From the NCBI GenBank assembly GCA_019339365.1, contig CP079860.1, forward strand, positions 1,674,001 to 1,738,000: 64,000 nucleotides of DNA, in the 5' to 3' direction. Under the pieces are notes generated by a model, which saw only the letters and a program-made list of their open reading frames with translations, ran no database searches and was not told the DNA's origin. The stretch comes from Vibrio neptunius (GTDB lineage: Bacteria > Pseudomonadota > Gammaproteobacteria > Enterobacterales > Vibrionaceae). Position numbers and translations under genes: made by a program. Positions 1-64,000 of the stretch are shown piece by piece (the first letter of the stretch is position 1; each line of letters begins with the position of its first letter).

Positions 1-31
1 CTTTATACGTATAATTTATGAGATAGTACTA

Positions 32-469
32 ATGTCTGACGAAAATCAAACAGAACAACCCAAAGTAGATCTTTCTACGGTTTCAGCAGAACTTCGCCAA
101 GTGATCGAATTCGACGAAGTGCCTGAGGCAATGCACTTAATGGTGACATCAATTCATGAAGTGTCTGAAGAAGCGGTTCGTGAAGCTTGGGATGAGTTAC
201 CAAAAAGTGCTCAAAATGTTCTCGATAGCTTTGAGCAGTTTCATGCTCTGATCTCGGTGAGTCAGGCGTTCGCAGGCCTTAATGTTATGGAAGAGTTCCC
301 TACCCTTAACCTGCCTAAAGACATGACCGATGAACAGAAAGAAGAATACCGTGCGGAGCTGCTAGACCAAGTTCTTCACAACTGTGTCAAAGATATGGTG
401 AAGCAGATTAAGAAAGCGCGTCGCGACCCCGTCCTTAAACGTGACTTCACTGACGTATTCGTCAAATAA
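32..469 (+). CDS. Conserved hypothetical protein, probable DUF3069 family
   Basis: This 145-residue soluble, acidic protein has no signal peptide or membrane segment. It is predicted to be largely helical, with a basic end (KQIKKARRD near residues 124-132). From memory it resembles the DUF3069 family conserved in vibrios, whose function is unknown; I cannot confirm this without a search. The ATG at 32 is preceded by a weak ribosome site (GAGATAG at 20-26). A short hairpin followed by a T-run lies just after the stop, so it looks like a single-gene unit. It is convergent with the modC end of the molybdate operon. Confidence 0.75.
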   Translation: MSDENQTEQPKVDLSTVSAELRQVIEFDEVPEAMHLMVTSIHEVSEEAVREAWDELPKSAQNVLDSFEQFHALISVSQAFAGLNVMEEFPTLNLPKDMTDEQKEEYRAELLDQVLHNCVKDMVKQIKKARRDPVLKRDFTDVFVK

Positions 470-484
470 ACCACAGTGAATCAG

Positions 485-508
485 CGCCGTAATATGCGGC
501 GTTTTTTT
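485..508 (+). terminator. Rho-independent terminator
   Basis: Stem CGCCG/CGGCG (485-489 with 497-501) around a 7-base loop is followed by seven T residues. It closes the upstream small gene. Confidence 0.7.
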
Positions 509-1613
509 AATGGCTCAATACCACATCTCTTTGGGTTACACTTACCCCTTTGATTTGTGCATAGACTTCCATCCCTTCTTGGAGTTCTAGCTCGTCCTTA
601 GCCCAAGCGGTGATCGTCGCCCATAAATAGCAGTTTGCGCTGAGTTCTAATTTAACTGATACGCTCTGCCGATTTGTGCCTTGAGAATGGCTTTGGATTT
701 GAGCAATCTTCGCTTGGAGAATATTCCGAATTGAACTTTTTTCAGGCTTATCCAAGGCGATCGACACGTCACTCGCTCTCACCTGTAGTCTCACTTTCGC
801 TTCTGGCGCAATTTCTAAACGCTGCACCCAAATACACACATTATCCGCCAATTTCACTTTAGACAGTGCATAGTTTGTGTTGTGGTGAACAACCGTCGCT
901 TCAAACAACGAGCTTTGGCCCGAGAAGGATTGCCATGGCCTCATAGCTCTAGATGACCAAACATCTTCTAGGCTACCTGAAGTTACCACTTTGCCATCAT
1001 CGATAACAACAATGTGGTTTGCCAAGCGCACGACCTCATTGAGGCTATGCGAAACATAAATGATGGGAGTTTCAATCTCACTGGCAAGCTGCTCTAAAAA
1101 TGGCAATACTTCGCGCTTGCGTGGAATATCTAGCGATGCCAGTGGCTCATCCATCAAAAGTATTTCTGGTTTGGAAAGTAGTGCTCGACCGATTGCTACG
1201 CGTTGTTTCTCTCCCCCAGAGAGCTGTATCGGGTATCGTTTAAGAAGAGGTTCTAGCGCCAGTAATTTGATTACCTTGTCAAAATGCTTTTGATCCAATT
1301 CACGCACACCATACAAAAGATTACCTTTGACCCGATAGTGCGGGAATAACCTCGATTCCTGAAAAACGTAACCTACGCGGCGTTTATGGGCAGAAACGTT
1401 TATTTTTGATTGCGAGCTATAAAGAGGTTTGCCTGAAACAGTAATCTCACCTTCATCAGGTGTTCTCAAGCCTGCAATCACGTCGATAAGTGAAGTTTTA
1501 CCTGCTCCGGAGCGACCAAAAATAGCGGTAATGCCTTTTTCTGGCACCGACACATCGATGTCAAACTTCTGCTCGCCTAATGTTTGCTTGAACTGAATTC
1601 GAATATCACTCAT
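507..1613 (-). CDS. modC: Molybdate ABC transporter ATP-binding protein ModC
   Basis: This is the ATPase of the high-affinity molybdate importer, acting on the inner face of the cytoplasmic membrane with ModB and ModA. The 368-residue product has Walker A GRSGAGKT at residues 33-40, the signature LSGGEKQR, Walker B ILLMDEP and the switch histidine in YVSHS. A C-terminal molybdate-binding TOBE domain ends near VYAQIKGVSV. A longer reading from 1703 is possible but would run through modB. The ATG at 1613 forms an ATGA overlap with the modB stop, indicating translational coupling, and gives the normal ModC length (about 350 residues). It is last in the cobQ-modABC run. Confidence 0.95.
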   Translation of the reverse strand: MSDIRIQFKQTLGEQKFDIDVSVPEKGITAIFGRSGAGKTSLIDVIAGLRTPDEGEITVSGKPLYSSQSKINVSAHKRRVGYVFQESRLFPHYRVKGNLLYGVRELDQKHFDKVIKLLALEPLLKRYPIQLSGGEKQRVAIGRALLSKPEILLMDEPLASLDIPRKREVLPFLEQLASEIETPIIYVSHSLNEVVRLANHIVVIDDGKVVTSGSLEDVWSSRAMRPWQSFSGQSSLFEATVVHHNTNYALSKVKLADNVCIWVQRLEIAPEAKVRLQVRASDVSIALDKPEKSSIRNILQAKIAQIQSHSQGTNRQSVSVKLELSANCYLWATITAWAKDELELQEGMEVYAQIKGVSVTQRDVVLSH

Positions 1614-2302
1614 CGCTGTGTCCCCAATCTCTTCGCACAATGACGAGTCAGGACTTCTGAACCAAGTAATGAGGCTAAGGCAATGACAATGGATATAATG
1701 CATAAACGCATCGTTTCAAGCTCTGCGCCCGGAGTTTCAATGAAGGTGAACATAGCTAAAGGAATGGTCTGCGTTTCACCTGGAATATTCGACACAAAGC
1801 TGATTGTTGCTCCGAACTCACCAAGGCTACGTGCGAATGAAAGCATCGTCCCTGTGATGATTCCTGGAATTGTCAGCGGTATTGTGATGGTAAAGAATAT
1901 TTTAAGCGGAGAGGCACCAAGGGTCGCGGCTGCTTGCTCAAGTTTAGGATCCACATTCTCTAAGCTGAGGCGAATTGAGCGAACCATCAAAGGTAGAGCA
2001 ACGATCACGCACGCAAGTACAGCCCCTTTCCAGTTAAAAGAGAAGACCAATCCGAAATATTCATATAACCATTGGCCAATAAAGCCTTGGCGTCCCATTG
2101 AAATGAGGAGTAAATAACCAATAACGACAGGAGGAAGTACCAAAGGAAGGTGAATTAAGCTGTCGAGCCAGCTTTTACCGACAAACTGCTTTTTAGCCAG
2201 CAGCCAACCAAATCCGATCCCGATAGGAATCAGCCAACAGATAGTATAAAACGCAACTTTCAGGCTAAGCAGTAGCGCCTGATATTCGTAATCAGAAAGC
2301 AA
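1610..2302 (-). CDS. modB: Molybdate ABC transporter permease ModB
   Basis: This is the membrane channel subunit of the molybdate importer. The 230-residue protein has about five hydrophobic segments and the permease EAA loop (EQAAATLGAS...IPLTIPG) that docks onto ModC. Length and N-terminus (MLSDYEYQALLLSLKV) match the E. coli ModB pattern (229 residues). It starts 11 bp after the modA stop, and its TGA overlaps the modC ATG by 4 bp. The three mod genes are clearly co-transcribed. Confidence 0.95.
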   Translation of the reverse strand: MLSDYEYQALLLSLKVAFYTICWLIPIGIGFGWLLAKKQFVGKSWLDSLIHLPLVLPPVVIGYLLLISMGRQGFIGQWLYEYFGLVFSFNWKGAVLACVIVALPLMVRSIRLSLENVDPKLEQAAATLGASPLKIFFTITIPLTIPGIITGTMLSFARSLGEFGATISFVSNIPGETQTIPLAMFTFIETPGAELETMRLCIISIVIALASLLGSEVLTRHCAKRLGTQR

Positions 2303-2313
2303 TGAAGATAATC

Positions 2314-3060
2314 CTAGTTAAATCCGTTTTGTTTAAACACTGACTGAGCTTGGGCGCTTTCTATAAAGGCAGCAAAGTCCTTGGTGGTTTGCTTGTCGTT
2401 CAGCTTTGCCATAGGGTACGTAATAGCCGTGTGGCTCGAAGCCGGAAACGTACCAATGACTTTTACTTTATCACTCACTAGCGCGTCCGTCTTATAAACA
2501 ATCCCAAGTGGCGTTTCGCCACGTTCAACTAAAGTAAGGGCGACTCTTACATTGTTTACGGGGGCGAGTTGCTCATTCAAGCCACTCCACAAGCCAAGCG
2601 ACTCAAGGGCTTCTTTGGCATACATTCCTGCAGGAACGGCATTGGTTTGACCAATCGCTAGTCTTTGACCTGATAAGCGCTTTGACCATTGTTCTCGGCT
2701 CTCTAACTCCAGTGGTGCTGCATCGGTCTTAGGTGAGATCACGACTAACTGATTATGAGCAATTTTTGTGACGGCGTCACTATTAATCACACCTTGCTGA
2801 ACTAGATAATCAGTCCATTTAGTATTGGCTGATATATAGAGATCAGCAGGTGCTCCACTCAATATTTGCCGAGCAAGGGAAGAAGAACCCGCGAATACAG
2901 GCGTTACCTTTACGCCTGTTTCTGCTTGGTATTTTTCAGCTAACGTTTTAATCACATTGGTCATAGAAGACGCAGCATAAACGTTAACTGAGGCATGAAC
3001 TGTCGCAGAGAAAATGAGAGTCAAAAAGGTGCAAAAGAGTCGCTGAGTAAAAAATTTCAT
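2314..3060 (-). CDS. modA: Molybdate-binding periplasmic protein ModA
   Basis: This is the substrate-binding protein that captures molybdate (or tungstate) in the periplasm. I choose the ATG at 3060 because the product then begins with a typical signal peptide (MKFFTQRLF...ATVHA, cleavage near residue 23); a longer reading frame upstream lies inside cobQ and lacks a leader. The 248-residue protein shows family blocks VYAASSMT near the mature N-terminus and GAPADLYISAN. It begins only 5 bp after the cobQ stop, so it has no promoter of its own in the usual place. Confidence 0.94.
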   Translation of the reverse strand: MKFFTQRLFCTFLTLIFSATVHASVNVYAASSMTNVIKTLAEKYQAETGVKVTPVFAGSSSLARQILSGAPADLYISANTKWTDYLVQQGVINSDAVTKIAHNQLVVISPKTDAAPLELESREQWSKRLSGQRLAIGQTNAVPAGMYAKEALESLGLWSGLNEQLAPVNNVRVALTLVERGETPLGIVYKTDALVSDKVKVIGTFPASSHTAITYPMAKLNDKQTTKDFAAFIESAQAQSVFKQNGFN

Positions 3061-3065
3061 CAATA

Positions 3066-4529
3066 TCAGGTATAAAGTTCCGGCCAGATTAAGTCTAGCT
3101 TCATGTGTTGTTCGACAGCATCGGCTATTCGGTTGATTGCATTTTCTTGATTCTGTTGATGGTCGATAGAAGCAATGCTTTCCGCCCCCGCCCAACGACA
3201 AATCAATGCTAACGCTTGTGGGGTATCCAAAATACCATGTAAATAAGTCCCAAAGATTTGATTACAGTCACTGATAGCACCATCTGATGGACCGGATTCT
3301 AAGGAGACTGGAGAGTTGCCATTCCCTAATGTTCTACCGACATGAATTTCATACCCTTTCACTGGTGCAGTTTGATTATTCAACTCCAACACTCCGGATA
3401 CGTTTGTCAGTGCTTTTTCTTTGGTTAACTCTGTGGAAACCGATAAATAATCGAGGCCTTGTGATTCACCAGCAACGCTTTCTACGCCTAAAGGATCGCT
3501 AATATGACGTCCTAACATCTGGTACCCGCCACAAATTCCCATCACCTTCCCACCTAATCTTAAATGTCGGGCGATATCTTTATCCCAACCTTGGCTACGT
3601 AAATAGTCGAGATCGGCTCTCACAGATTTGGTGCCTGGTAGAATTATCAAATCTGCTTTATCAAGCTTTTCACCTTTACCTACATAGCGAAAGTTAATGT
3701 CTGGATTTTGCCTTAGCACATCAAAATCGGTGTGATTGCTGATTCGGGTGAGTACGGGGACAACGACGTTTAGCTTGGCTGACTCACCAGTATGTTGTTG
3801 ATTATTGATGGCATCCTCTGCTTCAAGGTCAAATCCGTGAAGATAAGGCAACACCCCCAAAACTGGTTTACCTGTTCTTTCTTCAAGCCAATCCAACCCC
3901 GATTGAAGTAGTGAAATATCACCGCGGAACCGGTTGATAACAAATCCCACGACTCGCTCTTGCTCTGATTTGGTCAAAAGGTCCAGTGTACCGACTAGAT
4001 GAGCAAACACACCTCCTCGGTCTATATCAGCGATTATAATAACGGGTACATCAGCCTCTTCAGCAAATCCCATATTGGCAATGTCATTCTCGCGTAAGTT
4101 AATTTCCGCTGGACTACCGGCTCCCTCGATCATGACAGATTCAAATTGCTCTTGGAGTATTGAAAAAGACTCAAGTACGGTAGGTAAAGCGATTTGCTTG
4201 TAGTTTTGATATCCCACCGCTTCCATGTTACTGAGAGCTTTGCCTTGCAGGATTACCTGAGCCCCAGTATCCGAATTGGGTTTAAGTAGGACTGGATTCA
4301 TATGTACCGTAGTTTCAACATTCGCGGCACTGGCTTGTACTGCTTGAGCACGACCAATTTCACCGCCATCTAATGTGACCGCACTGTTGAGCGCCATATT
4401 TTGCGGCTTAAAAGGCGCCACCTTTACCCCTTTTCTTGCCAATACACGGCATAACGCTGCCACTAATACGCTCTTACCGGCATCGGACGTTGTACCCTGA
4501 ATCATTAAGGCTTTTAATGCTGATTGCAT
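3066..4529 (-). CDS. cobQ: Cobyric acid synthase CobQ/CbiP
   Basis: This glutamine-dependent enzyme amidates four side chains of adenosylcobyrinic a,c-diamide in cobalamin synthesis. The 487-residue protein has an N-terminal P-loop-like amidoligase domain ([11 protein letters not shown] near residue 10). Its C-terminal type-I glutamine amidotransferase domain has nucleophile Cys333 in GICGGYQ and His431 in TYLHG. It is the only cobalamin gene in the window. It leads the run cobQ-modA-modB-modC with gaps of 5, 11 and -4 bp, so molybdate uptake is probably read from the cobQ promoter. No cobalamin riboswitch was recognised in the 165 bp upstream. Confidence 0.95.
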
Positions 4530-4607
4530 AATCTACTAATTTTGCGAGTCTTTTTGCGGTGTGTCCTAATCATAGCCTCTTTCGTTTAGTTGACTCAATA
4601 ATGAATC

Positions 4608-4621
4608 GAACATGAATGTTC
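4608..4621. promoter_or_regulatory. Perfect palindrome in the cobQ / OB-fold intergenic region
   Basis: GAACAT-GA-ATGTTC is a perfect 6+2+6 dyad located between the divergent cobQ and 4695 genes. It sits just downstream of a possible -35 (TTGACT at 4590-4595). It has the form of a dimeric regulator site, but I cannot assign the protein. Confidence 0.35.
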
Positions 4622-4694
4622 TCCTCAGAGGTTATTCAAAATAGCAATGGTGTAATAGCACCATCAACAACGCACTATCTTAAAAGGAAACAAC

Positions 4695-5063
4695 ATGAAA
4701 AAAGTGATTTTGACGACCGCGGCAGCCCTAGTTCTTTTGCCGACTCTAGTACTTGCAAAAGAAGACCACTCAACGTCAGGGATTCAATTTAATGGTCCTG
4801 TTGACCTGACTACCGTCGACACTCTACTTGCGGATAGCAACATGTTTACTGAAAAAAACGTCGTAATCGACGGAAACATTGTTCGTCAAATTAAAGGCGA
4901 TACGTTCGTATTCTCTGATGGAAAAAGCGAAATTCAAATTGAAATCGACAACAAGGTTCATTTAAACCAAGCGATTGATGCTACGACCAACCTACGTATT
5001 TTTGGCGAGTTTGAAGGTGGAAATACACCAGAAATTGAAGTCGATCGTATTCAACTACTTTAA
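4695..5063 (+). CDS. Exported OB-fold stress protein, YgiW/YdeI (BOF) family
   Basis: This 122-residue protein has a cleavable signal peptide (MKKVILTTAAALVLLPTLVLA) and a single bacterial OB-fold domain: GPVDLTTVDTLL, then KNVVIDGNIV, ending in GNTPEIEVDRIQ. Relatives (YgiW, YdeI, VisP) are small periplasmic proteins linked to envelope and peptide/oxidative stress tolerance; some bind peptidoglycan sugars. A good ribosome site (AAAAGGAAAC) precedes the ATG. In many bacteria such genes sit next to a QseBC or CarRS two-component pair. Here the next gene is an outer-membrane barrel instead, separated by a terminator. Confidence 0.85.
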   Translation: MKKVILTTAAALVLLPTLVLAKEDHSTSGIQFNGPVDLTTVDTLLADSNMFTEKNVVIDGNIVRQIKGDTFVFSDGKSEIQIEIDNKVHLNQAIDATTNLRIFGEFEGGNTPEIEVDRIQLL

Positions 5064-5099
5064 ATTTAAAGCAATTGTATTCCCACTGCGCTAGTATTT

Positions 5100-5124
5100 G
5101 GCTTGCTTATTGCAAGCCTTTTTT
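5100..5124 (+). terminator. Rho-independent terminator after the OB-fold gene
   Basis: Stem GGCTTGC/GCAAGCC (5100-5106 with 5112-5118) with a 5-base loop is followed by TTTTTT. It separates the OB-fold gene from the barrel gene 37 bp downstream. Confidence 0.75.
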
Positions 5125-5160
5125 ATAGTCAAAAACTTGATGCTAGTCGGAGTACTACCT

Positions 5161-5679
5161 TTGAAAAAGATCATCCTAACCAGTGCACTCGTTTGTACTG
5201 GTTTCGCTGGCGCGGTCAATGCGAACAACTTTAACTATAACTTCTTTGAAGTACGCACAGCGGTGAACCCTGAAATGAGCGGCGTTGAATTCAGTACACT
5301 GTTCACTGATAACTCTCATTTTATTCTGAGAGCAGATACGCAGTTTGACAAAGACTACGATTTGGCAGGCGGTATCGGGTTCAATGGACCAATGAGTCAG
5401 TTTGCTGACGTCTATGGTCAATTACTTGTCCACCAGACCAAATATACCAAAGAAGCGGGTGGCGAGTCTGATACTGTGGCTGAAGTAAACATAGGTGTGC
5501 GTATGTGGCTCGCTGATCAGATTGAAGCGACGGGTAGAATTGGCCGTAATGACGACAGTTCAGTCTTTCACGCGGGTGTACGTTTTCACTCAACCGATCA
5601 GTTGTCTCTTTCTGCAGAAACTCGCAACAATGGTTTGTATGGCCCACAAGTGACGATGTCTGTTCGTTTCCAATACTGA
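5161..5679 (+). CDS. Small outer-membrane beta-barrel protein, function unknown
   Basis: This 172-residue protein has a signal peptide (MKKIILTSALVCTGFAGAVNA, cleavage after residue 21). Alternating hydrophobic strands and a C-terminal Tyr (SVRFQY) match the signal for outer-membrane barrel insertion. I choose the TTG at 5161: it has GGAG at 5149-5152 with an 8-base spacer and begins exactly at the signal peptide. The ATG further upstream (5098) lies in the preceding terminator. No enzymatic motif is visible; it resembles generic vibrio porin-like or OmpA-like barrels. Confidence 0.7.
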   Translation: MKKIILTSALVCTGFAGAVNANNFNYNFFEVRTAVNPEMSGVEFSTLFTDNSHFILRADTQFDKDYDLAGGIGFNGPMSQFADVYGQLLVHQTKYTKEAGGESDTVAEVNIGVRMWLADQIEATGRIGRNDDSSVFHAGVRFHSTDQLSLSAETRNNGLYGPQVTMSVRFQY

Positions 5680-5688
5680 TTAGACGCG

Positions 5689-5727
5689 CAAAAAAGAGCC
5701 CGGCCATTTGAAATGCCGGGCTCTCTT
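5689..5727. terminator. Bidirectional terminator between barrel gene and fruR
   Basis: A strong stem GAGCCCGGC/GCCGGGCTC (5696-5704 with 5715-5723) has an A-run on its left and T-rich sequence on its right, so it can serve both convergent genes. Confidence 0.8.
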
Positions 5728-6707
5728 TATTGCCTTACTATGATTTTTCTTGGCACCAGCTCTACACCTGGTTGATATCGCTTGGCCGCCGCATTTAATG
5801 CCAACGCAAGTGCGCTATCTGCTATCAGTTCAAATTGTTGAGGTAAAGAATTGATTTTTACCGGCAGGAAATCCAGCAGCCGATTATCACCAAAAGTCGC
5901 GAGTTTTACTTTAGCCATCACGTCCGGCTGTTCCAACAGAACATCTAATACGCCTTCTAAGAGGGTATAAGAGGTTGTAATGATGGCTTGGGGTATATCG
6001 CCTGCAGCAATCCAGCCTTCGAGGACTTCGCGACCATCTTGACGGTAAAAGTGTGCACCGTAGCCAACAATAGCCTCTATTGGCACTTTTTGGACAACCG
6101 ACCGAAAACCCAACTCTCGCTCTCGCGAAATGTTCAGCTCAGGCAGTGCGCCGATTAGTCCAATTTTAGTTACATTGTCACTTATTATGGACGACGTTAG
6201 CTCAAATGCCGCGCCAAAATCTTCACTAATGACACAGGAAAAATGTTCATCATCGAGAGGTCGGTCTATCGCAATGACGGGGGTTCCATTGTTCTGTAGC
6301 TCGCGATAAAAGTCGCTAGCTTCTGGGATTGCACTGGCAACAAATAACGCATCCACCTTGCGGCTAATTAAGGCTTCAACCACATTTTTTTCAGTATCAG
6401 GCTCATCGTCGGAACAGGCGATTAATATTTGATATCCTGCTGCACGAGAGTTTTGTTCAAGCAGTTTCGCCAAACGAGCATAACTGGTGTTTTCCAAATC
6501 AGGGATGACCAAACCAAATGAACGGCTTTGCCCGGCTCTCAATGTACTTGCAGCGAGGTCCGGTCGATAATTGTGTGCTTCAACAACCGCCAAGACTCTC
6601 TTTTGTGTTTTCTCGCTAATTCGATACTTCTGCGCCTTGCCATTAATGACATAGCTCGCTGTCGTCTTCGATACACCTGCCAATTTGGCTATTTCATCAA
6701 GTGTCAT
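5727..6707 (-). CDS. fruR: Fructose operon repressor / catabolite repressor-activator FruR (Cra)
   Basis: This LacI-family regulator of the fructose PTS operon has 326 residues. The N-terminal helix-turn-helix (LDEIAKLAGVSKTTASYVINGK, residues 2-23) is followed by a periplasmic-binding-protein-like sensor domain. Cra proteins are inactivated by fructose 1-phosphate or fructose 1,6-bisphosphate. It is divergent from fruB, with three GCTGAAWCGTTTCAGC-like dyads between them, which supports both identity and autoregulation. A partial CRP-like site (TGTGA-N6-TCAAA at 6724-6739) lies just upstream of its start; that site is weak. Confidence 0.93.
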   Translation of the reverse strand: MTLDEIAKLAGVSKTTASYVINGKAQKYRISEKTQKRVLAVVEAHNYRPDLAASTLRAGQSRSFGLVIPDLENTSYARLAKLLEQNSRAAGYQILIACSDDEPDTEKNVVEALISRKVDALFVASAIPEASDFYRELQNNGTPVIAIDRPLDDEHFSCVISEDFGAAFELTSSIISDNVTKIGLIGALPELNISRERELGFRSVVQKVPIEAIVGYGAHFYRQDGREVLEGWIAAGDIPQAIITTSYTLLEGVLDVLLEQPDVMAKVKLATFGDNRLLDFLPVKINSLPQQFELIADSALALALNAAAKRYQPGVELVPRKIIVRQ

Positions 6708-6778
6708 ATAAGCCTATGTATTCTGTGAATAGGATCAAAAATCCCAAATCATGATCCTTACAATGTTTGCATTATAAA

Positions 6779-6793
6779 CTGAAACGATTCAGC
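6779..6793. promoter_or_regulatory. Cra/FruR operator 1
   Basis: CTGAAACGATTCAGC matches the known Cra consensus (TGAAWCGWTTCA core). It is the first of three sites between fruR and fruB. Confidence 0.8.
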
Positions 6794-6799
6794 ATAAAA

Positions 6800-6815
6800 G
6801 CTGAAAGGATTCAGC
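6800..6815. promoter_or_regulatory. Cra/FruR operator 2
   Basis: GCTGAAAGGATTCAGC differs from the other two sites only at one central base (G for C). It is centred 21-22 bp, about two helical turns, from operator 1, which suits cooperative binding on one face of the DNA. Confidence 0.75.
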
Positions 6816-6905
6816 AAAATGAAATATTTGATAAAGATTTGAATTTTGAATAACACAGCAAGCAAAAGTGCCATATTTTGATTTGCTGAATTTTTTTATC
6901 AATTG

Positions 6906-6921
6906 GCTGAAACGATTCAGC
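6906..6921. promoter_or_regulatory. Cra/FruR operator 3, in the fruB leader
   Basis: GCTGAAACGATTCAGC lies 51 bp before the fruB start codon. It is about 106 bp from operator 2, an arrangement that would allow DNA looping or a roadblock to transcription. Confidence 0.8.
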
Positions 6922-6971
6922 TCTATTATTCAACGCCGTTGAATTGGATAAATAAACCCATTGAGGCGCTT

Positions 6972-8108
6972 ATGCTCAAGCTAACAAAACAAGATATCTC
7001 GCTACAGCAATCCTTCTCGGATAAAAAAGAAGCCATTACCTTTCTCGCTCAATCGCTCACCAACAAGGGGTTGGTAGAAAGCGGTTACGCACAAGGTATG
7101 TTGGACCGTGAAAACCAGAACTCCACATTTCTTGGTAATGGTATCGCGATACCACATGGCACTACTGATACTCGCTCTCTTGTTAAAACCACCGGTGTCT
7201 CAATCGCACACTTTCCGCAGGGTGTGGATTGGGGACAAGGAAATATCGCTTACGTCGCGATTGGGATAGCCGCTAAATCAGACGAGCATCTGGGCATTTT
7301 GAAACAGCTGACCAAGGTGTTATCTGCCGACGGTGTCGAGGCGAAACTAAGAAATGCAAGCAGTGAAGATGAAATCATCGCTCTTCTCACTGGGGAGTTA
7401 CAACTAGAAATCGATTTTGACCCTGCTTTGATTCAGCTTAACTTCCCAGCGAGCGATATGGTTCAAATGTCTGCGGTTGCCGGCGGATTGCTGAAGAATA
7501 CAGGTTGTGTCGGTAGTGAGTTTGTGGCGAGCTTGGTCACGACTCCCCCAACCCACCTTGGAAAGGGTTTATGGCTTGTCAGCTCCAACCGCGCCGTGCG
7601 CCGTAACGGCCTAGCTTTCGTATCAACGGCTAACCACTGCGAATATCAAGGCAAGAGTGTCAAAGCCTTGCTCGCGTTTTCAGCTTGCAACAACAGCCAT
7701 ACACCTCAATTAGAGATCATTAGCCAAGTGGTATTCGAAGGAAAGCAAAGCCTTTTGACGGAAGCCACTACAGACCAGCTGATTGCTTTGTTCAAAACGG
7801 GGGAAATGGCAACTAAAGCGTCAACAGATAGAGGAAATAGTGCGATTTTTGTGATTAGAAATGCGCATGGGTTACATGCTAGGCCGGGCGCAATGCTTGT
7901 TGCCGAAGCCAAAAGATTCGAATCAAACATACAAGTTGCAAATCTTGATGGCGAAGGTTCAGTTGTCAATGCGAAAAGCTTAATGAAAGTCATTGCTCTA
8001 GGTGTGAAAAAGGGCCATCAACTGCAATTCACTGCTGAAGGTCCTGATGCGAACGAGGCGTTGGCCTCCATCGGTGCTGCCATTGAGGCAGGCTTAGGTG
8101 AAAGCTAA
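6972..8108 (+). CDS. fruB: Fructose PTS diphosphoryl transfer protein FruB (EIIA-FPr)
   Basis: FruB passes phosphate from enzyme I to the fructose permease. The 378-residue protein has an N-terminal EIIA-fructose domain with phospho-His62 in AIPHGT, a central linker or pseudo-receiver region, and a C-terminal HPr-like FPr domain with His302 in GLHARP. I choose the ATG at 6972: GAGG at 6963-6966 with a 5-base spacer, and MLKLTKQDI matches the family N-terminus and E. coli length (376). The upstream TTG at 6903 would place an operator inside the gene. It starts the fruB-fruK-fruA operon (gap to fruK 9 bp). Confidence 0.95.
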   Translation: MLKLTKQDISLQQSFSDKKEAITFLAQSLTNKGLVESGYAQGMLDRENQNSTFLGNGIAIPHGTTDTRSLVKTTGVSIAHFPQGVDWGQGNIAYVAIGIAAKSDEHLGILKQLTKVLSADGVEAKLRNASSEDEIIALLTGELQLEIDFDPALIQLNFPASDMVQMSAVAGGLLKNTGCVGSEFVASLVTTPPTHLGKGLWLVSSNRAVRRNGLAFVSTANHCEYQGKSVKALLAFSACNNSHTPQLEIISQVVFEGKQSLLTEATTDQLIALFKTGEMATKASTDRGNSAIFVIRNAHGLHARPGAMLVAEAKRFESNIQVANLDGEGSVVNAKSLMKVIALGVKKGHQLQFTAEGPDANEALASIGAAIEAGLGES

Positions 8109-8117
8109 GGAACCACT

Positions 8118-9068
8118 ATGACAAATAAAGTCGTTACCATCACTCTCAATCCAGCATTGGATCTAACAGGAAGCCTTACCAGCCTTAAACCCGGTTCAGT
8201 AAGCCTAGTCAACGAAAGTTCACTGCATGCTGCTGGCAAAGGGGTTAACGTCGCAAAGGTATTATCAGACCTAGGTGCTGAAGTGACCGTTACTGGTTTT
8301 CTTGGCAAAGACAATCAGGAGATGTTCTGTCAGCTATTCAAAGATATTGGCGCTGATGACCAGTTCATTCGTGTTCATGGGGCAACGAGAATTAACGTCA
8401 AACTGGTCGAACAAAGCGGCAAAGTGAGTGACGTTAACTTTCCGGGAGTCACCGTAGACGAATCCGCACTTGTTCAATTTGAACAAAAGCTTGAGCAACT
8501 TGTAGAAGTCAATGACTACTTTGTTCTAGCGGGTAGCTTACCAAAAGGCATAACACCAGAACGGTGTGCATCTTGGATATCTTACCTGCAAGAAAAAGGC
8601 AAGAAAGTCTTATTCGACTCTAGCCGTGCAGCATTAAAAGCCGGAATTTCGTCCGCACCGTGGTTAATAAAACCGAACGATGAAGAACTTTCCGACTACG
8701 TCGGACACCCCTTAAAATCAGCAAAAGAGTGCCAATCTGCCGCAGAAGAGCTTAGCAAGCTTGGGATCGAGAATGTGGTGGTTTCTATGGGTTCACAAGG
8801 CGTGATGTGGCTAAGCCAAAACGAATGGATTCAGTGTCAGCCTCCTAGTATGAACGTCGTGAGTACTGTCGGTGCAGGAGATACACTCGTTGCTGGCCTT
8901 TGCTGGGGTCATATGCAATCCCTCAATAAAACAGAACTGTTGTCTTTTGCTACAGCGTTATCCGCTTTGGCCGTTAGTCAAGTCGGCGTTGGCGTCCCAG
9001 ATATTAAACAAGTACATACCCTACAAGAACAAATCAAAATCAACCTGCTCTCTGATCAGAAAGCTTAA
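8118..9068 (+). CDS. fruK: 1-Phosphofructokinase FruK
   Basis: FruK phosphorylates fructose 1-phosphate, the PTS product, to fructose 1,6-bisphosphate with ATP in the cytoplasm. This 316-residue PfkB-family sugar kinase has the N-terminal GKGVNVAKVLSDLG block that binds the sugar. The C-terminal signature VGAGDTLVAG contains catalytic Asp255. A ribosome site (AAGGAACC) covers the 9 bp gap after fruB, and fruA follows 17 bp later. Confidence 0.95.
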   Translation: MTNKVVTITLNPALDLTGSLTSLKPGSVSLVNESSLHAAGKGVNVAKVLSDLGAEVTVTGFLGKDNQEMFCQLFKDIGADDQFIRVHGATRINVKLVEQSGKVSDVNFPGVTVDESALVQFEQKLEQLVEVNDYFVLAGSLPKGITPERCASWISYLQEKGKKVLFDSSRAALKAGISSAPWLIKPNDEELSDYVGHPLKSAKECQSAAEELSKLGIENVVVSMGSQGVMWLSQNEWIQCQPPSMNVVSTVGAGDTLVAGLCWGHMQSLNKTELLSFATALSALAVSQVGVGVPDIKQVHTLQEQIKINLLSDQKA

Positions 9069-9085
9069 GGACAAAGGTCGAGATT

Positions 9086-10823
9086 ATGAATATTGCGATT
9101 ATTACAGCTTGCCCTAGCGGGGTTGCAAACAGCATCATAGCCGCTGGGCTTTTAGAAAAAGCCGCTAATCAACTCAAGTTCAGCGCCAATATAGAATGCC
9201 AGTCCAGTGTATTAGCTGGTTACACACTATCCGCAGAAGATATTGCTAAAGCAGATGTAGTGGTCATTGCAACCAATACTCCTGTCGACACGTCGCGTTT
9301 TGTTGGTAAAAAGGTGTATCAAGCCTCTATCAATGAAGTCACCGAAAACCCGGCGGATTTTCTTCAACACGCGGTTAGCAATGCAACCGAGTTAAATGTT
9401 GAGAGTGTTCAGTCTGTAGCATCGCCTGCAAACGTTTCTGCTAAGAAGATTGTCGCTATTACTGCCTGCCCTACAGGCGTGGCTCACACCTTCATGGCTG
9501 CCGAAGCACTAGAAAATGAAGCTAAACGTCAGGGCCACCAAATCAAAGTCGAAACTCGCGGCTCAGTAGGTGCGAAAAACCAACTGACTGAGGCTGACAT
9601 TTCTGACGCTGATCTGGTTATCATCGCTGCGGATATTGACGTCCCACTTGATCGCTTCAATGGCAAACCTATGTACCGCACTAAGACGGGGCCAGCACTT
9701 AAAAAGACTGAGCAAGAGCTAAATAAAGCCTTCTCTGAAGCCACTATTTACCAGCATACAGGTTCTGGTGAGTCTGCGACTGTTGAAGAGAAAAAAAGGT
9801 GTCTATAAGCACCTAATGACTGGTGTTTCTCATATGTTGCCTGTTGTCGTGGCCGGCGGTTTAATTATAGCCTTGTCGTTCGTATTTGGTATTGAAGCGT
9901 TTAAAGAAGAGGGAACGCTTGCGGCGGCCCTGATGACTATAGGTGGTGGCTCAGCCTTTGCTTTAATGATCCCTGTTCTTGCAGGTTTTATCGCATTTTC
10001 TATCGCAGACCGACCTGGTTTAGCGCCAGGTCTTATTGGAGGTATGTTAGCCAGTTCAACGGGTGCCGGCTTCCTTGGCGGGATCGCAGCTGGTTTTATT
10101 GCTGGTTACTCAGCGAAACTCATCGCCGACAAAGTCCAACTTCCTCAATCAATGGACGCATTAAAGCCGATTCTGATCATACCGTTTATTGCGAGTCTCT
10201 TTACTGGTCTGGTGATGATTTACATCGTGGGTGGTCCAGTTTCTGGTGTTATGGCCGCAATGACTGATTTCCTCAACACTATGGGCTCTACAAACGCGGT
10301 TCTATTGGGTGTTATTCTAGGCGCGATGATGTGTTTTGACCTTGGTGGACCTGTCAACAAGGCGGCTTACACATTTGGTGTTGGCCTACTCGCTTCTCAG
10401 ACATACGCTCCGATGGCGGCAATTATGGCAGCGGGCATGGTTCCGGCTCTTGGCATGGGGCTAGCGACGTTTATCGCCAGAGACAAGTTTGAACCCAGTG
10501 AACGAGAAGCCGGTAAAGCCTCTTTCGTGCTAGGATTATGTTTCATTTCAGAGGGCGCGATTCCATTTGCAGCTAAAGATCCTATGCGCGTTATTCCAAC
10601 ATGCATGGCAGGTGGTGCACTGACTGGTGCCCTATCGATGCTGTTTGGTGCAAAGTTAATGGCTCCCCATGGCGGATTGTTTGTTCTTTTGATTCCTAAT
10701 GCCATTTCTCCCGTTCTAATGTACCTTGCCGCGATTGCCGCAGGTACAGTATTGACTGGATTTGGCTATGCCTTTTTGAAAAATCGCAACGGCGAAAACA
10801 AGTCAGAAGCAGTGACGGCTTAA
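9086..10823 (+). pseudogene. fruA: Fructose PTS permease FruA (EIIB'BC), frameshifted as sequenced
   Basis: FruA is the membrane permease that imports fructose and phosphorylates it at C1. Frame 1 (9086-9808) encodes the tandem IIB' and IIB domains, with phospho-Cys128 in TACPTGVAHTF. The IIC membrane domain (GVYKHLMTGVSHMLPVV onward, about 8-10 helices) is open in the +1 frame up to 10823. The break is in a run of seven A (9791-9797). With six A the reading is EEKKGVYKHL, restoring a normal 578-residue FruA. No other defect is seen on either side, so the frameshift is recent, a sequencing error, or bypassed by slippage. Confidence 0.92.
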
Positions 10824-10845
10824 GTAAAACGCTTTTAGCCCTTCT

Positions 10846-10880
10846 AGACCCTACTCTATGAGTAGGGTCTTTAGGTTTTT
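10846..10880 (+). terminator. fru operon terminator
   Basis: A perfect 11 bp stem AGACCCTACTC/GAGTAGGGTCT (10846-10856 with 10860-10870) is followed by a T-rich tract ending in TTTTT. Confidence 0.8.
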
Positions 10881-11033
10881 CCGGTTAGATACTTATACTG
10901 TGAAAGTGCATCACATTGCTCAGCATCTAAATCAGTATCATAGGATATTCAACACCGCTCACAGTAAAATTGATTGAAGACCATATAATTATTCATAGTA
11001 TTGTTAGATAAGTTTGTGGTGCCGCTGGGCTAA

Positions 11034-12935
11034 ATGTTCAAGTTAAATTCCCGAATTCTTATGCAATTCGTACTCGTTTTCATCACTTTAGCCTTCGTGC
11101 CTACCCTTTACTTTGCCAGTGAGTTGTCGAAAGTTGAAGAACAAGCACGTAAGCAAGTTGATCTGCTTACACAAACCAAACTTGAATACGCGCGTTCTGA
11201 ATTAAAATCCCATTCTTCGAAAGTTATAGAATCCATTAACGTTCTTTCAACTAATGGGGTTTTTCGCCGTGCCGTTCTTGAACCAAACAGGATGAATCTC
11301 GATACGTTGCAGGACTTTTGGTTACTGGTTGTGCGTACCCAAGGCTACTTTTCTCAACTGCGTTACTTGGATAATAGTGGTCAAGAAGTGGTCCGAATCA
11401 ATCATCACCAGCGAGCGAGCATAGTGGTACCTAAGCATTTACTGCAAGACAAATCACATCGAGATTACTTTGAATTCGCGCAACAGCTTCCTAGCAACAC
11501 ATTGGGGACCTTTGGGATCGATTTGGAGCTAGAAAACAATGATATCGCGAAACCTCTAACGCCTAGCTTACGCATCATTGTGCCGGTTGATATTCAATCT
11601 CAACGTCGTGGGTATTTCATTGCCAATTTAAACTTCGAATATTTGTATCAGCGCCTTGCTTACAACAAATTCAACAGCGAACTACCTGATGTATATAATG
11701 CACAAGGCTACTACGTCATGTCGGAAAAAATGGACCGCATCATGGGCCATCTTGTGGAAGAGAATGCGCAATATCAGTTGAGTAGAATGTACCCTAAACT
11801 GTGGCGTCAGCTTCTACTAAACCAACATGGTACAATTTTCGAACAAGGCAAATGGCTTTCTTACGTCAAAGCAGAGATCGATACCCTAGATAGGCCCATT
11901 CAGTTTATTTTAGTGGCGGAGGTCTCGCAGCAGGAGGCCTCGCAATTATACCTTGCTCGTAAACAAGAACTGACGATTCAAGCTATTTCCATCTATGTGA
12001 TTATTGTCTTCATCACCTTTAGTTTCCTTACTTGGAACTCTAACCACACCAAGAACAGTTTGGAGAGCCAGATTGCGCGAGCCGCTATGAATGGCATGTC
12101 CGCAATGTTAATTACCGATCGTCACAATCGAATCATTAAGACGAATGAAGAATTTACTCGTGTTAGTGGCTATACCTTTGAAGAAGTGAAAGGGAAACAA
12201 CCTTCTTTCTTTGCCGCGAACAAACATGAGCAGGAATTCTATATTAATGTGTGGAAAACTCTTGAAAAAGAAGGGCTATGGGAAGGTGAAGTCGTCAATA
12301 AACGGCGAGACGGTTCACTCATTACTGAGATTTTGCGCATGCAGACTGTGACTGACAATAATGGCGTGATCCAGTTTTATGTCGCGTCATTTGTTGATAT
12401 TACACATCGTAAAGAGCTCGAAAATAGGCTTCGGGAGATGAGTGAAAAGGACTCAATGACCGGTCTATGGAACAGGCGTAAATTCGATCAGGAAATGGCC
12501 ATGCAATGTTTACGGACCAAACGCTATAGAGACTCAGAACCAACGTGTTTCGCGATTGTCGATATTGACCACTTTAAACGCGTCAACGATCAATTGGGTC
12601 ATGATGAGGGTGATAAAATTATTAAGTCTGTTGGCGTTGCACTAAATTTACATCTTAGAGAAACTGATTTCATCGCACGAATCGGTGGTGAAGAGTTTGC
12701 GATTATCATGCCTCATACTCGTCTACAGGAAGCTGAAATCGTCACAAATCGATTACGCACATCGGTGTCACTTGCACATCAAGAACAAATTACTGTCAGC
12801 ATTGGCGTCACTGAAATGGATGACTCTATCGAAAATACCTACAAACGCGCTGATGTTGCGCTTTACGAGTCTAAATCCCTAGGCCGAAATAGTGTGTCCA
12901 TTCTCTCTTCAGCAGAAATGAATACGGTTGCCTAA
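11034..12935 (+). CDS. Membrane sensor diguanylate cyclase (Cache-like, PAS, GGDEF)
   Basis: The 633-residue protein probably makes cyclic di-GMP in response to an external signal. It has a membrane segment at residues 8-28, a periplasmic sensor region of about 280 residues (double-Cache-like), and a second membrane segment near 320-340. A PAS domain at about 350-465 follows (ITDRHNRIIKTNEEF...GYTFEEVKGK), then a C-terminal GGDEF domain. The active loop is GGEEF at 551-555, and an intact inhibitory site RETD lies at 542-545, so feedback control is expected. It has a weak ribosome site (GTGGTGCC) and stands alone. Confidence 0.88.
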   Translation: MFKLNSRILMQFVLVFITLAFVPTLYFASELSKVEEQARKQVDLLTQTKLEYARSELKSHSSKVIESINVLSTNGVFRRAVLEPNRMNLDTLQDFWLLVVRTQGYFSQLRYLDNSGQEVVRINHHQRASIVVPKHLLQDKSHRDYFEFAQQLPSNTLGTFGIDLELENNDIAKPLTPSLRIIVPVDIQSQRRGYFIANLNFEYLYQRLAYNKFNSELPDVYNAQGYYVMSEKMDRIMGHLVEENAQYQLSRMYPKLWRQLLLNQHGTIFEQGKWLSYVKAEIDTLDRPIQFILVAEVSQQEASQLYLARKQELTIQAISIYVIIVFITFSFLTWNSNHTKNSLESQIARAAMNGMSAMLITDRHNRIIKTNEEFTRVSGYTFEEVKGKQPSFFAANKHEQEFYINVWKTLEKEGLWEGEVVNKRRDGSLITEILRMQTVTDNNGVIQFYVASFVDITHRKELENRLREMSEKDSMTGLWNRRKFDQEMAMQCLRTKRYRDSEPTCFAIVDIDHFKRVNDQLGHDEGDKIIKSVGVALNLHLRETDFIARIGGEEFAIIMPHTRLQEAEIVTNRLRTSVSLAHQEQITVSIGVTEMDDSIENTYKRADVALYESKSLGRNSVSILSSAEMNTVA

Positions 12936-13090
12936 TTTTGGTGCAACGCCCTACATTAGTGCACCCACTTAAAAGACAAAGCCATCACATTTAGACGCAA
13001 CGCACACAAATTCAATAAGTTGAATATTGGCTCGAAACTTGTACTAACTTTCTTAGAAGCAACGACACGCACTGATTCGGGGAGAAAGAC

Positions 13091-14308
13091 ATGCAAGACA
13101 CATTAACGGTAGTTTTAGCTGGCGGAATGGGTTCACGGCTTAGCCCGTTAACTGACGATCGCGCTAAACCCGCTGTGCCCTTTGGCGGTAAGTATCGCAT
13201 CATCGATTTTACGCTTACCAATTGCCTACACTCTGGTTTAAGAAAGATTCTTGTCTTAACTCAGTATAAATCCCACTCTCTACAAAAGCATTTACGTGAT
13301 GGCTGGTCTATTTTTAACCCTGAACTTGGCGAGTTCATCTCTGTTGTACCACCACAAATGCGGGGCGGTGGTAAGTGGTATGAAGGCACAGCGGACGCAA
13401 TCTATCACAACCTGTGGTTGCTATCGCGAAGTGACGCCAAATATGTTGTCGTACTATCGGGAGACCATATATACCGCATGGATTATGCTGCCATGCTTGA
13501 GGAACACAAACTAAATAATGCTAAGCTGACAATTGCCTGCATGGATGTGAGTCGAGAAGAAGCCACACAGTTTGGTGTCATGGATATAGACCAAAGCGGC
13601 ATGATCACCTCGTTCGTTGAAAAACCTCAAAACCCTCCCACCATCCCTAGTAAACCTGATCGCAGTCTTGCATCAATGGGAATCTACATTTTTGATATGG
13701 ACGTCCTTCGCAGTGCGCTGGACGACGACGCGGACTGCTCAGAATCGAGCCATGATTTTGGAAAGGATATTATTCCCAAGCTCATCGATACAAAGGGCGT
13801 ATACGCTTATGATTTTTGCAATGATAAAGGACGAGTAGCCAAAGATTGTTACTGGCGAGATGTCGGCACATTGGATTCTTTTTATGAAGCTAATATGGAT
13901 TTACTGGAACCCGTTCCGCCAATGAATCTTTACCAGCCTGATTGGGCAGTAAGGACCTATGAAGCTCAATGCCCCCCTGCTCGTACGGTCTCTTCCGCAA
14001 CGGGAAATGAAGGTATTTTCATCAACTCGATCATTGCTAACGGCGTAATTAATTCAGGTGGGTCAGTACAACACTCTGTTGTTTCCCCCAATGTGCGAAT
14101 TAATGACAGTGCAACGGTTGTCGACAGTATTCTCTTCGATGATGTTGAGGTAGGCGAAGGCAGTCAACTAGTTAACTGTATTATTGATAAGCATGTAAAA
14201 ATCCCACCAAACACGCAGATTGGCTTAAATAAAATCGAAGATGCCAAAAGGTTCCATGTTTCACCAAAAGGTATTGTGGTCGTCCCAGAAAGTTATCAGT
14301 TTTTGTAA
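13091..14308 (+). CDS. glgC: Glucose-1-phosphate adenylyltransferase GlgC
   Basis: GlgC makes ADP-glucose from ATP and glucose 1-phosphate, the committed step of bacterial glycogen synthesis. The 405-residue protein has the N-terminal nucleotidyltransferase signature GGMGSRLSPLTDDRAKPAVP and the sugar-binding GTADAIYHNL block. The C-terminal part is a left-handed beta-helix, usually involved in allosteric control. No other glycogen genes adjoin it. From memory vibrios carry two glgC paralogues, so this is one of a likely pair. The ribosome site GGGGAGAAAG is strong. Confidence 0.95.
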   Translation: MQDTLTVVLAGGMGSRLSPLTDDRAKPAVPFGGKYRIIDFTLTNCLHSGLRKILVLTQYKSHSLQKHLRDGWSIFNPELGEFISVVPPQMRGGGKWYEGTADAIYHNLWLLSRSDAKYVVVLSGDHIYRMDYAAMLEEHKLNNAKLTIACMDVSREEATQFGVMDIDQSGMITSFVEKPQNPPTIPSKPDRSLASMGIYIFDMDVLRSALDDDADCSESSHDFGKDIIPKLIDTKGVYAYDFCNDKGRVAKDCYWRDVGTLDSFYEANMDLLEPVPPMNLYQPDWAVRTYEAQCPPARTVSSATGNEGIFINSIIANGVINSGGSVQHSVVSPNVRINDSATVVDSILFDDVEVGEGSQLVNCIIDKHVKIPPNTQIGLNKIEDAKRFHVSPKGIVVVPESYQFL

Positions 14309-14338
14309 AAAAGCCCTCTCATTTTATGTAAGAGGGCT
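14306..14338. terminator. Terminator between glgC and the AraC-type regulator
   Basis: Stem AGCCCTCT/AGAGGGCT (14312-14319 with 14331-14338) is preceded by AAAAAA. It has a proper U-tract only for minus-strand transcripts, but its position right after the glgC stop suggests use in both directions. Confidence 0.55.
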
Positions 14339-14375
14339 AGCATAAGAGACTGACTAGATCTCCTATAGGGGTATA

Positions 14376-14401
14376 ACAAGAGCGATTTAGACCGCTCTTG
14401 T
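14376..14401. repeat. 9 bp perfect inverted repeat without a T-run
   Basis: ACAAGAGCG and CGCTCTTGT are separated by 8 bases, between convergent glgC and the AraC-type gene. Neither side has a T-tract, so it is not a classical terminator. Confidence 0.5.
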
Positions 14402-14474
14402 TACTCGGCTGAGTATGGCAATACTAACCCCTTAAAAAAACAGTAATTTTCTCAAGGAACCTTTCCTCTTTTTC

Positions 14475-15362
14475 TTAATTAAGCAGTTTCAAACCTGTCG
14501 GCGTCTCATTAAAGTGGCGCTTGTACTCGCGAGAAAACTGAGAAGCACTGTTATAGCCCACTAGCCTAGCCGCATCATTGACCTTTTTCCCTTCGAGCTG
14601 AATCAGTTCTTTGGCCTTATTTAAGCGTACTTTCTTAATATACTGGATAGGTGACTCAAGTGTGATCTGACGAAATGCACTGTGAAAAGCCGACATACTC
14701 ATATTGGCCTCTTCCGCTAGGTGCTGTACTGAAAGCGACTCGCTGTAGTTTCGATGGACTTTATCCAACGCTTTGGCAACTCGGGCATATTTCCCTTCGT
14801 GGTGAGCTAAATCAAACAACACGTGCCCTTCACTGCTAGTTAACGCTCGATAAGCTAATTCCTCTTTTAGCGAGTCTCCTAACAAGGCTAGTTCTAGCGG
14901 ATTGCATAGTGCCTGTATGATACGTTTACACACATCCAACATTGACGCTTCCATACTGACCGATCTCAACCCACACGTTTGCTGCAAGTTCTCTTTGCAA
15001 GGTGTAAAGCCTAAAGCTTCAAGTTTGTTCACCAAACGGTGCAGTAGTTGTGAGTCAATATCTATCGTCAGACCCAGTAAAGGTTGACCGTTAGTTGGGA
15101 TTGCCTCACATTCAAGAGGCATAGGGACGCCCACCACTAGGTAGTCGTTAGGCCCGTATTGCACAGGCTGATCGCCAAGGTGAATATTTTTATTGCCTTG
15201 CCCCAAAACAATCACGCCAGATTGGTAAACAAAAGGTTGGCGTTTGTTTCCTTTACTGCTGCGATAAAACCAAACACCGTCTAGTTGGGTTTCCCTCGCC
15301 CCTTCAAGATCGCTTAATTCATAGATATCAACATACTGTTGCATTAACTGAGCAAGTGTCAT
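14475..15362 (-). CDS. AraC-family regulator, YqhC-like
   Basis: This 295-residue protein has an N-terminal AraC-type ligand/oligomerisation domain and a C-terminal double helix-turn-helix (about residues 195-290: VQHLAEEANMSMSAFHSAFRQ, then ARLVGYNSASQFSREYKRHF). I choose the ATG at 15362 because it has a GGGAG ribosome site 5 bases upstream; an in-frame ATG 33 bp earlier does not. It is divergent from a YqhD-type aldehyde reductase. This is the arrangement of E. coli yqhC-yqhD, where YqhC activates the reductase in response to aldehydes. The same role is inferred here. Confidence 0.85.
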   Translation of the reverse strand: MTLAQLMQQYVDIYELSDLEGARETQLDGVWFYRSSKGNKRQPFVYQSGVIVLGQGNKNIHLGDQPVQYGPNDYLVVGVPMPLECEAIPTNGQPLLGLTIDIDSQLLHRLVNKLEALGFTPCKENLQQTCGLRSVSMEASMLDVCKRIIQALCNPLELALLGDSLKEELAYRALTSSEGHVLFDLAHHEGKYARVAKALDKVHRNYSESLSVQHLAEEANMSMSAFHSAFRQITLESPIQYIKKVRLNKAKELIQLEGKKVNDAARLVGYNSASQFSREYKRHFNETPTGLKLLN

Positions 15363-15541
15363 GTTATCTCCCAATTTTTCTATCAGCATATACAAAAAGT
15401 AGGATTAGGCAACAAAAACAGAGGATTCGATATTTTTAAAACCATTTTTCAATACTAATATGCATTAAAACAGTCCAGTGCTTCGCATGACGAAGTGCTT
15501 AATCAGTCTGCCTTATCAGGCGATAAACTGAAGCAAGAGGA

Positions 15542-16696
15542 ATGACAATGCAATTTACTTACGCTAACCCTACCCAAATCCTTTTTGGCCAAGGTCAAAT
15601 CAGTTCTATCCAGTCATCTATTCAACCGACAGATAAAGTCTTAATCATCTACGGTGGTGGTTCGATAAAACGCAACGGCGTTTATGATCAAGTCTTGGAC
15701 GCTCTAACAGGCCATGAGTGGGTTGAATTTTCAGGCGTTGAGCCAAACCCAACAAAAGAGACTCTTGATAAAGCCGTTGATATCGTAAAACAACAAGGCA
15801 TTGATTTTATTCTCGCTGTTGGCGGCGGTTCAGTGATCGATGGTTCTAAGTATGTTGCGGCAGCATCTAAATACGACGGTGATGGCTGGGATATTCTGAC
15901 AGGTAGCCACCCAGTGACACAAGCGACGCCAATCGGTGCTGTATTGACCCTTCCTGCGACAGGTTCAGAGTCAAACATGGGGGCGGTCATTACAAAAGCG
16001 GAAACACAAGACAAGCTCGCTTTCCTCAGTCCATTTGTACAGCCAAAGTTTGCCGTGATGGATCCTGATGTAATGAAAACACTACCAGAAAAACAGCTGG
16101 TCAACGGTATTGTCGACGCTTGGGTACATGTTTGTGAACAGTACTTAACCACTAACCATGGAGCAATGGTACAAGACGGCTATGCAGAAACTTTACTTCG
16201 CACATTGAAGAAACTGGGGGAAGAATTTGATAGTCGTGACGACGATGCGTGGCGCGCAAACCTGATGTGGTCGGCCAACCAAGCGCTAAACGGTTTAATA
16301 GGTAGTGGCGTTCCACAAGACTGGGCAACACACATGATCGGTCACGAGCTGACTGCTCTTTGGGGCGTTGACCATGCTCGCTCTCTGGCTATCGTGCAAC
16401 CTTCGCTATTGCGCAATCAAATGACACACAAACGCGCCAAGTTAGAGCAAATGGGAACCAATGTATTTGGCTTAGAGTCAGGCGCTGACTTGGCGGAGCG
16501 AACGGTTGATGCCATTGAAAGCTTCTACCAAACCATGCATGTGCCTACACGCTTAACTGAGCACGGAAGCGATAAGCAAAATGCGATTGATTCCGTAGTG
16601 AATCAACTAGAGCTGCATGGTATGAAAGCGCTAGGTGAAAATCAGGCGATTACTCTCAAAGAAAGTCGTGAGATACTCACACAGGCTATTGCTTAG
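15542..16696 (+). CDS. Iron-containing alcohol dehydrogenase / NADPH aldehyde reductase, YqhD-like
   Basis: The enzyme reduces reactive aldehydes (in E. coli YqhD: methylglyoxal, acrolein, furfural, malondialdehyde) with NADPH in the cytoplasm. The 384-residue protein shows IYGGGSIKRNGVYDQ (cofactor binding), AVGGGSVIDGSKY and TLPATGSESN. Metal ligands are expected in DAWVHVCEQ and in GHELTALWGVDHA. Length matches E. coli YqhD (387). Two nearby ATG codons (15542, 15548) both follow AAGAGGAATG; the first is used here. mgsA, which makes methylglyoxal, lies 5 kb away, but no direct link is shown. Confidence 0.92.
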   Translation: MTMQFTYANPTQILFGQGQISSIQSSIQPTDKVLIIYGGGSIKRNGVYDQVLDALTGHEWVEFSGVEPNPTKETLDKAVDIVKQQGIDFILAVGGGSVIDGSKYVAAASKYDGDGWDILTGSHPVTQATPIGAVLTLPATGSESNMGAVITKAETQDKLAFLSPFVQPKFAVMDPDVMKTLPEKQLVNGIVDAWVHVCEQYLTTNHGAMVQDGYAETLLRTLKKLGEEFDSRDDDAWRANLMWSANQALNGLIGSGVPQDWATHMIGHELTALWGVDHARSLAIVQPSLLRNQMTHKRAKLEQMGTNVFGLESGADLAERTVDAIESFYQTMHVPTRLTEHGSDKQNAIDSVVNQLELHGMKALGENQAITLKESREILTQAIA

Positions 16697-16712
16697 CCCA
16701 CCCAGTTGGTAC

Positions 16713-16743
16713 GCTAAAAAGCAGCAAAACGCTGCTTTTTAGC
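16713..16743. terminator. Strong terminator after the aldehyde reductase
   Basis: A 13 bp perfect stem GCTAAAAAGCAGC/GCTGCTTTTTAGC with a 5-base loop has A-run and T-run inside the stem arms and can act on both strands. Confidence 0.8.
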
Positions 16744-16847
16744 ATTTGGATAAATAACAAATTTGGCGGCTTTCCCTAGCGTTCTCTTCCAGTTGGGTGG
16801 TGTGCAGTGCGACGCCTATACGCTGCCTCTATATCTAGGTATAACAA

Positions 16848-17396
16848 TCAGATGTGAAAGCGATAAATCAAATCATCATAGAGCTTACCACCTATCTGAT
16901 AGGCATTTTCTTCCCGTTCCATAAGCTCAAAACCAGCTTTTTCCAAGACTTTACATGAAGCAACATTACCATCAGTAACGATCGCATTAATGTTTTTAAC
17001 CGTTGGAAAAAATTGTTTAATATGTTTTATCAAAGCCAAGAGTGATTCTGTCCCGATACCTTTGCCATGATATTCTGGAAGTAGTAGGTAGCCTATCTCT
17101 ACAGAATCATCAGATTCGTCTTCAATACATAGCCCAGTCACACCAACGGCTCTCTGATTGACGCTATCAGTAATCACTAAACACAACCAATGGGCACTTC
17201 CCCATTGCCAAACAGGAAGTCGTGATTCAAAACGTTGGCGAATGTCATCCAACTCAGGTTGATCAAAGGCGTAACGTATTACATCCTCCTCTTGATGTAA
17301 GCGAAGAAATAGAGGCCAGTCGGTTTCTTTAATCTGACACATCAAAAGTCGGGGGAGGCAATTTCTATCATAATTATACCTAGTCAACCAGTTCAT
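16848..17396 (-). CDS. GNAT-family N-acetyltransferase (RimJ/RimL-like)
   Basis: The 182-residue protein has the acetyl-CoA fold: a beta4 strand [28 protein letters not shown] (about residues 95-125) containing the Q/RxxGxG/A-like HGKGIG loop, then [12 protein letters not shown]. The substrate cannot be told; relatives acetylate protein N-termini or small molecules. Its start overlaps the end of torS by 17 bp with no clear ribosome site, so it may be translated by coupling to torS. A later start at 17342 is also possible. Confidence 0.8.
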
Positions 17397-20253
17397 TTAG
17401 TGCCTGTTTTGAATCTTCAATGAGGGCCTGGAGCTTCGTCCGAGCCGCCAAATACTCGGCGATGGGCTGTGTTGAACTTTCAATCCTCAAACACACATCC
17501 GATAATGCTAGCAGACCCAAGCTTCCTGCTGAACCCTTCAATTTATGCGCGAGTTGTTTTATTTGATTCGCGTCATTATGCTCAACGGCAGTTTGCATAA
17601 GATGCATCGTTTCATCGGCGCCTTCATCGAACAAGTTAATGATTTTTTTCATTTTATCATTCCCTAAAACTAGACTGTCTCGACGAACAATGCTCGGGTC
17701 CAGAACCAATGAAGGGGCGCCTTGCGTTTGTTTACCGGCTGTTTGAGCAAGCGATAACTGGTGTCCTTTGATACTGTCTTGTATCAGACTACAAAGCGCA
17801 TCCTTGTCTAATGGTTTGGGTAGATATCCATCGAACCCTGCAGAAAGATAGCTCTCGACCTCTTCGTTATACACATGAGCAGAAACGGCAACCATTGGAG
17901 TGACACTGTCACTCCTCAAGCTTTTTAGCTTATCCAACAACTCAATACCATTACAATCCGGTAAGTTAATGTCGAGCAGCGCAATATCAAAGTCACACTC
18001 AGAGTACAACTTTTGGGCAGACTCTCCATCTGGGGCAATAACAACCTCGTGTCCCAAACTCTTTAGGAACCCTTCAGCGACCATGCAGTTTATTGGATTG
18101 TCTTCAACTAGCAAAACTTTGGCGGCATGGAGAGCGCGTAAACTCGGCGCTTTTACGGACACTTTTGACCCTTGGCTTAAAGGTATACTAAAACTAAAGC
18201 GGCTTCCCTGACCGACCTCTGAGTCTAGTGTCAGAATCCCTTTCATGGCTTCGACGATACGTTTGCTAATAGCTAGCCCAAGGCCAGTTCCACCTTTAGC
18301 ACCAATCCCACCTGATGCCTGAGTGAATGCCTCAAATAAGTTCTCTTGTTCTTGTTCACTGATACCAATGCCAGTGTCTGAAACGTCAAACAACACATTT
18401 CCTCGCACCTCAGGATCGTTGGTGATATAGATATCAACATGCCCTTGATCGGTAAACTTAACGGCGTTTCCTACCAGATTGGTGAGTACCTGACTAATCC
18501 GAGTGACATCACCATAGAGGAATTTATGCACATCACTTTCTATGAGGACACTAATGTCGATTTCTTTTTCCGTTGCGCGCCCTACAAAGAGTTGTTTCAC
18601 GTCGTTAACCATGTCATACAAGCTAAAGTCAACCGCTCTTATCTCTAGGTGCCCCGCTTCGATTTTGGAATAGTCGAGGACATCATTGAGGATAGCCAGT
18701 AGTGTCGTACCACTTCGGTTTATCACGTCCACGAAGTGCGCTTGCTGCTTATTCAAATCTGTCTCTTTTAACAGTCTTGCGGTTCCAAGTACGCCATTCA
18801 TCGGTGTACGAATTTCATGACTCATGGTTGCAAGGAAAGCTGATTTAGCGCGACTGGCTTGCTCAGCCTGTCTCCGTGCCTTGGCATGATTTAACACCGC
18901 ATGATTGAGGCGCTCGTTGGTGTCTTGTAGCTGATATGTCCGCTCTGTAACGAGCTCTTCGAGGTGCTCTTTATGTTGTTGCAATTCATGTTTGGCTGTA
19001 GCTTCACTTTCGGCAACCACTTGTAGCGCCTGAGCCGTGTTTCTGGCAGTAATAATAGCTTGCCCCATATGGGCAAGTTCGTCACTACCCTTGACTGCAA
19101 CATCAACGTTCAACTGACCTTGCGCAATAGAAAGCAATGCAGACGAGTACTCTGCTAAGCGCTTGAGGACAGAAAGATAGACAACTTTCCAAACGATAAA
19201 GATAGCAGTCAACATACCGAGTACAGTAATAATGGTCAGGCTGAGTTGAGCGTATTTAAGTGTCGTCTTCAACTCATCAACTGCATCTGTGGTTGCTTGG
19301 TTTGAGTGATCCACCAGTTTGTTAACCGTCGTATTCAATGCTGTTAGTTGGGTTAGTGTGTCTTGCATCAGCTGTTGGGCTGATTTTTCATTGGAGTAAC
19401 GTTGCAATAACACGTCAAAAACCACCTTGCCCTGCTCTAAATTGTCAAGTAATTCGACCATCTGAATAGAGCGCGTAGGATCTTCCACTGATTTGACACG
19501 ACGCTTCATGATTTCAAGGTTGTCACTGAATTCTTCTCTCACCGTATGAAGTCGGTCAATGTCAGAGATCGTGCGTGTTTCTTCAATATGGTTGAGCATT
19601 TTGAATGCTAATAAGTGCAATTCATGTAGGCGCTCGGCTAGGTCTAAATCGACTTCAACTAAGGTGTCCAGAGCCTGATAGGCTTGCTCTGTGCGTTGCT
19701 TCTCCAACAAATCATAAATATGAGTGACATTCGCGATGGCAATAGTACTGGTATTTGAAACCTGTGTACGCGTCAAGACCTCTAGTTCAGAGGCTTGCTC
19801 TCGAAGTTCCCCCGTCCGCGTGCCCAATTCTTTTTCCAGAACCAGTCTCTTCTCTACAACGATACCTAGCTCGACCAAAGTATCGATTACGGTTTGAACG
19901 TCAACTTCTAGCGTGCTTAACAGTTTGGAATCAAAAGAGTCTGAACCCAGCTGTTTAATATGTTGAAGTAAACTTTCCAACTGAGAGAACAATTCTTTAC
20001 CCGACTTTTGGCGCTGAAGTTCGGATTTAGAATTTGAGAGAGTTTGCACAGAAGCAATGATTCGTGAACTCAGTTCAGACACTTGTCTAGCTTCAATCAT
20101 GGAAGGGATAGCGGAATTCACAACATTCCTTTCTGTCTTCGCAACCGAGGAAAAGCCGAACACACCAATCAAGGCGGAAATCAGTACTAGCAGCGCCATT
20201 GCGAGAAAAGCAAACAGCAACTTCCGACCAATACTGGCTTTAGCAAGTAACAT
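17380..20253 (-). CDS. torS: TMAO sensor hybrid histidine kinase TorS
   Basis: This hybrid kinase of the trimethylamine N-oxide respiration system has 957 residues. It has a membrane segment at about 12-32, a helical periplasmic sensor to about 335, a second membrane segment near 338-360, HAMP and a coiled coil. The kinase domain carries His479 ([13 protein letters not shown]) and an ATPase domain ([10 protein letters not shown]). A receiver follows with Asp761 (LLDINLPD), then an HPt domain with His903 ([11 protein letters not shown]). It is divergent from torT, 80 bp apart, and TorT is the periplasmic partner that presents TMAO to TorS. The response regulator torR and reductase torCAD are not in this window. 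Confidence 0.92.
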
Positions 20254-20333
20254 TAAGTAATTACACTTCTTTGCACTGTGGGAATACGCTATATTTTGCA
20301 GTGTTTATGTAACGATTACCAACGATATACATC

Positions 20334-21335
20334 ATGCTTCCAGCTTTCTCCCTAATAAGACTGTTTATAATGGCCATTGCGGTGTGCTCGTTCATACCGG
20401 CTTCTTTGTCTGCCGCTGAAGGACCTCTAAGACTGTGCGCGCTTTACCCCCACCTTAAAGACTCTTATTGGCTTTCCGTTAATTATGGCATGGTAGACGA
20501 GGCTAAAAAGCTTGGGGTTGATTTGAAAGTATTTGAAGCCGGCGGGTACCCAAATCAGGCTAAACAAAAAGAACAACTTGAAAACTGCCAGCGGTGGAAA
20601 GCGGACGCCATTATCTTGGGCACAGTCGCTCCTGATCTGTATATGAACAGTTTGCGCCAATTCGCAGTTGATACTCCTGTTTTTGCCAGTGTTAATGAAC
20701 TGATTTTGGGTAGTCACTCAAGAAAACAGCTCAAAGGCGAAGTTGGCGTCGATTGGTATTGGATGGGCTATTACACAGGGCAATATTTGAAAGATAAACA
20801 TCCTCTAGGCTCCGGGACTAAAAATATTGTTTTACTCCCCGGTCCGGATTCTAGCGGTGGCACTAAGCCTGTTATCCGTGGTTTTCTCACTGCTATTGAA
20901 GACAGTGATATTCAGATTGTTGAAACCTACTGGGCAGATAATGACAAGGAGCTTCAGCGAAATCTTGTTCAGCAATCTATCGAGCGCGAAGACCTAGACT
21001 ATATAGTTGGTAGTGCTGTAGCGATTGAAGCGGCGATCAGCGAATTAAGGACAGTGGGAAAAACGGATCAGATCGGACTCATATCAACCTACCTCAGTCA
21101 CGGCGTTTACCGCGGACTGCTGAGAAATCGCGTGGAATTTGCGCCTACTGACAAAATGGTTAAACAAGGTCGATTATCTGTAAAACAAGCGGTAAGCTAT
21201 CTAAAAGGTCAACCTTACGAGAAAAGTGAAGCTCCGAGCATTGAGGCACTGACACCTGAAAACTTAAAACCTCAGGTGATATCGGATTCTTTGTCTCCAT
21301 CAGAGTATCGACCCACATTTTACGTCAATAATTAG
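20334..21335 (+). CDS. torT: Periplasmic TMAO-binding protein TorT
   Basis: TorT binds trimethylamine N-oxide in the periplasm and activates TorS. This 333-residue type-I periplasmic binding protein has a signal peptide ([15 protein letters not shown] region, residues 13-27). It shows the family pattern [30 protein letters not shown] and a TMAO-pocket-like segment [13 protein letters not shown]. Placement opposite torS fits the tor locus. The ATG at 20334 is used; an internal ATG at 20370 gives a more compact signal peptide. mgsA starts 22 bp downstream. Confidence 0.92.
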
Positions 21336-21357
21336 AGATATCAGGGAACAATCTAGA

Positions 21358-21813
21358 ATGCAGAAAACAACTCGCACTATGCCTGCACACAAACATGTTG
21401 CTCTTGTTGCGCATGATAACTGTAAACCAGAGCTACTTCGCTGGGTTACTGAGCACAAAGAGAAGCTTCAGCGCCATTTTCTGTACGCGACAGGCACAAC
21501 AGGCTCTATGCTGAGTAAAGAAACAGGCCTAGCGATAAAGAGCATGATTTCCGGACCGATGGGCGGTGACCAACAACTTGGTGCTCTGATTTCGGAAGGA
21601 AAAATCGATATGCTTATCTTCTTCTGGGATCCACTCAATGCTGTGCCGCATGATCCTGATGTAAAGGCCCTACTCCGTATCGCCAGTGTTTGGAACATCC
21701 CAGTCGCCACAAACCGCGCAACGGCAAACTTCCTAATCGAGTCTGACTTAATCGAATCTGAAGTCGACATAGAAATCCCAGATTACGAAGCATATTTAGC
21801 TGAGCGTACTTAA
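21358..21813 (+). CDS. mgsA: Methylglyoxal synthase MgsA
   Basis: MgsA converts dihydroxyacetone phosphate to methylglyoxal and phosphate, a bypass of lower glycolysis used when sugar phosphates accumulate. The 151-residue protein aligns with E. coli MgsA (152 residues) from its first residues ([17 protein letters not shown]). It has the phosphate-binding ATGTTG segment, the catalytic Asp region [11 protein letters not shown], and [14 protein letters not shown]. It follows torT by 22 bp with no obvious terminator, so it may be partly read from the torT promoter. Confidence 0.96.
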
Positions 21814-21874
21814 ACATGACAACAATACTCCAAAGAGACATAGGCTCGTTAACTCCACTACATAAGGTGTATCC

Positions 21875-22513
21875 ATGTCAATGATTAGCGAACAACTACG
21901 AAATCTTAAAGTCATCCCAGTGATAGCAATAGACAATGCAGAAGATATTGTGCATCTTGGCAAGGTTTTAGTGGAAAATGGGTTGCCCGCGGCAGAAATT
22001 ACATTCAGATCTGATGCGGCGATTGAAGCCATTCGTTTATTGAGAGAATCTCAGCCAAACATGTTGATTGGGGCTGGAACTGTACTCAATAGAGAACAGG
22101 CAGTAGCGGCGAAAGAAGCAGGGGCTACTTTCATCGTTTCACCAGGATTAAACCCCAATACAGTCAAAGCGTGCCAACAGATTGGTATTGACATTATTCC
22201 TGGTGTGAACAACCCAAGTACCATCGAAGCCGCCTTAGAGCTTGGTTTAACGACGCTCAAGTTTTTCCCTGCTGAAGCATCTGGTGGTGTAAATATGGTC
22301 AAATCTCTATTGGCACCCTATGCGGATATTCAGCTCATGCCTACTGGTGGAATCAACTCAAAGAATATTAGAGATTACCTCTCTATCCCTCGCGTTCTGG
22401 CGTGTGGCGGGACTTGGATGGTTGACAAGCGGTTAATTGAAGAAAAAAACTGGCCAGAGTTGGCGAACCTTACGCGCGAAGCTGTGGAACTGGTAAACAA
22501 TATCGACCGCTAA
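21875..22513 (+). CDS. eda: KDPG/KHG aldolase Eda
   Basis: Eda splits 2-keto-3-deoxy-6-phosphogluconate into pyruvate and glyceraldehyde 3-phosphate (Entner-Doudoroff route) and acts on 4-hydroxy-2-oxoglutarate. The 212-residue class-I aldolase has the catalytic Glu in AAEITFRSDAA, the Schiff-base Lys in TLKFFPAEASGG (near residue 130), and the phosphate-binding MPTGGIN block. E. coli Eda has 213 residues. edd and other pathway genes are not adjacent, so it is likely regulated separately. Confidence 0.95.
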   Translation: MSMISEQLRNLKVIPVIAIDNAEDIVHLGKVLVENGLPAAEITFRSDAAIEAIRLLRESQPNMLIGAGTVLNREQAVAAKEAGATFIVSPGLNPNTVKACQQIGIDIIPGVNNPSTIEAALELGLTTLKFFPAEASGGVNMVKSLLAPYADIQLMPTGGINSKNIRDYLSIPRVLACGGTWMVDKRLIEEKNWPELANLTREAVELVNNIDR

Positions 22514-22751
22514 ATAAAACTCCTCTTAGATCGAGGAATTGCTCTTGTTTGACACTTTTTGAACTCTAGTCCGAGATGGGTATCGGCTTTGATAATTTTA
22601 TGAGTCGACTCCCATTGTTTATGAAAACTCGTTAAACTGGCTATATTCAAACGATTATTTAACTAGAATAGCGTTGCACAGGCGTGTTCTAGTTTATTCA
22701 CAGAAAAAGAGCGTTAGTTATATAATTTGGCCGTTGCCAGCTGGAGCTTTC

Positions 22752-22949
22752 ATGGAATCGAGACAAGACGAAAAAATACTTTGTTGTCCTTTATGCGGCA
22801 GCGAAGAATATCTGTTGTCAGAAACAGGCAGTATGTTGTGTGCTCAATGTGGAACATTTTTCGAAGATATTGAACAAGCGGTTGCCTTACAACCTATTGT
22901 GACGACCAACAAGCTAGATACAACAGTGACGAATCAATACACTCATTGA
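22752..22949 (+). CDS. Small zinc-ribbon protein
   Basis: This 65-residue protein has two CxxC pairs (CCPLCGS and CAQCGTFF) spaced like a zinc ribbon, with an acidic and variable tail. I choose the ATG at 22752 because it has GGAG at 22743-22746 with a 5-base spacer; the longer frame from 22674 adds 26 residues with no family resemblance. Function is unknown; such proteins often act as nucleic-acid or protein adaptors. Confidence 0.7.
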   Translation: MESRQDEKILCCPLCGSEEYLLSETGSMLCAQCGTFFEDIEQAVALQPIVTTNKLDTTVTNQYTH

Positions 22950-22958
22950 TTTCAATTA

Positions 22959-23605
22959 CTAAACCAGAGCCTCTAGGTCTTTCAGCGTTCTGATTCTCAA
23001 AACTTTATCGGAATGGACCTTATCATTAAGCCCCACTAGGTGAATCGTCTTCACCCCAGCTCTAATACCTGCTTCCAAACCTTTGGGCGTATCATCAACA
23101 TATATGCATTCGTTAAGGCGAAAACCCATATTCATAGCACTGTAGTGTACTAAGTCAGGATCAGGCTTCCAACTATTCGTATCAAACGCTGAAAAGATCT
23201 TACCTTCGAAATAAGGCAACAAACCCGTAATTTGTAGCGTTTTCTCGATTTTTGTCTTGGGTCCATTTGAAGCGACACAATATTCAATCCCTTTCGCCTC
23301 TAGGTAGCTAATCACTTCAAATACACCGTCCATTGGCTTAAGATGAGCCTCAAAAAGCTTCTCTAACACTTGACGATATATGGGTTCTAGTTCGTCCAGT
23401 GAAACATTAAGACCGAGTCTATCACGCATATCAGTAAGAATATCAGCCAGCTTCCCCCCTCAAAATGCTCTATTGCCATGTCTAAAGACAGATGAACATC
23501 ATATCGATTGAACACATCACACAAAGCCTGACAACAAAGTTTCTCACTGTCCACCAAGGTGCCGTCACAATCGAATATCACACACTGAGTTTGAGGTTTG
23601 CCCAT
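22959..23605 (-). pseudogene. HAD-family phosphatase, YieH-like, frameshifted as sequenced
   Basis: This is a haloacid-dehalogenase phosphatase with motif I FDCDGTLVDSE near the N-terminus, motif II VASNGP, motif III WKPDP and motif IV YVDDTP. It resembles E. coli YieH (a 6-phosphogluconate/sugar-phosphate phosphatase of 221 residues), including the SNGP block. The reading frame breaks at a run of six C on the plus strand (23454-23459). One more base restores EHFEGGKLADILTDMRDRLG and a normal 215-residue protein. Both halves are otherwise intact. It ends 9 bp from the convergent zinc-ribbon gene. Confidence 0.85.
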
Positions 23606-23847
23606 CCTATCTTCCTTTTATCATGCACTAGGTAAAATATTATTCCAGGTCATCGATATTGGAATGATGGGGTTAACACTTCGATTAAATGTCACTGAGT
23701 TGATGATAAAAACACCAAGTCTGTCACTAATTCACGCGCTAATTGTATGAATTTAATAATAATGACATAAAGCTAAGTAGTAGAACAACGAACATGAGAG
23801 TTGAGATATTCAAAAGGGAAGCATCTCACCGAGGGTAGACATCGAAA

Positions 23848-24348
23848 TTAAGATTCAATGTAAATATCAGAGAATAGTGTTGACTCAATGCTTTGATGAC
23901 TCAATAAAGAGGCGATAAACGCTTCACGTTCGCTGCCTAATGTGACGATATCAGAAATCAGCAGGGTATTTTGCTGTTTAGTCACAATAGCTGAAGCGGC
24001 AGGCTCACCATTTAGGAAAGCGATATAAAGATCACAAGGCTCAGAGAATATGATCTGACTAAGAAACTCGACAATAAGCTTTTGCTCATGATGCTTATCC
24101 CACCTTTTTGACTGCAATAAAGCAAACATTACTGTCAACCGATGAAAGTCCACTTTATATATATCGAGAGTGCGAGATTCTTCGTGTGACTCCGATTCAT
24201 GACTTAATTTTCTGACCTCACAAGCAGCACTCTTCTCTAAAAATAGTGCTCTGCCTAAAAGACTTTCCTGGGTCGGAAACTCCACATCTACGTGCTGACT
24301 TAGCCATTGATTCTTGGCGACGATAATTGAATTAGCACTTTCGCTCAT
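23848..24348 (-). CDS. Hypothetical protein, weakly GNAT-like
   Basis: The 166-residue protein starts at MSESANSII; an in-frame ATG 9 bp upstream is also possible. The C-terminal part (DLYIAFLNGEPAASAIVTKQQNTLLISDIVT) resembles the beta-strand pair of acetyltransferases that bind acetyl-CoA, but the usual GxGxG/A loop is not visible, so it may be an inactive or divergent relative. It is divergent from creA. I do not recognise a named family. Confidence 0.6.
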   Translation of the reverse strand: MSESANSIIVAKNQWLSQHVDVEFPTQESLLGRALFLEKSAACEVRKLSHESESHEESRTLDIYKVDFHRLTVMFALLQSKRWDKHHEQKLIVEFLSQIIFSEPCDLYIAFLNGEPAASAIVTKQQNTLLISDIVTLGSEREAFIASLLSHQSIESTLFSDIYIES

Positions 24349-24495
24349 ATAGATCATTACTGCTTTTTTCTTAATTAACGTGAAGCTTAGCGATAACGAT
24401 CTGATGTCTCAAGTATTTTGGAAGATATCTTCTTATATCTGTGTCAAACTAGAGTCATTCAAAGACAGAATTAAATTATTGGGACAAACAACAAT

Positions 24496-24966
24496 ATGCT
24501 AAAACAAGTCGCGATCGTATCATTGCTTGCGTTGGGATTAACGGCCTGTGACAACACAGAAGTTGGCGATGTCAGCCTCGGCTTATTCACGATGAAAGAC
24601 ATCAAACTGAATCACCTTAAAGATCCGGTTGTCACTGGCGTGACCTGCCATATAGCGTCTATTGAAGCAGATTTTAGTCTTGCTGATCCAAGTGATAGCT
24701 CAATTTCTTGCCGTCAAACAGGAGAAATCACCCCAGAAATGATTGCTGAAATTGATCAATCCAAAAACGGAGAAGTGGTGTTCAAGAAATCAAAAAGTAT
24801 TTTCTTTAAAAGCATGAAGGTACGTAGGATTTTGGATGTCGAAAACCAAACTTTAATGTATTTGTCCTACTCTACCAAAGAAACATCAGGCAGCTTCAAA
24901 CATAGCCTTTCGACGGTACCGCTCTGGGGCACAAAAGCCTACGGAGCATCGACGACCGAGAAGTAG
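24496..24966 (+). CDS. creA: CreA family lipoprotein
   Basis: This 156-residue protein of the CreA family (E. coli CreA, 157 residues) has an exported N-terminus ending in a lipobox-like LTAC, so Cys18 would be lipidated. The family block VGDVSLGLFTMKDIKLNHLKDPVVTGVTCHI is clear. The molecular function is unknown; it sits in the creABCD locus in E. coli but is alone here. A terminator follows, and gsk starts downstream with its own leader. Confidence 0.9.
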   Translation: MLKQVAIVSLLALGLTACDNTEVGDVSLGLFTMKDIKLNHLKDPVVTGVTCHIASIEADFSLADPSDSSISCRQTGEITPEMIAEIDQSKNGEVVFKKSKSIFFKSMKVRRILDVENQTLMYLSYSTKETSGSFKHSLSTVPLWGTKAYGASTTEK

Positions 24967-24974
24967 ATGGAAGA

Positions 24975-25004
24975 AGAGCCAACTCTCTCTGGTTGGCTCT
25001 TTTA
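24975..25004 (+). terminator. Terminator between creA and gsk
   Basis: Stem AGAGCCAAC/GTTGGCTCT (24975-24983 with 24992-25000) is followed by TTTT. Confidence 0.75.
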
Positions 25005-25075
25005 TGAAATAAAAATGAAAGCAATCTTTCATTGGTGTGATATGATGCGCGAAAATTTCCAACTACACTCAAAAA

Positions 25076-26380
25076 ATGAAGTTTCCTGGACAGCGCAAAT
25101 CTAAGCACTACTTCCCTACTCACGCCCGTGATCCACTTGTCAACCAGATGAAGCAAACGCCAAAGCTTTACCGACCTATCATTGTCGGTGTTGGTCAAAC
25201 AATTGTGGATATCGAAGCTCGTGTGGATGACGACTTCCTAGCTAAATACGACTTGAGTAAAGGACATTCTCTGGTCTTAGAAGAAAGCAAAGCGGACGCG
25301 CTGTATAAAGAGCTGGTAGAGCGTGAACTAATCACTCATCAATACCCCGGTGATACCATAGGTAATACGCTTCACAACTATTCGGTATTGGCAGATAGTA
25401 AGTCTGTGTTGCTAGGCGTCATGTCTAAGAACATTGAAGTTGGTTCTTTTGCTTACCGCTATCTATGTCGTACTTCTTCTCGTATGAACTTAAACCATCT
25501 TCAAATGGTCGAAGGTTCAATTGGCCGTTGTTACACCTTAATCTCAGAAAATGGTGAGCGTACGTTTGCCATTAATGAAGGCCATATGAATAAGCTGCGT
25601 CCGGATAGTATTCCTGAAGACGTCTTTGATAAAGCCTCTGCTTTGGTCGTATCTTCCTATCTGATGCGTGGTAATCCTGAGGACCCAATGCCGCAAGCGG
25701 TTGCTCGCGCTATCGAGATTGCCAAGTCGAAAAATGTACCTGTTGTGCTGACTCTTGGCACAAAATGGGTCATCGAAGGCAATGCTGAATGGTGGCAAAA
25801 CTACATTAAGGAAAACATTTCTATCGTTGCTATGAACGAAGAGGAAGGTGAAGCACTTACCGGTGAAAAAGATCCTCTTCTTGCTGCCGATAAAGCATTG
25901 GAATGGGTTGATCTGGTATTGTGTACATCTGGCCCAGTGGGTCTTTATATGGCTGGCTACACTGAAGAGTCAGTAAAGCGTACCACTGAGCTTCCATTGC
26001 TGCCGGGTAACATTCCAGAGTTCAATAAGTACGAATTTAGTCGAGCCATGCGTAAAAGTGACTGTGCAACACCAGTCAAAGTATACTCCCACATTGGCCC
26101 ATACTTAGGTGGACCATTAGAAATTAAGAATACCAACGGCGCTGGAGACGCGGCACTGTCGGCACTTTTGCATGATATGGCAGCCAATAGCCACCACCAA
26201 GTAAACGTGCCAAACTCATCTAAGCATGATCAGCCTTACCTGACGTATTCTTCTTTGTCTCAGATCTGTAAATACGCAAACCGAGTCAGTTACGAAGTGT
26301 TAACTCAGCACTCCCCTCGTCTAAGCCGCGCACTGCCAGAACGCGAAGATAGCCTTGAAGAGACATACTGGGACAGATAA
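25076..26380 (+). CDS. gsk: Inosine/guanosine kinase Gsk
   Basis: Gsk phosphorylates inosine and guanosine to IMP and GMP in purine salvage. This PfkB-family kinase has 434 residues, identical in length to E. coli Gsk. N-terminal GVGQTIVDIEA and the C-terminal PfkB signature NTNGAGDAALSALLHD (anion hole and catalytic Asp) are present. It stands alone between two terminators. Confidence 0.95.
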   Translation: MKFPGQRKSKHYFPTHARDPLVNQMKQTPKLYRPIIVGVGQTIVDIEARVDDDFLAKYDLSKGHSLVLEESKADALYKELVERELITHQYPGDTIGNTLHNYSVLADSKSVLLGVMSKNIEVGSFAYRYLCRTSSRMNLNHLQMVEGSIGRCYTLISENGERTFAINEGHMNKLRPDSIPEDVFDKASALVVSSYLMRGNPEDPMPQAVARAIEIAKSKNVPVVLTLGTKWVIEGNAEWWQNYIKENISIVAMNEEEGEALTGEKDPLLAADKALEWVDLVLCTSGPVGLYMAGYTEESVKRTTELPLLPGNIPEFNKYEFSRAMRKSDCATPVKVYSHIGPYLGGPLEIKNTNGAGDAALSALLHDMAANSHHQVNVPNSSKHDQPYLTYSSLSQICKYANRVSYEVLTQHSPRLSRALPEREDSLEETYWDR

Positions 26381-26389
26381 CAAACTAAT

Positions 26390-26412
26390 AGAGCCGCCGT
26401 CATGCGGCTCTA
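26390..26412. terminator. Terminator after gsk
   Basis: Stem AGAGCCGC/GCGGCTCT (26390-26397 with 26404-26411) lies between convergent gsk and the HAD gene. The downstream tract is only moderately T-rich (ATATTTATT). Confidence 0.6.
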
Positions 26413-26418
26413 TATTTA

Positions 26419-27045
26419 TTAGTGTGGGCAGGGATAGAAAGCTAACCCACTTCCTTCAACCATGACACAGTCCATTTGAGCTGCGTGTGCAGCTTGCTTT
26501 CCTAACTCTGTATCTTCAAAGACAACGCACTCACTTGGTAACAAGTTAAGTTCTTGAGCTGCGATTAAAAATGTCTCTGGGTGAGGTTTGTGACGCTTGA
26601 CATCTGTCGCCGTCACGACAGTATCCAGTTTGTCGAGGATCTGGCTTTCTGACAGCAGTCGCAAAGCGCTTTCGCGTTGACTTCCTGTCCCTACCGCAAT
26701 TTTCTTTTTACCGTAAAAATGCGAGAGTACTTCATTGGTAGACTCTATTGGTCGTCCGAAATCCTCCAGTGCACCGAAGGTCTTCATCTTAAAGCAGGAT
26801 ACTGCCATGGGGTCTAGCGTCAAACCATATTTCTTATTGATTTCAGACGCTATTTTATAGCTTGGCATACCACCCAAGCTATGGAGCCATTCTTGTGCAA
26901 AAGGAAATCCAAACTCGATGGCTGTTGTCGCCCAAGCTTTCAGGTGTGCGGGCATGGTATCGATTAGGGTGCCGTCCATATCAAAGATGAAACCTTGATA
27001 CCGCTCCAATTGTTTAAGTTTTATGATATTTGCCACATTAAACAT
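26419..27045 (-). CDS. HAD-family sugar phosphatase, YqaB-like
   Basis: The 208-residue HAD phosphatase has motif I FDMDGTLIDT, motif II GTGSQRE, motif III KPHPET and motif IV VFEDTELG. It resembles the beta-phosphoglucomutase/YqaB group; E. coli YqaB hydrolyses fructose 1-phosphate. The substrate here is inferred from the family only. The start is taken at ATG 27045 (MFNVANI); an ATG 9 bp earlier is in frame. It ends near the C-terminal YPCPH and is convergent with gsk. Confidence 0.85.
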   Translation of the reverse strand: MFNVANIIKLKQLERYQGFIFDMDGTLIDTMPAHLKAWATTAIEFGFPFAQEWLHSLGGMPSYKIASEINKKYGLTLDPMAVSCFKMKTFGALEDFGRPIESTNEVLSHFYGKKKIAVGTGSQRESALRLLSESQILDKLDTVVTATDVKRHKPHPETFLIAAQELNLLPSECVVFEDTELGKQAAHAAQMDCVMVEGSGLAFYPCPH

Positions 27046-27160
27046 TGCTATCATCCATAAAAATCTGGCCAGACCAGATTAATTGATATATCTATAAACA
27101 ACAACTACTCTTCAAACAGAAGCCGATAAAACTAACCGCTCAATTAACTCAGGTAGTCTC

Positions 27161-28924
27161 ATGAATATCAAGAACAAACTGTATTCATTAGGTGCAGTCG
27201 CTATTTTAGGGGTTGTCTCGTTACTTTTAACAACCTCTCATTTTGCCCAAACCACCAAGCAACTAAATAAAGCAAATTTACTCGTCGCTGAACTGGAAAT
27301 TCGTCTTCTTAATCTCAGGAGAAACGAAAAGGATTTTCTTCTCAGGATGGACATGAAATACCTTGATAAATTTAACAAGAATATGGACATCTTTCTTGAT
27401 CTCGAATCTGAACTCGCCCCTGTTCTAGAGGGTAATGATTTGCCTTCAAGCTCCCAGGTAAGGCAGGATATCGTCAGTTATCAAAACGGTTTTACCAATC
27501 TCGTCAATGCGTTCAATGCTCTAGGGCTCAAACCTGAAGTCAAAACCCTCGGTGCCTACAACACAGAGTTAAAGGCATTGAAACCGTCGTTGTCCAGCGA
27601 GCAGTTGGTTGACCTGTTCGAATTCGATAAGCATATTGCCAAAGGAGAGGTTCAAACCCAGTTACTTCCTAGCAACGCCAGCGAACTAATCGCTGCAGCG
27701 AATCAGGTTGTTGCTCAGAAGAAACTCATCGGCCTAAAGTATAACGAAGGCCTGCTCGGCGAAGCTCGTAGCCTCTCCCATGCGGTGGAGACACAGTTCA
27801 AAACCTTCGCAGCTGCACTCGACGAACAAAGTGAGACAACCAGAAAAGAGCTCACCTTGATTAAACAAGGGGTCAGTGTTGCTGTTATGGTCTTTATTCT
27901 CGGCTTTATTTTCCAAATTTCCCGATCAATAAACCAACAGGTCTCGGCCCTACTTTCCATTATTCAGGAGATCGCTCGCTCAAATAACGTTGCCCTCCGC
28001 GCTCAACTTTCAGGGAAAAATGAGCTCGTCGCGATCGGTAACTATTTCAACCGACTACTCGACAAACTAGAAGCGCTTATTTCTGGTACTCAATCCAAAT
28101 CTTCAGACTTGTCACAAAGCACTCAAAGTATGCACGACGAGCTGCAAAGTGTCATTGAGCAATTTCATGTTCAAGCTGATCACACCTCTACGATGGCAAC
28201 CTCGGTACAAGAAATGGTCGCGACCATTAATGAGATTTCCGAAAGCACAGCAGTCGCGGTTGAAGGCGTTCAGCAAGCGTCTGTCAATGCTCAGCATGGA
28301 CGAGAAGTTGTAGAAGAAACAGTTAAAAATATCAGCCAGTTATCGCAAATCCTATCAGACAGCCAAGGCTCTATCAGCTCATTGAACGATCACGTTGATA
28401 AAATTGGCGACGCGGTCAATATCATCCAAGGCATTGCAGAGCAAACTAACTTATTAGCACTAAACGCGGCGATAGAGGCGGCACGCGCGGGTGAACAAGG
28501 GCGAGGTTTTGCGGTTGTTGCCGACGAAGTTCGAGCGCTTGCCAGCAGAACGCATCAATCGACGGAGGAGATCACAAAAGTTGTGACAGCCATTCAAACG
28601 CAAATGGCGACGGTAGTGACCAATATTGATCAATGTAACGATCAAGGCCAGCAAACACTTGGTGCTTCAGAAACACTGGATGAAAGTCTAGGTCAAATTA
28701 TTACCGACATGACGAATATTCAGGCGAACTCCGAACGGATTGCATCTGCGATTGAAGAGCAAGGCATCGTTATGAACCAGGTCAGCGAGTCTATCACTGA
28801 ACTGAATAGTATCTCGGAAGGGAACATGCACTCAGCGCAAAACTGCCTGACTGAAGTCGACAAAGTGTCTTTACAGGCAAGTGAGATGGACCAAGCTGTC
28901 GCCGAATTCCAAACATCTAAGTAG
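27161..28924 (+). CDS. Methyl-accepting chemotaxis protein
   Basis: This 587-residue membrane chemoreceptor has an N-terminal signal anchor (residues 8-28), a helical periplasmic ligand domain of about 200 residues with the [11 protein letters not shown] motif, and a second membrane segment near 244-262. A HAMP-like linker and a long cytoplasmic signalling domain follow, whose hairpin tip ([20 protein letters not shown]) contacts CheA/CheW. The LRRNEKDFL pattern recurs in helical-bimodular type sensors. The ligand is unknown. It is monocistronic and is closed by a strong terminator. Confidence 0.92.
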
Positions 28925-28940
28925 AGTGAAATACGCAGTT

Positions 28941-28968
28941 AAAAAGCGCTTTATCTAAAGCGCTTTTT
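28941..28968. terminator. Bidirectional terminator between MCP and dsdC
   Basis: A 13 bp perfect stem AAAAAGCGCTTTA/TAAAGCGCTTTTT with a 2-base nominal loop serves the convergent MCP and LysR genes. Confidence 0.8.
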
Positions 28969-29908
28969 ATTTATACGTTTTCAGTTGGCCGCTCATCCAA
29001 TCCACAAAACACTTCTGCTTAGCGGACAAGGTACTTTGCACCGCAATAAGATAATAGTAATACCCCGATTTAATCATTCGCTCTGGGAACGGCATCATCA
29101 GGTTGCCTCGTTCTATCTCCTGTTTTACCAAGCTCCATCTCCCCATCGCGATTCCTGCCCCATGCTTAGCTGCGCTTACCGCCAAGGTCGACTGATCAAA
29201 TCCAATCGAACGACAATTTTTCAGTTCAAACTGAGTAAAATGTTCATGCCAATATTTCCATTCATCGAGCAAAGAATCAATGTGCCACGCCTGGTTATCA
29301 TGCAATAGGGTGCAATTCGAAAGATCTTGCGTTTCATTATTTAAAGCATATTGCGAAGCATAATTTGGCGAGCATACAGGAACCATATGCTCTTCATTCA
29401 ATTTTAGGCTCCAATTGGTATCAGGGGTGACATTGCTATAGTAAATAGCCAGATCAATGCCATGTCGATTTAAATCAAGTGTGTCGTTACCCGTGATCAA
29501 TTTGAGGTCGATTGATGGGTAATGCTCACTGAAATCACATAGCCTTGGAACCAACCAGTCATGTGCAAACGATGGCCTAGAATACACAGTTAAACCACCC
29601 GATATATGACCGTTTTTTACCTGTTCGATGCTGTTATTAAGTTGCGACAAGGCTAACGTCACGGACATAAACAACTGCTCCCCATCAGAAGTCAGAGTCA
29701 CCTTACGATGTTGACGTTCAAACAATTGAAGCTTTAGCTCATTCTCTAACTTGCTTATCTGATGAGACACCGCACTAGGGGTTAAACAAAGTTCATGTGC
29801 TGCCAAAGCGAAAGAACCCATACGAGCAGCGACCTCAAATGTATAAAGCTTTGAGAGCTGGAGAGCATTTAACTGAGTATTGAGGCGTGTGCTTATATCA
29901 ATTTTCAT
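28967..29908 (-). CDS. dsdC: LysR-family regulator of D-serine deaminase, DsdC-like
   Basis: The 313-residue LysR-type regulator has an N-terminal winged helix (SKLYTFEVAARMGSFALAAHELCLTPSAVSHQISKLE, about residues 19-53) and a substrate-binding domain to the end. The GcvA/DsdC-subgroup sequence and its position divergent from dsdA, 172 bp apart, match E. coli dsdC, where D-serine binding activates dsdA. The dsdX permease gene found between them in E. coli is absent here. Confidence 0.85.
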   Translation of the reverse strand: MKIDISTRLNTQLNALQLSKLYTFEVAARMGSFALAAHELCLTPSAVSHQISKLENELKLQLFERQHRKVTLTSDGEQLFMSVTLALSQLNNSIEQVKNGHISGGLTVYSRPSFAHDWLVPRLCDFSEHYPSIDLKLITGNDTLDLNRHGIDLAIYYSNVTPDTNWSLKLNEEHMVPVCSPNYASQYALNNETQDLSNCTLLHDNQAWHIDSLLDEWKYWHEHFTQFELKNCRSIGFDQSTLAVSAAKHGAGIAMGRWSLVKQEIERGNLMMPFPERMIKSGYYYYLIAVQSTLSAKQKCFVDWMSGQLKTYK

Positions 29909-30080
29909 TGCTTTAGGTTGATTTCGCTATACGTGAACAAATTTATCTTAAACCAACTCAATCTAGAACTCTCCCTTAATTTGAGTGAAACTGATTCATC
30001 TATAAGTGAGAATTGATCATTTGCCAGAGTTGCTGAACAAAGGTTTAATCAAACCATCACCTTTAAGCCGATGAAAGACT

Positions 30081-31388
30081 ATGCGCCATCTAATAAAACA
30101 GTACCCTCTCATTGATACCCTTACTCAATTGGTAGAAACGAGCTGGTTTAATCCCTCCGTAACGACAACTCACATTGCCCTCCCATATGTAGGGCTGGGC
30201 AAAGCGGATACCGATGACGCCTCCGCACGCTTGAAACGTTTTGCGCCTTTCTTGGCTCACGTATTCCCTCAAACCAAAGACAGCAATGGCATTATTGAAT
30301 CACCCATTCGTGAGATTTCTTCTATGAAATCAGCGTTGGAGGCCGAGTACCAAACCAACATTGCGGGTCAGTTGATGCTCAAAATGGATAGCCAACTACC
30401 TATTTCCGGTTCTATTAAAGCGCGCGGTGGGATTTATGAAGTGCTGACCCACGCAGAAAAACTGGCGTTTCAACATGGGCTGCTGAACGAGGACGACAAT
30501 TATATAAATCTGAATAGACCTGAACTAAGAACCTTCTTCTCGCAATTTAGCATCGCTGTTGGGTCAACAGGTAATCTCGGGCTGTCTATTGGTATTATGA
30601 GCGCAAAACTTGGCTTTAATGTCACTGTGCACATGTCATCAGATGCCAGAGAGTGGAAAAAGGCCAAACTCCGTCAACATGGTGTCATCGTTCGAGAGTA
30701 TGACAGTGATTATGGTGTCGCCGTTGAGCAAGGGCGTCTTGACGCAGAACAAGACCCGAACTGCTTTTTTATTGACGATGAGAACTCAAAAACGCTTTTT
30801 CTCGGTTATTCGGTGGCTGGAGAGAGAGTCAAAGCGCAGTTTGAAGAGATGAACATTCTAGTGGATGAAGAGCACCCTCTTTTTGTTTATTTACCTTGTG
30901 GGGTTGGTGGCGGCCCAGGAGGCGTTGCTTTTGGATTGAAACTCGCTTTTGGCGATCACGTACATTGTCTTTTTGCTGAGCCAACACATTCACCATGTAT
31001 GATGTTGGGCGTTCACACAGGTTTGCATGATGAAATTTCAGTTCAGGATATTGGACTGGATAACGTCACGGCAGCAGATGGCCTAGCGGTTGGCCGAGCA
31101 TCCGGTTTTGTAGGTAGAGCAATGGAACGAATGATAGATGGCTATTACACGGTGTCAGATGAAACCCTGTTCGCTCACCTTAAAAAACTCAATCAAACAG
31201 AAAACATCAAACTTGAGCCCTCCGCATTAGCCGGAATGAAGGGGCCAATCATCGTCTCGCAAGATCACGAATACTTAGTTAGGCTTGGTCTATCCGACAC
31301 ACAGCTTGAAAACGCCACTCATCTAGTTTGGGCGACAGGTGGAGGAATGGTACCAAAAGAGGAAATGGACAAGTATCTGGCCAAATAA
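30081..31388 (+). CDS. dsdA: D-serine ammonia-lyase DsdA
   Basis: DsdA is a pyridoxal-phosphate enzyme that converts D-serine to pyruvate and ammonia, both a detoxification and a carbon/nitrogen source. The 435-residue protein carries the PLP lysine Lys113 in SGSIKARGG, the phosphate-binding [11 protein letters not shown], and the C-terminal glycine-rich [10 protein letters not shown]. It has no dsdX neighbour, so D-serine must enter by another transporter. From memory a dsdA gene is also present on V. cholerae chromosome II. Confidence 0.95.
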
Positions 31389-31632
31389 ACGACCAATGCC
31401 CTACTTTGTTGATAAGAAATAACGAGGGCTTGTTCAGCGACAACCAGTGGCGCTGTTAGGCCCTTCTGCCCCTAATTTTGCTCGACTAACAGAAATACCC
31501 CACCAGAACGTATGGATTAATCACGTTTCGTCTTAACACAGACCATTAGGTGAATGAAAAGGCTGATGCCAAATTGCCTAACGACCTTCTGGGTATGGTC
31601 CAAGAATTATCAGGAGAAAGGACCGCACTGTA

Positions 31633-32193
31633 TCAATCTGTTACGACCTCTACCTGAATATGGCCACCGATACGTTCAAGTAGATCATCACCAGAGTTCC
31701 AGGCGTAAACCAATTCAGGAACCTGACTACCACAAGGCGCTTTCCACAAACGCTCTTGAGCCAGTTGACCACCAATGTGGTTGTAAAACTCTACGGCTTG
31801 TTGATTGTCCTTAATCACTTCTAAATATACGCCGTTGTCAGGGAAGTGTTGCGCAATCCACTTTGCCATTTCTGCAATCAATTTGACCCCCAGCCCTCTT
31901 CCACGATAATTCTCGTCAATGTGTAAAGCGTCGATAATGGTGCCTTTTTCAAAGTCATGATTACCAAAAGCACAAATGAATCCACATAGCAGTCCGCCTT
32001 CTTCCAGCAAAAGAACATGCTGGTTAAAAGGAGGGTTGATCAGCCGTGTTTGCCAGATAGCGAGTCGTTCATCCATCACATCATGGTTAAGATAGTCAGG
32101 GGCCAGTAAGCCTTGATAGAATTTCTTCCAGCTTTGAGCGTGTAGAGAAGCAATGCGTTCGTAGTCGCTATATTCAGCTACTTTTAATTCCAT
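31633..32193 (-). CDS. GNAT-family N-acetyltransferase
   Basis: The 186-residue protein covers a complete acetyltransferase fold: N-terminal AEYSDYERIASLHAQSW, the acetyl-CoA loop ENYRGRGLGVKLIAEMAKW (about residues 92-112) and the C-terminal VIKDNQQAVEFYNHIGG. The substrate is unknown. The GGAACTATAA stretch before the ATG gives a moderate ribosome site. The 244 bp on its far side toward dsdA hold no recognisable gene; a small open frame there overlaps its 3' end on the other strand. Confidence 0.85.
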   Translation of the reverse strand: MELKVAEYSDYERIASLHAQSWKKFYQGLLAPDYLNHDVMDERLAIWQTRLINPPFNQHVLLLEEGGLLCGFICAFGNHDFEKGTIIDALHIDENYRGRGLGVKLIAEMAKWIAQHFPDNGVYLEVIKDNQQAVEFYNHIGGQLAQERLWKAPCGSQVPELVYAWNSGDDLLERIGGHIQVEVVTD

Positions 32194-32459
32194 TTATAGT
32201 TCCTTATTACTTCCTGTAAGGATTGCGTATCTCTTCATACTATAAAACATTTAACTAAAAGCCAATCATACTAAAGAAAATTCAACATTATTTGCCACGG
32301 CTGCTCTGATACTCACGCAATGATGCTTATTGACCATTCGGTTTATAACTTCTAGCCGATTTATCCTTCATTGATCTCACACCACACTTAACTTTCATTT
32401 GACTTACACATGTACGCTGATATTCTGGCGCACAACTGTTAGCTGAATGGATAATTGAC

Positions 32460-33586
32460 ATGTCTGTAAAGGAAAAGCCACCGCTAATATGGCTAAATGT
32501 TACGCTTTTTCTCTCTAGTTTTATCGTCGCCGTTGTCATTGCTCCTTGGTATGGCTTTGAATTCGGATACGAGGCGGAGCATTGGCTTTGGCTGCTGATC
32601 ACCTTTTCTTTTTGTAACCTTTCAATCACAGCGGGTTATCACCGCCTGTGGTCCCACAAAACATACGATGCCCATTGGTCTCTAAGATTACTTTTCGCTC
32701 TTGGTGGCGCATTTGCACTGCAAAACAGTGCGTTGCACTGGAGCTCTGATCACCGAGTTCATCACAAACATGTCGATAACAATGATAAAGACCCTTACTC
32801 TGCGAAACGTGGATTTTGGTTCTCCCACATTGGGTGGATGCTAAGACATTATAAGCCGGCCACTTATTCTGATTACGGCAACTGTCGCGATTTGCAGAAA
32901 GATAAAATCGTGATGTGGCAACATAAATACTACTTGCTACTAGCCATAGTGATGAACATTGGCCTCCCCTATTGCTCGGTGTGATTTATCAGGATATATG
33001 GGGAATGCTGCTTATGGTGTGTGTGGTTCGCTTAGTGCTGAGTCACCATTCGACATTTTTTATCAACTCACTCGCCCACATCTGGGGTTCACAGCCTTAC
33101 ACGGATAAAAATACGGCACGTGACAATGCCGTCCTAGCAGTATTCACTTTTGGTGAAGGTTACCATAACTATCATCATATCTTTGAGAACGATTATCGTA
33201 ACGGTATTCATTGGTGGCAATACGATCCAACCAAGTGGCTAATCAAATCTTGTTCGTGGCTTGGGCTGACGAGAAAGCTCCGCGTTACGCCAAAGATGAA
33301 GATTGAAAAAGCGATGGCAAAGCAAGCGTTAGCGAAAGCGTCTCTGAACGTGAGTAAGCTTCCCAATGCATCACTGCTTAACGAAACGTTAAACAAGGAA
33401 TTCGATGTGCTGATGAGTAAGATGTCAGACTATTATGAATTGAAGAAAGAAATCCTTGAGAGCAAGAAAAGCGATTTAGCAAAGAAGTATGAACATTCCG
33501 TGCTCAAAGTCCGCTACCATCAGATGAAGCAAGACTTCAAAGCACAACGACGAAGTTGGCAATTACTTGTTGCACGCTACGCGTAA
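32460..33586 (+). pseudogene. Fatty acid desaturase (acyl-CoA/acyl-lipid delta-9 type), frameshifted as sequenced
   Basis: This membrane di-iron desaturase inserts a double bond into membrane fatty acids. Histidine boxes are HRLWSHK, HRVHHKHV and EGYHNYHHIF, with four or so membrane segments. The frame changes inside a run of four C (32966-32969). One more C gives GLPLLLGVIYQDIWG and a complete 375-residue protein. A lysine-rich C-terminal extension (about 80 residues, partly coiled-coil) follows the desaturase core. All three histidine boxes survive, the last in the second frame, so the gene is functional if the indel is an artefact. Confidence 0.85.
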
Positions 33587-33590
33587 CATC

Positions 33591-33618
33591 AAAGCCACCT
33601 TTACTAGGTGGCTTTTTC
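33591..33618 (+). terminator. Terminator after the desaturase gene
   Basis: Stem AAAGCCACCT/AGGTGGCTTT (33591-33600 with 33606-33615) is followed by TTC; the T-run overlaps the stem. Confidence 0.8.
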
Positions 33619-34105
33619 ATTCGTAACAGTGCGAATTTCTATTATACCAATGCCAGACCAGTACTTACTGTTCACAAAAGCCGCTTTATGCTTGGCTAGC
33701 CAGCTGATAAACACACCACCATAAAATACTATTACAAATAGACAGGATCACTGTCGTTACTAATAGATGCTTAGCACTCATATTTCATACACAACAAACC
33801 ACGCTATTTACCAACGCGTTTATCCATCACTTACAAACTATTGGCGAGCATTATAAACTGTATGTCTTAAAAATGGGACAATATAAGAAAAAAAGATTCA
33901 TTTTGAGAGGGAGCTCTCTATAAAAACTCACATTTCTTAACCTCATGTCATTGATATATTTGACAAATAACTATAGAAAGTGAATTTATATCACAATTAA
34001 AAGCAACACAAATATCTATATTATTTATACCCTTCATAAAATGGATAATGTTATTTATATAATTATATCTACAAGAGATTGAAGCCAGTACATTCAATTT
34101 TAAAC
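33619..34105. other. Gene-free A+T-rich stretch
   Basis: About 490 bases lie between the desaturase terminator and the next terminator. The right half (33870-34090) is strongly A+T-rich. I see no open frame with a ribosome site and no clear promoter pair or repeat. Confidence 0.5.
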
Positions 34106-34140
34106 AAAAAAAACGGAAGTTGAACACTTCCGTTTTTTTT
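34106..34140. terminator. Strong bidirectional terminator
   Basis: A 13 bp stem AAAAAACGGAAGT/ACTTCCGTTTTTT with a 5-base loop and an eight-T tail. It is the terminator of the minus-strand binding-protein gene and reads well in both directions. Confidence 0.85.
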
Positions 34141-34158
34141 GTCAGTTTTAAGTATTAT

Positions 34159-34932
34159 TTATTTAATAAATTCATTGACTATCTGGTCAATTTCTCCACT
34201 CTCTTTCATCTCAGACAGTATCTTATGATATTGAGTTTTAAAGCCCTCTTTGTATGGGAACTGACTACCATCAGTAACTATACCCAAGAAACCCTGCTCA
34301 GAACTTATCGTAGCGCCTTCAACAACACTTTGACCGTCATACTTACCTTCGTTTTGTAGCTTTTTCAGTTCCCACTGGATTGAAAGCGCATCATTCATGT
34401 AGCAATCAACGCGTCCGGCAATGAGTTTAAGCAGGTTTTTAGGCGTACCTTTTGTTTCGTTGAGCTTGATTTTACCCGCCTTCACTGCGGCTCTGAATTC
34501 ATCGCCGCCCGCTGAGAAACCCGAATTGTTGCCTATCGTTAAACCCATGTAATCTCCTGGCCAATTGGGTTTCGGGCTACTTAACACCGATTTCTGGCAA
34601 ACCACAACCAGCTTTTCGTCAAGTATAGGCACATCGTATTCCATATAAGGACGCTGCTCTGGGCGTTTATATGGTGGATAAAGAGCAAAGATCTTGCCAC
34701 CTTCAATTTCTGATAGCCCTCTTTTCCATGGCACGCCTTTTATCGTCACATTGTAATCGGGCATTTTGGAAAAAATCCGTTCGAGAATAACGGTATAAAT
34801 GCCTGTTACTCTACCGCTTTCAACGTACGAATAAGGAGGATATGAATCGTCACCATACACAGTGACATCACTTTTTGCCAAGACCGAGGAGGAAGCCATA
34901 ACTGCGCACAGCAAAGTTAAGGTTTTTTTCAT
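34159..34932 (-). CDS. Periplasmic solute-binding protein, SBP_bac_3 type
   Basis: The 257-residue exported protein has signal peptide MKKTLTLLCAVMASSSVLA followed by VTVYGDDSYPPYSYVESGRVTGIYTVILE, the pattern of family-3 (polar amino acid type) binding proteins. There are no permease or ATPase genes next to it. In vibrios many such orphans feed sensor or transport systems elsewhere. The ligand is unknown. The start has a ribosome site GGAGTTATTACT. Confidence 0.85.
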   Translation of the reverse strand: MKKTLTLLCAVMASSSVLAKSDVTVYGDDSYPPYSYVESGRVTGIYTVILERIFSKMPDYNVTIKGVPWKRGLSEIEGGKIFALYPPYKRPEQRPYMEYDVPILDEKLVVVCQKSVLSSPKPNWPGDYMGLTIGNNSGFSAGGDEFRAAVKAGKIKLNETKGTPKNLLKLIAGRVDCYMNDALSIQWELKKLQNEGKYDGQSVVEGATISSEQGFLGIVTDGSQFPYKEGFKTQYHKILSEMKESGEIDQIVNEFIK

Positions 34933-35124
34933 AGTAATAACTCCAAAAACTGTTCAATCAGCATAACGTTGTTGCTATCGGTAAGTAATAGTTCAAGCCC
35001 CCGCTAAGTCAAGCCACAGTTAACGTGATAGATCTTTGCTTATGACAAGAAAAACAAAATAAGTCATTAATATTAAAAGCTTTAATGGAGATAATTAAGT
35101 ATTTAAAGACCAAATGTTGTGTAT

Positions 35125-35148
35125 CAAAAAGGAGCCTGAACGGCTCCT
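35125..35148 (-). terminator. Terminator of the GNAT-GFA-GFA operon
   Basis: Stem AGGAGCC/GGCTCCT (35130-35136 with 35142-35148) is followed on the minus strand by TTTTT. Confidence 0.7.
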
Positions 35149-35152
35149 AATA

Positions 35153-35566
35153 TCAAGGTTGTTTGTCAAAACACTGAATATGTTTTGGAATTTGAACCCA
35201 ATTCTGTTTTTCACTTAACCACAGATGTATCTCGGGCTCGAACATAGCACTATATTGTCGACCAACTGGCTTCAACTTCAACTTGATAGTAGCAGTATCA
35301 TCTGGGTTATAGTGATAAATACGATTACCGCATTGGCCACAGAATTTGGCAATATTTTTGTTGCCACTGTCCGCTATACGTTGCCACTCATTCAACTTTC
35401 CCTGAAATTCAATATCTTCAGTCTTAACAATAGCTGTAACGCTGTACGGGCTAGTCGATAATTTCTGGCACTCTTGGCAGTGACATGCAACAACTTTTAT
35501 CGGTGCTGCTTTAAGTTGATAGGAGAGTTGCCCACACTGGCAAGACGCTTTGATCGGAAATTCCAT
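35153..35566 (-). CDS. GFA-family protein (glutathione-dependent formaldehyde-activating fold), copy 2
   Basis: The 137-residue protein has the zinc-binding CENP-V/GFA fold: ASCQCGQLSYQL, then ACHCQECQKLSTSPYS, and later FCGQCGNRIYHYNP. These supply the seven-cysteine zinc sites of the family. Family members were named for a proposed formaldehyde-glutathione condensation, but most have no proven activity. It is the last gene of a three-gene run and starts 19 bp after the other GFA gene. Confidence 0.85.
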   Translation of the reverse strand: MEFPIKASCQCGQLSYQLKAAPIKVVACHCQECQKLSTSPYSVTAIVKTEDIEFQGKLNEWQRIADSGNKNIAKFCGQCGNRIYHYNPDDTATIKLKLKPVGRQYSAMFEPEIHLWLSEKQNWVQIPKHIQCFDKQP

Positions 35567-35585
35567 GATAACTCCTTACTAAGGT

Positions 35586-35981
35586 TCAACGATCCGCTGG
35601 ATGATTGACACCATCATAAGTGACAACGTCACCCAAATCATAAGGATTAACGCCTTCTAAACACCCTACATTGTAGCCATATTCCGTTGGGTCTGAGCGT
35701 CGTTGGTGGTGCGTGTAAATACCGCATTCAGAGCAAAAGTAGTGCTTAGCCGTTCCTGTATTAAATTGGTAAAGCTTAAGCAACGCTTGGCCTTTAAGTA
35801 TACGAATTCCGTCTAGTTTTACGGAAGCGACAATCGCCCCCTTTCTTCGGCAAATCGAACAGTCGCAGCGTCTTGGTTTATCGATCCCTTGTGGAAGGTG
35901 CAGCTCGATTTCAACACTTCCGCAGTGGCAGGTTGCTTTGTGGTATTCTTTGATTTGTGTTGTACCTACTTGCTTGATCAT
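35586..35981 (-). CDS. GFA-family protein, copy 1
   Basis: The 131-residue protein has the same fold as its neighbour: ATCHCGSVEIEL, CDCSICRRKGAIVAS and YFCSECGIYTHHQRRSDP. The two copies are clearly diverged, so this is not a recent tandem duplication. It starts 10 bp after the acetyltransferase gene, and the three are very likely one transcript. Function is unassigned. Confidence 0.85.
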   Translation of the reverse strand: MIKQVGTTQIKEYHKATCHCGSVEIELHLPQGIDKPRRCDCSICRRKGAIVASVKLDGIRILKGQALLKLYQFNTGTAKHYFCSECGIYTHHQRRSDPTEYGYNVGCLEGVNPYDLGDVVTYDGVNHPADR

Positions 35982-35991
35982 CCATTGCTCC

Positions 35992-36498
35992 TCAATTGAT
36001 TAGTAACTGATACTCAATACAGTCAATCGGCTTTCCGTGCATTTCCGCGTAATTGTTTACTACTTTCATTGGCCGAAATCCGTTAGCCGTTAATACCTTC
36101 TGTGACGCCAAGTTTTCAGTGGATGCGTAAGCTACCAACTTTTCAACGCCCATTTTTTCAACAACTCGAATAATGTTTGAGACGGCAAATTTCGCAACAC
36201 CACGGTTGGTGAAGGATTTCCCAACTCGATAGCCAATATGGGCAATTTTCCTGCGCTGGCTAATGTTAGAGACATTAACTCTGCCAAGAATCGCGCCGCT
36301 TTCATCAACGATTAACATTGGAACCAAAGTTTTCGCGGCAAACTCCAGTAGGAATACCTGAATGTGTTCTTTTACACCTTCAAGTGAATAGAAGTCTGTC
36401 TCACGCGGAGGGATATTGGCTTCAAACCATTCTCTGTTTTGAATCTCGAACTCAAGAAGTTTCTCAACATCACCTTCTTTGAGTAGCTCAAGCTGCAT
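35992..36498 (-). CDS. GNAT-family acetyltransferase, RimJ-like
   Basis: The 168-residue protein has acetyl-CoA motifs: IGYRVGKSFTNRGVAKFAVSNIIRV, then ASTENLASQKVLTANGFRPM. The ATG at 36498 is chosen because AAGGA precedes it and MQLELLKEGDVEKL matches family N-termini; a longer frame begins at 36543. It leads the GNAT-GFA-GFA run. Relatives acetylate ribosomal protein N-termini or antibiotics, but nothing here fixes the substrate. Confidence 0.85.
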   Translation of the reverse strand: MQLELLKEGDVEKLLEFEIQNREWFEANIPPRETDFYSLEGVKEHIQVFLLEFAAKTLVPMLIVDESGAILGRVNVSNISQRRKIAHIGYRVGKSFTNRGVAKFAVSNIIRVVEKMGVEKLVAYASTENLASQKVLTANGFRPMKVVNNYAEMHGKPIDCIEYQLLIN

Positions 36499-36589
36499 AT
36501 CAAGTCCTTTATGAATAATGCCCGCGATCAATATATCGCTCAAATACAGTTAGTCCTATGTTTATATTGATAATTTGTTAATCACGCAT

Positions 36590-36616
36590 AAAAAGAGCCG
36601 CATCTCTGCGGCTCTT
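36590..36616 (-). terminator. Terminator of rhlE
   Basis: Stem AAGAGCCGCA/TGCGGCTCTT (36593-36602 with 36607-36616) ends in a T-run on the minus strand. Confidence 0.8.
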
Positions 36617-36630
36617 AATAATTTGGCTAA

Positions 36631-37893
36631 CTACTTCTTCTTGCCTCTATTCGCATGAATCTTGAGCTTCGCTTTCATCTTTCGTTTTTCCGAAGAGCGA
36701 CTTTTTCGTCTTGCACCGCGCTCGCGTTCATTTTCAGTTGGCGCTTCAATACTCGGTTCAAAGCCCTGTAGCCACTCTTGTGGCAAACGAGCATCCAGGA
36801 GCCTCTCTATCGCTTCGAGCAAGTATTCTTCATCTTTACTCATCAGCGATACCGCCAGACCTTCTTGACCAGCTCGGCCAGTACGACCAATTCGATGAAC
36901 GTAGTCTTCGGCTTTGTATGGCATATCAAAGTTAACCACCTGTTCTAGCTGATTAATATCCAACCCTCTCGCCGCTACATCGGTTGCAATCAACGCCCTA
37001 ATTGTACCCAATTTAAAATCGTCTAATGCTTTCTGACGTGCACCTTGGCTTTTATCCCCATTGATCGACGCTGCTTTGATTCCATCAAGTTTAAGCTCCT
37101 TCGCAAGCGCATCGCTGCCCTGCTTAGTCTTGGTAAACACCAATACCTGCTGCCAGTTCCGTGAACCAATTAAGTAGGCAAGAAGTTCAGCTTTACGCTT
37201 TTTATCGACGGGGTAAACCATCTGTTTGACTGTCTCAGCCGTACTATTTGACGGCGTTACCTGAACCTCTACTGGCTCGTTCATCAATTTATGAGCAATG
37301 GCCTTGATGCGCTTATCAAATGTCGCAGAGAAGAACAAAGTCTGACGCTCAGGGTTGAGCTTTTTCAATATACGTTGGATATCTGGCATGAATCCCATAT
37401 CTAGCATGCGATCGGCTTCATCCAGTACCAAGTAGCTGGTTTTTCTAAGATTGATGTTTTTGCAGTAGAGATGATCCAATAAACGTCCAGGGGTTGCGAT
37501 CAATACGTCACAACCCTGCCTCAGATTTTGCGTCTGAACATTCATACTGGTGCCACCGTAAGCGGTCACAATTTTGATCTCAGTCGCACTCGCATAAGCC
37601 GTTAAGCTGTCGAAAACTTGCTGCGCCAACTCACGGGTAGGAACAACCACCAAGGCTAAGACATCATTTGATTGAAGATCTCGCGACGTTTCCTGATCAA
37701 GTAGCTTGTTGAGTAGTGGCAAGCCAAAGGCAGCGGTTTTCCCTGTTCCTGTCTGAGCGCCCGCCAGCAAATCTTTTCCTTCAAGTACGTGAGGAATGGC
37801 TTGCTCTTGAATAGGCGTTGGCGTGTCAAAACCTAATTTTTCTACAGTAGATGCAAGTGCTTGAGACAGGCCCAGATGTTGAAATGAAGACAT
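36631..37893 (-). CDS. rhlE: DEAD-box RNA helicase, RhlE type
   Basis: The 420-residue RNA helicase has Q motif (GFDTPTPIQEQAIP), motif I AQTGTGKT, motif II DEAD (VLDEADRMLD), SAT, and motif VI HRIGRTGRAG. A short basic tail (RKSRSSEKRKMKAKLKIHANRGKKK) follows. RhlE-type enzymes act in ribosome assembly and RNA decay and are not essential. It has its own terminator and 36 bp to the acpH stop. Assignment to RhlE rather than SrmB rests on overall similarity. Confidence 0.85.
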   Translation of the reverse strand: MSSFQHLGLSQALASTVEKLGFDTPTPIQEQAIPHVLEGKDLLAGAQTGTGKTAAFGLPLLNKLLDQETSRDLQSNDVLALVVVPTRELAQQVFDSLTAYASATEIKIVTAYGGTSMNVQTQNLRQGCDVLIATPGRLLDHLYCKNINLRKTSYLVLDEADRMLDMGFMPDIQRILKKLNPERQTLFFSATFDKRIKAIAHKLMNEPVEVQVTPSNSTAETVKQMVYPVDKKRKAELLAYLIGSRNWQQVLVFTKTKQGSDALAKELKLDGIKAASINGDKSQGARQKALDDFKLGTIRALIATDVAARGLDINQLEQVVNFDMPYKAEDYVHRIGRTGRAGQEGLAVSLMSKDEEYLLEAIERLLDARLPQEWLQGFEPSIEAPTENERERGARRKSRSSEKRKMKAKLKIHANRGKKK

Positions 37894-37929
37894 GGTAACT
37901 TTCCAAATGAAACAGGGTCGCCGATTCTA

Positions 37930-38505
37930 TCAGAATCTTTTCGCAGCGTTTAGTACCTCTGGGTACAAGGTATGGAATATTTCTTTCAATGGTTGATAAC
38001 GCTGTTCTAACGTATCGAAACAATGCGAGAGCTCCCCCATTCTTGGCGAACGAGTAGACATTCTTTGCAGCGCGTATTCGATATTCTCAATTTCTTGATA
38101 GGATTCTAACCACCGACCTTTCCACATCGCCCCGCTGACAGCCATAAAACGCTCGGGAAGTGTTTCTGGGTATTCAGCAAGGACTTTACGTTCGGCATCA
38201 AGACAAAAATCTCGCAAGCTAGTGGCATGGTACTGTTGCCACTCAGACGCCAGACAGTGATCCCAGAACATATCCAATGCAATTCCAGAAAAACGCCGAC
38301 TCTTTCCGGGAAAGTACTCTTTGGCTTTTAACATCAGTGCATGACTGTCGGTTGTAGTGTCGACAAACCGGTGCAGCTTTATTCCTTGGACGATATCGGC
38401 TGAATAGCGGTGTTCAGGGTTACCTTTTACAAAGTCCCCGAGCAAATTTCCCAACATGCTCGACTCGCAGTGTTGTGCTATGTGAAGGTGGGCGAGGTAA
38501 TTCAT
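37930..38505 (-). CDS. acpH: Acyl carrier protein phosphodiesterase AcpH
   Basis: AcpH removes the 4'-phosphopantetheine group from acyl carrier protein, turning holo-ACP back to apo-ACP. The 191-residue protein (E. coli 193) has the family N-terminus MNYLAHLHIAQ and the metal-binding GDFVKG and HRFVD segments, plus DMFWDH. It lies upstream of rhlE, separated by 36 bp without a terminator, so both may share a transcript. Confidence 0.92.
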   Translation of the reverse strand: MNYLAHLHIAQHCESSMLGNLLGDFVKGNPEHRYSADIVQGIKLHRFVDTTTDSHALMLKAKEYFPGKSRRFSGIALDMFWDHCLASEWQQYHATSLRDFCLDAERKVLAEYPETLPERFMAVSGAMWKGRWLESYQEIENIEYALQRMSTRSPRMGELSHCFDTLEQRYQPLKEIFHTLYPEVLNAAKRF

Positions 38506-38546
38506 AGTGCTAACTAGTACGAAACAATCATTTCATAAAAGCACAA

Positions 38547-38567
38547 AGCCAGCGCATTTGCACTGGC
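38547..38567 (-). terminator. Probable terminator of the 40-residue ORF
   Basis: A stem built on AGCCAG/CTGGCT with a mismatch and a further GCA/TGC pairing. The T-tract on the minus strand is interrupted. Confidence 0.4.
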
Positions 38568-38607
38568 TCTTTCTGGTATCAACGTGAATGTTGATTTCAA
38601 CGAACGA

Positions 38608-38730
38608 TTATTTATTGAAGATTTCTTCTGCTAGCGCTTCGATTGACTGTTCATACTCTGACAGTTCAAAACCAATCTCCATAGCATCTAGCAATTCAAG
38701 GCATTCTTCGTTCAATGTTTGGTCACTCAT
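38608..38730 (-). CDS. Small acidic protein of 40 residues
   Basis: A small open frame starts at ATG 38730 with a perfect GGAGG (38736-38740) and a 5-base spacer. The 40-residue product (MSDQTLNEECLELL... to ...AEEIFNK) is very acidic and predicted helical. No signal peptide or membrane segment is seen. I do not recognise a family. It sits between acpH (same strand) and the divergent tyrP-like gene. The ribosome site and codon use make it far more likely real than the longer open frame on the opposite strand. Confidence 0.7.
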   Translation of the reverse strand: MSDQTLNEECLELLDAMEIGFELSEYEQSIEALAEEIFNK

Positions 38731-38740
38731 TCTGACCTCC

Positions 38741-39085
38741 TTAATTACAAACAACTTTATAGACCTGCTTTCAAGTCTGTACATGAATATAAGGTCTATT
38801 GCTCCTTTTTAAACCACTTATATGACAGTTTTTTGAAAGAACAAAGTAAATAATCAATGCGATATGATTTTTATCGCAAGTAAACGTTTGCCTTGCTGAA
38901 TGTCATCTAAAACCGGACTAACCGTAAATAAAAAATTACACACGTGGTTATTTAAATGTACATTTAGCTTGTAATTATCGATTTAATTCCACAAAATGCC
39001 TTAAAAGTAGATTTTGCCTACTGGAATATGCATTCATTTCAGTTTTAAAATCCAAATCAAATAGAAAACGTAAAGAAAATTATAC
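38741..39085. other. Regulatory region upstream of the tyrP-like gene
   Basis: A 345-base gap holds the promoter region of the small ORF and the transporter. It is A+T-rich and contains a TyrR-box-like dyad (38923-38940) and a second, poorer match (38957-38974) 34 bp away. No other gene is visible. Confidence 0.5.
38923..38940. promoter_or_regulatory. Possible TyrR box
   Basis: CGTAAA-N6-ATTACA differs from the TyrR box TGTAAA-N6-TTTACA at two of twelve defined bases. The site is about 145 bp upstream of a TyrP-like transporter, whose E. coli counterpart is TyrR-regulated. Confidence 0.4.
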
Positions 39086-40291
39086 ATGACTAAATCAAAG
39101 GTTCTGGGTAGTACTTTGATCATCGCCGGCACGACTATCGGTGCAGGTATGCTCGCTCTACCTCTTGCTTCTGCCGGAATTGGCTTCACTACTTCACTCA
39201 TCATCATGGTCGCGCTTTGGGCACTAATGGCTTATACCGCTCTACTGATGGTTGAACTCCACCAACACGCAGACGCGAGTGCAACATTGCATACTCTTGC
39301 CAAGCAGTTTCTGGGGCAAAAAGGCAAATGGGTCGCCAGCTTTTCTATGCTGTTTTTGTTCTACTCACTTTGTGCAGCATACATAGCAGGCGGTGGTGCA
39401 CAGTTTGGTGAGCGCATTTCGCAATTTACTGGTGTCGAAATCTCGGGAATGACCTCAACCGTCATCTTTACGATAGTAGTCGCCGCTGTGGTGACCATCG
39501 GCACTGCTACGGTCGACAAAGTGAATCGCATACTGTTCACTATCAAACTGATCGCGATGGCGATGGTTTTGACGTTTCTTGCACCGAATGTGACTGAGTC
39601 GTACCTGCTGAGCATGCCTGTCGAGCAAGGTCTTGTCGTCGCCGCTATTCCGGTCATCTTTACGTCTTTCGGATTCCACGGCAGTATCCCTGCTATCGTG
39701 AACTACCTAGATGGCAATACCCCTTCGCTGCGCAAAGCCATTATTGTTGGCTCTTCTATTCCTTTGATCATTTACGTTTTCTGGCAAATTGTAACCCTTG
39801 GTGTGGTCAGCCAAGATACGTTGGTCGATAACCAAGGTCTAAGCGGGCTGATTTCAACGCTGTCGACCAAAGTTCACCAGTCAGGCCTTGGTCAGACAAT
39901 CGGTGTTTTTGCTGACTTAGCACTGCTGACTTCTTTCTTAGGCGTGAGTTTGGGTCTGTTTGAATTCCTAGGCGATAGCTTCAACAAGAAGAAAACCGCT
40001 TCTAGCCGCATCGTCGTTGGTGCTATTACCTTTGTCCCGCCAATGGGCTTCGCCCTGTTCTACCCACAAGGCTTTATTATGGCTCTTGGATACGCAGCGA
40101 TTGCGCTAGCAGTTTTAGCCATCTTCCTTCCTATTATGATGGTCAAGAGAGCTCGTATAGCAGAGGAAACTCAAGGTGGCTACCAAGTGTTTGGTGGTAC
40201 AGCAGGTTTGATGATCAGCGGTACCGTTGGCTTTGTCATCATCGCAGCCCAGCTGCTCATCACTATGGGTGTTTTGCCTTCACTAGGCTAA
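39086..40291 (+). CDS. tyrP: Aromatic amino acid permease, TyrP-like (HAAAP family)
   Basis: The 401-residue inner-membrane permease has about 11 membrane segments and the family start GSTLIIAGTTIGAGMLALPLA. Further family blocks are FTSFGFHGSIPAIVNYL and FLGVSLGLFEFLGDSF. TyrP transports tyrosine with protons; the paralogues Mtr and TnaB carry tryptophan, so specificity is inferred. E. coli TyrP has 403 residues. A TyrR-like box upstream agrees. It is monocistronic with its own terminator. Confidence 0.85.
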   Translation: MTKSKVLGSTLIIAGTTIGAGMLALPLASAGIGFTTSLIIMVALWALMAYTALLMVELHQHADASATLHTLAKQFLGQKGKWVASFSMLFLFYSLCAAYIAGGGAQFGERISQFTGVEISGMTSTVIFTIVVAAVVTIGTATVDKVNRILFTIKLIAMAMVLTFLAPNVTESYLLSMPVEQGLVVAAIPVIFTSFGFHGSIPAIVNYLDGNTPSLRKAIIVGSSIPLIIYVFWQIVTLGVVSQDTLVDNQGLSGLISTLSTKVHQSGLGQTIGVFADLALLTSFLGVSLGLFEFLGDSFNKKKTASSRIVVGAITFVPPMGFALFYPQGFIMALGYAAIALAVLAIFLPIMMVKRARIAEETQGGYQVFGGTAGLMISGTVGFVIIAAQLLITMGVLPSLG

Positions 40292-40307
40292 TTTCAACGT
40301 TTCATTT

Positions 40308-40340
40308 AAAGGGCGGCTTTTCAGCTGCCCTTTTTGTTTT
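40308..40340 (+). terminator. Terminator after tyrP
   Basis: Stem AAAGGGC(GGC)/(GCT)GCCCTTT with TTTTTGTTTT downstream. Confidence 0.75.
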
Positions 40341-40437
40341 CTAATCGAAAAATCTGCAGAAAAATGAAATCGAATGCAATTTTTCCTTCAACTTGCCTTT
40401 CTTATTAGTCAAAGACAAAGCAATCGAAGAGGTTGAT

Positions 40438-41574
40438 ATGAAAGTGAAGTCGAAGATAGTGTTTGCCGCTATTGCCCTAACCGCTGTGCTCGCGTCGTTT
40501 TTTGGCACAGCAAGTAGCGATGTTACAAGAAACTCGGCTTACGGCGACTATCAGGTCGCTACATTAGCGGGTGGCTGTTTCTGGTGTACAGAGTCGGACT
40601 TGGAAAAACTACATGGTGTGATTGATGTCGTTTCTGGTTATTCGGGTGGCGAGCTAGAAAACCCGACCTACCAGCAGGTCTCTTCTGGTAAGTCCGGTCA
40701 CATTGAAGTGATCGAAGTAAAATATGACCCAGAAGCCGTGAGTTACGAACAAGTCCTCGACCAATTCTTCCGTCATATAGATCCAACAGACAACAAAGGC
40801 TCCTTTGTTGACCGTGGCCCTCAGTACCGCCCTGCGATTTTCTACCATAACGATGAACAAAAGCAGGTTGCAGAAAACTTTATGGCGGAAATCGAAGCAC
40901 TTGGTGTTTTTAAAAAGCCGCTTAAAACCGAGCTGATTCAGTTCACCAAGTTCTGGCCAGCAGAGAACTATCATCAGGATTACTACAAACGTAATAAGAT
41001 CCGTTACAACTATTATCGTTACGCATCAGGCCGCGATCAGTACCTAGATGACATCTTTGGTGATGATCGAGAAAAAAATCCTAAGACACTGCGCCAGCTG
41101 ATTGATGATCACAAGGCTGTTTCAAACGTAAAACCTTACAGCAAGCCCTCTGATAAACAGATTAAAGCTAAGTTAACCGATCTCCAGTATTACGTTACTC
41201 AGGAAGAAGGAACCGAGCGAGCTTTCAGTAACGAGTATTGGGATAACAAACAACACGGTATTTACGTAGACATCGTGTCGGGTGAGCCTCTGTTTTCTTC
41301 TACTGATAAGTACAAGTCGGGGACAGGATGGCCGAGTTTTACCAAACCTATTAATGAGGCGTACATCGTCACTAAAACGGATTTCCATTTGGTCTACCCA
41401 AGAACAGAAGTGAGAAGTCGATTTGCTGACTCCCACTTGGGCCACGTTTTTAAAGATGGTCCCGCACCAACGGGCCTGCGCTATTGCATGAATTCAGCCG
41501 CCATGAAGTTCATTCCGGTCGAGGAGTTGGAAGAACAAGGTTACGGTGAGTACATGTATCTATTCGACAGTTAA
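40438..41574 (+). CDS. msrAB: Exported bifunctional methionine sulfoxide reductase MsrAB
   Basis: The 378-residue fusion repairs methionine-S-sulfoxide (MsrA) and methionine-R-sulfoxide (MsrB). The ATG at 40438, after GAAGAGG, starts a signal peptide or anchor (residues 7-25), so it acts in the periplasm. MsrA has Cys47 in GGCFWCTE; MsrB has catalytic Cys350 in [11 protein letters not shown] and the GTGWPSF block. The MsrB part lacks the two CxxC zinc motifs ([13 protein letters not shown] in place of CxxC), so it is the zinc-free type. From memory V. cholerae encodes a comparable exported MsrAB on chromosome II. Confidence 0.92.
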
Positions 41575-41595
41575 TCCATCCAAACAGTCGAGACC

Positions 41596-41630
41596 AAAGC
41601 CAACCTAAACAAAGGGTCGGCTTTTCTTTT
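41596..41630 (+). terminator. Probable terminator after msrAB
   Basis: An imperfect stem AAAGCC..ACC/GGT..GGCTTT is followed by T-rich sequence. Confidence 0.5.
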
Positions 41631-41759
41631 TATTGCCGCTGCTAAATGCATACAAAGTTTGAGTTGGAACATCACGACTCGGACAGCCCATTAATTCAAA
41701 GCGATCTCGGCTGGTCTGTAAGCCTTGGGGTTACTTACAAATTTACGCAGTAGCAAACG

Positions 41760-41782
41760 AAAAAAGCCTCCGGTGCGGAGGC
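41760..41782 (-). terminator. Terminator of dbpA
   Basis: Stem GCCTCCG/CGGAGGC (41766-41772 with 41776-41782) with a 3-base loop is followed on the minus strand by TTTTTT. Confidence 0.8.
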
Positions 41783-41805
41783 CTTAAAAAAACTGAGTGG
41801 GAGCG

Positions 41806-43197
41806 TTACTTCATCACACGAGCTTTAAAGTTACGCCCTTTCATTTTACCATTTTGAAGCTGCTTCAATGCGGGTTTTACAATCTCGTGTTCAACGGCTA
41901 CATAAGAAACCATTGGAAGAATGTTGATCTTGCCGATTTTCTTCCCATCCAGTCCAGCCTGTTTCGTCAGAGCACCTAATATATCTCCAGCACGAACTTT
42001 CTGCTTCTTACCGCCCAGGATCTGAATCGTCTGCATTTTAGGGTAGAAAGGTCTCTCAACTGGTTTTTCTGGTAGTACAGCTGGAGAGATCTCGATATCC
42101 ATGTATTCATCTATACGTGCGACACGATATTCTTCTTTCTCACTGTAGAAGCTAAACGCAACACCTTTAGAACCTGCTCGACCAGTGCGGCCAATTCGAT
42201 GGACATGCACTTCAGGGTCGCGTGACAATTCAAAATTGAACACAGCATCAAGGTTATCAACATCAAGGCCACGCGCTGCTACGTCCGTCGCTACAAGAAT
42301 TGAGACACTTTTGTTAGCAAACATGGTCAATGCCTGTTCGCGTTCACGCTGCTCCATATCACCATGAAGCTCGACAACGCTAAACCCACGGTGGCTTAGC
42401 TCATCAGTCACCTTCTGGACTTCTTTCTTGGTGTTACAGAACACAACGGACGACTCAGGTTTGTGTGTCAGTAATAACGCTTCCAGAGCATTATCACGCT
42501 CTTCTGTTGTGTTTAACTTGTAGAATCGCTGTTCGATGGTCGTTGTCTGATGCGTTGACTCCACTTTGATCATTTGCGGATCACGCATCACTTTCGACGC
42601 TAAGGACTCAATGTTTTTCGGGAACGTCGCACTAAACAATAAAGTTTGTCTTTCTTGAGGCGCTTCATCAATGATGGCGTCAATGGCCTCTTCAAAGCCC
42701 ATTTCCAACATTCGATCAGCTTCATCCAGAACCAAAGTGTTCATCTCAGCGAGATTGATACGACCTTTAGAAAGGTGATCCAAAATACGCCCAGGCGTAC
42801 CCACCAAGATATGCGCGCCATGCTCTAGCGAGCCAATTTGAGGCCCCATCGGCATACCGCCACACAATGTGAGCACTTTGATGTTGTGAATGCCACGTGC
42901 CAGTGTACGAACCTCTTTTGCTACCTGATCGGCGAGCTCGCGAGTTGGACAAAGTACCAAGGTCTGAACACGGAAGCGTTTAACGTTCAAATTACTCAGT
43001 AATCCAAGAGTAAACGCCGCTGTTTTGCCCGAGCCTGTCTTGCCTTGGCCAATCACGTCTTTGCCTTCAAGAACAATCGGCAATGCCTGTTGCTGTATTG
43101 GCGTCATTTCCGTGTAGTTAAGGCTGTTCAGTGTCTCTATCAGTTCACTTCTAAGATTCAGGCTCTTAAATGAGGTTGTCACAAGTGTATCCTTCAA
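41806..43197 (-). CDS. dbpA: ATP-dependent RNA helicase DbpA
   Basis: DbpA is a DEAD-box helicase that recognises a hairpin of 23S rRNA and acts in late 50S assembly. The 463-residue protein has motif I GKTGSGKT, DEAD in VLDEADRMLEMG, and HRIGRTGRAG. The C-terminal RNA-binding domain typical of DbpA (MQTIQILGGKKQKVRAGDILGALT, from about residue 385) separates it from RhlE. Length agrees with E. coli DbpA (457). It has a terminator at each end. Confidence 0.94.
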   Translation of the reverse strand: MKDTLVTTSFKSLNLRSELIETLNSLNYTEMTPIQQQALPIVLEGKDVIGQGKTGSGKTAAFTLGLLSNLNVKRFRVQTLVLCPTRELADQVAKEVRTLARGIHNIKVLTLCGGMPMGPQIGSLEHGAHILVGTPGRILDHLSKGRINLAEMNTLVLDEADRMLEMGFEEAIDAIIDEAPQERQTLLFSATFPKNIESLASKVMRDPQMIKVESTHQTTTIEQRFYKLNTTEERDNALEALLLTHKPESSVVFCNTKKEVQKVTDELSHRGFSVVELHGDMEQREREQALTMFANKSVSILVATDVAARGLDVDNLDAVFNFELSRDPEVHVHRIGRTGRAGSKGVAFSFYSEKEEYRVARIDEYMDIEISPAVLPEKPVERPFYPKMQTIQILGGKKQKVRAGDILGALTKQAGLDGKKIGKINILPMVSYVAVEHEIVKPALKQLQNGKMKGRNFKARVMK

Positions 43198-43238
43198 GGA
43201 TGGCTAACGAATGTAGATCCGTAAGCAGTTAAAATGTA

Positions 43239-43266
43239 AAAACCGCTTCAACAAGGAAGCGGTTTT
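43239..43266 (-). terminator. Terminator of folE
   Basis: An 11 bp stem AAAACCGCTTC/GAAGCGGTTTT with a 6-base loop. It lies between folE and dbpA on the minus strand. Confidence 0.8.
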
Positions 43267-43294
43267 GAATAATTCGTAAAGCGTATCGGCCGCT

Positions 43295-43948
43295 CTAACG
43301 AATTCCGTGTAGGAACTCGTGGCGCGTCGCCGAGTTGCTCTTAAAAATACCACCTAACGCGGTGGTGGTGGTTTCGCTTGTTGCATCCATCACACCACGT
43401 GATTTCACACAGTAGTGTGTGGCATCAATGGTGACTGCAACATCATCAGATTCTAGCAGAGTTTGTAGTGCGACTAGAATTTGTTGAGTCATGCGCTCTT
43501 GCACTTGAGGGCGCTGCGCAAAGAAACGAACGATGCGGTTAATCTTAGACAAGCCAATGATTTTTCCGCGCGGAATATACGCCACAGTCGCACGGCCATC
43601 AATCGTCACTAGGTGATGCTCACAAGTGCTTGTCAGTGTGATGCCTTTTACGCGCACCATTTCACTCACGTCCATCTTGTTTTCAATCACCGTGATTTTT
43701 GGGAAGTTGGCGTAATCAAGGCCAGAGAAAATCTCGTCAACGTACATCTTTGCAATGCGATGCGGCGTTTCTTCAAGACTGTCATCGGTAAGATCGAGCT
43801 CAAGAAGAGAAAGAATTTCACGCATGTGATACTGAATCTTTTCTTTTTTCTCCTCACGACTGATTTGGTTCGGTAACATTGGCGTCTCCAAACCGCGGCT
43901 TTCTAGCGCATCTTTTACCAACTTCGCGGATTCGCTAAGACCTGACAT
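43295..43948 (-). CDS. folE: GTP cyclohydrolase I FolE
   Basis: FolE converts GTP to 7,8-dihydroneopterin triphosphate, the first step of folate (and pterin) synthesis. The 217-residue enzyme has zinc ligands in [11 protein letters not shown] and YCVKSRGV, and the ETPHRIAKM block. The ATG at 43948 is preceded by AGAGGAAG; a longer frame upstream (to 44089) has no family homology. It is divergent from moeA. GTP is also the starting compound for molybdopterin, although folE itself is not in that pathway. Confidence 0.95.
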
Positions 43949-44211
43949 TCGACTTCCTCTTACATAACCTTGCCGTTTAAACTTCAACCACTTGATTTGA
44001 TTGAGGCGACAGACAAACTCTCGGCCCACTACTGAGCAACTGAACATACCCATAAATAAAGGGACTTTCCCCTTTTGGATGGCTGACAAGGATACTCGGA
44101 TTTTTGAGTAATTACATCCATATTTTATCCGTGGTCATTATTATGACTACGACTTCTGTGATAGAGTAATTTTCATTAATAGCTCATATAATAACGATTT
44201 AGGACACGATT

Positions 44212-45447
44212 ATGGGTTGCTGTGATGCTCCTGGCTTGATGCCAATCGAAGATGCGATGGAACAAATGCTGTCGCCAATTAAACCAATCCAAACCACCTT
44301 ACAACTGCCTCTTGCCGAAGCCATTGGCTATGTTCTTGCTGAAGATATACTTTCCCCTATTTTCGTTCCGCCTTTTGATAACTCAGCAATGGACGGATAC
44401 GCAATTCGTATTGCCGACTTAAACAACAATAATGTTCTGCCTTTAGCGGGTAAATCTTTTGCAGGCCAACCTTTTGAGGGCGAATGGCCCAAAGGCACAT
44501 GCGTTCGCATTATGACGGGCGCTCAAATTCCTGATGGCTGTGATGCCGTCATCATGCAGGAAAATACCGAGCAGACAGAACAAGGCGTGCAGTTCAATCA
44601 AACTAACGTGAAGCCGCAGAATAACATTCGTCCTACAGGTGATGACATTCGCAAAGATGACGTGGTACTGCCTAAAGGTGCGCGCCTTACCGCGCGAGAT
44701 ATCCCGATGATTGCCACTTTGGGTATCAGCCATGTCACTGTCGTTCGTAAGCCTCGCGTTGCCTTCTTCTCAACAGGTGATGAGCTGAAGCCCCTTGGTG
44801 AGCCTCTCGAAGCAGGCCAGATTTACGACAGTAATCGTTACGGCATAAAACCTCTGATTGAAAACTTCGGCTGTGAACCTGTCGATCTTGGTATTGTTCC
44901 TGATTGCCCACAAGAGCTAAAAGCAACGTTCGAAAAAGCGCAGACTTTAGCTGACGTTGTTGTAACATCGGGTGGTGTGAGTGTCGGTGAAGCCGACTAT
45001 ACCAAAGAGTTATTGGAACAACTCGGGCAAATCGGCTTCTGGAAGCTTGCCATCAAGCCGGGTAAGCCATTTGCATTTGGCAAGTTATCGACCGCTTGGT
45101 TCTGCGGACTTCCAGGTAACCCAGTGTCAGCAGTGCTAACAATGTACGTTCTTGTTCAGCCTATGTTAGCGAAACTTGCCGGACACACTGAATGGAAAGC
45201 ACCTGAATCCATTCCAGCTATCACTCGCAGTGCATTTAAGAAAGCACCGGGACGCACAGACTATCAACGCGGCGTTTACACCATCGAAGATGGCAAGTTT
45301 GTGGTAGAAACGACAGGAAACCAAAGTTCAGGCGCTTTCCGCTCTATGAGCTTGGCAAATTGCTTTGTCGTTTTGGAACGTGAGCGTGGCCGTGTTGAAG
45401 TCGGTGAAACCGTGAATATCCAGTTGTTCAATTCAACCCTATATTAG
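44212..45447 (+). CDS. moeA: Molybdopterin molybdenumtransferase MoeA
   Basis: MoeA inserts molybdenum into molybdopterin-AMP to form the active cofactor. The 411-residue protein equals the E. coli MoeA length. It has [14 protein letters not shown] near residues 57-70, GDDIRKDD, and [14 protein letters not shown] of the MogA-like domain. GLPGNPVSA follows. It forms an operon with moeB, whose start lies 11 bp past the moeA stop. It complements the modABC genes elsewhere in the window. Confidence 0.95.
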
Positions 45448-45458
45448 GAGTGAGCACA

Positions 45459-46208
45459 TTGGAGATCCTTTCCGATCAAGAAATGCTTCGCTACAACCGT
45501 CAAATCATACTCAAGCAGTTTGATTTTGACGGCCAGGAAGCACTAAAGCAAAGCTCGATTTTGATTCTTGGTGCTGGTGGGCTTGGCTGCGCGTCAAGCC
45601 AATACCTAGCAACAGCAGGGGTCGGCTCTCTGACCTTAATTGATGATGACGTTGTAGAACTGTCTAATCTGCAACGCCAAGTACTTCATCATGACGATGA
45701 CGTTGGTAAGAAGAAAGTCCTCTCGGCCTCTGAATCTCTGCAACAACTGAACCCTCACCTAGAAGTGCGAACGATAGATCAACGTTTGAGTGATGAGGAT
45801 TTAAAGACAGAAATCGAGCAGCATACATTAGTGCTTGATGCATCGGATAACGTAGAGACTCGTAATCAGCTTAACCGCCTCTGCTACCAGTTAAAAACAC
45901 CACTTGTTTCAGGTGCAGCAATAAGAATGGAAGGCCAAGTCAGTGTCTTCACTTATCAGGATAAAGCACAACCTTGTTACCAGTGTTTAAGCTCGCTATT
46001 CGGCTCAGCAGCATTAAGCTGTGTTGAAGCTGGAGTCATGGCGCCAGTTGTCGGCATCATCGGCGCGGTACAAGCTATGGAAGCGATCAAAGTTATCGCC
46101 AATTATGGACGGGCGAAAGAAGGTAAGGTTTTGATTCTCGATGCGATGACCATGTCATGGCGAGAAATGAATCTGATGAAAATGCCGAATTGCCCCGTTT
46201 GTAGCTAA
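45459..46208 (+). CDS. moeB: Molybdopterin-synthase adenylyltransferase MoeB
   Basis: MoeB adenylates the C-terminus of MoaD so that it can be loaded with sulfur for molybdopterin synthesis. The 249-residue E1-like enzyme has the ATP loop GAGGLGCASSQYL and zinc cysteines in PCYQCL and CPVC. I choose the TTG at 45459: AGGAG at 45446-45450 gives an 8-base spacer, the N-terminus MEILSDQEMLRYNRQI aligns with E. coli MAELSDQEML, and the length matches exactly. A GTG at 45450 would put the ribosome site on the start codon. Confidence 0.93.
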   Translation: MEILSDQEMLRYNRQIILKQFDFDGQEALKQSSILILGAGGLGCASSQYLATAGVGSLTLIDDDVVELSNLQRQVLHHDDDVGKKKVLSASESLQQLNPHLEVRTIDQRLSDEDLKTEIEQHTLVLDASDNVETRNQLNRLCYQLKTPLVSGAAIRMEGQVSVFTYQDKAQPCYQCLSSLFGSAALSCVEAGVMAPVVGIIGAVQAMEAIKVIANYGRAKEGKVLILDAMTMSWREMNLMKMPNCPVCS

Positions 46209-46242
46209 ACTCACCATAAACGGTCAGGAGTACAAAGGTTAT

Positions 46243-46510
46243 TAGGATCTGTTGACCTTTTGAGCTGATTTTTGCAGCAGTTTGTGGGTTCTTTATACAA
46301 GGCAGAGGGTTTGAAATGTAGTTGCCCTACCTGATAAGCCGATAACGCAGTAGAAAGGAACCACAAACGCTGCCCAGAGGGTTCGGCTAAAAGCGTTTTA
46401 CTCTTTGTTGAGAGGTGTTTTGCTTAGGTCACTAGGCGACAAACCTCTCGCCGCGACTAAAACGCTTTTATCTCGAACAAAATTTAACCGCAAAAGGTCA
46501 ACAGACCCTA
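46243..46510. mobile_element. MITE-like element with terminal inverted repeats and TA duplication
   Basis: Terminal inverted repeats of 19 bp (46244-46262 and 46491-46509, one mismatch) are bounded by TA on both sides (46243-46244 and 46509-46510). The body has no open frame. It contains nested dyads: 46274-46291 pairs with 46358-46373, 46388-46400 pairs perfectly with 46458-46470, and GAGAGGT at 46410 pairs with ACCTCTC at 46443. A TA target duplication is typical of IS630/Tc1-type ends, but I cannot name the family. An alternative is a structured non-coding RNA gene. It fills the whole moeB-46510 gap. Confidence 0.55.
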
Positions 46511-46830
46511 TGAACAACCCGAAAATATTTCTGGCCGCCCTGCTCCTGTTAGCACTGGTCTTGCTTGGACTGATAGCGATCAATAAGCCAAAGCAAACCA
46601 CTAGAGTTCAAGCGCTTGTCTTAACTCAAACTCTCACCCAGTCACTTGATGGAAATCGACGCTTTCTGAATATTGAATTTGGCGATGGTGGCCAAACTAT
46701 GATTAGCATCCCGCCTCAAACTGAATGCCCTGTCAATTCCATCGTGGAACTTGACAAGAAATCCTCACCCTTTTCTGACGCTATCAGCTATCGCTATGTA
46801 CAGTGCAACACCTATACCAATAAACATTAA
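46510..46830 (+). CDS. Small membrane-anchored protein, function unknown
   Basis: The 106-residue protein starts at ATG 46510 (MNNPKIFLAALLLLALVLLGLIAINK) with one membrane segment at about residues 6-23, followed by a small extracytoplasmic domain with two Cys residues (TECPVNS, YVQCNT) that could form a disulphide. The ATG directly abuts the MITE-like element and lacks a good ribosome site (AAAGG is 13-16 bases upstream). The original leader may have been displaced; a longer frame from 46405 runs inside the element and looks non-coding. Confidence 0.6.
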   Translation: MNNPKIFLAALLLLALVLLGLIAINKPKQTTRVQALVLTQTLTQSLDGNRRFLNIEFGDGGQTMISIPPQTECPVNSIVELDKKSSPFSDAISYRYVQCNTYTNKH

Positions 46831-46906
46831 CTGTCCCTGTTGTGACCTCTACAGCCCTGTTGTAAATTAGTTGCATAAAATTCATAAACTTATATAAGGA
46901 AGTATT

Positions 46907-47734
46907 ATGTCACCCTTGATCACTCCAAAACAGCTCGCTGAACTGCAACAAACGGGAAAGTTGGTTGTACTAGATACAAGTATTGAATTTCAGATCCCAT
47001 CAGAGCCGGAAAAAGACAATCAGAACTTAATTCCAAATACTATTCGCTTTGATTACGATTCTGTGTTTTGCGATCCTGACGCTTCTCTTCCTCATATGAT
47101 GCCTTCAGAATACCGCTTCAACCAGCTAGCAAAGAGCATTGGTCTGAATCAAGATTCCATCATTGCGGTCTACGACAACAGCGGGACTTTTGCTTCTCCG
47201 CGCGCATGGTGGATGCTAAGAGCAATGGGACATAAAGAAGTGTATATATTGAATGGTGGCCTGACCGAGTGGAAGCTAGCTGGATATGACACTGTCACTT
47301 CTTACAAAAATGCCGCTACTGAAGGTAACTTTAACGGCAAACTCGACCCTTCTTTCTTTGTTGATGCGCAATACGTACTTGACCAAATCCCGAACGCGTC
47401 CAACCAGACCGTTGACGCACGCTCTCATGCGCGATTCAATGCCGAAGTCGCCGAGCCAAGACCTGGTGTGCGAGCTGGCCATATTCCAAATTCAGTATGT
47501 CAGCCTTTCGCTGAGTTGATGGAAGGTCACAAACTCAAACCTATTAGCGATCTAAAATCAATCTTGGAACGCTCAATGGATAGCAGCAAATCTCAACACA
47601 TTTTCAGCTGTGGCTCAGGGGTAACGGCAGCGATTGTTCTTCTCGCTGCACAACTTTGCGGATATCAAAACCTTTCAGTGTATGACGGTTCGTGGACCGA
47701 ATGGGGTGCAGACGACAGTTTACCGATCAGCTAG
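46907..47734 (+). CDS. sseA: 3-Mercaptopyruvate sulfurtransferase SseA
   Basis: SseA moves sulfur from 3-mercaptopyruvate to cyanide or thiol acceptors. The 275-residue tandem rhodanese protein (E. coli 281) has an inactive N-terminal rhodanese domain (AVYDNSGTFASPRAWWMLRAMGH) and a C-terminal one with Cys235 in SCGSGVTA, the loop typical of mercaptopyruvate rather than thiosulfate enzymes. The ribosome site AAGGAAGTATT is good. A terminator follows. Confidence 0.93.
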   Translation: MSPLITPKQLAELQQTGKLVVLDTSIEFQIPSEPEKDNQNLIPNTIRFDYDSVFCDPDASLPHMMPSEYRFNQLAKSIGLNQDSIIAVYDNSGTFASPRAWWMLRAMGHKEVYILNGGLTEWKLAGYDTVTSYKNAATEGNFNGKLDPSFFVDAQYVLDQIPNASNQTVDARSHARFNAEVAEPRPGVRAGHIPNSVCQPFAELMEGHKLKPISDLKSILERSMDSSKSQHIFSCGSGVTAAIVLLAAQLCGYQNLSVYDGSWTEWGADDSLPIS

Positions 47735-47752
47735 CGTTCATTTCACACCAAG

Positions 47753-47784
47753 GGCAGCCAATAACGGCTGCCTTTTCTTTTTTA
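47753..47784 (+). terminator. Terminator after sseA
   Basis: Stem GGCAGCC/GGCTGCC (47753-47759 with 47766-47772) is followed by TTTTCTTTTTT. Confidence 0.8.
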
Positions 47785-48142
47785 CTGAACCTACAATCAA
47801 AAATGCCTAAGTATGTCGCTGCCTTGAAAGCAGTTGGCGCATCTATTTCAACTTTCCCATTTTGTCGAACAGGCCATTGACGAATAAAAACGTAGTAGGT
47901 AAAGCGCCGACATCAAATCAAATGCGCTCCTTAGCTCCATGATGGCCTTCAAGATTTTGACGATTTACTATGTAAATCCGTGTACTAATTAGGTCATGTA
48001 TATCGATTCTGTTGGCTTGCAACACGCCACGTGCATGTTGTCAAACCTGTACAACCTGATCTTAGGTACTTCGCTAAGCTCATTGATACCCAATTGCCCT
48101 GCGATGTGAAATCGTGTCTAGCCTGATGGAATTATGTGCTGA
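47785..48142. other. Gene-free stretch, probably decayed DNA of the LysR remnant
   Basis: About 360 bases with stops in all frames. Short segments upstream of 48143 could be decayed coding sequence of the LysR gene (an in-frame stop sits at 48140-48142), but I cannot align them with confidence. Confidence 0.35.
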
Positions 48143-48316
48143 CCTATTCTCGCCGTTGAAGACGACTTAAAGGAAGGCAAGTTTACGCGATTAAAAGCGG
48201 ATGGGATGAGCCTTAAAGCGTCAGTCTTAGCTGTACACAACTGCGGCTTGCAGATGCCCGCTAGAATTAGGGCATTTATGGATTTCGTAAAAGAGAAAGC
48301 AAAGGGCAAATTATAA
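48143..48316 (+). pseudogene. C-terminal remnant of a LysR-family regulator
   Basis: The frame reads PILAVEDDLKEGKFTRL, then VLAVHNCGLQMPARIRAFMDFVKEKA and a stop at 48314-48316. This is the usual end of the LysR effector domain (xLPxxLVxDDLxxGxLxxL ... RxFIDFLxE). A stop codon directly precedes it and nothing upstream supplies the DNA-binding domain, so only about 57 codons remain. A good terminator follows it, suggesting a once functional gene. Confidence 0.65.
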
Positions 48317-48319
48317 GAG

Positions 48320-48346
48320 AAGCACGAGGACATGACTCGTGCTTTT
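48320..48346. terminator. Terminator between the LysR remnant and the SorC gene
   Basis: Stem AAGCACGAG/CTCGTGCTT (48320-48328 with 48336-48344) with a 7-base loop and a short T-tract. It probably serves the convergent SorC gene too. Confidence 0.7.
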
Positions 48347-48366
48347 GGGCGAACATTCTCTCGCGG

Positions 48367-49347
48367 TCATTTCATTTGCTCATCTAGGTTAAGTACAGTG
48401 AGTGCGTTGCTTACGCTGGTGGCAATCACATCAATCACGCCTGTTCTCAGCGCCCCGAGCATCGCCAATGGCTTACTGTTCTCAGCCGCAATGGCAATCA
48501 CTTCTGAGATTGGGCGAAATTCTTCAATACTTAGACCAATAACGCGATCACTCATGACGGTTTTGGCAGACTGCCCCTGAATATCGAAGAAATCATAGCC
48601 AGCAAAATCACCAACAACCCCTTGAAGCATGCGAGATTGAACCACTTCATCTGCTGTAAACCAACCTAAGTCGACCATATAGCTGTTCTCACTCATATCG
48701 CCAATCCCGACCAAAGCGACATCGGCCTTACGAGCGAGATCCAGCGTTTGCTTGACTGTCGCATTTTGCATAAACGCGTGTTTCTGTTCTGGGTTTTCTG
48801 CGTATGCAGGAGCATAAAGCGTTTCTGATGTACCACCATAGCTCTTGGCAAATTGTCGGCAGATATGATCAGCGTTAAACATACCGCCGCGAGGGTGAAT
48901 CCCGCCGATACCACAGACAAACTTCACATCTCGTTGAGGAATAACGCCAATATGATGGGCAACCGCGGAGACATTCCTTCCCTGACCGACAGTCACAACA
49001 GACCCATTTTGAATGGAGCTGGCCATGTATTTGGATACTAACCCTGCCACTTGCAAACGTTGCTGCTCTTCGCTCGGCTGATCAAGTGCAACCAGAGCGC
49101 GCTTAACACCAAACCTTTCAATGAGCCTTTGCTCGATCTTGGCACTGAATACGGGGTGATATTTGACGGTAATCTCAACGATACCCTCATCACGAGCCTG
49201 CTTTAGCATCCGCCCTACTTTTGCCCGCGATACAGAAAACTTCTTGGATATTTCTTCCTGGGTTGCCCCGTCCTGATAATAGGCAACGGAGATTTCGGTC
49301 AGTAGATCAGCGCTGTCATCAGACATATCTTGTTGTGACTTGCTCAT
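48367..49347 (-). CDS. SorC-family sugar-responsive transcriptional regulator
   Basis: The 326-residue protein has an N-terminal helix-turn-helix (YYQDGATQEEISKKFSVSRAKVGRMLKQARDEGIVEI, about residues 23-59). The SorC sugar-phosphate-binding domain follows (TVGQGRNVSAVAHHIGV, CGIGGIHPRGGMFNADHI, VALVGIGDMSENSYM). Relatives respond to phosphorylated sugars. It is divergent from talB-tkt, so it likely controls them and itself; three matched dyads lie in the shared 453 bp region. Confidence 0.88.
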   Translation of the reverse strand: MSKSQQDMSDDSADLLTEISVAYYQDGATQEEISKKFSVSRAKVGRMLKQARDEGIVEITVKYHPVFSAKIEQRLIERFGVKRALVALDQPSEEQQRLQVAGLVSKYMASSIQNGSVVTVGQGRNVSAVAHHIGVIPQRDVKFVCGIGGIHPRGGMFNADHICRQFAKSYGGTSETLYAPAYAENPEQKHAFMQNATVKQTLDLARKADVALVGIGDMSENSYMVDLGWFTADEVVQSRMLQGVVGDFAGYDFFDIQGQSAKTVMSDRVIGLSIEEFRPISEVIAIAAENSKPLAMLGALRTGVIDVIATSVSNALTVLNLDEQMK

Positions 49348-49382
49348 TTTGCTTGGGTTCCTATAGGGTAAAATACCTATGA

Positions 49383-49407
49383 CATCTGCTCAGTGCTGTA
49401 GCATATG
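49383..49407. promoter_or_regulatory. Putative SorC operator 1
   Basis: CATCTGCTC-N7-TAGCATATG is close to the dyad CATTTGCTC-N7-GAGCAAATG (8/9 and 7/9). It lies 36-60 bp upstream of the regulator start, a good place for autoregulation. Confidence 0.5.
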
Positions 49408-49429
49408 TCATCACTATAGATAATTGCAA

Positions 49430-49454
49430 CATTTGCTCACCACTGCGACAAATT
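49430..49454. promoter_or_regulatory. Putative SorC operator 2
   Basis: CATTTGCTC-N7-CGACAAATT has a perfect left half and a partial right half (5/9). It is centred 47 bp from operator 1. Confidence 0.45.
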
Positions 49455-49623
49455 CTCAGGCTATTTATTATGCTCTGCATATTCTCTCTAACCCTTGCCA
49501 TGCCTTGGCAAACGTTTAAATCGAATAGCCGACAAAAGCAATTGGAAAAATAGTTGATGAACATCACCATAACCTTCAATTAGCGATTGACATTCTGTCT
49601 GGATGAGATAAATATGAACCCAT

Positions 49624-49648
49624 CATTTACTCATCGTTAGAGCAAATG
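49624..49648. promoter_or_regulatory. Putative SorC operator 3
   Basis: CATTTACTC-N7-GAGCAAATG is the best dyad (17 of 18 arm bases complementary to the consensus). It lies about 153 bp before the talB start, on the talB side. Confidence 0.55.
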
Positions 49649-49800
49649 TTCACAACAAATGCTCTCACGCTGAAATTTATTCCGGTTAGTTGATTTAATG
49701 AACTCGGAAAGGGTTAAAAAACGATTAGCTAACTCGCTTGCAATTGCACCACTCACATTAACTGTTTTTATGTGAACGCCCATTAAATAGGATGATCGAA

Positions 49801-50751
49801 ATGAGCAACAAATTAGAGCAACTTCGTAAACTAACGACTGTCGTAGCAGACACTGGTGAAATCGATGCGATTAAAAAATACCAGCCAGAAGATGCAACGA
49901 CTAACCCTTCTCTGATTCTTAAAGCCGCTCAAATCGAAGAATACGCGCCTCTTATCGACGCTTCTATCGAATACGCAAAATCTCAAAGCAGCGACAAAGC
50001 TCAGCAAGTACAAGACACTTGCGACATGCTTGCAGTCAACATCGGTAAAGAAATCCTAAAGACTATCCCTGGTCGTATCTCTACAGAAGTAGACGCTCGT
50101 CTTTCTTACGACATGGAAGGCAGCGTTGCTAAAGCTCGCCAGCTAGTAAAAATGTACAACGATGCGGGCATCACTAACGACCGCATCCTAATCAAACTGG
50201 CTTCTACTTGGGAAGGTATCCGCGCAGCTGAGATCCTTGAAAAAGAAGGCATCAACTGTAACCTAACGCTTCTATTCTCATTTGCTCAGGCTCGTGCTTG
50301 TGCTGAAGCTGGCGTGTTCCTAATTTCTCCATTCGTTGGTCGTATCATGGACTGGTACAAAGCGAAAGAAGGCCGTGATTTCGAAGCTTCAGAAGATCCA
50401 GGCGTACTATCTGTATCTAAGATCTACAACTACTACAAAGAATACGGCTACAACACAGTGGTTATGGGCGCAAGCTTCCGTAACATCGGCGAGATCCTAG
50501 AACTTGCTGGCTGTGACCGTCTAACTATCGCTCCTGCTCTTCTTGCTGAACTAGAAGCTGCGGAAGGTGAAGTGGTAGAGAAGCTAGTTGACTCTAAAGG
50601 TGCTAAAGAGCGCCCTGCTGCTATGACTCACGCAGAGTTCCTATGGGATCACAACCAAGATGCAATGGCCGTTGAGAAACTGGCTGAAGGTATCCGCAAC
50701 TTCGCTGTTGACCAAGGCAAACTTGAAGCGATGATCGAAGCTAAGCTTTAA
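49801..50751 (+). CDS. talB: Transaldolase TalB
   Basis: Transaldolase moves a dihydroxyacetone unit between sedoheptulose 7-phosphate and glyceraldehyde 3-phosphate in the pentose phosphate pathway. The 316-residue protein (E. coli 317) has the Schiff-base Lys in [11 protein letters not shown] and the N-terminal [13 protein letters not shown] block. [13 protein letters not shown] is the family start, so ATG 49801 is chosen over 49792. Codon use is strongly biased toward preferred codons, implying high expression. It is followed by tkt 83 bp on. Confidence 0.96.
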
Positions 50752-50770
50752 TCTCAAATTATTTTAAAAA

Positions 50771-50800
50771 GGGGAACGTTGGCGTTCCCCTCTTAATTTT
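50771..50800 (+). terminator. Hairpin between talB and tkt (attenuator)
   Basis: An 8 bp stem GGGGAACG/CGTTCCCC with a 4-base loop is followed by a broken T-tract (TCTTAATTTT). It probably lets part of the transcripts through, giving unequal talB and tkt levels. Confidence 0.6.
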
Positions 50801-50834
50801 CCTTTATAGAATTTAATAATATTCGGTATTTATT

Positions 50835-52826
50835 ATGGATCGTAAACATCTAGCTAATGCTATCCGTGCCCTTAGCATGGACGGCGTACAACAAGCCAAC
50901 TCTGGTCACCCAGGCGCACCTATGGGTATGGCTGACATCGCTGAAGTTCTTTGGCGCTCTCACCTAAATCACAACCCAGCAAACCCAGAGTGGGCTGACC
51001 GCGACCGTTTCGTGCTATCAAATGGCCACGGCTCAATGCTGATTTACTCTCTGCTTCACCTTGCCGGTTACGAGTTGTCTATCGATGACCTGAAAAACTT
51101 CCGTCAACTGCACTCTAAGACGCCAGGTCACCCAGAGTACGGTTACGCACCGGGTATCGAAACGACGACTGGCCCACTAGGTCAAGGTATCACTAACGCG
51201 GTAGGTATGGCGCTGGCTGAGAAAACACTAGCAGCACAATTCAACAAAGAAGGCCACGACATCGTTGACCACTTCACTTATGCATTCATGGGTGACGGCT
51301 GTCTGATGGAAGGTATTTCTCACGAAGCCTGTTCTTTAGCAGGTACGCTAGGTCTTGGTAAGTTAATCGCGTTCTGGGATGACAACGGCATCTCTATCGA
51401 TGGTGAAGTAGAAGGTTGGTTCTCTGACGATACACCTAAGCGTTTCGAAGCGTACGGCTGGCACGTCATCCCAGCAGTAGACGGTCACGACTCTGAAGCG
51501 ATTAACGCAGCGATTATCGCGGCGAAAGCAGACCCACGTCCTACCCTAATCTGTACTAAAACTATCATTGGTTTTGGTTCACCAAACAAATCGGGGTCAC
51601 ACGACTGCCATGGTGCTCCACTAGGCGCTGAAGAAATTGCAGCTACACGTAAAGAACTTGGTTGGGAGCACGGTCCTTTTGAAATCCCAGCAGATGTATA
51701 CGCTGAGTGGGATGCAAAAGAAGCGGGCGCAGCGAAAGAAGCGGCGTGGAATGCGAAGTTTGACGCATACGCTGCAGCTTATCCTGCAGAAGCGGCAGAG
51801 CTTAAGCGTCGCCTGAACGGTGAGCTGCCAGCTGAGTGGGAAGAGAAAGCAACACAAATCATTGCAGACCTTCAAGCTAACCCTGCCAACATCGCATCAC
51901 GTAAAGCGTCTCAAAACGCACTAGAAGCATTCGGTGCTATGCTACCTGAATTCCTAGGCGGCTCTGCTGACCTTGCCCCTTCTAACCTAACTATGTGGTC
52001 TGGTTCTAAGTCTGTTTCAGCTGAAAACCCAGCAGGTAACTACATCCACTATGGTGTACGTGAATTCGGTATGACGGCTATCATGAACGGTATCGCTCTG
52101 CACGGTGGTTTCGTACCATACGGCGCAACCTTCCTAATGTTCATGGAATACGCGCGTAACGCAATGCGTATGGCGGCTCTGATGAAAGTGCAAAACATCC
52201 AAGTTTACACGCACGACTCTATTGGCCTTGGCGAAGATGGCCCAACTCACCAACCGGTTGAGCAAATGGCTTCTCTACGTCTAACGCCAAACATGAGCAC
52301 ATGGCGCCCATGTGACCAAGTGGAATCAGCAGTGGCTTGGAAACTGGCTATCGAACGTAAAGATGCACCGACGTCACTTATCTTCTCTCGTCAAAACCTT
52401 GCACAGCAAGAGCGTGACGCTGAGCAAGTAGCGAACATTGCTAAGGGTGGTTACATCCTGAAAGATTGCGCAGGCAAGCCAGAGCTTATCCTTATCGCAA
52501 CCGGCTCTGAAGTTGAGCTAGCAGTGAACGCTGCGGCTGAACTGACTGCTGAAGGCAAGCAAGTACGTGTTGTTTCCATGCCATCAACAGATGCATTCGA
52601 CAAGCAAGATGCCGCTTACCGTGAAGCGGTTCTGCCATCTGACGTGACGGCACGTATCGCGGTAGAAGCGGGTATTGCTGACTTCTGGTACAAGTACGTT
52701 GGTTTCGACGGGCGTATCATCGGTATGACCACCTTCGGTGAATCTGCACCAGCAGGTGAGCTGTTCAAGATGTTCGGCTTCACCACTGAAAACGTTGTCA
52801 ACACAGCGAAAGAGCTTTTAGCTTAA
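50835..52826 (+). CDS. tkt: Transketolase
   Basis: Transketolase transfers a two-carbon unit between sugar phosphates using thiamine diphosphate and Mg. The 663-residue protein begins [34 protein letters not shown], has the cofactor motif GDGCLMEG and the dimer/TPP block near [18 protein letters not shown]. It equals E. coli TktA in length (663). Codon use is highly biased, as in talB. The talB-tkt pairing next to a SorC regulator recurs in vibrios. Confidence 0.96.
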
Positions 52827-52846
52827 TTATTGAATCATTGAACGAA

Positions 52847-52880
52847 AACGCCCTGCTACGCTAGCAGGGCGTTTTTTTAT
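52847..52880. terminator. Strong terminator after tkt
   Basis: A 12 bp stem AACGCCCTGCTA/TAGCAGGGCGTT (52847-52858 with 52862-52873) with a 3-base loop and seven T. It also lies at the end of the convergent Lrp gene. Confidence 0.85.
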
Positions 52881-53347
52881 TCAATCTCTTCTACATTCAC
52901 TTCAGTGCTGAACTTTACCGTGCGAGTCGAGACCGATGTATGAAATTTGCGTATGTTCTTATCTTGATGCAAGACCTGTTCAATAAACTTTTCATACGCT
53001 TTGATATCTGGAACGCTCACCACCAGCATGAAATCGTAGCCTCCCGTGATCTGATAGCATTGAGTGACTTCAGGTGCTTTGGTTATCGATTGGCGAAACA
53101 CGCTGTATATATCAGGTCTATCTCGCTCCATTTCGACTGAAACAATCAAGTTCATCTTATTACCGGCCAGCTCGGGATTGATGATAGAGACATCACCCGT
53201 GATCACCTTGTCTTCCCGAAGCCGTTTTACCCTCTTCAAACAAGCTGGCGGCGACAACCCCACTTCTTCCGCCAACTCTACATTCGCAATACGATTATTC
53301 TTTTGCAGTATCGACAAAATCTTCCTGTCTAAACGGTCAATTTCCAT
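52877..53347 (-). CDS. Lrp/AsnC-family transcriptional regulator
   Basis: The 156-residue protein has an N-terminal winged helix (LDRKILSILQKNNRIANVELAEEVGLSPPACLKRVKRL, residues 5-42) and a C-terminal RAM ligand/oligomerisation domain with the GGYDFMLVV strand. ATG 53347 is preceded by GGAGAAATT. It is divergent from the Gate-domain membrane protein, which is the likely target. The effector is probably an amino acid but cannot be told from the sequence. Confidence 0.88.
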   Translation of the reverse strand: MEIDRLDRKILSILQKNNRIANVELAEEVGLSPPACLKRVKRLREDKVITGDVSIINPELAGNKMNLIVSVEMERDRPDIYSVFRQSITKAPEVTQCYQITGGYDFMLVVSVPDIKAYEKFIEQVLHQDKNIRKFHTSVSTRTVKFSTEVNVEEIE

Positions 53348-53498
53348 AATTTCTCCAGAGAGCACTTTTAAGAAATTTTAACACAAAGTTAACTCAATAA
53401 AGAAATATGAGGCATAGCAAGCATGCAAATTACACATCCATATTTCTCATGTCTTTATTAATATTTGTGCCATCGAATCATTCAGTGTGGAATTCAAC

Positions 53499-54461
53499 AT
53501 GGAAAAGTTACAACGTTTCTTTTATGACCTTTTTAAAGAAATAATCGATGTCACCTGGACTCTGTATAAAGTGATGATTCCAATTATCATCGTCATTAAA
53601 GTTGTTGAAGAGCTAGGAGGCGTTGCATTGCTTAGCCAATGGCTGAGTCCTTTGATGAATTTTGTCGGTTTACCCGATGAAATGGGCTTAGTTTGGGCGA
53701 CAACTCTGCTTACTAATATGTACGCAGGGCTATTGATCTTTATGAGCACCAACAGTGAACTCACCGTGGCTCAGATCTCGATTTTGGGGTCATTAATGCT
53801 CATCGCACACTCAATCCCGATTGAAGCAGCAATTGCCAAGCGCGCTGGTGTGAGTATTGCGATGACAACGTTAGTCAGAGTTGGGGGTGGACTGGTGTTT
53901 GCGTGGGTTCTCCACCAGATTTATCAGTTCGGCGATTTGCTAAATACACCGGCCCAGATCGTTTGGAATCCAGAAGTACCTCCAGAGCAAACTTATTTGC
54001 AATGGGCGTGGTCACAAGTCGAAAACTTATTCGTGATACTTGTCATCATTGCCGTCTTATTATTTACCTTAAAGATGCTAAAGCTGCTCGGTGTGGAGAA
54101 GTTAATGGCGATGGCACTCAAGCCTGTTCTATCTGTATTAGGGATAAGCAGAGAGGCGACTAACCTAACCATAGTCGGCATTACATTAGGTATTTCTTTC
54201 GGTGGCGGCCTGCTGATCAACGAAGCGAAACGAGGCCACATACCAGCACGAGATGTGTTTACCGCCGTCATGTTGCTTAACTTGGCCCACAGCATGATTG
54301 AAGACACCATTCTCGTATTGTTGATTGGTGCAGACTTCGTATCGATATTTTGGGGAAGGTTGCTGTTTGCTTTTGTCGTCATCGCTATTATGTCACAGAT
54401 CCTTAAGCGTATAAGCGAGCCCACCTGTCAGAGATATCTTTACAAAAGCGTTCAGCAATAA
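53499..54461 (+). CDS. Gate-domain (nucleoside recognition) membrane protein
   Basis: The 320-residue protein has about eight membrane segments arranged as two similar halves, each with the Gate-type pattern (VVEELGGVALLSQWLSPLM..GLP, and MALKPVLSVLGISREATNLTIVGITLGISFGGGLLINEAKRG). It resembles the Spm/YjiH/nucleoside-recognition group of transporters of unknown substrate. The start is placed at ATG 53499; a GTG at 53487 is in frame. It is divergent from an AsnC-type regulator. Confidence 0.75.
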   Translation: MEKLQRFFYDLFKEIIDVTWTLYKVMIPIIIVIKVVEELGGVALLSQWLSPLMNFVGLPDEMGLVWATTLLTNMYAGLLIFMSTNSELTVAQISILGSLMLIAHSIPIEAAIAKRAGVSIAMTTLVRVGGGLVFAWVLHQIYQFGDLLNTPAQIVWNPEVPPEQTYLQWAWSQVENLFVILVIIAVLLFTLKMLKLLGVEKLMAMALKPVLSVLGISREATNLTIVGITLGISFGGGLLINEAKRGHIPARDVFTAVMLLNLAHSMIEDTILVLLIGADFVSIFWGRLLFAFVVIAIMSQILKRISEPTCQRYLYKSVQQ

Positions 54462-54463
54462 TA

Positions 54464-54492
54464 AAGGCCCTGCTGGTGCAGGGCCTTGGTTT
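54464..54492. terminator. Bidirectional terminator
   Basis: A 10 bp stem AAGGCCCTGC/GCAGGGCCTT (54464-54473 with 54478-54487) with a 4-base loop, between the convergent Gate protein and MCP genes. Confidence 0.75.
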
Positions 54493-56053
54493 ATTTTTCT
54501 TCAAATCGCTGAGCTAACTGATAAAACTCGTTGACTTGATTGCGTAACTCTTGTGAGTGCAGATTAACGGAATGCGTCGCTGCTAGGTTTTGCTCAGCCG
54601 CAGAGGCTATTGACTGAATGTGCAAATTTACATCGCTGGAAAGCTGGCGTTGTTTCGTTGCCGCATCTTCAACCGTACTCATCAAGTCGTTCATCGATTG
54701 CATCATGGTTTCGACTTCAGATAAACGCTTTGCGCTTACTTCTGCTACTGCACCACATGCATCTGTTTGTTCACGGTTGGCAATGATGTCGCGTTGCCAA
54801 CCTTCAATCGTCGTCAACATGGTTTCAATACTGTCTTTAATTTGCAATGTGGCATTGGAAGTTCTGCCTGACAATGCACGAACTTCGTCCGCTACCACCG
54901 CAAAACCACGTCCCTGCTCACCAGCACGGGCGGCCTCAATCGCAGCGTTTAACGCCAGTAAGTTGGTTTGTTCTGCGATCCCACCGATTTCTTCCATCAT
55001 CTGGCTGACGTTTTGAGCCTGTTCACTCAGTTGATACGTGGTATTGGTCGCTTTTTCAGCCTGAACACTGAGTTTCTCTAAATTGACATGAGTCTGGTCG
55101 ATAGTGTCTTTCGCAAGCAGACACGTTTTGAGTGTCACATCAATCAAATCATGTGCTTCGTGTGTGCTGGTTGAAACCTCGTTGGCGGACGCTTCCACGT
55201 CTTCGGTCGCTTCACGAACTTGACGAATATCTTTCGTTTGCTGCTCAAGGGCTTGCGTTACCTGCAAGGTTGTTGCGCTTAAGCCATCAGACAGATCTTG
55301 CAGCGGTTTAGCTGAATCCGTCATCCTGCCTAACACGGTTCTAATTCGTGCAGAAAGAAGCTTAATATGGAAATCTGCAATTGAGAATTGAGTATTGCCA
55401 GAATAGATCAGACGACTGACACTATCATATTTTGACTGAAGCTTTTTCAACTGTTTAGGCGTATCGACCAATTCTTGCCTGAAAAGCAATACGGCCACCG
55501 AGATTGGGAGTGCACTAGCGACCCAACTCGCAATGCCTTCGAGTGACAATAGATTCGCAATGATGGGGGCAGATAGAGAACCAATTAACATGGCATAACG
55601 CAGAGTGTCGGGAATTTTCAGTGAGACACTTTTGCCTGTTTTCTCAGCGTGCAGCAAAGATTGATAGGCTTTGTCAGCCACTGTGACCCACTCTCTTTTA
55701 GGTTTAACACGCACCGACTGATAACCCGTTATCTCACCATTTGCGTAGATAGGCGTTACGTAGGCATCTACCCAATAAAAGCCTCCTGTTTTAGTGCGAT
55801 TTTTTACAATACCCCGCCATGCTTTACCTTGTTTTAGGTTCGCCCACATATCTGCGAATGCAGCTTTAGGCATAGTGCTATGACGCACAATATTGTGATT
55901 TTGACCCAGCAGTTCTTCCTGAGTGAATTCGGCAATACGACAAAAAGCCTCGTTACTGTAGGTAATGACGCCTTTCAGATCAGTAGTCGACACCAACTGT
56001 TCGTTGGCGTCAAGCAAGGTTTCGCGTTCCGACGAAGTTTGACTAGCAATCAT
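54491..56053 (-). CDS. PAS-containing chemotaxis receptor, Aer-like
   Basis: The 520-residue receptor has no periplasmic domain. The N-terminal PAS domain (about residues 15-120, [41 protein letters not shown]) resembles the FAD-binding PAS of Aer. Two close hydrophobic segments (about 153-195) anchor it, followed by a signalling domain with the tip [21 protein letters not shown] role in redox/energy taxis is inferred from the family; vibrios have several Aer paralogues. Confidence 0.88.
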
Positions 56054-56295
56054 GAATGTAAACTTTTGTTGTAGTTATGTGGCACGGGAATATAAACAAT
56101 AAATGAAATTATGACAAAATATTAAAGTAGTCACATGTAACACTTTTAGATTATTTGAAGATTTTTTTGTTTTAAACACAATGCCTTCGCTCCTATCGAA
56201 ACAATCTAGCCCGTTAATGACTGGCTCAAGTCAGAAATGATCTCTACAATAACGGTGCAATATTGCCCACTCCTTGTTCAGGTAGCGCTTTTTTA

Positions 56296-57825
56296 GTGGT
56301 TAAATTAAAACACTTCAGTCTTAAACAGTTAACCATTCTGGTTTCTATCTCTGTTGTTCTCTTATTTCTCGTTTTCTATTTTACGTTTAAGGCGCTCTGG
56401 AGCCATGAGCTTGCCGTAGAGGCTTCAAAAAAGAGACAAGAGTTCGAGATCGAGCGTGTGCAAACCGTATTGAAAATGGAAGAACTCGAACTGAGAGCAT
56501 CTCTTGAAGATTATGCCGCTTGGACAACGTTGACACGTTATGTACAACAGCCTAGCGACGCTTTCATAACGGACAGCATAGGTCCGCATGCATTTGAGTC
56601 CAAACTGATCGACGGTATGATCATTTTCGATCACCAACTTGATGTAAAATGGAGCGCTTTATACCGAGATGGACAAGTTCACTCCACTCAGTTTATCGAG
56701 CTCAATGACCCTGCTGTCGTCAATAAACTTCTTGTCCAATCGATCAACGCTTCAAGCGCTAAGGTATCTTCACACATCAAATATGCGGTGCACCAAAATG
56801 AACCTTACATGGTTGCGTCGGCCCGAATCTGCCTGAGTGACGGCAAATCCTGTGATTTCGGTTACATCGTATTTATTCGTAAGATTCGTAATGACTTTAT
56901 CGCTGAAATTGAAGCCGCTACAGGTGTGGATATCAACATCCATCCAATAAGTGAACATGATTCCCTACATGGTGTTTTGCCAGATTATGTCTCTATCATT
57001 TATCGCACTGATTTCCTCAATGGCAATAACATTGCCATTGAAATTATCCATAACGAGAAACTGCCTACTTTCCTGACGTTCTCAGAAGCGAGCGTGTTGG
57101 CTTGTTTTTCACTGGTGATGTTTATTCTTAATTTGTCTGTCGTGTCTAAGCTGATCAAACCGCTTGAGCAGGCTCAAAAAGCCTTACGCCAGTTTCAAAA
57201 GTCCGGTGATAAATTGCCAAATGAAGCATCGTTCATCTCAAAAGAAATGAAAAGCTTTGCCCGCGACATAACCAACCTGATTACCGAACTGGACGAAAAA
57301 CGCGCAATCCTTAAAAAGCAGTCCATTGTTGACCCACTTACCGGTATTGCCAACCGCAGACACCTCTATGAAACAGCGCGTTATTTCATTGAAGAACTAA
57401 GTTATAGCCAGATAGGCATCATTTTGGTTGATATCGATCACTTTAAACAGTACAACGATAACTATGGACACGTCGCCGGTGATCGTGCCTTGCGTCTTGT
57501 CGCGCAAGCACTGCGAGATGTTGAATCGCCCTATGAGCACTTGGTGTGCCGTTATGGCGGTGAAGAGTTTTGTGTGTTACTCGCAAGCGACATCGAACTT
57601 GAGCTTGATGGTTATCTCAGTCAATTGGTGAGTGCAATCCGTCATCTGTCCTTAGAGCATGCCTATTCTCCAACAAAACCCTATATCACTATCAGTGCTG
57701 GTGCAACGTCGAAGAAAACTAACACCTACGACCATTTAACCAGCTTATTCCAATATGCGGATCAAGCGCTGTATCAGGTCAAACAGAACGGTCGCAACGG
57801 CTACCAAATCATTTCCGCCAATTAA
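56296..57825 (+). CDS. Membrane diguanylate cyclase with CHASE4-like sensor
   Basis: The 509-residue protein has a membrane segment near residues 10-30, a periplasmic CHASE4-like domain (about 50-250, with the ASLEDYAAWTTLTRYV block), a second membrane segment near 265-290, and a C-terminal GGDEF domain (GGEEF at 421-425). The RxxD inhibitory site is absent (PYEH region instead), so product inhibition is not expected. There is no ATG near the start; GTG 56296 is the best guess, and TTG at 56263 or 56275 cannot be excluded. Confidence 0.8.
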   Translation: MVKLKHFSLKQLTILVSISVVLLFLVFYFTFKALWSHELAVEASKKRQEFEIERVQTVLKMEELELRASLEDYAAWTTLTRYVQQPSDAFITDSIGPHAFESKLIDGMIIFDHQLDVKWSALYRDGQVHSTQFIELNDPAVVNKLLVQSINASSAKVSSHIKYAVHQNEPYMVASARICLSDGKSCDFGYIVFIRKIRNDFIAEIEAATGVDINIHPISEHDSLHGVLPDYVSIIYRTDFLNGNNIAIEIIHNEKLPTFLTFSEASVLACFSLVMFILNLSVVSKLIKPLEQAQKALRQFQKSGDKLPNEASFISKEMKSFARDITNLITELDEKRAILKKQSIVDPLTGIANRRHLYETARYFIEELSYSQIGIILVDIDHFKQYNDNYGHVAGDRALRLVAQALRDVESPYEHLVCRYGGEEFCVLLASDIELELDGYLSQLVSAIRHLSLEHAYSPTKPYITISAGATSKKTNTYDHLTSLFQYADQALYQVKQNGRNGYQIISAN

Positions 57826-57951
57826 GTTGTGCTCAAGCATCGAGCCTAGTTCCTAGCAAGACATTCACCCCCTACACAGTTGCATTACGAGTTTACCAAC
57901 GCCCATAGTTAGACTATACCAATGATATGTTCTGCCAAGGGTCACAAAAAT

Positions 57952-58647
57952 ATGTCCATCCGATATTGCAGTCTATACTGGCTAGCATTGTTGATTTGTT
58001 TTATGCGGTCAGCCGTTGCCGACACGACGATCATTGCGATAGGTGAAGTGTATCAAAATCCAGAACTCAACAAGCTTGCCGGCTTGACTTTGGTTGAAGA
58101 TCTCGAATTCATATACCAAAAGTCTGGTGTCGAGATAGATTTTGTTTACTTACCGAATGCGAGGGCGATTCGCGCAGTCAGCCAAGGTCGATATCAAGGT
58201 TTGGACTTGAGGATATCGAGGCTTGCTCAAGACAAGAATATGATCAAGGTTGACGTTCCTCTCTACTACATCAGTATCTTCATGTATGGCTTTGAAGGGC
58301 AATTTTACAGCGAGCTTAGCCAAGTTTCGGACAAAGTACTCGTCTCACAATTAGGCATGAAGTTTACCGAGGAAATCAAAAACTACCAACAGCTTTATTT
58401 GGTCGAAAAACATGAACAGGCAGCATTAATGGTCAACAAAGGACGTGCTGATTTATGGCTAGCGCCTAACGTGGTTTACGAGATTCTCAAAGAGAAATAT
58501 CCAAACATTAAGCCCGTCAGCAAAGCGATTATTCGCGAACCCCTATATCACTACATTCATATTTCCAACAAGCACCTCCTACCGCAATTAGAGCAAGCCG
58601 TTAGAGATTTAGTCGCCAATCGACCAAATCGACAGCTAGCGCAATGA
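57952..58647 (+). CDS. Exported solute-binding-protein-like protein
   Basis: The 231-residue protein starts at ATG 57952, giving a signal peptide (SIRYCSLYWLALLICFMRSAVA). The mature part resembles family-3 binding proteins seen as orphans in vibrios (VDFVYLPNARAIRAVSQGRYQGLDLRIS, then a C-terminal helix). A longer frame starts at 57922. No transporter genes adjoin it. It lies 126 bp after the GGDEF gene, and a functional link to that sensor is possible but unsupported. Confidence 0.7.
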   Translation: MSIRYCSLYWLALLICFMRSAVADTTIIAIGEVYQNPELNKLAGLTLVEDLEFIYQKSGVEIDFVYLPNARAIRAVSQGRYQGLDLRISRLAQDKNMIKVDVPLYYISIFMYGFEGQFYSELSQVSDKVLVSQLGMKFTEEIKNYQQLYLVEKHEQAALMVNKGRADLWLAPNVVYEILKEKYPNIKPVSKAIIREPLYHYIHISNKHLLPQLEQAVRDLVANRPNRQLAQ

Positions 58648-58744
58648 AAGCCGTCTTTCGGCCCAAAGCCATAGGGTTCTTGAAGGTACATTCATTAGTC
58701 ATTCCTATTTGGTGCTCTAAATCGCCGACGCTTAAGGTAACGGA

Positions 58745-59224
58745 TTATCCCTTCAAAGACCCATCCAAGACTTGCTCAATGAAGTCAGATTTCAGCGTTC
58801 GATAATCCTCATGTGAGTATCCCTCGCAAGACTGTTTCAGTTTGTTGTAATGCCTCACTAACTCAGGATTCGAGACGAGATAATCACGAAATCGAAGGAA
58901 GCATTCATGTTGTGAGCCATTCGCAACAACTTGAAATGCGACGTTATCTGTCTTCGACTCAAGCATGCACAGCTCGGAGGTGCGCAAGGTATTTTGTTTT
59001 TCTGAAAACCCTAACGTGGTCAATGTTTGAACTGACTGTTCAAATTGTGATTGCTCAACCCCAACATAAATGTCCAGATCACCTTTTGAAATCGCTCCTG
59101 GGATTGCCGAAGAGCCGATATGCTCTACAACCGCATTGGGGAGCAACAAACTCACTTTTCTCTTATAAGATTGAAATTGCGCACGACACAAATCCTGATA
59201 CTCTTCTGGTAAATAAAACTTCAT
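58745..59224 (-). CDS. GrpB/UPF0157-family protein
   Basis: The 159-residue protein has the nucleotidyltransferase-like signature HIGSSAIPGAISKGDLDIYV (about residues 36-56), which marks the GrpB/UPF0157 family. In other bacteria it occurs alone or fused to dephospho-CoA kinase. The biochemical role is not established. It has its own leader and stands alone. Confidence 0.85.
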   Translation of the reverse strand: MKFYLPEEYQDLCRAQFQSYKRKVSLLLPNAVVEHIGSSAIPGAISKGDLDIYVGVEQSQFEQSVQTLTTLGFSEKQNTLRTSELCMLESKTDNVAFQVVANGSQHECFLRFRDYLVSNPELVRHYNKLKQSCEGYSHEDYRTLKSDFIEQVLDGSLKG

Positions 59225-59732
59225 ACTGTCCTCAAGTTAGGCACACTCATGTGGGCTAATTCTACACACATAACAAATTCACACAAAGAATACTAAAAGA
59301 AAAAAACATTCACCAAAATAAGTCATGGTCAATTTACCACCAGAACAAACACATTTAAATGTCAAATAAAGGTCATAAGTTTAAATATAAAGAAAGAAAT
59401 CATTCAATAAATCTATTTATTGGGTAGAGTTCGCAGTTTAATTAAAAAACAAAATCTCTACAGTCAAACACAGCAATTAAAGCTCTTAAATTTCAATAGC
59501 CTAGATTAAATAACGCAAAAATAAAAACAAATTGTAAAAAGTTAAACAATTGCGATCTTAATTCATATTCTGAATACAAAACCTTTAATAAGCCAAATCT
59601 TAGATTATCTTTAATCTGTTTCTAATAGAAATAACAACAATAAAAATAGACTTCAATCAATAGGTAAAGAATTGATTGATAGTGTTAATTATATAAAACA
59701 GTTACTTGTATAAAACGAAATAGAGTAAGAAA
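59225..59732. other. A+T-rich regulatory gap upstream of the LPMO gene
   Basis: About 508 bases of very A+T-rich sequence (59280-59720 is mainly A and T) contain no credible gene. It resembles the silenced, H-NS-bound upstream regions of vibrio surface and chitin genes. No clear CRP or other named site was recognised. Confidence 0.5.
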
Positions 59733-61209
59733 ATGACAGCGAATAAACACATCTTAAAACTGGCAGTAGGTAGCGCCTTGCTATCTGCCCTGCCGACTCA
59801 TGTCTATGCACATGGTTGGTCTGAATATCCTAGTGCTCGACAAAATATCTGTTACGAACAAGGCGGTATCTGGTCTGGTAGTCCACCCAATGCCGCTTGT
59901 GCAAATGCCAAAAACATTTCGGGGTCTTACCCATTCGTACAGCGCAACGAGTACGCCAAAAACATTACTGACTTTAACAACCCGAGTGCAGTAAAAGCCG
60001 CGATTCCAGATGGCACTTTATGCTACGCAAACGATCCTCAGAAACGTGGCATGGGAGCCCCGCATACCGCCTGGACCCGCACAGAAATGAATACGGGTAC
60101 ATTCGAATATGTGTTTAATGCCACGGCACCGCACAACCCTTCATTCTGGGAATTTTACTTAACCAAACCCAATGCTGACCTGTCGAAAGGGCTGGCTTGG
60201 GGCGATTTAGATTTGATTCAAGAAACGGGCAATGTGCCAGTAGAGAACGGAAAATATCGAATCAATGTGACTATCCCATCAGAGCGATCGGGTGACGCTA
60301 TCCTCTTTTGTACGTTGGCAACGAGATGATGCCGCAGGTGAAGGTTTCTACAACTGTTCTGATATTACGATCAAGAATGGTAACACTCCGCCGCCTGAGC
60401 CAGCACCACAACCTGATTTGCATCGTGGCTCATCCTTTATCCCGAGTGGAATGGAAGCGCCTCAAATTGGCGATGTTGTAAAATACGACATCATTAACAA
60501 AGATGGCGTGGTTGCACGTAGCTTTGATATTAAAGTGAACTCAAATAACGTTGGGGATTGGGATCGTCTCCTAGCGTCTGAGATTAATGGTTGGCACGCC
60601 GAATTCAAAGATGGCGCAGTTTTTATCGGTGATTGGCATGAAGAAATGCAGCACTATATGTATTTCCAGAATGATCCGTCACGCAATTTCTTTAACTCCA
60701 AAGACAGTCGAGCTTCAGGGTTAATGACCGTTTCCCGCGACGACAATGGCAATGTAGACCCGCTAGCAGGGCAACTCTATGAACTATCGCAAAGTGATAA
60801 TGTCGTCAATGCAGGTGATAAAGTCGTCATTGTCACCGAAGAAAATGCCACACTGACTCAAACTCAGGGCACACCGGTACAGATTCAGAATAACGGCTCT
60901 TCTTCGATCATTATCGATACTCAATCTATCACTCAGAATGAAACGTTAATCTTCTCGGCGAATGCAAACAACAGCGATCGTACTGAAACCTTTACCTTTG
61001 AGGTGATGGTAGATGACGGGGGCGTCACGCCTCCACCAACTCCAGAACCGAGCCCAGATGCTTGGAGCTCATCAGCGACTTACATCGGCGGTGAAGTGGT
61101 GTCCTATGCCGGTAAGGCGTGGAAAGCACAATGGTGGATTCAAGGCGGTGATGATCCTGAAACCACATACAGTAAGGACAAATGGGGCGTTTGGCGACCA
61201 GCAAACTAG
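59733..61209 (+). pseudogene. AA10 lytic polysaccharide monooxygenase with chitin-binding module, frameshifted as sequenced
   Basis: This secreted copper enzyme oxidatively cleaves crystalline chitin or cellulose. Signal peptide residues 1-26 leave His27 (HGWSEYPSARQ) as the N-terminal copper ligand; the second histidine is in GAPHTAWTRT. An AA10 domain is followed by a Pro-rich linker (PPPEPAPQPD), a middle domain of unknown type, and a C-terminal CBM5/12-like module (AWSSSATYIGGEVVSYAGKAWKAQWW). The frame breaks at four T (60306-60309); with three T it reads AILFVRWQRDDAAGEGFYN and gives 491 residues. From memory it resembles spindolin-type VCA0140 more than GbpA. Confidence 0.85.
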
Positions 61210-61258
61210 CACTCCTGCTACTCATCTCACCACCTAAATAAGTGGATCAATTTTTATC

Positions 61259-61300
61259 AAATAGCCATCGCGTCTTTTACAGCGCGGTGGCTATTTCTTT
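61259..61300 (+). terminator. Terminator after the LPMO gene
   Basis: A 14 bp stem (61259-61272 with 61283-61296, one G:T pair) around a 10-base loop is followed by CTTTG. Confidence 0.7.
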
Positions 61301-61628
61301 GTGCTCAGTTTTCAATCCTAAGTCCACACTCATGATTCGACCTGAATACAGGCTGCGCCATCACCAAGTAACCCAATCAAACTCATGCAAAGATTAACGT
61401 TCAAGTCTTAAACAAAGTTACTGGTTGACTACAAGCTAAACAATTGATGTGATTAGTCGCTTTTCTCCCGCCCTTCGTTATGAGATTACTCAAGTCGGTG
61501 TTAATATTGTGACCAAGTCAATCTGCCCTACCTTAATCGGCATCACAAACTTGTGATAAACGAACGCTTTGTTATGTTTAAAGTTGCACGGCAGATTAAA
61601 CCATTAAGTTAGAAGGCAATATTTTCAA
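61301..61628. other. Gap upstream of the RbgA-like GTPase gene
   Basis: About 330 bases without an open frame. It contains a perfect dyad ATCACAA-AC-TTGTGAT (61542-61557), possibly a regulator site near the promoter of the downstream gene. Nothing else was recognised. Confidence 0.4.
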
Positions 61629-62558
61629 ATGGTTAACAATACAATTCAATGGTTTCCGGGTCACATGCATAAGGCCCAAAAAGAGATAGCTGAAGCCATC
61701 CCTCAAATTGATGTCATTATTGAGGTGCTTGACGCTCGTATCCCTTTTAGCAGCGAAAACCCTATGATCGCCGAGTTAAAGGGTGATAAACCCGTGGTTA
61801 AAGTTCTCAATAAACGCGATCTCGCCGATCCAGAGTTAACCCAACTATGGATTGACCATTTTGAGAAAGAGCACAACGTAAAAGCGATTGCGATTACCAC
61901 TTCTCAACAACAAGAAGTAAACCGCATTATGGAGCTAGTGCGTAAACTGGCTCCTCACCGTGAGGAAATTGGCAAAAACATTCGCACCATGATCATGGGT
62001 ATCCCGAATGTGGGTAAATCAACCATCATCAATGCTCTTGCAGGTCGCACCATTGCGGTAACGGGCAACCAACCCGCCGTGACACGTCGTCAGCAACGCA
62101 TCAATCTACAAAACGGTATTGTTTTATCGGATACACCAGGCATTTTATGGCCTAAAGTGGAAAATCCACACAGTGGGTTCCGTTTGGCGGCAACTGGAGC
62201 AGTGAAAGACACTGCGATGGAATATGATGAAGTGGCTTTCTATACGGTTGAGTACTTAGCAAAAGCGTACCCGGAGCGCTTGAAAGAGCGCTATCAGATC
62301 GAAGAAATGCCGGAAAGTGACATCGAGCTCATGGAAGAGATTGGTCGTCGACGTGGCGCGTTACGCTCTGGCGGACGAGTCGATTTGCACAAGTGTTCGG
62401 AAATTTTACTTCATGAATTGCGCAGTGGCACCTTAGGTCAAATAACACTTGAGTTGCCAGAAATGATCACCAAAGAGTTGGTCGAAGTAGAGATTGAAGC
62501 GACTCGTAAGGCTGAAGAGAAAGCCAAGAAAAAGAAGAGCGCCGTAAGCGTTACTTAA
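61629..62558 (+). CDS. Ribosome-assembly GTPase, YlqF/RbgA family
   Basis: The 309-residue circularly permuted GTPase has motifs in the order G4 (NKRD), G1 (GIPNVGKST, about residues 122-130), G2 and G3 (DTPG). RbgA/YlqF proteins act in late maturation of the 50S subunit; the gamma-proteobacterial members have been less studied. Basic C-terminus (KAEEKAKKKKS). The ribosome site is weak (GAAGG 14 bases upstream of the ATG), and no other in-frame ATG fits the family N-terminus QWFPGHMHKA. Confidence 0.88.
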   Translation: MVNNTIQWFPGHMHKAQKEIAEAIPQIDVIIEVLDARIPFSSENPMIAELKGDKPVVKVLNKRDLADPELTQLWIDHFEKEHNVKAIAITTSQQQEVNRIMELVRKLAPHREEIGKNIRTMIMGIPNVGKSTIINALAGRTIAVTGNQPAVTRRQQRINLQNGIVLSDTPGILWPKVENPHSGFRLAATGAVKDTAMEYDEVAFYTVEYLAKAYPERLKERYQIEEMPESDIELMEEIGRRRGALRSGGRVDLHKCSEILLHELRSGTLGQITLELPEMITKELVEVEIEATRKAEEKAKKKKSAVSVT

Positions 62559-62580
62559 AAAACAAACGTTAATCACGACA

Positions 62581-62605
62581 ACGGCGGTATCTACCGCCGT
62601 TTTTA
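62581..62605 (+). terminator. Terminator after the RbgA-like gene
   Basis: Stem ACGGCGGT/ACCGCCGT (62581-62588 with 62593-62600) with a 4-base loop is followed by TTTTTATT. Confidence 0.8.
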
Positions 62606-62666
62606 TTCTCGCTTCCACACTCACCTTTGATATAGTCACAGCAATGTTATCAACGAGTTTCGCACG

Positions 62667-63644
62667 ATGAAAATCCCAACCAATATCATTACTGGTTTTC
62701 TGGGGACCGGAAAAACCACGACAATACTTAACCTGCTGAAAGAAAAACCCGCTGACCAGCATTGGGCAGTTCTGGTCAATGAATTTGGTGAAATTGGTAT
62801 TGATGGCGCCATGCTCACGGAGCAAGGCGCGATGATCAAAGAAGTACCCGGTGGTTGCATGTGTTGTGCTGCTGGAGTCCCGACTTCCGTTGCCCTTACC
62901 GCGTTGCTACGTACGCAGCCCGATCGTCTGATAGTTGAACCAACCGGCTTAGGCCACGCCCACAAGATTCTCGCAACCTTAACCTCGGCTCAGTTTCGAG
63001 ATTACATTGACTTAAGAGCCACTATAGGATTAGTCGATCCTCGCAACCTATCCAACCCTAAGTATGTTGAGAATCAAAACTTTAACGACCAGCTCAACAT
63101 CGCAGATATTGTGATTGGTAATAAGGTAGACGCGTGTCATGTCGGTGATATCGATGCGTTTAACGACTGGGTTTCCGATCAAAACCCACCCAAGATTTAT
63201 AGCCAACTTGTCAAGCAAGGGCGTTTCCCTATAGAACTTCTCGACAACCAGAGAAGGGAAACAACAGTGTCGACGGATATTGCACAGCACCATCATGAAC
63301 ACGCTGAGGCAGAACCACAATTTGCTCTAGCACCGGATCAGGTAATGGTCCGCAAAGAAAACAAAGGCCAAGGCTACTTCAGTTGTGGCTGGTTATTTGG
63401 TGCAGAAGTCACGTTCAGTTTTGATGACCTATTCTCTGTGTTATCAGACTTAACTGCCGAACGTGTCAAAGGCGTAATGAACACAGATAGAGGCTGCTAT
63501 GCCTTCAATGTCAGCCACGGTGTTGTCTCTGTTAATGAGATGTCATTGGAGGGTTTCGAAAGCCGTCTGGAAGTGATCGATAGCCAACTGCTTCCATGGG
63601 ATCAGTTGGAAACAGTACTCAAGAAAATTGCCTCACTTGATTAG
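62667..63644 (+). CDS. COG0523 GTPase / metallochaperone, CobW-YjiA family
   Basis: The 325-residue G3E GTPase has P-loop GFLGTGKTT at residues 10-18, the metal-binding GGCMCC motif (about residues 63-68), and a switch-type EPTGLGH. A His-rich stretch HHHEHAEAEP (about residues 209-218) precedes the CobW_C domain. Relatives (ZigA, YeiR, ZagA) deliver zinc or other metals to enzymes under metal limitation. A half-site resembling a Zur box (GCAATGTTAT) lies just upstream; the full palindrome is not present. Confidence 0.88.
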   Translation: MKIPTNIITGFLGTGKTTTILNLLKEKPADQHWAVLVNEFGEIGIDGAMLTEQGAMIKEVPGGCMCCAAGVPTSVALTALLRTQPDRLIVEPTGLGHAHKILATLTSAQFRDYIDLRATIGLVDPRNLSNPKYVENQNFNDQLNIADIVIGNKVDACHVGDIDAFNDWVSDQNPPKIYSQLVKQGRFPIELLDNQRRETTVSTDIAQHHHEHAEAEPQFALAPDQVMVRKENKGQGYFSCGWLFGAEVTFSFDDLFSVLSDLTAERVKGVMNTDRGCYAFNVSHGVVSVNEMSLEGFESRLEVIDSQLLPWDQLETVLKKIASLD

Positions 63645-63662
63645 CCTTCTCTAAACGACAAA

Positions 63663-63683
63663 AGGCGCACCCTTCAGTGCGCC
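63663..63683 (+). terminator. Hairpin after the COG0523 gene
   Basis: Stem GGCGCAC/GTGCGCC (63664-63670 with 63677-63683) with a 6-base loop. There is no T-tract, so termination may be weak or Rho-dependent. Confidence 0.4.
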
Positions 63684-64000
63684 CTATCCCTCGTTACTCA
63701 ATCGTGAGTTTGCGAATCAGGACCGTGTGTTTTTGCGCCCTGATCATAAAACGAGGATCTCAAAATGATGTGTTGAATCCATCCAAATTGTAGGTAAGGC
63801 TTTTAATCCTCCATGCGGGTTGGTTCAGATTGCCTTACGTTTTAACTATGGTTCAAAACGCTAAAAGTGCAAGGAGATAAACGTGATCTCTTACCAATTC
63901 CTGACTATTTTTGAACTCTCACATCCTTCATATTTGAAAATCAACATTTCATTCTTGACGCTATAGTTAAACTTACACAAGCGTATAATTCTCATGAGAG
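63684..64000. other. Gene-free end of the window
   Basis: About 317 bases. A GTG with a good AGGAG opens a 27-codon frame at 63882, ending at 63965, with no recognisable motif. A TATAAT-like hexamer lies at 63984, but without a well-spaced -35. A gene may begin just beyond the window edge. Confidence 0.35.

Follow-up and report, generated by a model that had tools for sequence, protein, structure and literature searches.

A 64-kb stretch of the genome of Vibrio neptunius (hereafter the window) contains moeB and a small downstream gene, and between them lies a short element without any gene-like frame, which the first-pass annotation had rightly placed next to moeB (Table 1). Direct reading of the sequence gives 268 bp from TA to TA, and not 267 bp, because both TAs are counted. 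The ends form terminal inverted repeats of 20 nt including the TA (left TAGGATCTGTTGACCTTTTG, right CAAAAGGTCAACAGACCCTA); they carry the single mismatch described initially, although they had been measured as 19 bp. A TA is indeed present on each flank. Inside the element, a perfect 13-bp dyad (TAAAAGCGTTTTA, 46388-46400, with TAAAACGCTTTTA, 46458-46470) is accompanied by two other dyads, so that all three of the internal dyads reported at first are present in the sequence. None of the listed open reading frames is a gene-like frame internal to the element, in agreement with the original description: the listed frame of 141 aa starting with TTG (46405-46830) is the downstream gene extended in the 5' direction. 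The copy in the window folds with a predicted energy of -109.3 kcal/mol, as compared to -68.6 +/- 4.6 kcal/mol for dinucleotide shuffles (z -8.9), and none of 200 shuffles folded as well, which answers the folding check suggested at the outset.

Table 1. Features of the moeB locus (positions in the window).
Feature	Position	Strand	Basis
moeB, upstream neighbour of the MITE	45450..46208	+	frame; 76.5% match in Vibrio sp. HDW18 annotated moeB
Shine-Dalgarno-like AGGAG of downstream gene	46226..46230	+	sequence, empty site
MITE	46243..46510	+	sequence, fold, copies in host, genus and order, empty site
Left TA of target duplication	46243..46244	.	empty site of G168 has one TA
Left terminal inverted repeat	46243..46262	+	22-nt match of family consensus to one IS end
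Foldback arm 1 (consensus positions 33-130)	46275..46372	+	consensus structure
Small CCC-AGA-GGG hairpin at arm junction	46373..46381	+	sequence, consensus structure
Foldback arm 2, contains the perfect 13-bp dyad	46382..46477	+	consensus structure
Right terminal inverted repeat	46491..46510	-	19-nt match of family consensus to other IS end
Right TA of target duplication; its A doubles as first base of the downstream ATG	46509..46510	.	sequence, empty site
Small gene downstream of the MITE	46510..46830	+	first base of ATG supplied by right TA

Owing to the insertion, the small gene located 3' of moeB has its AGGAG and its ATG on opposite sides of the element (46226-46512). The same site is filled in genomes G000, G100, and G037, and it is empty in G168, where a single TA is found together with one adjoining base unlike those of the filled sites; the search for an empty site with one TA, proposed in the first-pass annotation, was thus successful. 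These filled and empty alleles in related genomes provide a natural test of the effect of the element on the downstream gene. In the moeB-site copy of G037 (L136; also L007 and L067), the right TA reads CA, a single T-to-C change.

Copies in marine gammaproteobacteria and their consensus fold

A second copy, 99% identical, occurs on the other contig of the host genome. Matches, some of them partial, were found in 151 of 227 Vibrio genomes and, across the order, in 102 of 394 genomes and 26 of the 114 genera sampled, so that the search for copies recommended initially was amply rewarded; as only two or three candidates were scored per genome in these genus and order searches, the copy numbers that they give are lower bounds. 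A search with an internal 16-mer led to 120 loci, 94 of which hold a copy. Among the matches listed (80 named loci), the genera include Vibrio, Shewanella, Alishewanella, Thalassotalea, Colwellia, Algicola, and Motilimonas, and a separate search added matches in Pseudoalteromonas and Catenovulum. Phage records gave no match at E 1e-5. In one genome (G259), end matches at up to three mismatches numbered 73 forward and 80 reverse.

We collected 231 distinct full copies, 229 of them with readable ends. Their length is well conserved (266-269 bp in 185/229); a group of long variants measures at least 279 bp (28/229, including L028, L038, L088, and L128). TA stands at both ends in 187 of the 229 copies and, in these 187, it is preferentially preceded by Y (89% at position -1) and followed by R (92% at +1), that is, a YTAR preference. 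Tandem copies overlapping by 2 bp, with one TA in common, were observed in G259 and G435 (L122, L123). Where at least 500 bp of flank was available on each side, 4 of 167 copies overlapped a long frame. Their neighbour genes are arranged in tandem in 97 cases, convergent in 32, and divergent in 35, without marked excess downstream of genes, and within the tandem pairs the element has the same orientation as the genes in 60 cases and the opposite one in 37. In Shewanella frigidimarina (L311, 5308-6374), a 164-aa frame lies between two matches in inverted orientation, separated by about 1 kb, which may form a composite unit.

The element is therefore short, devoid of protein genes, bounded by inverted ends, flanked by a TA duplication with a corresponding empty site, repeated, and endowed with ends that also occur on an autonomous insertion sequence (IS, see below), all of which is expected from a MITE. 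On the strength of its sequence characters, it is a MITE of a family widespread in marine gammaproteobacteria. The mobile-element reading of the first-pass annotation is borne out by the multiple copies, the TA duplication, the empty site, and the IS with the same ends; a single copy conserved syntenically throughout the vibrios, which that annotation held to speak for a local gene, is the opposite of what we found, namely copies at unrelated sites.

For a discovery set, 131 copies were extracted, 116 of which were unique and 49 remained below 90% identity. As the MITE is nearly self-complementary, copies were oriented against the window copy before alignment. The resulting strand-symmetric consensus contains 90 pairs in the 49 non-redundant copies, whose mean identity is 69%, and comprises, in order, the end stem, two short long-range stems, arm 1, the small hairpin, and arm 2. 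In the 72 pairs inside the ends, the Watson-Crick fraction is 0.854, as compared to 0.276-0.340 when the pairing is slid, and Watson-Crick cells amount to 2991 against 2403 +/- 17 in shuffled data. On a tree of the 116 copies, 60 of these 72 inner pairs underwent at least one full double change from one Watson-Crick pair to another, a heavy covariation of the kind that the first-pass annotation had recommended looking for among copies. It consists mostly of full Watson-Crick exchanges, without overall wobble excess.

Over all internal pairs, changes from Watson-Crick to GU and to AC were equally numerous (114 each; GU share 0.49, bootstrap 0.41-0.58), which speaks against an RNA gene on a single strand. 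The two arms are biased in opposite directions, with 69 GU and 39 AC in arm 1 and 28 GU and 61 AC in arm 2 in the discovery set; for this reason, a purely DNA-level pairing, as the overall equality of GU and AC had suggested, was dropped. G-T is thus tolerated on the top strand in arm 1 and on the bottom strand in arm 2 and, when both arms are seen from their nearer end, inward-reading G-T prevails over outward-reading G-T (130 versus 67), with no significant bias in the long-range stems (GU:AC 31:32 and 10:11). This inward pattern was first found post hoc and then recurred in a held-out set of 64 copies less than 95% identical to the discovery set, which were placed on the alignment and structure of the latter (74 inward versus 37 outward, p 0.0006); in these copies, neither arm 2 alone (20:30) nor the long-range stems (16:25 and 11:6) reached significance. 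In 6S RNA, used as control, the share was similar (41:25), itself not significant (p 0.064).

Such a signal might reflect transcripts. Under one explanation, both arms would be selected as bidirectional RNA hairpins: a transcript entering from either side would fold the arm that it meets first, thereby ending, protecting, or insulating the message. The inward wobble of the arms in both sets, the lack of significant bias in the long-range stems, and the similar share in the 6S RNA control all agree with this. By contrast, no intrinsic terminator was found in the MITE, copies show neither a marked excess downstream of genes nor a single orientation within tandem gene pairs, arm 2 taken alone is not significant in the held-out copies, and the pattern had a post hoc origin. 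Single-column counts also weigh against it: the inward C-to-T excess is seen at long-range stems too and, weakly, at unpaired sites, whereas arm 2 displays no inward bias (CT/GA 0.96, AG/TC 1.13); at unpaired sites A-to-G is of opposite sign. Because the C-to-T excess extends outside the arms, strand-biased mutation could produce this kind of wobble signal. It is possible that RNA from either flank folds in the arms; as the reason for their selection, we consider bidirectional hairpins rather unlikely. The structured-RNA half of the first-pass annotation fares accordingly: it gains from the wobble on the inward-reading strand of the arms, and it loses from the lack of overall strand preference and from the search in Rfam, which gave no family match (the only hit, to SNORD89, was sub-threshold with 19.6 bits versus a cut-off of 41, E 0.27).

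The candidate mobiliser

When viral contigs were scanned for the family end, a single locus was retrieved (L223, IMG/VR), in which two ends, 883 bp apart, surround a gene for a 252-aa transposase of the IS5 family (NCBIfam transpos_IS5_3, E 4.9e-83). This ISSod6-type IS (5500-6382) sits between long frames of the viral contig, which makes it a possible vehicle between genera. ISSod6 itself, on the megaplasmid of S. oneidensis MR-1, is bounded by MITE-type ends, and the MR-1 copy is annotated as ‘IS5-like element ISSod6 family transposase’; our literature search found ISSod6 named in genome reports for Xenorhabdus and V. natriegens. Like the MITE, ISSod6-type IS have the same 18-22 bp ends and a TA at both outer ends. 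Unlike it, they are 883 bp (L223 and ISSod6) or mostly 887 bp long (14 of the 19 Vibrio loci) and carry the gene for the transposase of about 252 aa.

The end variant GGGCGTG occurs at both ends of the IS in 9 of the 19 Vibrio loci and at one or both ends in 16. The MITEs in one clade of Vibrio have it too, and it forms the left end in 24 of 187 MITE copies. The agreement does not extend to every genome: in G152 the IS ends are GGGACAG and GGGCGTG, yet the MITE has GGGTCTG, and G033 has a GGGCGTG IS but apparently a GGGTCTG MITE, judged only from match start positions. The interiors of MITE and IS show no homology, the ends being all that they have in common, and subterminal similarity was not significant in four tests (p 0.19-0.69). 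Since the two are alike only at their ends, the MITE is not a simple internal deletion of an ISSod6-type IS and, by this comparison, its interior is not IS-derived.

At E<=1e-60, an ISSod6-type transposase was detected in 25 of 223 Vibrio genomes, and 22 of these 25 contain the MITE, as compared to the genus-wide 151/227; across the order, it was detected in 23 of 394 genomes, 8 of which contain the MITE, against 102/394 overall, so that IS and MITE co-occur only weakly at this scale. At the same threshold, none was found in the host genome or in any of the 7 genomes of one genus, 6 of which contain the MITE, three of them with 39-42 scored matches. Ten isolated ends in G259 were inspected as possible IS: eight loci turned out to be full or cut MITEs and one consisted of two fragments, whereas the tenth lacks a MITE, and visual inspection of the four frames listed for it revealed no transposase.

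We propose that ISSod6-type IS5-family transposases recognise the 18-22 bp ends common to IS and MITE and would move the latter in trans, with insertion at YTAR and duplication of the TA. An ISSod6-type transposase is thus, as we infer, the likely mobiliser. The existence of MITE-rich genomes in which no such gene was detected at E<=1e-60 could instead point to a transposase of another type; given that identical ends, terminal TA, and a clade-specific end variant are all common to the MITE and the ISSod6-type IS, and that no pair of ends at an IS-like spacing was seen among the matches listed for two MITE-rich genomes (about 100 in G259 and 50 in G116), we regard this as improbable.

Pairing in spreading and resident copies

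The history of the pairs differs between the parts of the tree. At the 72 inner pairs, terminal branches accumulated 335 breaks and 106 double changes, and internal branches 77 breaks and 147 double changes. In the arms of the 64 held-out copies, breaks outnumbered doubles on terminal branches (135 versus 25), and doubles outnumbered breaks on internal ones (99 versus 58). Resident copies were followed in 14 pairs of orthologs scored on the consensus pairs (two pairs use copy L137; the moeB pairs and a truncated G168 copy were left out, and L050/L051, which repeats L199/L219, was counted once, hence 14 pairs and not 15). They displayed 58 one-sided changes, 40 changes in unpaired columns, and a single compensated pair. 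As doubles dominate the internal branches and resident copies mostly decay, pairing seems to be kept along the propagating lineage and hardly at all at resident sites. The latter speaks against a function for the host at each site and against frequent in-place correction of one arm by the other.

This bears on the view that the fold is kept by mutational templating only, with template switching between the arms correcting them at every site and without any selection. Although a covariation made mostly of full Watson-Crick exchanges, without overall wobble excess, is what such a process could leave, the 1 compensated versus 58 one-sided changes in the 14 resident pairs imply that in-place correction is not frequent, and templating as sole cause appears quite improbable to us. 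A variant in which correction is coupled to transposition itself is possible.

In orthologous copies, divergence is often lower than in the flanking sequence. The moeB copies of G000 and G100 differ at 0/268 positions versus 36/800 in the flanks, a second orthologous site at 1/268 versus 84/800, L042/L045 at 1/268 versus 88/780, and nine ortholog pairs in another genus at 57/2391 versus 386/6244. The low-divergence sets comprise the window copy with L133, L136, and L142, then L135, L137, and L141, and L042/L045, and the flanks compared include coding sequence. Exceptions include L039/L057 (20/265 in the copy versus 3/120 in the nearest flank) and L202/L222 (14/264 versus 35/699). By these counts, plain decay after insertion would not explain the frequent excess of conservation. 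The strong fold and the identity of the moeB copies in G000 and G100 despite their diverged flanks might evoke a structured RNA or regulatory gene local to the moeB locus and fixed by descent, an extremely improbable reading that is refuted as an origin by the many copies at unrelated sites, the empty site, and the TA duplication, and that also conflicts with the lack of an Rfam match, the absence of single-strand wobble preference over internal pairs, and the decay of pairing in other resident copies.

We thus hold it highly probable that the element is a mobile MITE, presumably moved by an ISSod6-type transposase, whose foldback pairing is kept with propagation. The two-arm pairing would be maintained by selection or by hairpin-templated correction, in either case tied to propagation, with pairs re-matched in spreading lineages and resident copies mostly decaying. 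More tentatively, and with real doubt, we suggest that the interior represents an independent non-coding body plan, an old two-arm fold needed to spread and selected from copy to copy, not at host sites. As for the reason, the arms might supply a folded DNA strand needed in the transposition reaction or, alternatively, hairpins in transcripts entering from either flank, each folding the proximal arm and making the insertion harmless enough to be tolerated.

Among known MITEs, ERIC sequences are small, intergenic, near-palindromic elements of 127 bp with a TA target. The Vibrio MITE is twice as long, differs in sequence, and has an identified candidate partner IS; one ERIC primer pattern had no match in the 64-kb window at up to three mismatches. 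An excerpt of PMC10969869 describes ERIC as a MITE of Enterobacteriaceae and Vibrionaceae with varied copy number. In the same excerpt, QMITE2 of Coxiella burnetii resembles our element in its strongly folded predicted transcript and differs in its direct repeats of 7-9 bp and its core of 113-145 bp. RUP of Streptococcus pneumoniae, as presented in an excerpt of PMC2229807, likewise has ends resembling those of an IS to which it is tied, and a TA target; unlike the Vibrio MITE, it measures 107 bp and is linked to IS630-Spn1, of another transposase family. Our literature search found no description of the Vibrio MITE, although it may bear an earlier name in ISfinder or in the survey of S. oneidensis mobile elements by Romine et al. 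(2008), which may describe related MITEs. When six end strings were searched for in the literature, a single one occurred, in an unrelated human paper.

The Vibrio MITE bears on two broader questions, the reason for the long foldbacks of bacterial MITEs such as ERIC and the identity of their mobilisers. What is worth following here is the partner assignment and the fold maintained from copy to copy. The family supplies hundreds of copies from many genera, an identifiable candidate partner IS, and a clear evolutionary signature, with pairs re-matched in spreading lineages and decaying in residents, so that what the fold does can be tested directly.
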